From assembly GCA_025774205.1 (NCBI GenBank), contig JALGWK010000002.1, positions 1-40,220 on the forward strand: a stretch of DNA of 40,220 nt, written 5' to 3'. A model generated the notes under the pieces. That model worked only from the letters and a program-made list of their open reading frames with translations. It was not told the origin of the DNA and made no database searches. The number at the start of each line of letters is the position of its first letter. Positions within the stretch are counted from its first letter, which is position 1. Below are positions 1 to 40,220 of the stretch, one piece after another. A program made the translations under genes and the position numbers. The stretch comes from a bacterium (lineage in GTDB: Bacteria; Blakebacterota; Blakebacteria; Blakebacterales; Blakebacteraceae).

Positions 1-1705
1 GCGCGATGGCTTCCCTTCTCGGATCGGCACCCGCCATGTAGAGGACGCCAGCCGCCCCCGATCGAAGGATCACGATGCCCTGGGCCCCACCGAAAGCGGA
101 CTGTTGACCGGTCCAGAACAGCCTGAGACGGTGACCGCGTGATTCGAGCGCGCTGATGGTCTCGAGACCCACCCCATCCTCGAGACTCACATCCAGGCCG
201 TCGTAGGAGCGGAATCTGGGAGCCTCGATGGCCTGCTGGATGTTCATGTCGAAGATATGCCAGTTGTTGATGACCTGCATCAGCGTCTGCACCTGGCCAT
301 CGCCTCCGGGTGTGGCCAGGCCCAGCACCGGAGCGCCATCACGCATGATCAGAGTGGGGCAGAGGGTGTGGTAGGGACGGCGTCCGGCCTGAAGTTCATT
401 CGGATGGCCCGGCTCAAGAGAGAAGAGCGCTCCCCGATTCTGAAGGATGATCCCGGTGGAACCGGCCATCTCACCTGATCCGAAGGCGTTGAAAAGACTC
501 TGGATGAGAACCACCACGTTCCCCTGGATATCTGTCGCCGTGCAGACGACCGTGTCGTCATCGAACCTTCGTGCCTGGCCGGTTCTGACCTCAACGGCAG
601 CTCTCTGCGGGTCTATCCGTTCAGCCTGCGCGCCCGCGTAGATCTTGCTGATGAGTGAGTCGATCGGCGCCTCGTAGCCGGCGGGATCGGCCACGTGTTC
701 ATCACGGTCTGCAAAGGCGAGCTTCTTGGCCTCGATGAGGAGGTGGAGGTATTCAGGGCTGGTTGAGGTGAACCGATCGAAATCGAACTGCTCGAGCATG
801 TTCAGGCCCATCAGCAGGGCGATCCCCTGGGTGTTGGGGGGGAGAACGTGGACGTTGAGGCCGCGGTATGAGGTGACCAGCGGTTCCACCCAGTCAGCGG
901 TGTGGTTCGCCAGGTCTTCACGGGTGATCTGCCCGCCATTAGCCGCGAAATAATCTGCCAGGGTTCCGGCCAGTTCACCCTGATAGAACGCTGTGCCGTT
1001 CGACTCGGCGGTCAGTCGCAGACTCTCACCGAGGTTCGACTGGATGAGCATATCGCCGATCTCGGGAAGGGCACCATTCGGCATGAATACCCGGCTCAGT
1101 TCGCTCGACCGCGAGATAACCGAACTTGCAGACCGCAGATCATCCGCCAGTCTCGGGGTGACGGGGAAGCCGCCGAAGGCGATCAGGATCGCCGGCTGCA
1201 GGAGCGCGGAGAGTCGGCGGGAACCGAAGCGGGACGCGGCGGCTGCCCAGGCGCTCACCGTTCCGGGCACGGTGACGGCGTTCAGACCTCTTTCGGGCAT
1301 CTGCTGGAGACCGCGATTACGGAGGTCGTCGGCATCCACAAGGCTTCCGGCGCGCCCGGAACCATTGAGACCATGGACCTGCCCGTCAGCGGCACTGTAG
1401 ATGAGCATGAAGGTATCTCCGCCGATCCCGTTCATGTGGGGTCTGACGACTGCAAGCACACCTGCCATGGCCACGACCGCGTCGACCGCGTTACCGCCGT
1501 TCTTGAGGATGTCAAAACCTGCCTGGGCAGCGAGCGGATGTCCGGCCGTGACTGCTCCATGGTTGCCGAGGGCGGGCTGCCGCCATGATTCCTGCAGGGG
1601 CGCGGCCTGTGGATGTGAGGCAAACAAGCTGAATGTGATCGTCACCACAATCGCCAGGGAGAGGATGATCGTTCTCTTGATGCGGTCATTCATGCATATA
1701 TTCAT
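1..1705 (-). CDS. ggt: Gamma-glutamyltransferase, 3' end cut by window edge
   Basis: Translated from the reverse strand, 568 codons are open to the left edge. The protein begins with a signal-peptide-like hydrophobic segment (IILSLAIVVTITFSLFA), then the family N-terminus (GHPLAAQAGFDILKNGGNAV). The autoprocessing threonine sits in DDDTVVCTATD, followed by GNVVVLIQSLFNAFGSGE and PTLIMRDGAPVLGLATPGGD, the small-subunit signature. The last visible residues (GADPRREAIA) resemble the family C-terminus, so only a few residues are missing. Known role: periplasmic cleavage and transfer of gamma-glutamyl groups (glutathione and gamma-glutamyl peptides) by an Ntn-hydrolase that splits itself at the Thr. 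Start at 1705 is favoured because GGAG lies about 10 nt upstream; an in-frame ATG at 1693 is the alternative. Frame is intact throughout. Confidence 0.93.
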   Translation of the reverse strand, partial: MNICMNDRIKRTIILSLAIVVTITFSLFASHPQAAPLQESWRQPALGNHGAVTAGHPLAAQAGFDILKNGGNAVDAVVAMAGVLAVVRPHMNGIGGDTFMLIYSAADGQVHGLNGSGRAGSLVDADDLRNRGLQQMPERGLNAVTVPGTVSAWAAAASRFGSRRLSALLQPAILIAFGGFPVTPRLADDLRSASSVISRSSELSRVFMPNGALPEIGDMLIQSNLGESLRLTAESNGTAFYQGELAGTLADYFAANGGQITREDLANHTADWVEPLVTSYRGLNVHVLPPNTQGIALLMGLNMLEQFDFDRFTSTSPEYLHLLIEAKKLAFADRDEHVADPAGYEAPIDSLISKIYAGAQAERIDPQRAAVEVRTGQARRFDDDTVVCTATDIQGNVVVLIQSLFNAFGSGEMAGSTGIILQNRGALFSLEPGHPNELQAGRRPYHTLCPTLIMRDGAPVLGLATPGGDGQVQTLMQVINNWHIFDMNIQQAIEAPRFRSYDGLDVSLEDGVGLETISALESRGHRLRLFWTGQQSAFGGAQGIVILRSGAAGVLYMAGADPRREAIA

Positions 1706-1798
1706 GCGGTCATGGCTCCGAATGCTTGATCCCGGTCTTCAGGCACCAGGCGCAGTATATCATATCCTCAGGGTTGTCTCCTCACGAACATCAGGTAT

Positions 1799-2797
1799 TT
1801 ACGGAACGAGAACGGCGTCTCCCGAGATCGCGCTCGATTTCATCTTCCGCAGCGCCTCGTTCGCCTCTTCGAGGGGGAAGGGTGAGGTCTCGGTCCTGAT
1901 CGGGATCATCGCGGCGTACTCCAGCAGTTCCCGACCATCTTTCCTGGTGGCGTTTGCCACGCTCCTGATGACCTTTTCATCCCAGAGATGGGGCAGGTAC
2001 TCCATCTCGGGGATCGGTGTCATGAAGATGCCGCCCAGGACGAGGATGCCGCCGCGATCGAGCATCCTCAGGGCCGGCGGCACGAGCTGACCGGCCGGGG
2101 CGAACATGATCGCCGCATCGAGAGGGAAGGGGGGTTCTTCCGGCACCCTGCCCACCCAGACCGCTCCCAGTTCCTCCGCGTGACGCTGGTGATCGGGATC
2201 GCGGGTAAAGACAGCAACCTCGCAGCCCAGGTGTCGGGCGATCTGGATGGTCACGTGGGCCGAGTTGCCGAAACCGTACAAACCGATCCGCTTCCCCGCC
2301 CCGGGCTCCGTATGCCTGAGAGCGCGGTATCCCACGATCCCGCCGCAGAGGAGCGGGGTCGCCTCCACAGACCCGATTCCCTCAGGAATCGGATAGGTCC
2401 ACGCTTCCCCGACCACGATCGATTCGGCGTATCCTCCATCCACATCCCAACCGGTGAAACGACCCTCCCGGCAGAGGTTCTCACGCCCGCTTCGGCAGAA
2501 CCGGCAGGTTCCGCACGTCCCGTACAGCCAGGCGATACCGGCCCGGTCGCCGATCGTGAACCGGGTGACACCCGCGCCGAGCGCTTCGACCCTCCCGACC
2601 ACCTGGTGTCCGGGGATGATCGGTCGCTTCCGCAGTTCGAAATCACCCTCGATGGTATGCAGGTCGGTATGGCAGAGGCCGCACGCCTCGATCGTGATCC
2701 TGATCTCACCCTCGCCCGGGTCGGGGAGCTCGACCTCTTCCAGCCTGAGCGGTGCTGTCTCTACCGGAGCCTGCTCGTGCAGAACCATCGCGCGCAT
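1799..2797 (-). CDS. Zinc-dependent alcohol dehydrogenase (MDR family)
   Basis: A 332-residue medium-chain dehydrogenase/reductase. Visible zinc ligands: Cys42 in CGLCHTD and His64 in PGHQ for the catalytic zinc, with a further Cys in LLCGG; the four-cysteine structural zinc loop is C95-x2-C98-x2-C101-x7-C109 (CGTCRFCRSGRENLC). The Rossmann glycine motif is GLYGFGNSAH, typical of the subgroup annotated as zinc-binding alcohol dehydrogenase family protein. It should interconvert an alcohol and aldehyde with NAD(P)H in the cytoplasm; the substrate cannot be told. Start at 2797 is chosen because GAGGTG sits 6 nt upstream; an ATG at 2851 adds 18 residues without family similarity. It is divergent from the propeller gene at 2970, sharing a 170-nt intergenic region. 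Confidence 0.92.
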   Translation of the reverse strand: MRAMVLHEQAPVETAPLRLEEVELPDPGEGEIRITIEACGLCHTDLHTIEGDFELRKRPIIPGHQVVGRVEALGAGVTRFTIGDRAGIAWLYGTCGTCRFCRSGRENLCREGRFTGWDVDGGYAESIVVGEAWTYPIPEGIGSVEATPLLCGGIVGYRALRHTEPGAGKRIGLYGFGNSAHVTIQIARHLGCEVAVFTRDPDHQRHAEELGAVWVGRVPEEPPFPLDAAIMFAPAGQLVPPALRMLDRGGILVLGGIFMTPIPEMEYLPHLWDEKVIRSVANATRKDGRELLEYAAMIPIRTETSPFPLEEANEALRKMKSSAISGDAVLVP

Positions 2798-2877
2798 CAC
2801 GATCACCTCATAACCCCTCTTTGACTCCTCTTCCCTGCCTCTGTGACTCATCTTCAGTCTAATAAATATAGAGAGGT

Positions 2878-2906
2878 TTGAATACCGATCCGGATGTTTC
2901 TATAAT
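2878..2906 (+). promoter_or_regulatory. Sigma70-like promoter for the propeller lipoprotein
   Basis: TTGAAT (2878-2883), a 17-nt spacer and a perfect TATAAT (2901-2906), about 64 nt upstream of the start codon at 2970. It lies in the AT-rich divergent region between the alcohol dehydrogenase and the propeller gene. Read from sequence only; transcription is inferred. Confidence 0.65.
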
Positions 2907-2969
2907 CGATTCACCCCCCCCCTGGTGTATTCATCATCCCCCCGATGAGAAATACAACCGAGGATCATC

Positions 2970-4235
2970 ATGTCCCTTGCCCGTTCATCGCTGTCAGCTT
3001 CATGTGCCGCCCTCCTCCTGCTCCCCGCCTGCTCGACAGAGAATGTCTCAGGCGGACACCGGTTCTCGATCATCGAAGAGGCGGGGATCCCGACCGCGGT
3101 GACTGAAGGAGGACCGCGGTTCGAGGGAGAGCTGTTCCGATATGAGCACATCCTGACCCTTCAGGAAGATCCCGCAAATGTAGAGTCCCTCCTCTCCCGG
3201 CCAGTGGTCTTCAACCGGGATGAAGCGGGGCGGTACCATGTCCTCGATCCAACCCAGGGACGGATCGCAGTGTTCGATCCCGAGGGTCGGTACCTCCACA
3301 CCTATGGCCGGAAGGGTGATGGACCGGGAGAGTTCAGAAGTCCGGCCCTGCAGTATGTCAGGAAGGGTGTCGTCTCCATCTGGGATTACACCAACGCCCG
3401 CACGACCCGCTTCACCAGCGGCGGAGAGCTGATCGATACCGTCCGGAAACCGCTCGACTTCGAGTACAATCTGAGAGGTCTTTTCCATACCGGAACGGGT
3501 GGATTGGTGGGCATTCAGCCATTCGCGTTCGTTCCGGATTCAACCTGGGTGAAGTGCCGGATGTGGAATGGAGCTGGGGATATCCTGGCGACGATTGAGA
3601 CTCCCCTTCGTATTGAGAACGTGAGACGCTCGATTCCCGGGTCCGACCGAACCCGGCCGGTATACATTCCCTACGGCTGTGTCCCGTCTGCTGCCTATCA
3701 CTCTGACCTGGGTACACTGGTGAGCTCCGGACACGAACCGGTTCTCACCTGGTACGATGACCGGGGCGATCCAACGCGCCGGATACGGATACCGTGTCTC
3801 AATAACACTCTGACCGATGCGGACCGGGAGAGGTACGACCGTCTCTGGTCGGAGAGGCGTGAGCGGTTCCCTGAACGAGCCGGCGAAATCAGGGTTTACG
3901 GGGATCCGGCTCTCCTGCCCGACAGGAAAGCCTGCTGGACTTACATCCATATCGATGACGCCGGTTACCTGTGGCTGCGCACCTCCGATCCTATCTACTT
4001 CGATCTCCTGCTTCCCGAGGGGCAGACGTACCACCTGCTCGACCGTGAGGGGGGGTACCTTGGAATCACCCGTACTCCGCAGGTCATCAGCGAGATCTCC
4101 CAGCAGGTCTATCTCACGCCGGTCTCGGTCGCGGATGGATACTTCATGGGTATCTCACAGGATCCCGAGACCGGAGCGAATCTCATGAAGGTCTATCGTA
4201 TGGTGCCGGTGGCGGAAGGTTTCAGGTATCCCTGA
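2970..4235 (+). CDS. 6-bladed beta-propeller lipoprotein
   Basis: 421 residues. The N-terminus is a lipoprotein signal with lipobox LLPAC (Cys21), so the protein is probably anchored in a membrane facing the periplasm. The body has NHL/YncE-like blade repeats: a strand of type GRYHVLDPTQGRIAVFDPEG, then GRKGDGPGEFRSP, the motif seen in the large 6-bladed beta-propeller family of Gemmatimonadota and Bacteroidota. GAGG lies 6 nt before the ATG. It resembles the products at 13428-14606 and 16232-17473, so the window holds three paralogs. Such proteins are usually of unknown function; ligand or protein binding is inferred from fold only. It is convergent with the small lipoprotein gene at 4236, with no gap. 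Confidence 0.85.
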   Translation: MSLARSSLSASCAALLLLPACSTENVSGGHRFSIIEEAGIPTAVTEGGPRFEGELFRYEHILTLQEDPANVESLLSRPVVFNRDEAGRYHVLDPTQGRIAVFDPEGRYLHTYGRKGDGPGEFRSPALQYVRKGVVSIWDYTNARTTRFTSGGELIDTVRKPLDFEYNLRGLFHTGTGGLVGIQPFAFVPDSTWVKCRMWNGAGDILATIETPLRIENVRRSIPGSDRTRPVYIPYGCVPSAAYHSDLGTLVSSGHEPVLTWYDDRGDPTRRIRIPCLNNTLTDADRERYDRLWSERRERFPERAGEIRVYGDPALLPDRKACWTYIHIDDAGYLWLRTSDPIYFDLLLPEGQTYHLLDREGGYLGITRTPQVISEISQQVYLTPVSVADGYFMGISQDPETGANLMKVYRMVPVAEGFRYP

Positions 4236-4331
4236 TCATCCAGGTGGCTGACCGACGAACCTACTGCTTGAGGCGCAGGCAGCGAGCAGGAGCAGCCCTG
4301 ATGTGATCAAGAGCAGGTTGACGTTCTTCAT
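4236..4331 (-). CDS. Tiny lipoprotein, 31 residues
   Basis: A short reading frame 18 nt downstream of the kinase stop. The product starts MKNVNLLLITSGLLLLAAC: a Lys-bearing n-region, a leucine-rich h-region and lipobox LAAC with Cys19, followed by only 12 more residues (ASSSRFVGQPPG). The signal is too regular to be chance, so I think it is translated, or is the surviving head of a longer lipoprotein. GAGA lies about 8 nt upstream. The stop abuts the end of the convergent propeller gene. The kinase ends in CsgG/FlgO-like domains, and genes for that family often sit with small lipoproteins, so a functional link is possible but inferred. Confidence 0.55.
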   Translation of the reverse strand: MKNVNLLLITSGLLLLAACASSSRFVGQPPG

Positions 4332-4349
4332 GATCTATCTCGTGGAATG

Positions 4350-6806
4350 CTATCGATAGTAGTCTGCAAGTTCTTCAGCGATCTTCCTGGTGGCGATCTG
4401 TAAAACAGCCTCAATCCCCTCAGCATCGGCAATGGCGGTATGCTCGATCCTTGATGAGGCGGGTTCCATTATCCGTATCTGAATTGAGTAGATCGTCCCC
4501 ACCCTGGTTATGCTTCCAGCTACCATTCTGGAGACTCCAAGTATCTGCCCGACCTGCACGACGCTTTCATCGGAATTAGCTGCCCCGGATGACTGAAACC
4601 CGATTTCGTTCAGAATCGACTCCATCTGATTCCGCTCGATTATTTCAAACGCGTCGTCCTGCCCCAGGTAATATCGTAACCGTTGAGTGATGGCCCTTGA
4701 TTCTGAGTCAGACACTCCAACGGGATCAAGATCTAGCACTCCAATGGATAGTGGCTGTGAGCTAAGAGATGTTGTTTCGATTCTCTGCCATGTTTCAGAT
4801 TTCAGAGTAGCATCGGTGAGATCTGAGGCTGTTTCCCGGGTTGCATCCGTTAATACTACTGATATCCCATCGACGTCTCTGAAAGCTTCTGAGACAACTC
4901 GAGCGGTGGCGATTTCAACTAGACGCACCTGAAGACTGTAAAGGCTCCCGATCTTAGAAATGCTCCCGCCTGCCATGTATTGAGCACCGAGGATTTGACC
5001 AGCTTGAACGAGTACCTCGTCGGTGTTGCATGCTCCCTCTATCTGGAATCCCAGTTCATGGAGTATCTCCTCCATTCGCGTGCGTTCGAGCACTTCGAAC
5101 AACTCCTGTCGATCAATCCATATGCGGAACCGTTCGGTAATTGCCTTTGCTTCACCCTCGTCCAGGTTGTTCGCTTCGAAATCAACAACGCCGATAAGTG
5201 TCCTTGCTGATGCTGGATTATGGTAAACAGCATAGCTGTTTTGACTTCGATCTCCGAATTCGTTGACCAGTGTTATGCGGATGTGATGACGGCCAGCGCC
5301 ACCAAGGGTAATCTGCTCCTCAATGACCTGATTCTGGTCAGAACCGGTCGGTCCGAAGACCTGGATAGAATCATCGACAGCAATGGTCAGTCTGGCGACG
5401 CGTCCCCGGGGCTCAATCTGGATCATGATCGGTACCGATGACGACGTGACATACGATTCCGGGATAGGTGAGACCACCTGGATAGTACCGGCTTCGTTTA
5501 CCGGGACAGGTTCCGCTGGAATGATTCCTGTACTGCTCCCCGAGATCAGCAGGGCCATGAGACTATCGTATTGGGCCTGCATCTGGATGAGTTCGGGTGA
5601 GAACTCATCACCTCCCGCCAGCTGTTGATCTCCTGTACTCCTTTCACTGGCCAGCAAGGTCTGGAGACTGTCGACCCTGTGGCTCAGACCGGACAATTCC
5701 CCGAGGTACGCCGCAATGGTCTGTAACGCCCTTTCATCCTTGGTTGCCAGCCGGTCTCCCTCCTGGCGAATTGAATCGAGTGCCGCGGCAACAGCGGGAT
5801 CGAGGTCGGGCAGGCTTCCATCCTGACTCCGGCCGGGACCGAATCCGAAATACCAGCTGGTGAACACCGCGAAGACCAGGGTGGCGCCAATCAGACCTCC
5901 CCGCCAATTACGACCCGCCGGCTTCCTCTCCCTGGGCGCTAAGGAGGCCCTGCGGGATGTGGATCCACGTGATCCGGGAGTGACAGAATCCATCTTCAGC
6001 CGTCCGATATCAGCGGCAATTTCATCGGCGTGCTGGCAGCGGAGGGAAGGATCCTTGGCCATGAGCTTGGAGATGATCTGGTCCAGGGCCGGGGAAATGT
6101 CCCGGCGATATCGATACACCGGATCAGGCTCATCGTTCAGGATGGAGAAGTAGATCGCGCCGGCATCGGGGCCCTGGAATGGCTGGTGACCTGTCAGTAG
6201 TTCATAGAAGGTGGCTCCAAGCGAGAAGAGATCTGAGCGGCGGTCAATCTCACGCCCTGTTATCTGCTCCGGGCTCATGTAATTGACGGTACCGAGCGTC
6301 GCCCCTGAGGCGGTCAGACGGGTCTCGCTCTCAAGATGCGCCAGGCCGAAGTCGGTGATCTTGAGATGTCCGGAACGGGTGATCATCAGGTTGTCAGGTT
6401 TGATATCCCGGTGGATGACGCCGTTCCGGTGGGCTTCCGCCAGACCGTCAGCAGCCTGGTTGATCCAGCCAAGGATATCTTCGAGCGGAAGGCATCGACC
6501 CTGGACATCATCCAGACGATCCCGCAGAGATCCGCCATCAATAAACTCCATTGCGATATAGAGGCGTCCGGCGTCCTCACCGATCTCATACACCTGGGCA
6601 ATGTTAGGATGTATCAGACGAGCCGCCGCCTTTGCTTCCTGGATGAACCGGGCCTTGTCCGCCTCGTTCTGGGTAGCATGGTAGGGAAGCAGTTTGAGGG
6701 CTGCGGGGCGATCGAGATTGATATCCTCGGCGAGCCAGACTTCTCCCATCCCGCCACCACCGAGTTTTTCCCGGATCGTGTAATGTCCCAGTGTCTGGCC
6801 TTCCAT
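4350..6806 (-). CDS. Membrane Ser/Thr kinase with tandem CsgG/FlgO-like domains
   Basis: 818 residues from the ATG at 6806 (MEGQTLGHYTI is the usual family start; no clear ribosome site). Residues 8-270 form a complete Hanks kinase: glycine loop GGGGMGEVW (16-24), Lys38, Glu57, HRDIKPDN with Asp134, DFG Asp152, and GTVNYMSPEQ. A linker leads to one membrane helix near 302-322, then Gln/Leu-rich coiled-coil-like sequence (about 335-430), an Ig-like segment (about 440-530), and two homologous domains from about 540 and 690. Each has (V/L)DF/L at its start, the pattern LFEVLERTRMEEILHELGFQ, then GQILG and a SLYSLQVRLVE-type strand, as in CsgG, FlgO and LpoB relatives. Inferred topology: cytoplasmic kinase, outside sensor or assembly module. 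A terminator separates it from the upstream operon. Confidence 0.88.
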   Translation of the reverse strand: MEGQTLGHYTIREKLGGGGMGEVWLAEDINLDRPAALKLLPYHATQNEADKARFIQEAKAAARLIHPNIAQVYEIGEDAGRLYIAMEFIDGGSLRDRLDDVQGRCLPLEDILGWINQAADGLAEAHRNGVIHRDIKPDNLMITRSGHLKITDFGLAHLESETRLTASGATLGTVNYMSPEQITGREIDRRSDLFSLGATFYELLTGHQPFQGPDAGAIYFSILNDEPDPVYRYRRDISPALDQIISKLMAKDPSLRCQHADEIAADIGRLKMDSVTPGSRGSTSRRASLAPRERKPAGRNWRGGLIGATLVFAVFTSWYFGFGPGRSQDGSLPDLDPAVAAALDSIRQEGDRLATKDERALQTIAAYLGELSGLSHRVDSLQTLLASERSTGDQQLAGGDEFSPELIQMQAQYDSLMALLISGSSTGIIPAEPVPVNEAGTIQVVSPIPESYVTSSSVPIMIQIEPRGRVARLTIAVDDSIQVFGPTGSDQNQVIEEQITLGGAGRHHIRITLVNEFGDRSQNSYAVYHNPASARTLIGVVDFEANNLDEGEAKAITERFRIWIDRQELFEVLERTRMEEILHELGFQIEGACNTDEVLVQAGQILGAQYMAGGSISKIGSLYSLQVRLVEIATARVVSEAFRDVDGISVVLTDATRETASDLTDATLKSETWQRIETTSLSSQPLSIGVLDLDPVGVSDSESRAITQRLRYYLGQDDAFEIIERNQMESILNEIGFQSSGAANSDESVVQVGQILGVSRMVAGSITRVGTIYSIQIRIMEPASSRIEHTAIADAEGIEAVLQIATRKIAEELADYYR

Positions 6807-6859
6807 AATCTGGAGAGTGTAGCGGAGCAGGTTGCATAGAGGCAAAAGATTCCCCGAAA

Positions 6860-6896
6860 GAAAAAGGCCCCGACTCATATCAGAATCGGGGCCTTC
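6860..6896 (-). terminator. Rho-independent terminator of the nifJ operon
   Basis: Perfect 10-bp stem AAGGCCCCGA (6864-6873) with TCGGGGCCTT (6886-6895); read on the minus strand it is followed by TTTCTTTC. It lies after the dihydroorotate-dehydrogenase-like gene and before the kinase. A second hairpin, CTCAGGC/GCCTGAG at 6904-6920, immediately precedes it. Confidence 0.8.
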
Positions 6897-6904
6897 TACT
6901 GCTC

Positions 6905-7909
6905 TCAGGCAGGGCCTGAGAAGAGCCTTGCTACCAGGAGTGGAGGACCTTCATGTAGTTGGCCCGTTCCGGGATCGGCCACCGACTTCTGGCTCAGGCT
7001 CCCTTTCATCTGTTCGATCGACTCGTACTCCTTCTCCTCCATCCACTTCGTCAGGTCGGCCAGCATCGTCCCCAGCCAGGGGATGCCGTTCTTCAGCAGG
7101 CAGGCGGTGACCTGGGTGATATCGGCCCCGGCCATCACCATCTTGAGGACGTCTTCGTGGGTGTGGATACCCTGCGAAGCGGCGAGGCTGGCGTCGATGT
7201 GGCCGAAGAGGACGGCGATCCAGCGCAGGCTCGTGCGGTTCGCGAAGGGGGTGCTCATCACCAGATTGGGGACGACCTCGAGGTTCTCCAGGTCGATGTC
7301 GGGCTGGTAGAACCGGTTGAAGAGGACCACTCCGTCAGCGCCATCGTCGTCGAGCTGTTTGACCATGTTGGCCAGGGCGCTGAAGTAGGGGCTGATCTTC
7401 ACCGCGATCGGCGCCTTGATGGCCAGTTTCGTCTCGAGCAGGATGCTCGAGTAGAGCTTTTCGACCGCGCCGCTGGTCATATTCGTGTCGGTGGGGAGGA
7501 AGTAGATATTCAGCTCGAGGGCGTCGGCCCCGGCTTCGATCATCAGGCATGAGTAATCGACCCACCCGCCGGTGGTGATCCCGTTCAGACTCGCGATCAC
7601 CGGGATGTCGACTGCTTCCTTCACCTTCCGGATGTGCTCCAGGTACGATTCCGGTCCGATGAAACCCTCGTCGAAATTTGGGAAGTAGGTCAGGGCCTCC
7701 GAGAACGATTCGGTCCCTTCGGTCATGCGCCGGGAGTACTCCTCGCTCTCGTGCATGATCTGTTCCTGGAAGAGAGAAGGCAGAACGAGCGCAGCCGCGC
7801 CGACGTCCTCCAGCTGCTTGCAGCTGTCAACATCACCCGTGAGGGGCGACGCGCCGGGAACGAGTGGGCTGCTCAGGTCCAGTCCCATGTAGGAGGTCTT
7901 CAGATCCAT
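6905..7909 (-). CDS. Dihydroorotate dehydrogenase-like protein, C-terminus frameshifted
   Basis: 334 residues as read. An FMN-dependent TIM barrel of the PyrD/PreA type: N-terminal GLDLSSPLVPGASPLTGD, IPVIASLNGITTGGW, ALELNIYF, APIAVKISPYFS and GADGVVLFNRFYQPDIDLE. This subfamily is commonly encoded next to nifJ, as here (50 nt downstream), but its reaction is not established; it lacks other pyr genes nearby. GGGAG lies 7 nt before the ATG. The end is odd: after SVADP the reading frame becomes an unrelated tail. Dropping one C in the CCC run at 6971-6973 gives ERANYMKVLHSW and a stop at 6931-6933, which is the family's usual C-terminus. So there is a 1-base insertion, real or an assembly error. 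Confidence 0.88.
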   Translation of the reverse strand: MDLKTSYMGLDLSSPLVPGASPLTGDVDSCKQLEDVGAAALVLPSLFQEQIMHESEEYSRRMTEGTESFSEALTYFPNFDEGFIGPESYLEHIRKVKEAVDIPVIASLNGITTGGWVDYSCLMIEAGADALELNIYFLPTDTNMTSGAVEKLYSSILLETKLAIKAPIAVKISPYFSALANMVKQLDDDGADGVVLFNRFYQPDIDLENLEVVPNLVMSTPFANRTSLRWIAVLFGHIDASLAASQGIHTHEDVLKMVMAGADITQVTACLLKNGIPWLGTMLADLTKWMEEKEYESIEQMKGSLSQKSVADPGTGQLHEGPPLLVARLFSGPA

Positions 7910-7959
7910 CTTGGTTCTCCCTTACATTTGCAGTCGGGAATCAGCGGCTCTCGGCTGAT

Positions 7960-11538
<3,579 letters not shown>

Positions 11539-11613
11539 TGCGGGTCCTCCGAGGAAGTATTAAGGAGTGGGCCCTCTGAAAATGGTGAATCAGCGGGGCT
11601 CAGACAAGATACT

Positions 11614-13362
11614 TCATGCGCCGGGAACCGATAGGAAAGGACCGGAATCAGTCGGGAAATCGGTCGGGTACCGGTCACCGTACCTCTGCCGCAGATCGAG
11701 GAGAGCGGCCCTGAGATGATCGGAGCCGAAACGGCGCGCCGCGCCGATGATCCCGCCCCGGAAAGCAGGCCCCCCCAGGACGAAAACATCGAGGATCTGC
11801 CAGCCCTCTGCCACCGGTTCATCGACCACCCGCCACATCCTGCTCATCTCCAGGATGAGCGCGGCCACCACTTCGTCGATGAGTCGTTCCGACGTTTGCG
11901 GGCCGGTGGTGCCGGTCTCGACTGGAGCCCGATCCGATAAGGGCAGGGATCGGGCCGGGTCCCATGCCTCTCCCAGTTGCCGGGAGAGCGCGATCGGGCC
12001 CCGCGCCATGCCCCATTCTTCGAGGATCTCGTCGATCTCTTCCCGATCCCACCCTGCTGCCGCCAGCCGTTCGCCTTCCGCCAGATAGACCCTCAGGAGA
12101 CTCAGACCGGGAGAGGGAGCCGAGGCGCGGCAGTAGACCGGATTGCCCCCGGCCTCTGAGACCAGGCGTCGGGAAATATCCTGGAATAGATCAGGAGCCG
12201 GTTCGTCAGTCATCTCCGACTCTATCCAGACCACCTCGAACGTGGCCGGCGGCACGATGGTTGGAAGCCGCCGCAGGAGACCGTATCCGCCGGGAAGTGT
12301 GAGCGGGGGAACATCCAGGGTCAGTGTGGACGGTTCCACCGGAGTGGGGGCTTTGAGCAGGTTCCTGAGGGAGGATTTCAGCTCATCGGGAAGAGTGAGG
12401 TCCGCGGTCAGGTCGACCGGTGTGCCCTCTCCGGAGCGAGTCCCGCGCGGGCGCCGCATCGCCTGTCGACAGCGCAGCAGACGGACCAGGTGCGGATGAA
12501 CCTCGCCGGCCATCAATCCGGCAACCATATCCGCTTCACGTTCCAGTCCCTCCAGGAGCGGCAGCCCGTCGGCGGCCAGTCCCACCGCCTCGATCGCCAG
12601 TTCGGGAGCGGGGAGATTGCCGCCGGTCCGGCGCCTCACGACCCTGAGATAGCGCTCCCGGACCATCTTCCGTCCCCGCCGGGTTCGCTCCAGCATCCAG
12701 TCGGTCAGGTTCCGTCGCGGCAGTCGGGAGAGACGGGCGGATCGGCCCTCCCTCAGATCGAGGATCATCCGGAGAGCTTCCTCCCGGAGAAGGTCAGGTT
12801 CGACCAGGCGATCGACCAGGCCCTGTTCGAAGGCCTGGCGGGCCGGCACCGGTCGGCTGGTGAGGATCATGTTCAGGGCCTGCTGTTGTCCCACGAGACG
12901 GGGCAGGCGCTGGCTGCCGCCCAGGCCGGGGATGATGCCCAGCAGGATCTCAGGCAAAGTGAGGCTGGTGGAGGGCGTGTCGGCGGCGATCCGGGCGTTG
13001 CAGGCCAGGGCCAGTTCAGTGCCACCGCCGATGCACCTGCCTTCGATGGCCGCGATAACCGGGCAGGGCAGGTCGGCAATCCGCTGGAAGAGCAGCTGGA
13101 TCTCCCGGGTCATCTCGAAGGCCTCACCCTTCGATCCGACCTCTGCCATGTCATCGAGATCGACCCCGGCCGAGAAATCACCACCTTCCGGTCCGGAGAT
13201 GATGATCCCTTCCGGAGGATCAGCCATTGCCTCGTCGGTGAGGCTTCTCAGTGCCTCGAAGACAGCGGATCCCAGCAGAGACGGTCGACGACCGTCGGAG
13301 ATGAATTCGACCCGGATCACACCCGAGTCGTCACGGGTGACTGAAGGTTCCATAACCGGCAT
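11614..13362 (-). CDS. FadJ-like protein: enoyl-CoA hydratase with degenerate dehydrogenase half
   Basis: 582 residues from the ATG at 13362; GTG at 13383 and ATG at 13353 are alternatives, none with a clear ribosome site. Residues about 1-190 are a crotonase domain with both catalytic acids: Glu116 in GGGTEL and Glu138 in LPEILLGIIPGLGGSQRL. The layout then follows FadB/FadJ, but where the NAD-binding domain should be there is shortened sequence with no GxGxxG. The helical 3-hydroxyacyl-CoA dehydrogenase part survives in weak form (EEIDEILEEWGMARGPIALS; the end has FRGGIIGAARRFGSDH). FadB/FadJ proteins are about 715 residues, so roughly 130 are missing. I infer hydratase activity only. Located upstream of nifJ, fitting acyl-CoA metabolism. 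Confidence 0.82.
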   Translation of the reverse strand: MPVMEPSVTRDDSGVIRVEFISDGRRPSLLGSAVFEALRSLTDEAMADPPEGIIISGPEGGDFSAGVDLDDMAEVGSKGEAFEMTREIQLLFQRIADLPCPVIAAIEGRCIGGGTELALACNARIAADTPSTSLTLPEILLGIIPGLGGSQRLPRLVGQQQALNMILTSRPVPARQAFEQGLVDRLVEPDLLREEALRMILDLREGRSARLSRLPRRNLTDWMLERTRRGRKMVRERYLRVVRRRTGGNLPAPELAIEAVGLAADGLPLLEGLEREADMVAGLMAGEVHPHLVRLLRCRQAMRRPRGTRSGEGTPVDLTADLTLPDELKSSLRNLLKAPTPVEPSTLTLDVPPLTLPGGYGLLRRLPTIVPPATFEVVWIESEMTDEPAPDLFQDISRRLVSEAGGNPVYCRASAPSPGLSLLRVYLAEGERLAAAGWDREEIDEILEEWGMARGPIALSRQLGEAWDPARSLPLSDRAPVETGTTGPQTSERLIDEVVAALILEMSRMWRVVDEPVAEGWQILDVFVLGGPAFRGGIIGAARRFGSDHLRAALLDLRQRYGDRYPTDFPTDSGPFLSVPGA

Positions 13363-13427
13363 CAAAGCCGGTCGGGGACACACCGGTCAATCAGGTTATG
13401 GCATCCGGGATCGAGTTCACTCTCAAC

Positions 13428-14606
13428 TTACCACTCCACCGAATACCGGTAGGCGGCCATGGTTGCCATGGTGTCGACCAGCCAGAGGTCTCCCGAGGGA
13501 TCGAACCGGATCATGCCGGCGGGGATATCGAGCGGAACGGTCACCAGGAGTTCGCCCTCCAGGGAGAATATCTCGATCCTGACCAGTCCCTCGTACTCCC
13601 CCTCGGTCTCCCTGTCGTCGGCCTCGTCCTGGGTAGTGAGTCTGGTCAGGGTCCAGATCCTCCCCTCGGGATCGACGGCGACACCGTTGGTGATCGGATC
13701 GACGTCCGGTCGTATCTGCATGGTGAGCTGTTGCTCACCGGTATTCGGATCAGTAAAACTCTCACGCTGCATCGACATGTCCGGCTCCTTTGGGGAGAAG
13801 GCCAGACGCCGCTTTATGATCCGCTCCAGGGCACCGGTAGCGGTGTTATAGACATGGATCTCATTGAGAAGGTTGAAGGCCACGATCATGTGATGGCCGG
13901 CTGCGTACGCGATCGAGGTGCCGTTGATGAGGAATCCGAGAACCTGATTCTCATGGGTCTTCTGCTCGCCCACCTCCAGCCGGACCTCACCGTCAGCGCC
14001 GTAGATCTTCAGCAGGGAGGGCGGTTTTTCCACCTCCATACCTCCGCCCCCCGGGCCCGACCGCATGATGACTGCCCCCGTGGCAGGCCTGGCGTATTCC
14101 CCGTCCTCCATCATGGTCGGATTTCCGCCTGAGAAGTTCGGCCCCATCGGTTCGCTGCGCAGGAATTCGCCCTCAAGGGTGAAAAAGGAGCGGCGACCGT
14201 TGGCGGGATCCTCAACCTCGAGTTCACCCTCCCGGTTGATGACGCTCGTGGCCGGCATCTTGAGTTCTCCCGGGCCCTCTCCCTCCTGACCGATCTTCCG
14301 GAGGAATCCACCGTTCCGGTCAAAGACCAGGATGGCGTGCTGACCTGCGTCAGCGATATAGAGATTCCCCTCGGAATCGAAGAAGGCGTTCATCGGCCGG
14401 AAGAACATCGCCTCCTCGGGGCCGTCGACTCCGACGACCGTCTCTTCGGTCAGTTCAGGACCGTTTCTCATGGAACCACGGGACCCGTTCTCGATCACCG
14501 GCACCTCCTGCGCCGTGGCCAGGCCGGTTCCGATAAGGGTGAAGAGGAAGAAGACCAGCGCGATTATTGACAGACCATGGACAGGGGAATCGGTTCTTCG
14601 GGGCAT
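13428..14606 (-). CDS. Secreted 6-bladed beta-propeller protein
   Basis: 392 residues from the ATG at 14606, where a signal peptide begins (MPRRTDSPVHGLSIIALVFF, then a probable cut after ATAQ). There is no lipobox, so it is predicted to be released rather than lipidated. Blade features: NAFFDSEGNLYIADAGQHA, GQEGEGPGELKMP, and DPEGRIWTL near the end. GAGG lies 11 nt before the start. The open frame extends 108 codons further upstream, but that part overlaps rlmD antisense and has no signal, so it is not coding. Same family as 2970-4235 and 16232-17473; divergent from rlmD. Function unknown. Confidence 0.85.
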   Translation of the reverse strand: MPRRTDSPVHGLSIIALVFFLFTLIGTGLATAQEVPVIENGSRGSMRNGPELTEETVVGVDGPEEAMFFRPMNAFFDSEGNLYIADAGQHAILVFDRNGGFLRKIGQEGEGPGELKMPATSVINREGELEVEDPANGRRSFFTLEGEFLRSEPMGPNFSGGNPTMMEDGEYARPATGAVIMRSGPGGGGMEVEKPPSLLKIYGADGEVRLEVGEQKTHENQVLGFLINGTSIAYAAGHHMIVAFNLLNEIHVYNTATGALERIIKRRLAFSPKEPDMSMQRESFTDPNTGEQQLTMQIRPDVDPITNGVAVDPEGRIWTLTRLTTQDEADDRETEGEYEGLVRIEIFSLEGELLVTVPLDIPAGMIRFDPSGDLWLVDTMATMAAYRYSVEW

Positions 14607-14638
14607 TGTGCGGATATCCTCACAGCTGGGGATGGTTC

Positions 14639-14661
14639 TCTGCCCGATCGATCCGGGCAGA
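14639..14661. repeat. Perfect inverted repeat in the propeller/rlmD divergent region
   Basis: TCTGCCCG and CGGGCAGA (8 bp each) around a 7-nt centre ATCGATC, itself palindromic except for its ends. It lies 33 nt upstream of the secreted propeller start and 120 nt upstream of rlmD. It could be an operator or a leader hairpin; nothing decides between them. Confidence 0.4.
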
Positions 14662-14781
14662 TTCGTCGACGTCGTCAAGATACTCCAACGAGCCTCCGGC
14701 CGGTTGGTTCGAATACGGCCACTGTTTTTTTCATTCCTTTCTGTATTGCCGGACGAGGGCGAGCGTGCTTCCCTTCCCGGT

Positions 14782-16197
14782 ATGAGTGCTCTGAAGAAAA
14801 AAGAGGTCATCGAACTCGAGATCGGGAGCCTGGCGTTTGGCGGTCGGGGCGTCGGCCGGACCGATGAAGGCATGACGGTCTTCGTGGATGATGCACTGCC
14901 GGGACAGCAGGTCTCGGCCCTGATCCACAAGGTGAAGAAACGATACGCCGAGGCGCGTCTGGTGGAGGTCCTCAGGAACAGCCCCGATGAGGATGAACCG
15001 CGCTGTGTCCATTTCGGGATCTGCGGTGGATGTCGGCTGCAGCATCTGAATTACGAGGCCCAGCTCCGTGAGAAGGGTGACCAGGTCAGGGAGGCGTTGA
15101 GGAGACTCGGAGGATTCCGGGATCTCGAGACGGAACCGGTCCGGCCCAGTCCCCGGATCTACGGTTATCGGAACAAGATGGAGTACTCCTTCGGTCACGC
15201 CCGCTGGCTCACTCCCGCGGAGATGCAGGATCCCGAATCGGTCCCCGACCGGGATTTCGGGCTCGGGCTGCACCCCCGGGGGCAGTGGTACCGTACCCTC
15301 CATCTGGCCGAGTGCCATCTTCCCGCGCCCCTCTCGATGGAGATCATGCGGGAGGTGCAGGAGATCGTCTCACGCAACCGGATGAAACCGTACAACACCA
15401 GAGGACATACCGGATTCTGGCGGTTCCTTACCGTCCGTGAAGGGGTGCGGACCGGCCAGTGGCTGGTGGATATCATCACCAGCGCGGAACCGGATGGATC
15501 GGGTGAGGTCGAAACGCTCGCCGGTCAGCTCAAGGCCGCCTTTCCCGATATCACGACCATCACCCATACCATCTCGCGGGCGAAAGCCAATATCGCCACC
15601 GGTGAGAAGGAACGGGTCCTCGTCGGACCGGGGTATATCGAGGAACAGGTGGGAGGGCTCACCTTTCGGATCTCCCCCCGGGCGTTCTTCCAGACCAACA
15701 CCGGCGGGTGTGAACTGCTCTATGAGACCGCGGTGGGATTCGCCGGGCTCACCGGGAGCGAACGCGTCTACGACGTCTTCTGCGGCACCGGTACCATCGC
15801 CCTGCTGATGGCGTCGCGGGCCGGTGAGGTGGTCGGGATCGAGCGGGTAGCCCCGGCGGTCATCGACGCCACCGTCAACGCGAAACTGAACGGGATCGGG
15901 AACGCCCGTTTCGTCGAAGGGGACGCGACCGCCCTGCTCCGGGAAGGTCCGGTGTACGGTGATCCTGATGTCATCGTACTCGATCCGCCGCGGGCGGGGC
16001 TCCATCCCGATCTCCGAACGGTCATCCCGACCCTCGGGGCCGACCGGATCGTTTACGTTTCCTGCAATCCGACCACCCTCGCCGCCGATCTGAAGGAAAT
16101 TTGCGAGAACAATTACCGGATAGAGCTCGTTCAACCTATCGATATGTTCCCGCACACTCCGCATATCGAATGCGTCACGCTCCTCGTGCGGGATTGA
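14782..16197 (+). CDS. rlmD: 23S rRNA (uracil-C5)-methyltransferase, RlmD/TrmA family
   Basis: 471 residues. N-terminal TRAM domain (ELEIGSLAFGGRGVGRTDEG), then an iron-sulfur motif Cys75-x5-Cys81-x2-Cys84 (CVHFGICGGCRLQHLNYEAQ) matching the RumA spacing, with a likely fourth Cys in LAECH. The C-terminal half is an SAM-dependent methyltransferase: DVFCGTGTIALLMASRAGEVVG, catalytic region DPPRAGLHPDLR, and VYVSCNPTTLAADL with the nucleophilic Cys. Members methylate U1939 or U747 of 23S rRNA; which one cannot be told from sequence, so the symbol is the best guess. The start at 14782 is where family similarity begins; no good ribosome site is visible. Confidence 0.9.
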   Translation: MSALKKKEVIELEIGSLAFGGRGVGRTDEGMTVFVDDALPGQQVSALIHKVKKRYAEARLVEVLRNSPDEDEPRCVHFGICGGCRLQHLNYEAQLREKGDQVREALRRLGGFRDLETEPVRPSPRIYGYRNKMEYSFGHARWLTPAEMQDPESVPDRDFGLGLHPRGQWYRTLHLAECHLPAPLSMEIMREVQEIVSRNRMKPYNTRGHTGFWRFLTVREGVRTGQWLVDIITSAEPDGSGEVETLAGQLKAAFPDITTITHTISRAKANIATGEKERVLVGPGYIEEQVGGLTFRISPRAFFQTNTGGCELLYETAVGFAGLTGSERVYDVFCGTGTIALLMASRAGEVVGIERVAPAVIDATVNAKLNGIGNARFVEGDATALLREGPVYGDPDVIVLDPPRAGLHPDLRTVIPTLGADRIVYVSCNPTTLAADLKEICENNYRIELVQPIDMFPHTPHIECVTLLVRD

Positions 16198-16231
16198 CAC
16201 TGCCATTGATACTGCAGAGGAGCCCGACTCG

Positions 16232-17473
16232 ATGTCCGTGAACCGCCTCATCCCGCGATCCTCCCCGGGGAATACCTCTCCAATCCTTCTCCGTTTCCGT
16301 CTCCATCTCTTCCTCCTCCCGCTGCTCATCTCCCCCTTCCTGACCGCCTGTGGCGGCGGATCGGACGGGGATTGGGCGGGATCGATCGCTCTTGAGGATG
16401 GAGTAACCCACCTCTACAACCCGGAGATACCACTCTGGGGGGCGGATCACCAACCGCTGGTGGAGAAGGAAGTACTGGGAGCGGATGGCAGTGATATCGA
16501 GGCGCTCTTCTCACAGCCGATCGGGCTGATCACCGGTCGTGACGGCACCCGTTACGTGCTCGATGCGAAGGACATGCGGGTACTCCGGTTCGACCGGGAG
16601 GGATCGTATCTCGGTTCGTTCGGTCGCGAGGGGGAGGGGCCGGGTGAATTCTCCGCGCCGGTGGCTCTCGCCCTGCTGCCCGGTGAGGTCATCCTCATCG
16701 CCGACAGCGGCAATCGCCGGCTCTCGCGGTTCACCACCGACGGCCGTTTCCTCGATTCGGAGACGCTTCAGCGCGGCCTCGGCCAGATCCGGGTCGACCG
16801 TTCGGGTCGGGTTCACATCCATGACCAGTCGCGGGGGATGACCATCTCGATCATGATGGGTGTGGAGGACTCGAAGGAGGAATCCACGCTTATCGACATC
16901 CTCGACGATGCCGGCGAACGGGTCGGCGGTTTCGGGCTGGTCGAGGAGTACGAAGGCTTCATGCTCAGTTCCTGGATGAACAAGGTCTACCCCGCCTTCA
17001 CTCCGGGCGACTCTATGGTTATGAACTACATGGGCAAGGACCGGATCGAGGTCTACACGCCTGATGGTATTCTGGCGCGGGTGGTGCACCGGAATCTGCC
17101 CTACGTGCCGGTCGAACCAGTGGAAGAGACCCGGCAGACCGCGCACGATGACGGCACGATGAGTTTCAGCATGTTCTTCGAGTTCGATATCCAGAGTACC
17201 GGTTTCGCCGTCTCACCCGACGGCAGGTACTGGGCGGCGCTCATCGCCGTCACCCAGACCGACCGGCGGGAGGGTGTCGAAGAGGAGGATGAGATACCGC
17301 AGGAATGGGCGGTCGATCTCTTCGATTCCACGGGCCGCTGGCTTGCCCGCCATCCTCTCGGGATCGATTTCCCTCAGGCCGGACTCGACTGGGGCCCGGC
17401 CGGACTCTACATCCTCAACCCCGAGGGTGACGCCGCCGTCTATCGGTACGAGGTGGTCCCGCCGGGAGTGTGA
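16232..17473 (+). CDS. 6-bladed beta-propeller lipoprotein
   Basis: 413 residues. Long n-region, then LFLLPLLISPFLTAC with lipobox Cys40 and a Gly-rich GGGSDGD tether. Blades include DGTRYVLDAKDMRVLRFDREG, GREGEGPGEFSAP and VILIADSGNRRLSRF. GAGGAG lies about 11 nt before the ATG. It follows rlmD by 34 nt in the same direction and may be cotranscribed, although no functional link is evident. Closest relative in the window by layout is the product of 13428-14606, on the other side of rlmD, which suggests an old local duplication with rlmD between. Function unknown. Confidence 0.85.
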   Translation: MSVNRLIPRSSPGNTSPILLRFRLHLFLLPLLISPFLTACGGGSDGDWAGSIALEDGVTHLYNPEIPLWGADHQPLVEKEVLGADGSDIEALFSQPIGLITGRDGTRYVLDAKDMRVLRFDREGSYLGSFGREGEGPGEFSAPVALALLPGEVILIADSGNRRLSRFTTDGRFLDSETLQRGLGQIRVDRSGRVHIHDQSRGMTISIMMGVEDSKEESTLIDILDDAGERVGGFGLVEEYEGFMLSSWMNKVYPAFTPGDSMVMNYMGKDRIEVYTPDGILARVVHRNLPYVPVEPVEETRQTAHDDGTMSFSMFFEFDIQSTGFAVSPDGRYWAALIAVTQTDRREGVEEEDEIPQEWAVDLFDSTGRWLARHPLGIDFPQAGLDWGPAGLYILNPEGDAAVYRYEVVPPGV

Positions 17474-17571
17474 AACAATCCCCGTTCCTGCTCCACTCAC
17501 CATCCGACCGGACACTATGCTGATCCCGTGATCTCATGATCCCTGCTGACAGTTCCACGGAAGAGACGCCC

Positions 17572-19755
17572 ATGAAGGATGTTTTTGCCCTGACTCCCGA
17601 CGAGATCGCGGACCTGCCTCCTGATGGAGGGGCCGGATTCAACCGCCTGATCTTCGAGGAGAGCCCCTACCTCCTGCAGCATGCCCGGAATCCCGTCGAC
17701 TGGTACCCCTGGAGTGAGGAAGCGTTCGAACGGGCGGCCATGGAAGAGAAACCGGTTTTCCTCTCCATCGGATACGCCACCTGTCACTGGTGCCACGTGA
17801 TGGAGCATGAGTCGTTCGAGGACGAGGAGATCGCCGCGCTCATCAATGACAACTTTGTGGCGATCAAGGTGGACCGGGAGGAACGCCCCGATCTCGATCA
17901 TGTCTACATGGCCGTGACCCAGGGACTGACCGGCAGCGGCGGCTGGCCGATGACGGTCGTGATGACGCCCGACCGGAAACCCTTTTTCGCGGGTACCTAT
18001 TTCCCGAAGGAGAGTGGCTATGGCCGACCGGGCATGAGGGACCTGCTGCCCCGGTTGATGGAGGCCTGGCACGATCAACGGGAGGAGGTCGTCAGTTCGG
18101 CCGAAGAGATCACCCGCTGGTTGAGCGGGAACGCGGGTTCGTGGCCCGCGCGGGAACTGGACGTCGAGATCCTTCACGAAGCGTACCGGGCCCTGGCCCG
18201 CAGTTTCGATCCCGCTGCCGGAGGCTTCGGGCAGGAGCCGAAGTTCCCCTCACCGCACAACCTGCGCTTCCTCCTGCGCTACTGGAAGCGCTTCGAGGAG
18301 CCTCATGCCCTGGAGATGGTGGAACTCACGCTGGAGAAGATGTATCGCGGCGGTATCCACGATCATATCGGCGGCGGTTTCCACCGCTACTCCACCGATC
18401 CGATCTGGCTCGTGCCCCATTTCGAGAAGATGCTCTACGATCAGGCCCTGATCGCCGAAGCGGTCACCCGGCGCCCGGTGTTCGCCGACATCGCGCGGGA
18501 CATTTTCACCTACGTCATGCGGGACCTTACCGACGAACAGGGCGGTTTCTATTCGGCTGAGGACGCCGACAGTGAGGGGGAAGAGGGGAGATTCTATCTC
18601 TGGACCGGTGAGGAGGTGACCTCGATCCTCGGTCCGGACGCCGACCTCTTCGGACTGGCGTACACCCTGGAGGAGGAGGGCAATTACCGGGATGAAGCCA
18701 GTGGCGGCCTCACCGGCCAAAACATCCCCTATCGCCGGCTTCCCGATGAGACCGTGGCGGCTGAATCGGATCTCACCCCGGAAGACCTGGATGAGAGGCT
18801 GAAGACCTGCCGCCGTCAGCTCTTCGATGTCCGGGAGGAACGGATCCGTCCCCTGAGGGATGACAAGGTCCTGACCGACTGGAACGGACTGATGATCTCC
18901 GCCCTGGCCCGTGGCGGGAGGATCCTCGGGGATCCCGGTTATACGCGGGCCGCGGAACGGGCTGCCCGCTTCGTCTGGGAGGGGCTGAGGGACGACGAGG
19001 GAAGGCTGCTGAAGCGCTGGCGGCGGGGCAACGCGGGTCTGACCGCGCACCTCGACGATCACGCTTTCTACCTGCAGGGTCTCATCGATCTCCACGATTC
19101 GACCCGGGAGGTGATCTGGCTGGAGCGGGCGGTCACGATCGCCGGCCAGATGGTGGAACGGTTCCTTGACCCTGATGAGGGTGGATTCTTCTTCACCGCC
19201 TCCGATGCCGAGGAACTGATCGTCCGGAAGAAGGAGATCCATGACGGGGCGACTCCGTCGGGCAATTCCGCCGCCGCGTTCGCGCTCCTGAAACTGGGCC
19301 GGATCACGGCCCGCACCGGATGGGAAGAGATCGCTGCGGGGATCATGGAGTCGTTCGGGGGACAGGTCGGTCGGGCACCGGCCGGATTCACCGGCCTGCT
19401 CTGCGCGCTCGATTTCCTCATCGGACCGTCCACCGAGGTCGTGATCGCCGGGCGGAATGACAGCGAAGACACGCGACTGATGCTGGAGAGGCTCTCCACG
19501 GAGTACCTGCCCAACACGGTCACGCTCTTCCGACCGACCGGGGATGAAGATCCCGCGATCATTGATTTCGCGCCTTACACGCGCGCTCAGACGGGTGATG
19601 ATGAAAGGGCTGTTGCTTACGTCTGCAGAGACTACTCTTGTAACAGGCCCGCATCGGATGTCGATGAGATGATGTCTCTCATCGCTGACCAGACCGGAGA
19701 CGCAACACAGCCGGTCGAGATACGGCGCTGCTCGAATGCGACGGTTGTTGCGTGA
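17572..19755 (+). CDS. YyaL/SPATA20-type thioredoxin-domain protein (DUF255)
   Basis: 727 residues from the ATG at 17572 (GGAAGAG about 10 nt upstream); an ATG at 17536 adds 12 residues without a ribosome site. N-terminus is the DUF255 thioredoxin-like domain, [20 protein letters not shown] then [18 protein letters not shown] with Cys71 and Cys74. The rest is an (alpha/alpha)6-like region ([48 protein letters not shown]) related to N-acylglucosamine 2-epimerases. Reaction unknown. The last codons (from about 19730) are supplied by a 27-bp dispersed repeat, which replaces the usual C-terminus after AYVCRDYSC. Confidence 0.93.
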
Positions 19756-19756
19756 C
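19730..19756 (+). repeat. 27-bp dispersed repeat, copy 1
   Basis: Identical over 27 nt to 38189-38215 (begins GCTCGAATGCG, ends TTGTTGCGTGAC), and GCAC follows shortly after both. This copy encodes the last eight residues and stop of the YyaL-type gene. A diverged relative is at 30977-31004. Confidence 0.75.
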
Positions 19757-19789
19757 AGGGCACGAAGAAACGGAAGGATGAACATCGTA

Positions 19790-20575
19790 ATGAAAAACGG
19801 ATTCATGCTCAGATCAGCCGCGATCACGGTGATGACCCTGCTTGTGATCGGGACCGTGATGCCTGTGGAAGCCCGGCAGCAAGGGAGCCGACAGCAGGAA
19901 CGTGGCGATGAGCAGGCTCAGCGACAGGCCCTGCCCGAGCGACTGGCGGGGATGTTCGACATGAGGGCGATGGATGCCGACATCAGGTTCCTCTCCCACG
20001 ACCTGCTGGAAGGACGTGCTCCGTCGGGCCGGGGTGAGGCGATCGCCGTCGAATACATCGAAGCCAGGCTGCGTATGATCGGCGCTGAAGGCCCCTTTCC
20101 GGGCGGGAGTTACCGCCAGCCGGTGCCGCTGGTGAAGCAGAAGGCCTCATCCGATATGGAACTCGGCATCGCCTCCCGCGCGGGGGAGCGGAGCTATGCC
20201 TTTGGACCGCAGTTCGTGGTCGATTCCGGGGTCTTCGCGCCGGTGGTGGATGTGGACGGTGAGATCGTTTTCGTCGGCTTCGGCTCGGTAGCGCCCGAAT
20301 TCGACTGGGATGATTACAAGGGGATGGACCTCGACGGCAAGATCCTCATGATGCTCGTGAACGATCCGCCGGCGACCACTGCCGAACCCGATCTCTTCGC
20401 CGGCCGGGCGATGACCTATTACGGACGATGGACCTACAAGTACGAAATCGCCGAGGAAATGGGCGCCCAGGGTGTCCTGCTGGTGCATGTCACCGATATG
20501 GCCGGATACGGGTGGAATGTCGTGCAGACCTCGTGGTCAGGCGACCAGTTGCACGACCATCCGGAACACGACTGA
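19790..20575 (+). pseudogene. M28 peptidase, N-terminal fragment (frameshift and deletion)
   Basis: 261 residues from the ATG at 19790 (GGAAGG about 12 nt upstream; ATG at 19778 possible). A signal peptide (LRSAAITVMTLLVIGTVMPVEA) is followed by the family N-terminus ADIRFLSHDLLEGRAPSGRG and a PA-type domain (GKILMMLVNDPP). After VVQTSWSGDQ the frame runs into an unrelated tail and stops. In the family about 50-70 more residues follow before NVVG.L.GSDP; here that motif appears only a few dozen bases on, in the +1 frame. So this is the front of one gene broken by an internal deletion of non-triplet length near 20540-20555. Confidence 0.75.
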
Positions 20576-20579
20576 TCGG

Positions 20580-21359
20580 ATGACCGGCTACAACGTCGTG
20601 GGAGTGCTGAAAGGGAGCGATCCCGCTCGGGCGGAAGAATACGTCTGTTATTCAGCCCATCTCGACCACCTCGGCATGGGTGAGGGAGAAGGGGATGTGA
20701 TCTACAACGGCGCGGTGGACAACGCTTCCGGGGTGGCGGCGGTCCTGAACGTTGCCGGTGTCCTCGCCCGTCTGCCGGAGCGGATGCGGCCCCGGTCGTT
20801 CATGTTCGCGCTCGTGACGGCCGAGGAGTCGGGCTTGCTCGGCAGCGGAATGCTGGCGCTTGACCCTCCCGTGCCGGACACACAGATCGTCTCGGTGCTC
20901 AACCTCGACTCGATGAACATGTGGGGTGAAACAGATGACATCGTTCTGGTCGGTGGAGAGCGGTCAGATCTGTGGGAGGTGGTGAGTAACGCGGCCGCGC
21001 TGCTCGATATGGAAGTTAAACCGGATCCCCGGCCCGAGGTGGGCGGATTTTTCAGGAGCGACCATTTCTCCTTCGCCAAGGTCGGCATTCCCGCCACCAG
21101 CCTCGGGGCAGGCGATTCCTATCGGGGTCGACCGGCCGGGTGGGGTGCCGAACATTCCCGGGAATGGACGGCTGGTACCTATCATCAGCCCACCGATGAG
21201 TATGACGACACCTGGGTCTATGACGGCGTTCTCCAGGAAATGATGGTCTCTCTCCTGTCGGGACTGGAGATCGCCCGCTCGGAAGGGTGGATCGAATGGA
21301 AACCGGGCGACCCCTTCGGTCGTATACGCGATGAGAGGCGCGGCGGCGGGGGCTTCTGA
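20580..21359 (+). pseudogene. M28 peptidase, C-terminal catalytic fragment
   Basis: From MTGYNVVGVLKGSDP onward this is the zinc peptidase domain, in the +1 frame relative to 19790-20575. All expected metal and catalytic residues are present: AHLDHLG (His, Asp), DNASGVA (bridging Asp), AEESGLLGS (catalytic and metal Glu), LNLDSMN (Asp) and SDHFSF (His). As a separate product it would lack a signal peptide, while the family is exported, so it is probably inactive in place unless the break is an assembly error. A GC-rich hairpin spans its stop codon. Confidence 0.75.
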
Positions 21360-21368
21360 GGCCCCGCC
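21345..21368 (+). terminator. GC-rich hairpin at the end of the M28 gene
   Basis: GGCGGGG (21345-21351) pairs with CCCCGCC (21362-21368) around a 10-nt loop that holds the stop codon. A second possible stem CCCGCCCGG/CCGGGCGGG (21363-21371 with 21396-21404) competes with it. No T-run follows, so intrinsic termination is doubtful. Confidence 0.25.
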
Positions 21369-21490
21369 CGGGTTGATTGACGCCCGGTTGACAGTCCGGG
21401 CGGGATGCGGTTTGTTATCATCATACAGATCTGCCGCTTCATCCAGGTACCCGCTCGTTCGCGTGTTGTGACTAGCCTCGAGGTGCTGAA

Positions 21491-22682
21491 ATGAAATTCG
21501 CGCAACGGATGTCCCGTCTCGGTACAGAAACCGCGTTTGAGGTCCTGGCCGTCGTCAACAGGCTGAAGGCAGAGGGAACCTGACTTCGAGACGCCCGAGA
21601 ATATCCGGGAAGCGGCCAAGAAAGCGATCGACGACGAGTTTACGCACTACACTCCGTCGGCCGGCATGGTGGATTTCAGGAAAGCGATTGCGTCGTACAT
21701 CAACGGCACCCGCGGGACCGTTTACAGCCCGGAAAACGTGGTGGTGACCCCCGGTGCCAAGCCGATCATGTTCTACGTCATCCTGGCCCTGGCCGAGAGC
21801 GGGGACGAGGTCGTCTACCCCAACCCCGGTTTCCCGATCTACGAATCGATGATCGATTTCGCGGGCGCCACGGCCGTCCCGCTGCCCCTGGAAGAGAAGC
21901 ACGCCTTCAGTTTCGATGTTGAGAAGCTGGAGACCCTCGTGTCCGACGCCACCCGGCTGCTCATCATCAACAGCCCGCAGAACCCGACCGGAGGGGTGGT
22001 GCCGAAGGAGAGCCTGGCACGGGTTGCTGAACTGGCCGTGAAGCACGATTTCGTGGTCCTCTCCGATGAGATCTACAGCCGTCTCGTCTGGGACGGTGAG
22101 TTCCAGAGTATCACTCAGTTCCCCGGAATGGCGGAGAGAACGGTCATCCTCGACGGCCATTCCAAGACCTATGCCATGACCGGCTGGCGCCTCGGGTACG
22201 GCTGCATGCCTGAAGAACTGGCTGCCGCGATCGCCAAGCTGATGACCAACAGCAATTCGTGCACCGCTGCCTTCACCCAGATCGCCGGGACAGAGGCCCT
22301 GGAGGGTGACCAGAGCGGCGCCGACATGATGCGGGACACCTTCGCGGAGCGGCGCGACATCATCGTCGACGGGCTGAACGCCATCGACGGGATATCCTGC
22401 CTCTCGCCCGCGGGCGCTTTCTACGTCTGGCCCAACGTGACGGAGGTCTGCGCGAAATTGGACTTGCCGGACTCGAAGGCGCTGCAGAATTATCTCCTCT
22501 TCGAGGCGGGTGTCGCGGTCCTCGGCCGGCAGTGTTTCGGACGGCGGGCTGATGACGAGGACCAGGAATATATCCGTTTCTCCTACGCGGCTTCGTCCGA
22601 GGTCATCCGGGAGGGACTGAAACGGATCGAAGAAGCCACCGCCGACGTCGAGCGTGCCCGCGCCTGGTGGGCGTCACAATAG
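21491..22682 (+). pseudogene. AspB-type aminotransferase with 29-nt N-terminal deletion
   Basis: A class I/II PLP aminotransferase. The ATG at 21491 has GAGGTG 6 nt upstream and starts with the family N-terminus (MKFAQRMSRLGTETAFEVL...LKAEG), then hits TGA at 21581-21583. From 21579 the +1 frame resumes with PDFETPENIREAAKKAIDDE and continues intact to 22682, including NPGFPIYESMIDFAG, NSPQNPTGGV, DEIYSRLVW and the PLP lysine in GHSKTYAMTGWRLGYG. The family segment between EG and PDF (DIIHLEIGE-like) is missing, about ten codons, matching a 29-nt loss. The longest single frame starts only at 21666. Either a recent pseudogene or an assembly fault; the catalytic part is undamaged. Confidence 0.85.
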
Positions 22683-22734
22683 CGGTCGGTTTCCGATACC
22701 GGACGCGGAGTCCGGAGTGAGAAGAGTGATCAAG

Positions 22735-23487
22735 ATGACCCGTTCATGGAGAGTTGTCACATCGGTCGGCATCGCGGCGATGCTGGTGGTCATGGGGGCC
22801 GGATGCGGTGGCAACGGCACCACCGATCCCAACGGAGATGATGTCGACCTGCTGTTCGAAGAGACCTTCGCCAGCGTTCCCGACGGCAGCATCCCGGTCG
22901 GCTGGACCACCATCGATCAGCAGGCTGCCACCAGAGAGGGGCCGGGTGACTGGACGGTCAGGTCGGGACGGCTCCGCCAGACCTCGAATATCCAGGCTCC
23001 CATCACGACGGGACTCTCCTACGCCATCAACTATGAGGGGACGATGGCGGTCATCGGCGACACCTCCTGGACCAACATCAGTTACCGGGCCGATATCACC
23101 CCACGGGATGATGACGGAGTCGGCCTGATCTTCCGTTGGAAACCGTCCTCAGTCGATCCTGACGGCAACTTCTATCGGCTCCTGATGGTCGATGATTCCT
23201 CCTCGGGAGGCCCGAAACTCCGGCTCGACCGGAGGACCGACGGGGTATGGGCGATCATCGACGAAAAGACCACCTCCTACAACGGTTACAATGAGGACAA
23301 GACGTACGTGGTGGAGATCGACATGGTGGTGGACGATTTCACCATCAAGATCAATGGATCCATCATCTTCGAGTTCGAGGACGCAGTCGCCGATGGCGGC
23401 CTGACCAGCGGCAAGGTAGGGTTCTTCTGCTACGCTGAGCAGGGCGCGGACTTCGACAACGTGAAGGTCTACCGCCGCGGTCCCTGA
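22735..23487 (+). CDS. LamG/DUF1080-like lipoprotein
   Basis: 250 residues from the ATG at 22735; in-frame GTG codons at 22717 and 22726 are alternatives. Signal with lipobox GAGC (Cys24), then GGNGTTDPNGDD tether. The body has the jelly-roll pattern of concanavalin-like domains: LLFEETFASVPDGSIPVGW, DWTVRSGRLRQTS, WTNISYRADITPRDDDGVG, NFYRLLMVD and GKVGFFCYAEQGADFDNVKV, as in LamG and 3-keto-disaccharide hydrolase-like modules. No catalytic residues can be identified, so carbohydrate binding is a guess from fold. It lies between the aminotransferase (52 nt) and the dehydratase gene (9 nt). Confidence 0.75.
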   Translation: MTRSWRVVTSVGIAAMLVVMGAGCGGNGTTDPNGDDVDLLFEETFASVPDGSIPVGWTTIDQQAATREGPGDWTVRSGRLRQTSNIQAPITTGLSYAINYEGTMAVIGDTSWTNISYRADITPRDDDGVGLIFRWKPSSVDPDGNFYRLLMVDDSSSGGPKLRLDRRTDGVWAIIDEKTTSYNGYNEDKTYVVEIDMVVDDFTIKINGSIIFEFEDAVADGGLTSGKVGFFCYAEQGADFDNVKVYRRGP

Positions 23488-23496
23488 CCGATTCCC

Positions 23497-24453
23497 ATGG
23501 AAGAGTTCGACTCCCACTCCGCTCGTGAGGCGATCTCCGGCATCGCCGTCACAACTCCGCTCCATCGCTCATCAGGCCTGAGCGCCTCGGCCGGTGTCGA
23601 TGTCCGGCTGAAACTTGAGAATCTCCAGGTGACCGGCTCCTTCAAGGTCAGGGGAGCAGCCACGCGCATGCTGGCTCTCACTGAAGCGGAACGGGAGAAG
23701 GGCGTCATCACCTGTTCGAGCGGCAACCATGGCCGCGCGGTCGCCTTCGTGGCCGAGAAGCTCGGCATCCCCGCCACTATCTGCCTCCCCGAATGGGTCG
23801 ATCCCGTCAAGCTCGACGCGATGCGCCGGCACGGCGCCGAGACAGTCCTGCACGGGAAGACCTACGATGAGGCGGAGGTCCGCTCCTTCGAGATCGAGGA
23901 AGAGCGGGGCCTCACCTATGTCCACCCTTTTGATGACCCCCATGTCATCTCCGGCCAGGGCACGATTGCCCTCGAGATCCTCGAGCAGTGCCCCTCTCTC
24001 GGAACCGTGGTAGTGCCGCTTTCAGGCGGCGGCCTGATCGCCGGGATCACGATCGCTCTCAAGCAGCACGACCCGTCGATAAGGGTCGTCGGCGTCTCCG
24101 CCGCCCGCGCCCGGGTCATGCATGAGAGCCTTCTGGCCGGACGACCGATCGAGTTCCCTGAGGAGGAGACGATCGCCAGCGCGCTCTCGGGCGGGATCGG
24201 TCTCGATAACCGCTATTCTTTCCGGATCGTCCGGGACATGGTCGATGAACGGCTGCTGGTGGAGGAAGAGGAACTGCGCGAAGCGATGACCTGGGCCGCG
24301 AGGGAAGAAAAACTCGTCGTCGAGGGGGGAGGCGCGGTCGGGATCGCCGCGCTCCTCACCGGCAGGGTGAAGAGCGCGAAGGGTGATGTTGTGGTGGTGG
24401 TCAGCGGGGGGAACGTCGCTCCCGACCTCTTCGCGAAAGTGCTGTCGGACTAG
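23497..24453 (+). CDS. Threonine/serine dehydratase-like PLP enzyme
   Basis: 318 residues, fold-type II PLP enzyme. PLP lysine is Lys50 in TGSFKVRGA; other signatures are SSGNHGRAVA, PLSGGGLIAG (phosphate loop), EGGGAVGIAA and a terminal VVVVSGGN. There is no ACT regulatory domain, so it matches the short catabolic type (TdcB or EutB-like) rather than biosynthetic IlvA. Substrate could be threonine, serine or a related hydroxy amino acid; sequence alone does not decide. It is convergent with the acyl-CoA dehydrogenase, 19 nt between stops. Confidence 0.88.
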   Translation: MEEFDSHSAREAISGIAVTTPLHRSSGLSASAGVDVRLKLENLQVTGSFKVRGAATRMLALTEAEREKGVITCSSGNHGRAVAFVAEKLGIPATICLPEWVDPVKLDAMRRHGAETVLHGKTYDEAEVRSFEIEEERGLTYVHPFDDPHVISGQGTIALEILEQCPSLGTVVVPLSGGGLIAGITIALKQHDPSIRVVGVSAARARVMHESLLAGRPIEFPEEETIASALSGGIGLDNRYSFRIVRDMVDERLLVEEEELREAMTWAAREEKLVVEGGGAVGIAALLTGRVKSAKGDVVVVVSGGNVAPDLFAKVLSD

Positions 24454-24472
24454 CTCCCGTCACCTCTGAACC

Positions 24473-25615
24473 TCAGATATTCTTGATCACTTCCAGAGCG
24501 ATCACATTCCGCTGGATCTGGTTCGTTCCTTCGTAGATCTGTGTGATCTTGGCGTCCCGCATGAATTTTTCAACCGGGTAGTCCTTCATGTAACCGTAAC
24601 CACCCATGATCTGGACCGCGTCGGTGGTAACCTTCATGGCGACGTCCGAGGCGAAGCATTTCGCCATGGCCGAGTGGCCCGATGATTTGTCACCACCATC
24701 GATCGTCCGCGCCGAAGCGTAGACGAGTGTTCTGGCGGCCTCGATCTGCATGGCCATGTCGGCGATCATGAACTGGATGCCCTGGAAGGAGGTGATCGGT
24801 TTGCCGAACTGGATTCTCTCCTTGGCGTAGGCCACTGATTCATCGAACGCGCCCTGGGCGATACCGACCGCCTGGGCGCCCACCCCGGGGCGGGTGTTGT
24901 CGAAGGTGCGCATCGCGACGATAAAGCCCTGACCCGGTTTCCCCAGCAGATTCTCCTTCGGAACCCGACAGTCGTTGAAGATGAGTTCAGTGGTTTTCGA
25001 GGCACGGATACCCATCTTGTTCTCTTCCTTGCCGAACTCGAAGCCGGGTGTTCCCTTTTCAATGATGATCGCTGACATCCCGCGAGGACCACGATTCGGA
25101 TCGGTGTTCACGATAATCGAATAGATCTCGGCCACCTCACCATTCGAGATGAACTGCTTTGTGCCGTTGATCACGTAGTGGTCGCCATCTTCAACAGCCG
25201 TCGTCCTGATCCCGCCCGCGTCAGAGCCCGCGTTCTGCTCGGTAAGACCGAAGGCCGCGTACTTCGTGCCATCGGCGATCGGCCGCAGGTATTTTTCTTT
25301 CTGTTCATCAGTTCCAAACAGCTTGATGGGGGTCGCGGCGAGCAGGTTCGCCGAATGGGTGGTCGCAACGCCGGCGCAAACACGGGAGAGTTCCTCGGAG
25401 ACGAGCGACATCTCCAGGACGCCGCCGCCGATCCCACCGTATTCCTCGGGGATGAAAACACGCAGCAGGTCGGCCGCGGCCAGTTCCTTCATGACTTCGT
25501 GGGGGAATTCACCCTTTTCATCGAGTTCCGCTCTGACCGGCTTGATTACTTCTTCCGCGATCTTCCTGGTAAGGTCACGGATCATCTCCTGCTCTTCGGT
25601 GAGAAAATGGTTCAT
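24473..25615 (-). CDS. Acyl-CoA dehydrogenase, short-chain type
   Basis: 380 residues, the usual length of butyryl-CoA-dehydrogenase-like enzymes. Signatures: EEYGGIGGG, FGLTEQNAGSDAGG (FAD and substrate binding), GMSAIIIEKGTPGF, and the catalytic base Glu362 in IYEGTNQIQR, the position used by short- and medium-chain members. It oxidises an acyl-CoA and passes electrons to ETF; no etfAB is in the window. GGAG is about 9 nt before the ATG. Fits the acyl-CoA theme with the FadJ-like protein at 11614, but is not in the same operon. Confidence 0.93.
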   Translation of the reverse strand: MNHFLTEEQEMIRDLTRKIAEEVIKPVRAELDEKGEFPHEVMKELAAADLLRVFIPEEYGGIGGGVLEMSLVSEELSRVCAGVATTHSANLLAATPIKLFGTDEQKEKYLRPIADGTKYAAFGLTEQNAGSDAGGIRTTAVEDGDHYVINGTKQFISNGEVAEIYSIIVNTDPNRGPRGMSAIIIEKGTPGFEFGKEENKMGIRASKTTELIFNDCRVPKENLLGKPGQGFIVAMRTFDNTRPGVGAQAVGIAQGAFDESVAYAKERIQFGKPITSFQGIQFMIADMAMQIEAARTLVYASARTIDGGDKSSGHSAMAKCFASDVAMKVTTDAVQIMGGYGYMKDYPVEKFMRDAKITQIYEGTNQIQRNVIALEVIKNI

Positions 25616-25775
25616 CTATCATATCTCCGGCTTGCTGGCTGTTGCATACCACGGTGGTAAGCACGGGTCATCGTTATCGAATTTATCAAACGCTACAACC
25701 TAATCAGTCAGGTCCACTCCTGTAAACAACAGTTGGTCTTGTCCAGAATGAACTGCGGCGATTGATTGCAGCATC

Positions 25776-26738
25776 ATGAACTACGTTTTCGGACCGGTAC
25801 TGTCGCGACGGCTCGGACAATCGCTCGGAGTCGATCCCATCCCGCAGAAGACCTGCAACTGGAACTGCGTCTACTGCCAATTGGGGAGAACCACCCCGAT
25901 AACCGACCGGGTCGAGGAATACTACCCGCGGGAGGCAATCGTTGTCGAGGTCGAGGAGGCGGTCCGGACGCACGGCAGATCGAAGATCGACTGGGTGACC
26001 TTCGTCGGGTCGGGTGAGCCGACGCTGCACTCCGGGATCGGCTGGATGATCCGGGAAGTGAAGGAACGGACCGGTCTTCCGGTGGCGGTTATCACGAACG
26101 GTTCACTTCTGTATATCCCTGAAGTCCGCCGGGCGCTCCTGCCGGCCGGGGTGGTCCTGCCCAGTCTCGATGCCGGCAGCGAAGCTCTCTTCCGGAAGAT
26201 CAACCGGCCCCACCCGGAGTTCACATTCGAACGACTGGTCGACGGGCTGGTCTCTTTCAGCGGGGAATATGACGGTCGACTCTGGATCGAGGTCGTTCTG
26301 ATATCGGGATTGAACGATTCAGAGGAGGCACTGCGCGATCTGGCAGAGGTCATCAGTCGGATCGGTCCCGACCAGGTCCACCTGAACCTGCCCACCCGGC
26401 CGCCGGCGGAATCGTGGGTGGAACCGGCCCCGGAGGAAGGGATCGTCAGGGCCCGGTCGATCCTGGGTGATGTCGCTCACGTCTTCCATGGGGTGGAGGG
26501 AACCCACGAGCTCAGCGGGTTCGATGATGTTGTGGAAGCGATCCTCGACATCATCGGCCGCCATCCGATGAGCGAGAAGGAACTGACGGCCGTCCTCGAG
26601 GCATGGTTCCCGGGGGAGGTCGAAGACGCGCTCACCGACCTGGCCGCCAGCGGCCGGGCCCACGTCGTGGAGCGCTACGGTGACCGCTTCTGGAGCGGCT
26701 CTGATCAGACCTACTCCGATACTCCTGCAGACAACTGA
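25776..26738 (+). CDS. Radical SAM protein, COG0731 (TYW1-like) family
   Basis: 320 residues. The SAM-cluster motif is Cys27-x3-Cys31-x2-Cys34 in KTCNWNCVYCQLGRT, as in the COG0731 group related to wybutosine enzyme TYW1. Then WVTFVGSGEPTLHSGIG, AVITNGSLL, LPSLDAGSEALFRKINRPH and WIEVVLISGLND. The last 70 residues look like a small winged-helix (MSEKELTAVLEAWFPGE). The bacterial members' substrate is not established. No ribosome site is obvious. Its 3' side faces the orphan sdhB-end remnant. Confidence 0.85.
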   Translation: MNYVFGPVLSRRLGQSLGVDPIPQKTCNWNCVYCQLGRTTPITDRVEEYYPREAIVVEVEEAVRTHGRSKIDWVTFVGSGEPTLHSGIGWMIREVKERTGLPVAVITNGSLLYIPEVRRALLPAGVVLPSLDAGSEALFRKINRPHPEFTFERLVDGLVSFSGEYDGRLWIEVVLISGLNDSEEALRDLAEVISRIGPDQVHLNLPTRPPAESWVEPAPEEGIVRARSILGDVAHVFHGVEGTHELSGFDDVVEAILDIIGRHPMSEKELTAVLEAWFPGEVEDALTDLAASGRAHVVERYGDRFWSGSDQTYSDTPADN

Positions 26739-26758
26739 CACACCAACGGTCTCTCAAC

Positions 26759-26800
26759 GAAAGAAAACGCCGGATGGAGCGAACCCCCCATCCGGCGTTG
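26759..26800 (-). terminator. Orphan terminator, duplicate of the sdhB terminator
   Basis: Perfect 12-bp stem AACGCCGGATGG (26767-26778) with CCATCCGGCGTT (26789-26800). On the minus strand a T-rich tract (TTTTCTTTC) follows, so it works leftward. It matches in layout and partly in sequence the terminator behind sdhB at 29163-29203, but here no gene leads into it. Confidence 0.75.
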
Positions 26801-26865
26801 TCGAACGAGAACACTCTTTCCTGGACCGATGCTACTCGGCCGGTGAGACCGCTCCTTCGATCGTG
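26768..26865 (-). repeat. Flanking repeat, copy A (sdhB end plus terminator)
   Basis: About 98 bp collinear with 29171-29267. Both hold a CGCCGGATGG-headed terminator, a diverged 36-38-nt spacer, and TCGGCCGGTGAGA followed by a segment ending TCGATCGTG. Outside the spacer roughly 53 of 61 positions agree. The two copies flank the toxin-antitoxin pair as direct repeats. Confidence 0.7.
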
Positions 26866-26870
26866 TCAGG
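26832..26870 (-). pseudogene. Remnant of an sdhB 3' end (12 codons)
   Basis: On the minus strand these bases read PDTIEGAVSPAE and stop. The true SdhB ends PEFTIDGAVSPAEQP. Reading frame, stop position within two codons, and distance to the following terminator all match, but nothing upstream resembles sdhB. Inference: a truncated copy left at an insertion boundary. Confidence 0.65.
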
Positions 26871-26902
26871 CTATCAAGTCGATGAATTGATATAATAAAC
26901 AT

Positions 26903-26980
26903 AGTGTAATTAATATCACATATTGATACTTGACGCATATGCGACAGCGTAATATTATAAAACAAGTGCAATTAATAGCA
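26903..26980 (+). promoter_or_regulatory. Toxin-antitoxin promoter with putative operator repeats
   Basis: TTGACG (26930-26935), a 17-nt spacer and TATTAT (26953-26958) form a good sigma70-like promoter about 37 nt before the antitoxin start. The palindrome CGCATATGCG (26934-26943) overlaps the -35 edge. Two 16-bp direct repeats of pattern AGTGYAATTAATAKCA (26903-26918 and 26965-26980, 14/16 identical) bracket the promoter; the first also has dyad symmetry (GTG...CAC). AbiEi antitoxins are known to repress their own promoter through repeats; assignment here is inference. AAAGGA lies 6 nt before the ATG. Confidence 0.6.
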
Positions 26981-26994
26981 GTAAAGGATATTAA

Positions 26995-27822
26995 ATGCAT
27001 AACATAAGTAATCGCGCATCACTCAAAGGGCTCGGTGAATCTGAACGTGAGATCCTGTCGGCATTGGCCGCGTTGGAACAACCGACACTTTCGGTGGATG
27101 AAGTCCTGGACCTCTTCGACCTGAGCCGTCAGGCGGCAAATCTGATGCTCTCCCGCCTGGCCCGCAAGGGTTGGCTCCGACGATTGCGTCGAGGTGTTTA
27201 TACGATTGTGCCACTCTCCTCATCGTCCAGTCAGCCGGTGGTTGAAAACCCGTTGACCGTAGCAATGAGATTGTTCAAGCCGTGTTACATCTCAGGCTGG
27301 ACCGCGGCCGAACACTGGGACCTGACAGAACAGATCCATAATGTCGTGGTTGTTTACAGTTCCACGCCTCAGCGAAAGTCAATACAGGAGATAGGCGGGG
27401 TGAAGTACCGGATTCGCCGTGTTCCCGAGGAGACCATTTTCGGGACCATCAGACTCTGGTACGGCAGAGTACCTGTTCAGATGGCAAGTCCGGAGCGGAT
27501 GATCATCGATATTCTCAATGCGCCCGAAATGGGAGGGGGCAGCCGTCAGACACTTGATATCGTGCGCGCCTACTGGAGAGGAGCACGGAAGGATCCGGAA
27601 AATCTGATGTCCTGCGCCGAGAAACTGGGGCGGGGGAGTGTATTCAAACGACTCGGCTTTACCGCCGAGTTGTTCGGTGACCCTGATCCCGGGTGGACGG
27701 ATCGATGCCTGCATGGTCTGACGAAAGGGATAGCACTGCTTGATCCTTCCGGCCCCAGAGGAGGGCCGACAGCCTCACGCTGGCGTCTTCGAATCAATGT
27801 CCCCCTGGAGGATGGTTCGTGA
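26995..27822 (+). CDS. abiEi: AbiEi-family antitoxin / transcriptional regulator
   Basis: 275 residues. N-terminal winged helix (about 20-75: PTLSVDEVLDLFDLSRQAAN, LMLSRLARKGWLRRLRRGVY), then the AbiEi C-terminal domain (YISGWTAAEHWDLTEQI, VVVVYSSTPQRK, YRIRRVPEETIFG, MASPERMIIDILNAPEMGGG). In AbiE systems this protein neutralises the AbiEii toxin without binding it and represses the operon. Its stop overlaps the toxin start by 4 nt. The upstream region is clearly more AT-rich than the rest of the window, a sign of transfer. Confidence in family is high; activity not shown. Confidence 0.88.
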   Translation: MHNISNRASLKGLGESEREILSALAALEQPTLSVDEVLDLFDLSRQAANLMLSRLARKGWLRRLRRGVYTIVPLSSSSSQPVVENPLTVAMRLFKPCYISGWTAAEHWDLTEQIHNVVVVYSSTPQRKSIQEIGGVKYRIRRVPEETIFGTIRLWYGRVPVQMASPERMIIDILNAPEMGGGSRQTLDIVRAYWRGARKDPENLMSCAEKLGRGSVFKRLGFTAELFGDPDPGWTDRCLHGLTKGIALLDPSGPRGGPTASRWRLRINVPLEDGS

Positions 27823-29060
27823 TCCCGAAGGCTGAAGTCATGGCTATCGCTGAGGAACTCGAACTGCTCCCCACCACGATCGAGAAGGACTATGTCCTGG
27901 GATGGGTACTGTTCGCTGTCGCGGCACACCCCGATCTAAGTCTCTGGATCTTCAAAGGTGGGACCTGTTTGAAGAAATGCTATTTCGATACCTACCGATT
28001 CTCTGAAGATATCGATTTCACGGTTCCATCTGAGGCTCCATATGATATCGAGGCAATTCACACATCTCTGCAGGAAGTGAGTGGTTGGGTTTACGATCAG
28101 GCCGGTATCGAGTGCCCGGATGATGGGCTCCAGATCTCCGAATCAGTCAACAGGCGGGGAGAGTCGACTTTTCAGGCGAAATTGACGTATCTGGGTCCAC
28201 TCGGGATGCCTCGTGCATCCCGCCAGCGGATCAAGTTCGACCTGACCATGGATGAGATCGTCGTAGACTCCTCAGTACCTCGGGAAGTCTTCCACGGTTA
28301 TTCGGACGGATTACCGTTGGCAGAAATGGTGAGCTGTTACAGTGTCACCGAGATTCTGGCTGAGAAAATACGTGCTCTGTATGAACGAGAGGGGAGAGCA
28401 CGGGATGTATATGACATTGTCAATATCGGTCGAAATCTGCGTGAAGAGATTCCGGACGAGGATTTCCATGCTGCTGTAAATGAAAAGTTCAGGTTCAAGG
28501 ATCTGGAAAAACCCACGGTCGAGGGGATCCTGAGCCGGGTGGATGCGGAGGTTCTGGCACGTGACTGGTCCGAGTCGCTGAAACATCAACTCCCGATGCT
28601 GCCCCCTGTGGAGGAGTATCTCAAAGCTCTGGAAGATATCCTCCGGTGGTACCTCACGGAGGTAGCCCAACCGGAACTTGAATCAGTGCCTGGTGGTGTT
28701 AACGAGACATTAATTCCGCGGATTCCATTCATACAACCCCTGGCAGCCGGCCGTCTGGGGCGTGGACATCCCATGAGTGTCGGCGATTACCCGGCATTGG
28801 TTTTCGGGGGAAGTATGGAGAGAGTCCGGTTCGCGGCCCGAAATCGACTACTTGTGCAGGTAATGTACAAGGGTGTTCCAAGGCTCGTTGAACCGTATTC
28901 ACTCAGAATGCCGTCCACCGGCAAGCTGTTGCTTTATGTCCATGAGGTTCAGCGTGGATATCAGTCAACTGGTCAGATCAAGGCGTTCAAGGTGGCAGAA
29001 CTCGGTCAAGTCAATGTCACCGATCAGGCGTTCTTCGCCAGGTATCGGGTTGAATTGTAG
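27819..29060 (+). CDS. abiEii: AbiEii-family nucleotidyltransferase toxin with WYL-like tail
   Basis: 413 residues, GTG start with GGAGG 7 nt upstream, overlapping the antitoxin stop by 4 nt. The nucleotidyltransferase part (1-300) has all AbiEii/MenT motifs: FKGGTCLKK (Gly47-Gly48), SEDIDF with Asp64 and Asp66, KFDLT with Asp141, and VTEILAEKIRALYEREGRARD with Lys183 and Arg195-Asp196. Classical AbiEii is about 300 residues; here about 80 more form a C-terminal module (about 330-413): FAARNRLLVQVMYKGVPRLV, EPYSLRMPSTGKLLLYV, then IKAFKVAELG and a final ARYRVEL. The R-x-V-E-P-Y-x-L and K-A-F-K-V pattern resembles WYL ligand-sensing domains. Relatives of AbiEii transfer nucleotides to tRNA or other acceptors. 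Confidence 0.88.
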   Translation: MIPKAEVMAIAEELELLPTTIEKDYVLGWVLFAVAAHPDLSLWIFKGGTCLKKCYFDTYRFSEDIDFTVPSEAPYDIEAIHTSLQEVSGWVYDQAGIECPDDGLQISESVNRRGESTFQAKLTYLGPLGMPRASRQRIKFDLTMDEIVVDSSVPREVFHGYSDGLPLAEMVSCYSVTEILAEKIRALYEREGRARDVYDIVNIGRNLREEIPDEDFHAAVNEKFRFKDLEKPTVEGILSRVDAEVLARDWSESLKHQLPMLPPVEEYLKALEDILRWYLTEVAQPELESVPGGVNETLIPRIPFIQPLAAGRLGRGHPMSVGDYPALVFGGSMERVRFAARNRLLVQVMYKGVPRLVEPYSLRMPSTGKLLLYVHEVQRGYQSTGQIKAFKVAELGQVNVTDQAFFARYRVEL

Positions 29061-29162
29061 GTTGGGCACTTCAACTGTCGGTTGCCACCGGCGGTATCCG
29101 ACAGTCTATCAGGCAATGGCCACAGAATAATATGAGGTTCTCTCAGGGGCTGGAATACAATG

Positions 29163-29203
29163 ACAAAAATACGCCGGATGGAGAGGAACCTCCACCCGGC
29201 GAT
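29163..29203 (-). terminator. Terminator of the sdh operon
   Basis: CGCCGGATGG (29172-29181) pairs with CCACCCGGCG (29192-29201), one G-U wobble in the minus-strand RNA, extended by AG/CT inside. On the minus strand ATTTTTG follows. It lies 27 nt after the sdhB stop. Confidence 0.75.
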
Positions 29204-29267
29204 CGGTCGTGAGTTGATGTCTTCGGACTATGGCTGTTCGGCCGGTGAGACTGCCCCGTCGATCGTG
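29171..29267 (-). repeat. Flanking repeat, copy B (true sdhB end)
   Basis: The native partner of copy A at 26768-26865: the sdh terminator, a short spacer and the last 13 codons of sdhB. Similarity between the copies stops inside sdhB just after GATCGTG. Confidence 0.7.
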
Positions 29268-30100
29268 AACTCGGGCGCTTCGGCGATCCCTTCCCGGCGT
29301 TCGGTGGCCCGTCTCTCCTTCGGCAGGAGACCGACCGGCTTCTGGTGCCGCCGCTTGCCGAGTCGGATGTAATCCCAGACCAGTTCGCGCTTCATCAACT
29401 GGATGGCGCGGGCGGGATCGACTCCCTTCGGACAGACCGCCGAGCATTCTCCGGCGTAGTGACAGCGCCAGGGACCGATCTCGCTCGAGAGGATCTTCTT
29501 CCGTTCCTTGAAGGCGCCGTCCCGGGTGTCGATCAGGTAGCGGTAGCCCTGGGTCAGCGGCATCGGGCCGCTGTAGATATCATCGGTCGCGAGCGTCGGA
29601 CAGGCCGCCATGCAACAGCCGCACTTGATGCAGTAGGCGAACTGCAGGTAGGCGGTCAGGTCGTCGGGATCCTGCCAGTACTGGTCGGTCGGTTCGAGAA
29701 CTTCCTCGACGTCCTCGCGGATGATGCGGGTGTTCAGCTTCAGATGTTTCTCCAGCATCGGGGCGAGGTCGGGCACCAGATCGCGGACGATATCGAAGTT
29801 GGGCAGGGGGGCCACCATCAGGATTTCTTTCGTCAACTCCCGGACCTGGGTGTGACAGGCCAGGTGGGGCTTGCCGTTCAGTAGCATGCCGCACGAGCCA
29901 CAGACACCCATCCGGCATGAGGAACGCCAGGCCAGGGTCGGATCAAGGTGTTCCTTGATGTACCACAGCCCGTCGAGTACCACCATGCCCGGTCCGCAGG
30001 GGACCGTGAAATCCTCGAAATACGGTTCATCATCCCTGGCAGGATCGTAGCGCCTGACACGGAAGATGTAATTCTGAAGCTGTTCAGTCTCGTTGCTCAT
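29228..30100 (-). CDS. sdhB: Succinate dehydrogenase/fumarate reductase iron-sulfur subunit
   Basis: 290 residues from the ATG at 30100, with GGAGG 7 nt upstream. [2Fe-2S] ligands Cys62, Cys67, Cys70 and Cys82 (SCRMGVCGSCGMLLNG, then HLAC); [4Fe-4S] motif Cys157-x2-Cys160-x2-Cys163 ending Cys167-Pro (CIKCGCCMAACP); [3Fe-4S] motif CHYAGECSAVCPKG. It carries electrons from the flavin of SdhA to quinone at the membrane anchors. Last gene of the leftward sdhA-C-D-B unit. Its last codons and terminator are duplicated at 26768-26870. The C-terminal tail beyond about residue 250 (KKRRHQKP-type basic stretch to PAEQP) is a longer extension than in many SdhB. Confidence 0.95.
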   Translation of the reverse strand: MSNETEQLQNYIFRVRRYDPARDDEPYFEDFTVPCGPGMVVLDGLWYIKEHLDPTLAWRSSCRMGVCGSCGMLLNGKPHLACHTQVRELTKEILMVAPLPNFDIVRDLVPDLAPMLEKHLKLNTRIIREDVEEVLEPTDQYWQDPDDLTAYLQFAYCIKCGCCMAACPTLATDDIYSGPMPLTQGYRYLIDTRDGAFKERKKILSSEIGPWRCHYAGECSAVCPKGVDPARAIQLMKRELVWDYIRLGKRRHQKPVGLLPKERRATERREGIAEAPEFTIDGAVSPAEQP

Positions 30101-30111
30101 CTTCCGTCCTC

Positions 30112-30501
30112 CTACAGGGCCGCCAGGGCGGTGCTGCGGGCCGCGATCGCCGCCCAGGTTCCGAAGGCGAAGAGGATGACACCGGCGATCACGATCGTCC
30201 GGTTGATAAAGGTCGTCATCCCCGGTGAAGGATTCAGTTCGAGCAGGATGTTCCTGAGTCCGTAGAGGCCGTGGTAGAGGGCGAATCCCAGGAAGAGGAT
30301 ATAGAAGACCACCTGCCCGATGGCCTGCGCCCGGGATGCCACGTTGGCCCAGTCGATCGGACTGCCGCCCTCGGGATTGAACGACTCGAAGTGGAGCAGG
30401 TCGTTCAGGTGCATCCCGAACATGTGCAGCCCGAGGAGGATGATGAGGATGAGCCCGGCCGCCACGTGCCAGGTCCACAATCTGGTGTTATTGCTGATCA
30501 T
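30112..30501 (-). CDS. sdhD: Succinate dehydrogenase membrane anchor subunit
   Basis: 129 residues from the ATG at 30501 (GGAGGG about 9 nt upstream). Three membrane helices: WHVAAGLILIILLGLHMFG, QVVFYILFLGFALYHGLYGL and IVIAGVILFAFGTWAA. The His residues in the first two helices are candidate haem b ligands. Starts 14 nt after the sdhC stop and ends 11 nt before sdhB. Called SdhD from size and position; the C/D distinction is by convention. Confidence 0.82.
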   Translation of the reverse strand: MISNNTRLWTWHVAAGLILIILLGLHMFGMHLNDLLHFESFNPEGGSPIDWANVASRAQAIGQVVFYILFLGFALYHGLYGLRNILLELNPSPGMTTFINRTIVIAGVILFAFGTWAAIAARSTALAAL

Positions 30502-30515
30502 GATTGCCACCCTCC

Positions 30516-30959
30516 TCAATGCCCGGCGGCGATGAAGAAATCCCAGCCGCCGGCCAGAACAACGACCAGAACGAGGATCATCATCACCACCATGAAGGGA
30601 CGCTGGACGTTCAGGGAACTCTTATAGGGATAGATCGGCTGTTCAGCGGGACCGGTCAGCACCCCCAGTTCGATCAGCGCCAGCCGGATTCCGTTCAGCG
30701 CGTGGAAGGCGAAGGCGACGAAGACCAGGTACTCGCCCACCAGGAAGATCGTGCCGGTCACACCTGCCATGGCCCGCTCCCACATCTCCTGGCTGATCGC
30801 CCTGCTGGCGGTCACGAAGATGTGCATCACGAAGTAGAGCAGGATGCCGAGGCCGGTCACTCGATGCAGGGTGTAGAGGTACCGTTCCGGCCCCCACTTC
30901 CCGCCCACAACCCAGCCCTTCAGGCCCAGCTTGTTCGGGTATTGTTTGATCTCAGGCAT
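30516..30959 (-). CDS. sdhC: Succinate dehydrogenase cytochrome b subunit
   Basis: 147 residues. Begins with an amphipathic stretch, then the SdhC signature ERYLYTLHRVTGLGILLYFV with His of HRVTG, then MHIFV, HALNGIRLALIE and a last helix VVMMILVLVVVLAGGW. It anchors SdhAB and binds haem and quinone. AGGAG is 7 nt upstream. The 44-nt gap to sdhA contains a relative of the 27-bp dispersed repeat. Confidence 0.85.
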   Translation of the reverse strand: MPEIKQYPNKLGLKGWVVGGKWGPERYLYTLHRVTGLGILLYFVMHIFVTASRAISQEMWERAMAGVTGTIFLVGEYLVFVAFAFHALNGIRLALIELGVLTGPAEQPIYPYKSSLNVQRPFMVVMMILVLVVVLAGGWDFFIAAGH

Positions 30960-30976
30960 CGTTGTCTCCTGATGTC

Positions 30977-31004
30977 ATGCCTCGATTGCTGCGTGATAGG
31001 GCAT
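30977..31004 (+). repeat. Dispersed repeat, diverged copy 3
   Basis: Matches 22 of 28 positions of 19736-19763, including TGCGTGA followed by AGGGCA. It fills the sdhA-sdhC gap and abuts the sdhA stop codon. Confidence 0.5.
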
Positions 31005-32725
31005 CAGTACTTCCGCTCGACCGGTTTCCAATGCGTGATGGTCACCGGTTTGTAGTCGAGTTCCACTCCTGCTGGCCGTTTCCACGCCAGGGTGTGCTTC
31101 AGCCAGTTCTCGTCATCACGTACGGTGAAGTCCCTCCGGGCGTGGGCGCCGCGTGATTCTTCCCTCGCCAGGCCGCCCTTCAGCATCACTTCGCCCAGTT
31201 CGAGGAGGTTCTCAAGCTCGAGCACGTGGAAGAGGTTGGTGTTGTAGAAGCGGCCGGGATCCTTCAGATGGATGTTCTCGAAGCGGGCCCTGAGTTCCTC
31301 CACCTTATCGATTCCCTGCTGCATGAGTTCACCGGTGCGGAACACACCCAGGCAGTCGGTCATGACCGTGCGCAGTTCGCGGCGGATATCGTACGGGTTT
31401 TCCGGCCCCTTCTGCTGCATGACACCCTCGAAGATCCGGGCCTCTTCGGCTTTCACCTGGTCGGCCGATACCGGCGACAGGTCACCTCCGCCCTGGACGT
31501 AATCGAGCGCCTCTTTGCCGGTGAAGCCCCCCCAGACGAGGCATTCAGCAGTGGAGTTCGTCCCCAGCCGGTTGGCCCCGTGCAGGGAGTGGCAGGCGAC
31601 TTCCCCGGCCGCCCAGATGTTCTCCACCCGGGTCCGGCCGTTGATGTCGGCCTCGATGCCGCCCATGGAGTAGTGGGCCACCGCCCGGACCGGAATCATG
31701 TCGTGGATCGGATCGATGCCGAGGAAACCCATGCAGACCTCACGGATCAACGGCAGCCGGCTGTTGATCCGGTCGGCGCCGAGGTGGGTGAGATCGAGCC
31801 AGACATGGTCGAGCCCGTTCGGTTCATCGATCCCGCGGCCCTCGAGGATCTCGGTCATCTCCGACCGGGAGATGATGTCGCGCGGGGCGAGTTCCATCAT
31901 CCCGGCGGCGTACTTGTCCATGAACCGTTCGCCCTCGGAATTCCGCAGGTACCCTCCCTCACCGCGGCACCCCTCGGTCATGAGGATCCCGGAGGGGACC
32001 AGTCCGGTGGGATGGAACTGGATGAACTCCATGTCCTCGAGCGGGATTACGCCGGTGCGGTAGGCGTGGATAAGACCGTCCCCGGTGACGGTGTGCGAAT
32101 AGGTCGTGAAGGCGTAGATGGCGCCGGCACCGCCGCTGGCGATGATGAGCGCCTTGCCCCGGATCACCTCCATTTCGCCGGAGAAGGCATTGATGGCCGT
32201 GAGGCCGGCGAACCGGCCCTCCTCCATGAGGATACCGGTGACGAAGACCTCGTCGTAGCGGGTGTAATTCGGCCACTTGTTGAGGGTGTCATAGAGACAC
32301 TGCATCTCCATGAAGCCGGTCTTGTCGGCCGCCATGGTCGCTCGCGGGTAGGAGTGACCACCGAAGGGTCGCTGGAGGATCTTCCCCTGTTCATCCCTCG
32401 ACCAGGGGATGCCCCAGTGATCGAGCAGCATGATCTCCTCGGGGCTCTGCTGGACGAACTTGTAGATCACGTCCTGATCAGCCAGGAAGTCCGATCCCTT
32501 TACCGTGTCCCAGGCATGCAGGTCGAAGGAATCGCCTTCCTCCGGGTAGAGGACCCCGGCGGTACCGCCCTCCGCGCACACCGAGTGGGCGCGCATGAGC
32601 TGCACCTTGGAGACCAGGCCCATGTTCACCGAGCCTTCGCTCTTCCGGGCGATCTCCACCGCGGCGCGCAGTCCCGCGAGACCGGTTCCGTACACGATGA
32701 CGTCGTGGATGCGTTCAACTGCCAT
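31004..32725 (-). CDS. sdhA: Succinate dehydrogenase/fumarate reductase flavoprotein subunit
   Basis: 573 residues, full length. FAD-binding [10 protein letters not shown] (Gly13, Gly15, Gly18); covalent-flavin His47 in [30 protein letters not shown]; active-site [24 protein letters not shown] and [12 protein letters not shown]. Oxidises succinate to fumarate (or the reverse). AAGGAG is 9 nt before the ATG. First gene of the unit; gene order A-C-D-B differs from the common CDAB/CAB. With an obligate-looking PFOR in the window, either direction of the reaction is possible. Confidence 0.95.
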
Positions 32726-32997
32726 CGATTCTGTCTCCTTTGTATCAACCCTCTGTCGGCCGGGTGGGGTAGGCCGCGTCGACCTGACCCTGGCGGGATC
32801 AGGCGGTGAATCAACCCTACGGCTCTGGGGCGGCAGGGCTTCTTCTATATATCACAGGACAAACGTATCCGAAACTCTCAAACCGCGTTATAGACAGGCT
32901 GGCGTGAAGAAATGTTCGATATGTCAGAATCCGGGACAGCTGCCTGTTATCGCACGCGACTGTTATCGCACGCGACTGTTATTGCTCGAAGCTGTTA
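32726..32997. other. Intergenic region upstream of sdhA
   Basis: No gene seen in 272 nt. Contains an AT-rich patch (TATATATCACAG near 32855) that may hold the leftward sdh promoter, an imperfect hairpin CCTGA...TCAGG near 32785-32805 in the probable leader, and most of the 16-bp tandem array at its right end. Confidence 0.4.
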
Positions 32998-33007
32998 TCA
33001 CTCGAGG
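32944..33007. repeat. Four tandem 16-bp repeats
   Basis: Units at 32944, 32960, 32976 and 32992. The first two are identical (CTGTTATCGCACGCGA); the third reads CTGTTATTGCTCGAAG and the fourth CTGTTATCACTCGAGG. The array runs into the 3' end of the ABC permease gene, whose stop (32998-33000) lies in unit four. Confidence 0.75.
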
Positions 33008-34503
33008 ATGAGAAAGAGAGCCACGGCCATCAGGTTGAGGATCCCGACCACCCACGCGGGGCCTGATGGTCCGACCAGCAGGGAGAATAGGATGGCCACG
33101 AATCCGGCGGCGTAAAGCACCTGCAGGCGACGATGTGACTGGCGGCTGAGCGAGGAGATCTTCTCGAGTCCGACCAGTCCGAGGAGCATCACCGTGACCG
33201 CTTTGAAGATGGTTCCTTCCCATTCGATCGAACTGACAGGCAGGGGAATATCTGTGACGGAATCCAGCCATCCGAAGAGAAGAGCCGCGACAGAAACGAT
33301 CGGTACGATGGTTACAACTGCCAGAAGAAAGCCGGGTAGGACTCTGCCGATGGTCCGCTGGAGCGGCCGGATGGGAATATGCGCGGGTCGCAGTTCGGGG
33401 CCGAGCAGTTCGGCGAAGAGCAGACCGAGCATCCCGGCGCTCATAAGGATGGAGATGACATCGTTACTCAGAGAAGAGGCGTACATCACCCCGGCCAACA
33501 GCAGGAACACCGTCTTCACCTGGGCCCAGAATGGTCGGCGGACCAGCTGATTGGCGCTGCGCCAGGCCACCAGCCCGACCGTACCCCATGAGAGGGGAAA
33601 CGGCTGAAGCCCGAACAGCGGTCTGGTCCGGATCGCCTTGCCGCGGATCTGCCTGATCAGCCGCCAGAAGACGGTCGGGTCGAAGAGTTCTCCGGTCAGG
33701 AACCGGGAGAAGGTGAGGTGACGCAGCTGATTGCGGAGCTGACAGTGGTATCGGAATGAGGGAGGATATCGGTCTGCTATCGATCGGTAGACATCGCCGG
33801 CGGCTCCAACCGCCAGCAGGGGATACCAGATGATGCCGGGAGAGAGGGTCTGGCAGAGGGGTGCGATCGGCCCCCAGGCGGTCCCGGTCATGCCTATCAG
33901 ACACCCTGCCAGTCCTGCGATCTGCCAGCGCCGGCTCCTCGTCCAGCTGTTCAGCTGGTCACGGCGAAGCCAGGCGAGCCATTTCAGAGAGGGAATCGCG
34001 GTACATAGCAGGGCTATTGCCGGAGCTGCTGTCCAGGGCGTCACTCCATACAATCTCTGAGCGAGGAAAAGCCATAATCCTCCGGCGGCCAGTCCGAACA
34101 GGGCATGCAGTGACCAGGTCCTGGTGAAGGATCTCTTCAGTACCTGCCATTCAGGTACAGGGGAGAGGGCCAGGTGGTGCAGTTCCTGACGGTTCAGGGT
34201 GACTGGAGCCGAACGGTTCGGCAGCAGCAGCAGAAGCAGGAAGAGGATGAGGCTGGTGGTCAATACGATCGTGAGAGGTCCCGGATCCAGAGGCGGATCC
34301 TGGAGAGGGATCTTATCGAGTCCGTCGATGAGAAAGGCGACCAGGAAGAGCAGAAAGTAGGCTACGGCACCCCATCCAATAGCATCGCGGATCCACTCCG
34401 CATAGCTCCTGAGCGATCTGCTGAACGCCTCCTGACGAAATTTTCTGATGGTGTTGAGGTCATCTGAACCGGGAAGAGGGGGCTGTGCAGCTTCGGCACG
34501 CAT
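32998..34503 (-). CDS. ABC transporter permease-like membrane protein
   Basis: 501 residues from the ATG at 34503, 4 nt after the ATPase stop. At least ten hydrophobic helices, e.g. VAYFLLFLVAFLI, LTIVLTTSLILFLLLLLL, TVFLLLAGVMYASS and AGFVAILFSLLV, with long basic loops between. The size, layout and pairing with an ATPase resemble EcsB-type exporters, but no definitive motif is visible. Substrate unknown. Its last codons lie in a 16-bp tandem repeat. Confidence 0.7.
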   Translation of the reverse strand: MRAEAAQPPLPGSDDLNTIRKFRQEAFSRSLRSYAEWIRDAIGWGAVAYFLLFLVAFLIDGLDKIPLQDPPLDPGPLTIVLTTSLILFLLLLLLPNRSAPVTLNRQELHHLALSPVPEWQVLKRSFTRTWSLHALFGLAAGGLWLFLAQRLYGVTPWTAAPAIALLCTAIPSLKWLAWLRRDQLNSWTRSRRWQIAGLAGCLIGMTGTAWGPIAPLCQTLSPGIIWYPLLAVGAAGDVYRSIADRYPPSFRYHCQLRNQLRHLTFSRFLTGELFDPTVFWRLIRQIRGKAIRTRPLFGLQPFPLSWGTVGLVAWRSANQLVRRPFWAQVKTVFLLLAGVMYASSLSNDVISILMSAGMLGLLFAELLGPELRPAHIPIRPLQRTIGRVLPGFLLAVVTIVPIVSVAALLFGWLDSVTDIPLPVSSIEWEGTIFKAVTVMLLGLVGLEKISSLSRQSHRRLQVLYAAGFVAILFSLLVGPSGPAWVVGILNLMAVALFLILE

Positions 34504-34507
34504 CGAA

Positions 34508-35194
34508 TCAATCGCTCGCGATCGGTGCCTCTGGTGAAGCAGAATCGTCGGCCAGTTGACCATCGATCAATTCGAGATGATGAATTTTCCGTACCTGCGT
34601 GAAGGGAGTGATCTGGTTCTCCTGGTGGGTGGTGATCAGCACTGTTCCGCCATGCCCGGTGAAGTCGAGGAGCAGGTCGGTGAGGATCGGCTGGGCCAGC
34701 CGGTCAAGACCATCGTACGGTTCATCCAGCATCACCAGGGAGGGCTGGATACCGATCGCGAGAGCCAGCGACAGCTTCTGCTGCATCCCCCGGGAATGAG
34801 TGACCGGGAATTCAACAAGCCGGTCGGCCAGCTGGAAGGCGTCCAGGATGGCAAGGATTCTCTCCTCTGCCTCCGGCCTGCCCCAGGCCCGACTGGCGAA
34901 GATGGCATGCTCGCTGAGGGTGAGGTCTTCGTACAGGACCGGGGCGTCGGGGGAGTAAGTGAAACACGATCGCGCTTCCCGCCGCCAGGCATCGAATCCA
35001 CAGATCGCAACATCCCCGTCATAGGGGAGCAGAGCTGCTACTGCCCGGAGCAGGGTGCTTTTTCCGACTCCGTTCGACCCGACCAACCAGGCGATATCTC
35101 CCTGACCGACAGAGAAACTGATATCTCGAAGAATCGGGATCCCGCCCAGCGTGACCGAAAGTGAGTCGAGCGTCAGTATGCGATCCGCGTCCAC
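34508..35194 (-). CDS. ABC transporter ATP-binding protein
   Basis: 228 residues, GTG start 4 nt after the esterase stop. Walker A GSNGVGKST, signature region SRGMQQKLSLA (a normal variant for Nat/Ecs/Ccm-type ATPases), Walker B LVMLDEP, D-loop GLDRLA and H-loop TTH. The next gene encodes its probable membrane partner. The tight spacing from 37546 leftward suggests one transcription unit: LiaF-like protein, esterase, ATPase, permease. Confidence 0.92.
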   Translation of the reverse strand: MDADRILTLDSLSVTLGGIPILRDISFSVGQGDIAWLVGSNGVGKSTLLRAVAALLPYDGDVAICGFDAWRREARSCFTYSPDAPVLYEDLTLSEHAIFASRAWGRPEAEERILAILDAFQLADRLVEFPVTHSRGMQQKLSLALAIGIQPSLVMLDEPYDGLDRLAQPILTDLLLDFTGHGGTVLITTHQENQITPFTQVRKIHHLELIDGQLADDSASPEAPIASD

Positions 35195-35198
35195 CGTT

Positions 35199-36938
35199 TT
35201 ACCGATACCGCCACGAAGTGATATCGGCCCCCGACGGGGCGTACTCCTCGATGTGGCGGGCCATCTTCCTCAGCAGTTCCACCCCGCGGGGGCCCCAGCA
35301 ATGGGGCGCCAGCGGCTGGAAGACGACTTCTCCCTGGTAGTAGGGAGCCGTCGTCGACTCGAGGAACTCGTGCAGCAGGTGGGTGGCGTTGTTGAGGTAG
35401 TAGGAGTCCATGTCGCCGGTATAGACGTTGATCTTGCCGACCAGCTTCGGACCGAGTTCCGCCCAGTCCCGCTCGAGGATGTACCGGAGATCATAGTTCT
35501 CCCGCCAGAACTCAGCGACCTCGTGATTGATCTCGCCGGTGCGCTTGTCCCAGATCCGCATCGGGTAGCCATCTGGTCCGGCGGGGCCGTAGGTGGCTTC
35601 CCAGATGTCCCACTGCCCGCCCGACCGGGAATTGTCACCCACCACCAGTTCGTACAGGTTCTCGTCCTTCATCATCGAGCTGATGTTGCCGTCGGGGGAG
35701 CGCCGGTTGGGCCTCTCGATCTTCATCCAGCCGCGGTCGAACCAGTAGGCGTTCTCATCCTCGTAAACGTTCACGATCTGGTAACCACGGAAATCGACTC
35801 CGTCGGGACAACTGGCCCAGCAGCCGCCGTAGAAATCAGGATAAAAGACCTGGTGGGCCAGCGCGATCCAGCCGCCGGTGGAGCCGCCCGAGAGTTTGCG
35901 GGCCCACGGCTCCTTGATGATGCGGAACCGTTCCTCCACGGCGGGGATCAGTTCCTGCATGATGGCATCCCCGAAGGGGCCGTTGTTCTCCGAGTTCACG
36001 CCGTAGGAGTCATCGTAGTAGGGAGAGGGGTGCTGCAGGGTGACGGCGATGAAGCGGGGGATGTCCCCGTCGGGCCACTCCGCTGCCAGGTCTTCCTCTG
36101 AAGGCATCCGGGGCGGGCGGGTCGAGAAGTGGCCCTGGATATAGTTGACCGGATAGTGCACACCGGGGTGATCGTGGTACCCCGCAGGCAGGGTAACCGT
36201 CGCGCCGATATAGATCGGATAGCCCCACCACTCGGAGAGGATCCGGCTCTCGATCCTGACGACCTTTGTGAACTCGGTCTCCTCGGGGAGCGGGATCGGC
36301 GGGATCACCTGGTCGCAGAGAAGGTGGATCGTTTCGGTCGCGCCGGGATCGATGGTGACCCTGCGGGGGGCACTGAAGAGGTTCCCCGGGGAACTGCGCC
36401 AGCTCTGCCCCTCCCACTGGTCCATATGGAGCCAGACGGTGTGGCCGTCGGCCCGTTCGAATTCCGTGTAGACGTTAAAGAAGGCCTGAATCCAGTACTC
36501 ACCCGGCGGAATCTCTCCGAAGTCGGCCAGCGGATAGCCGTATACCCCCTCGTCGAAGGTGATCGGCCGATCGGGCCGGAGCCCGCGCACGTTCCGCCCG
36601 AACAGGGGCACGCCGGTCTCGCCCGCCTGCCAGATCGGTCCCTGGCCTCCCCTCCGGCCGCGTCCCTGCTCATCATGACTGATGGCGATGTAGACCCGGC
36701 CGGTCAGCGGCTGAGCCCGAGCGGTTCTTGCGAACGAGACGGTGAAAACCGGCCCCTCCAGCCTGTCGTCGGGCGCGGTGTCGGAGGATTTCTCGCCGGT
36801 GGGTGCCGGCACCGGGGTGGTCCAGTCCGGCGCGGGGGTGGTCCAGTCTGTCGCTGGCACAGTCTCGGTGGCAACCCGTGGAGCGCCGCTCATGAGCGCG
36901 AGGAGAACGACGGTGACGATCATGAAGGTGTTTCTCAT
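35199..36938 (-). CDS. Secreted esterase D-like alpha/beta hydrolase
   Basis: 579 residues; GGAGG 4 nt before the ATG. Signal peptide (MIVTVVLLALMSGAPRVA), then a low-complexity linker with a doubled DWTTP(A/V)P. An N-terminal beta-rich domain (about 60-200: GPVFTVSFARTARAQPLTGR, GEYWIQAFFNVYTEFE) is followed by the hydrolase: VTLPAGYHDHPGVHYPVNYI, nucleophile Ser in LSGGSTGGWIALAH, and a C-terminal APHCWG that supplies a likely catalytic His. Resembles the putative esterase family (Esterase D/IroE-like). Substrate unknown. Its ATG overlaps the stop of the LiaF-like gene (ATGA). Confidence 0.83.
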   Translation of the reverse strand: MRNTFMIVTVVLLALMSGAPRVATETVPATDWTTPAPDWTTPVPAPTGEKSSDTAPDDRLEGPVFTVSFARTARAQPLTGRVYIAISHDEQGRGRRGGQGPIWQAGETGVPLFGRNVRGLRPDRPITFDEGVYGYPLADFGEIPPGEYWIQAFFNVYTEFERADGHTVWLHMDQWEGQSWRSSPGNLFSAPRRVTIDPGATETIHLLCDQVIPPIPLPEETEFTKVVRIESRILSEWWGYPIYIGATVTLPAGYHDHPGVHYPVNYIQGHFSTRPPRMPSEEDLAAEWPDGDIPRFIAVTLQHPSPYYDDSYGVNSENNGPFGDAIMQELIPAVEERFRIIKEPWARKLSGGSTGGWIALAHQVFYPDFYGGCWASCPDGVDFRGYQIVNVYEDENAYWFDRGWMKIERPNRRSPDGNISSMMKDENLYELVVGDNSRSGGQWDIWEATYGPAGPDGYPMRIWDKRTGEINHEVAEFWRENYDLRYILERDWAELGPKLVGKINVYTGDMDSYYLNNATHLLHEFLESTTAPYYQGEVVFQPLAPHCWGPRGVELLRKMARHIEEYAPSGADITSWRYR

Positions 36939-37546
36939 GATTCCTCCACAGGTTCATTCGGAGAGTCGGAAGAGTCGGAAGAGTCGGGAGAGTCATCCGG
37001 AGTCGCTGCCGGCTCATCCTGGAATACCGGCTCGTTCACATCCGGTGCCGGTCTTTCCGGATCCTCGGCCAGGGGGGTGATGACGGGCTGTCGTGGCGGG
37101 CGCAGCAGGATGAGCACGCCGACAACGATCAGCACTGCCGGCCACCAGCGCCAGACCCATTCATTGGCGCTGAGGAACACGATACCGACGGTGAGCAGGA
37201 TGCCTCCCGGGATCAGCAGCCCCGCTTCCTGATCACCCAGAAGGTACATGAAGATGAAACCGGCGCCCGGAGCCATGATGAAGATCGGCCACAGATCCTT
37301 CATATGGTACCAGCCGTACAACTCGCAGTAGAGGAAGAGCAGGCCGGTGATGATCATGATCGTGGCGGGCAGCAGCAGGCCATAATTTTCCCGGTCACTG
37401 ATCCACTGGATGAAGAAAAGGACACCGGCCAGGACGATCAGGAGCGGCCAGAATTCGAACAGGGAAAAATACCCCAGGTTCCCCACGAGGAGAAGGATAC
37501 CCAGGATGATGAGTATGATCCCCGGTCCACGGTGGCGGGCTTTCAT
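36935..37546 (-). CDS. LiaF/DUF5668-like membrane protein
   Basis: 203 residues, GGAGG 8 nt upstream. Helices: GIILIILGILLLVGNLG, FWPLLIVLAGVLFFIQW, YGLLLPATIMIITGLLFL, LWPIFIMAPGAGFIFMYLL, GLLIPGGILLTVGIVFL and WWPAVLIVVGVLILL, the repeated GxxLLxxGxxxL pattern of LiaF-type transmembrane modules. The cytoplasmic tail is an acidic Ser/Asp/Pro run (DDSPDSSDSSDSPNEPVEES). Such proteins often sit in envelope-stress units. Leads the esterase-ABC gene group. Confidence 0.75.
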   Translation of the reverse strand: MKARHRGPGIILIILGILLLVGNLGYFSLFEFWPLLIVLAGVLFFIQWISDRENYGLLLPATIMIITGLLFLYCELYGWYHMKDLWPIFIMAPGAGFIFMYLLGDQEAGLLIPGGILLTVGIVFLSANEWVWRWWPAVLIVVGVLILLRPPRQPVITPLAEDPERPAPDVNEPVFQDEPAATPDDSPDSSDSSDSPNEPVEES

Positions 37547-37648
37547 GATGTGATTCCTCCAGGAAGAAGGCGGTTGAATCCCGAGTATAGCGCCCTGGAA
37601 AGGAACACTCCAGAAGGGACCGGGGGAGAGCGTCTGCCGGGGCGGGAA

Positions 37649-37978
37649 CTACTTCCGGTCGGTGACCTTGACGGCGGTTCCCGATGCGACGACCATCAGC
37701 ATGCTGCCTTTATCACCGATCACCTCGTAGTCGAGATCGACCCCCACCACGGCGTTCGCGCCGACCTGCTCGGCGCGGTGTGTTACCTCTTCGAGCGCGA
37801 TCTTCTGGGCCCGGATCAGTTCCTTCTCGTAGGTGGCGCTGCGGCCGCCCACCACGTCCCGGATACCGGCAAAGAGGTCCTTGAAGATGTTGGCCCCCAT
37901 TATCGCTTCGCCGGTCACGATGCCCTTGTACTCAACGATTGAACGACCTTCGATCTGGGGAGTCGTAGTCAATATCAT
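37649..37978 (-). CDS. YbjQ family protein (DUF74)
   Basis: 109 residues from the ATG at 37978 (GGAG 8 nt upstream). Nearly whole-length match to the YbjQ pattern: [36 protein letters not shown], then [13 protein letters not shown] and [11 protein letters not shown]. Small cytoplasmic pentamer-forming proteins of unknown role, sometimes called heavy-metal-binding. Separated by 102 nt from the LiaF-like gene; may be the first gene of the same leftward unit. Confidence 0.9.
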
Positions 37979-38005
37979 ATGGGTACTCCTGTTACTGAAC
38001 GGCAT

Positions 38006-38276
38006 GACGGTTGTCGATCGATGGACAGTTCATCGATGGATCGGGCTGATATCCGTTACTCATACGTGAATGGTCTCGTCGGCTATCACCGGAAACATCG
38101 TAGATCCCTTGACTGTCTAACAGGCAGATGCCTAGGTTTCAAGGTTCTTCTAGTGTACTGTCAGGTGACAAACGTCGGTCCCGGTGCCGCTCGAATGCGA
38201 CGGTTGTTGCGTGACTGTGCACTTGTTGTCCGGAGTCGGAAGAGTCCGACCGGATCGCCTGAGAGGTGATGATTCC
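38006..38276. other. Intergenic region between ybjQ-like and TPR genes
   Basis: 271 nt without a convincing gene. Holds a short direct repeat (ATCGATGGA near 38018 and 38034), the second exact copy of the 27-bp dispersed repeat, and presumably the divergent promoters of both neighbours; no clear promoter was recognised. Confidence 0.4.
38189..38215 (+). repeat. 27-bp dispersed repeat, copy 2
   Basis: Identical to 19730-19756 over 27 nt. This copy is intergenic, 62 nt before the TPR gene start. Confidence 0.75.
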
Positions 38277-40220
38277 GTGAATACGCGCAGTGCGATGACG
38301 TTCCTGGTGGCGGGTGCCATCCTGATCCCCGCGATCGGGGTGCAGGCCGGATCCGCGGTTCGGCCGGAGCCCGGGATGTCCAGGCAGCAGCAGGATCCGC
38401 TCCTGTTCGCGAGACGGCTCTACAACGACGGGCTCTACGATATTGCCGCCAACCAGTTGAGACAGCTGCTGGAAACCAACCTTCCCCTGCAGTATGCCGA
38501 GGAAGCCCGGTGGCTGCTTGCCGAGACCCTGGAGGCTGATGGCCGCACTGCCGAGGCCGCCGGGGCCTATCGCGAATTCACATCCCGCCACGGTTCCGCG
38601 GCCAGGGCGCCGGAGGGCTGGCTCAGAACCGGACGCCTTTTCCTGTCGGCTGCCGAATACGAAGCCTCGGCCGATGCTTACTCCAACTTCCTCGATCTCT
38701 TCCCGGTCAACGATCAGCGACCGCAGGCTTCCGCGGGCCTGATAGAAGCACTGCTGACAAATCTTCGATACCAGGACGCCCTTACCCGCGTCATGGAAGC
38801 CTACGCCGAATACCCCTTCCATCCTCTGAAAGCGCGCTTCCTGCTGCAGGAAGCGGAGGCCCGGAACGGGCTCGGGGAACCCTGGATGGCGATCCCGCTC
38901 GCCGAGGAAGCGCTCGCGAGCGCCCTGACGCCCGAAGTGAGAGCCGACGCGGCCGCGTTGAAAGCCCGCCTCCTGATCGAGGATGGCCGGATCGATGAAG
39001 CGGTGGACGCGGCCCGTACCGCGATTGAGGCGCCCGCTCCTGCCGAGCGCATTCCCTATCTCAAGAGTGTCCTCGGCCAGGCCCTGGTGGCCTCAGGCCG
39101 GCAACAGGAGGCCCTGCCCGAACTGAGAGAGGCCATCTCCGGTTCCGGGGGACGAGTCCGGGCTTCGGCCGCCCTCTGGCTCGCGCGGGCCCATGTCGCG
39201 ACGGGTGAGATAGACAGCGCCCTGGCGGCGTTCGACCTGAACCTGGCCGGCACTTCGGAAGATCAGGCGGCCACCGTCGCGCTCGAAGCAGCCCGGATAG
39301 CCGTCGAGCATGGCCAGCGGGGCCGCGCCCTCACGCTGGCTGATCTGGCCCGGCGGGAAGCGGTCACGGCCGACCTGATCGGTGACGCGGTGGCCCTGTC
39401 GGCGGAAGTACTCGTCGGTCTCGACCGGTCACCGGAGGCCATCGAACGATACCGCGCATTCTTCGAACAGGATGATCTTTCCGAGGGAACCCGGGCCGCA
39501 GCCGCGCTCGAACTCGGCCGGCTCTACGAACATCAGCTCTCCGATCCGGATACCGCCGCCGGCTGGTATCGGATGGCGGCAGTATCTGCCGGTACCGGTG
39601 ACATCTGGGCTGAGGGTGTCTGGTCCTCGGCCAACGCCATCGCCGCCTCGGGAGATTACTCCTCGGCGATCATAGAACTGATCCCGCTTGCCGGCGCGGG
39701 CGGCGACCGGGCGACACAGGCAACCGACCGCATCGACTACTGGCGGACCTACCGGCTGGTCGATCTGGCGGCAGGTCTCCGGTCGATCCAGGGAGCCATG
39801 CTGGCGCTGGCCTCCGAGGGCTCGAGCGGCGCGACCGGGGCCCTGCTGGAGATCGCGCGCGCCAACGTTCATGCGCTGAAAGATTTCGAAACAGCCATCG
39901 ATGCCTACGACCGTTACCTGCAGCGGATCCCAAGCGGCCCGACCGCGGCCACGGCCTGGCTGGAGAAGGGGCAGGCGTTTGAGGCACTGGCGATCATCGC
40001 CGCTACCGAAACAGGCGAGGAGGCAGCCACCGCTCCCCGGGAGCGTGCCGGGGAGGCATACCGTGAGGCGGTCAGGACAGGCGGGGAGAGTGAGGCTTCG
40101 GAACGGGCCCAGCTGGCCCTGATAGAACTCGACCTGGCGGAACTGCGGGATGATCCCGTTCTCTACTTCCAGGCGATGCGCGACCGGTATCGCGCCTTCC
40201 TCGATCTCTTCACGGCCTCC
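38277..40220 (+). CDS. Secreted tetratricopeptide-repeat protein, 3' end outside window
   Basis: 648 codons open to the right edge from GTG at 38277 (AGAGGTGAT about 6 nt upstream); ATG at 38295 is an alternative. Signal peptide MTFLVAGAILIPAIGVQA. Then many TPR-like helical pairs: ARRLYNDGLYDIAANQLRQL, EEARWLLAETLEADGRTAEA, ARLLIEDGRIDEAVDAARTA, ALWLARAHVATGEIDSALAA, ETAIDAYDRYLQRIPSG. The first part resembles YbgF/BamD-type envelope TPR proteins. No catalytic domain is visible so far; partners unknown. Confidence 0.88.
   Translation, partial: MNTRSAMTFLVAGAILIPAIGVQAGSAVRPEPGMSRQQQDPLLFARRLYNDGLYDIAANQLRQLLETNLPLQYAEEARWLLAETLEADGRTAEAAGAYREFTSRHGSAARAPEGWLRTGRLFLSAAEYEASADAYSNFLDLFPVNDQRPQASAGLIEALLTNLRYQDALTRVMEAYAEYPFHPLKARFLLQEAEARNGLGEPWMAIPLAEEALASALTPEVRADAAALKARLLIEDGRIDEAVDAARTAIEAPAPAERIPYLKSVLGQALVASGRQQEALPELREAISGSGGRVRASAALWLARAHVATGEIDSALAAFDLNLAGTSEDQAATVALEAARIAVEHGQRGRALTLADLARREAVTADLIGDAVALSAEVLVGLDRSPEAIERYRAFFEQDDLSEGTRAAAALELGRLYEHQLSDPDTAAGWYRMAAVSAGTGDIWAEGVWSSANAIAASGDYSSAIIELIPLAGAGGDRATQATDRIDYWRTYRLVDLAAGLRSIQGAMLALASEGSSGATGALLEIARANVHALKDFETAIDAYDRYLQRIPSGPTAATAWLEKGQAFEALAIIAATETGEEAATAPRERAGEAYREAVRTGGESEASERAQLALIELDLAELRDDPVLYFQAMRDRYRAFLDLFTAS

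Follow-up and report, generated by a model that had tools for sequence, protein, structure and literature searches.

The window analyzed here, a stretch of 40,220 nucleotides, carries an abiEi/abiEii gene pair between the working sdhB and a displaced second copy of the sdhB 3' end. The locus is best read as an ancient and immobile defence island that occupies the 3' end of sdhB. Although this general kind of insertion is already known, the target gene is new: to our knowledge, sdhB is not among the gene 3' ends that serve as targets for islands. The first-pass annotation did not regard sdhB as a well-known insertion target, and a search of open-access papers with a single set of terms yielded no report of sdhB as an integration site. 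Within the phylum, our comparison set consisted of four genomes, namely, the window genome (G000), a sister species of the same genus (G001), and two members of the same family (G002 and G003).

Results

In the window, the radical SAM gene and sdhB converge, with abiEi and abiEii (26995-29060, + strand) in between (Table 1). A direct repeat of about 115 bp, comprising the last sdhB codons and a hairpin terminator, flanks the pair on both sides. One copy (29165-29290) belongs to the working sdhB; the other (26761-26870) is displaced, with its terminator only about 25 bp from the end of the radical SAM gene (26738). When the two copies were aligned, the diverged repeat described by the first-pass annotation was recovered as two arms, one at 26761-26797 and 29165-29201 (81% identity; spacing, 2404) and one at 26831-26865 and 29233-29267 (86% identity; spacing, 2402). 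The local alignment score of 88 is far above the maxima of 28 for the shuffled pair (200 shuffles) and 42 for the shuffled 10 kb behind sdhB (20 shuffles). Both copies retain a hairpin terminator on the sdh strand. The reading frames also correspond to the earlier description, in that one copy completes sdhB with EFTIDGAVSPAEQP-stop at 29228 and the other encodes only PDTIEGAVSPAE-stop (minus strand, 26870-26832; 12 codons and a stop) before its own terminator. Scanning the site for tRNAs and Rfam families gave no match.

Table 1. Features of the sdhB-abiE-radical SAM region (window coordinates)
Feature	Coordinates	Strand	Evidence and remarks
Radical SAM gene	25776..26738	+	Pfam Radical_SAM; orthologues adjoin sdhB (G002, G003) or remnant (G001)
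Displaced sdh terminator copy, distal	26766..26799	-	14-pair hairpin, T-rich tail; repeat
Displaced sdhB 3' end (PDTIEGAVSPAE-stop)	26832..26870	-	Repeat; longer in G001 (L118:5856-5916)
abiE promoter region, AT-rich	26866..26994	+	28.7% GC; alignable with G001
abiEi, antitoxin/putative autorepressor	26995..27822	+	Pfam AbiEi_4 1.7e-9, PADLOC AbiEi 6.7e-71
abiEii, nucleotidyltransferase toxin	27819..29060	+	Pfam AbiEii 5.3e-36, PADLOC AbiEii 4.4e-105; 4-bp overlap with abiEi
Terminator copy of working sdhB	29172..29201	-	13-pair hairpin, T-rich tail
Duplicated 3' end of working sdhB	29228..29290	-	About 20 codons, by comparison with G001 remnant
Working sdhB	29228..30100	-	Fer2_3 and Fer4 domains; 90% identical to G001, 80% to G003

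The empty site that the first-pass annotation had proposed to look for is present in both other members of the family. In G002 and G003, the radical SAM gene has sdhB as its convergent neighbor, with one sdhB end and no abiE; only a few bases separate the two stop codons in G002 (L033), and about 90 bases separate them in G003 (L032). The sdhB-end sequence of the repeat has exactly two occurrences in each of G000 and G001, and none was found in G002 or G003 when up to 3 mismatches were allowed.

The sister species G001, an independent assembly, carries the same scar on two contigs. Contig C265 contains, in order, the radical SAM gene, a small lipoprotein-like open reading frame (ORF), a terminator, the remnant, abiEi, abiEii, hsdM, a GIY-YIG gene, an HTH gene, and the contig end. 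Contig C144 runs from a gene fragment through an SbcD/Mre11-like nuclease and an SMC/LmuB-like ATPase in two frames to the working sdhB, behind which the hairpin terminator is absent. The abiE pair of G001 is orthologous to that of the window, and its remnant, GIARAPEFTIEGATSPAE-stop, is longer than that of G000, at about 20 codons. Comparison of the copies past the terminator (TGTATTCCAGCCC versus TGTAATCCAGCCC in the G001 remnant) gave a similarity that is not significant (P of about 0.06). Since the two flanks are neighbors in the other three genomes, we infer that the ends of C265 and C144 belong to one island, which would then measure at least 10 kb. The metagenome-assembled genomes (MAGs) of G000 and G001 are both incomplete, with the middle part of the G001 island missing from the assembly. 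The additional G001 cargo includes a type I methylase (HsdM), the SbcD/Mre11-like nuclease, and the SMC-like ATPase; a search of G000 for HsdM and the SbcD-like gene found neither. The first-pass name, a toxin-antitoxin island, therefore holds for the AbiE pair and covers only part of what the site contains, the cargo of G001 being larger.

Some further features of the G001 contigs may be mentioned. The ATPase gene (L031:1783-4426) consists of overlapping frames at 1783-3168 and 3137-4426, reflecting a frameshift or an assembly error. The lipoprotein-like ORF (L118:6092-6628, + strand) is located between the radical SAM gene and the terminator of the remnant, has no family match, and is absent from the window. 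HsdR_N/HsdS was considered as a bridge between the two contigs and rejected, because the sole HsdR_N match belongs to a separate type I system beside an SprT-like gene. This HsdR, a second type I restriction subunit (L145:6425-9713, - strand), is encoded in two frames followed by the SprT-like metallopeptidase gene and is unlinked to sdhB. A 177-amino-acid fragment at the start of L031 resembled the C terminus of a type I restriction subunit by eye, and no library confirmed this.

Synonymous divergence between G000 and G001 is 0.59 for abiEi and 0.72 for abiEii, similar to that of the radical SAM gene (0.76), sdhB (0.75), and sdhA (0.64). Given that the abiE genes have thus diverged as much as the genes that flank them, the insertion predates the split of the two species; on this comparison, it is an old event rather than a recent acquisition. 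The dN/dS of abiE (0.12 to 0.13) indicates that the pair is kept under purifying selection. Among 30 shared codon bases of the repeat, 3 sites group the copies by genome and 0 by position, which is a faint sign that the two repeats of a genome have exchanged sequence with each other, although only three sites, two of them adjacent, are involved.

Consistent with the first-pass annotation, no integrase is present in the island of the window. The Phage_integrase and Resolvase families were searched in the four genomes, and none of the matches in G000 and G001, whose gene neighborhoods were read, is connected to sdhB; Phage_integrase also has matches in G002 and G003. The recombinases examined in the two MAGs were XerC/XerD-like proteins in housekeeping contexts, transposon-like copies, one fragment, and one CcrB-like serine recombinase. 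The latter, a large serine recombinase encoded on an unrelated contig of G001 (L149:8123-9670, - strand), adjoins an apparently truncated gene. A short YRLRWGS-coding sequence recurs at the contig end, and another insertion may lie there. At the sdhB site itself, neither an attP nor a recognizable short core was found, and the sdhB-end sequence is absent from the virus contigs searched.

Outside the phylum, scanning the DNA behind sdhB at 68 loci from other lineages turned up no duplicated gene end; the only similarity was low-complexity or GC driven. Likewise, none of 78 sdhB loci of other lineages has an abiE homologue.

The two genes between the repeats had been called AbiEi and AbiEii from the letters of the sequence, and Pfam and PADLOC agree with this assignment. 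AbiEi has the N-terminal HTH expected of the antitoxin (AbiEi_4 over its cutoff and the PADLOC AbiEi model), and the motif residues of the toxin, RFSEDIDF and RDVYDI, are present in the AbiEii of the window. The best full-length plasmid relatives of AbiEii, from Rhizobium and Thiodictyon, are 36 to 38% identical. AbiEii had no matches in phages, and none was found in the virus contigs searched with it. The front of abiE is indeed unlike the rest of the window, with a GC content of 28.7% at 26866-26994 versus 61.0% for the window as a whole, and this segment is among the 28 lowest in GC of 40,091 windows of the same length. It contains a promoter-like site (26930-26958) and, read by eye, two similar 16-bp direct repeats (26903-26918 and 26965-26980), each overlapping an inverted repeat (at about 26914-26928 and 26974-26992). 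By eye, the 16-bp repeats are at corresponding positions in G000 and G001.

Discussion

The sdhB locus has much in common with E. coli icd, where the e14 element has displaced the 3' end of the gene and duplicated 165 bp with 12 substitutions (PMC11148124; PMC6379469). As with e14 and the lambdoid phages that use the same site, the insertion lies close to the 3' end of a gene for a metabolic enzyme, a diverged replacement end of similar length is found (165 bp in e14 versus about 115 to 150 bp here), and the original end survives as a pseudogene fragment at the opposite border. Two features expected of an island of the e14/icd type are present, namely, borders that both carry the 3' end of a reconstituted target gene as a direct repeat, as they do in G001, and an empty site in relatives. 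However, e14 is a prophage with an integrase, whereas the present island lacks both phage genes and an integrase; in addition, the repeat includes the terminator and its copies are much more diverged. Given the missing integrase, we do not file the locus as an integrase-driven island; it only looks like an old one. SGI1-like and other islands at the 3' ends of trmE, dusA, prfC, and guaA likewise carry defence or toxin-antitoxin cargo and leave the host gene unbroken, but their att cores are short and their integrase can be identified.

The reading that we favor, and to which we would give about an even chance, is that an abiE-bearing element entered the 3' end of sdhB in the ancestor of the genus with the help of a site-specific recombinase that was lost later. 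In this scenario, the element's own version of the last 20 or so codons and the terminator would have been joined to sdhB, and the original end and terminator would have been pushed toward the radical SAM gene, in the manner of e14 at icd. The recombinase would have made the junction before it disappeared, and the immobile island may have been maintained because its genes are useful, AbiE serving as a type IV toxin-antitoxin pair that regulates its own expression. At this site, the sister species has, or has retained, a larger set of defence genes. As the copies are old, a short identical core would not be recognizable. Retention of both the sdhB reading frame and a terminator suggests that the insertion was probably neutral for the host. 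Of the earlier proposal that an element inserted and brought a replacement end, the insertion at the sdhB 3' end is supported by the empty sites and the sister scar, but its attribution to a site-specific element is not, as no recombinase, attP, or core accompanies it.

The missing integrase and the inclusion of the terminator in the repeat could also be explained by homology-facilitated illegitimate recombination, which we consider a real, if less probable, competitor. In this case, linear DNA of a relative that carries abiE behind its sdhB would recombine seamlessly within sdhB and raggedly at its other end, inside the last codons, leaving the same footprint: the donor end works, the recipient codons and terminator stay behind as the remnant, and an integrase is unnecessary. 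Such recombination is experimentally known in transformable bacteria, and orphaned 3' ends at type VI secretion system (T6SS) loci of Vibrio have been proposed to be its products (PMC5361080; PMC3240628). The immunity arrays at those loci resemble the present case in having a displaced old 3' end downstream of acquired genes and no integrase, but there a new effector end is gained, whereas here sdhB keeps its function and sequence. On the other hand, these events are described as rare, the donor must already have carried abiE behind sdhB, and additional events would be required for the larger cargo that G001 has there. The precedent of e14, the length of the repeat, and the defence-type cargo of the sister species lead us to favor the recombinase.

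It is improbable that the remnant derives from a decayed tandem duplicate of sdhB, with abiE having moved in or alongside later. The longer remnant in G001 would fit ongoing decay, but even this remnant has only about 20 codons, and in both species the remnant passes directly into the abiE promoter region; moreover, a second sdhB body is found in no relative, and G002 and G003 have a single end. An assembly artefact or chance similarity, conceivable given that these genomes are fragmented MAGs, is already refuted by the same scar in the independent assembly of another species, with a repeat score far above shuffles.

The window holds AbiE alone, versus AbiE with the type I methylase and the SbcD/SMC genes in G001. 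Speculatively, defence islands of this phylum might attach repeatedly at the sdhB 3' end with the aid of a recombinase, cargo being exchanged over time and the two sdhB ends being homogenized by exchange within each genome; we regard this as rather doubtful.

With sdhB, a core respiratory gene joins those genes whose ends can take up an island while their function is preserved. The two-species case allows the insertion to be dated relative to speciation, in a phylum sample of four genomes, and it illustrates how a defence locus can persist after it has lost the ability to move. A displaced gene end with its terminator is a usable marker for islands that have no integrase.

As judged from its sequence features, the cargo of the window is an ordinary AbiE type IV toxin-antitoxin pair. 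It shares with such systems the order abiEi-abiEii, the 4-bp overlap, the HTH antitoxin, the nucleotidyltransferase toxin, and an AT-rich promoter with paired repeats. The repeats upstream of abiEi are putative AbiEi operator sites. Both copies differ in the same way between the species (AATTAATA in G000 versus TGTTAATA in G001), and it looks as if operator and AbiEi have co-evolved. Nothing notable sets the locus apart from other AbiE systems except the toxin of G001 (L118:3665-4906, - strand), which reads RFSENLDF at residues 60 to 67 versus RFSEDIDF in the window. Since an Asn thus replaces the first Asp of the DxD motif in the MAG consensus, the G001 toxin may be inactive.
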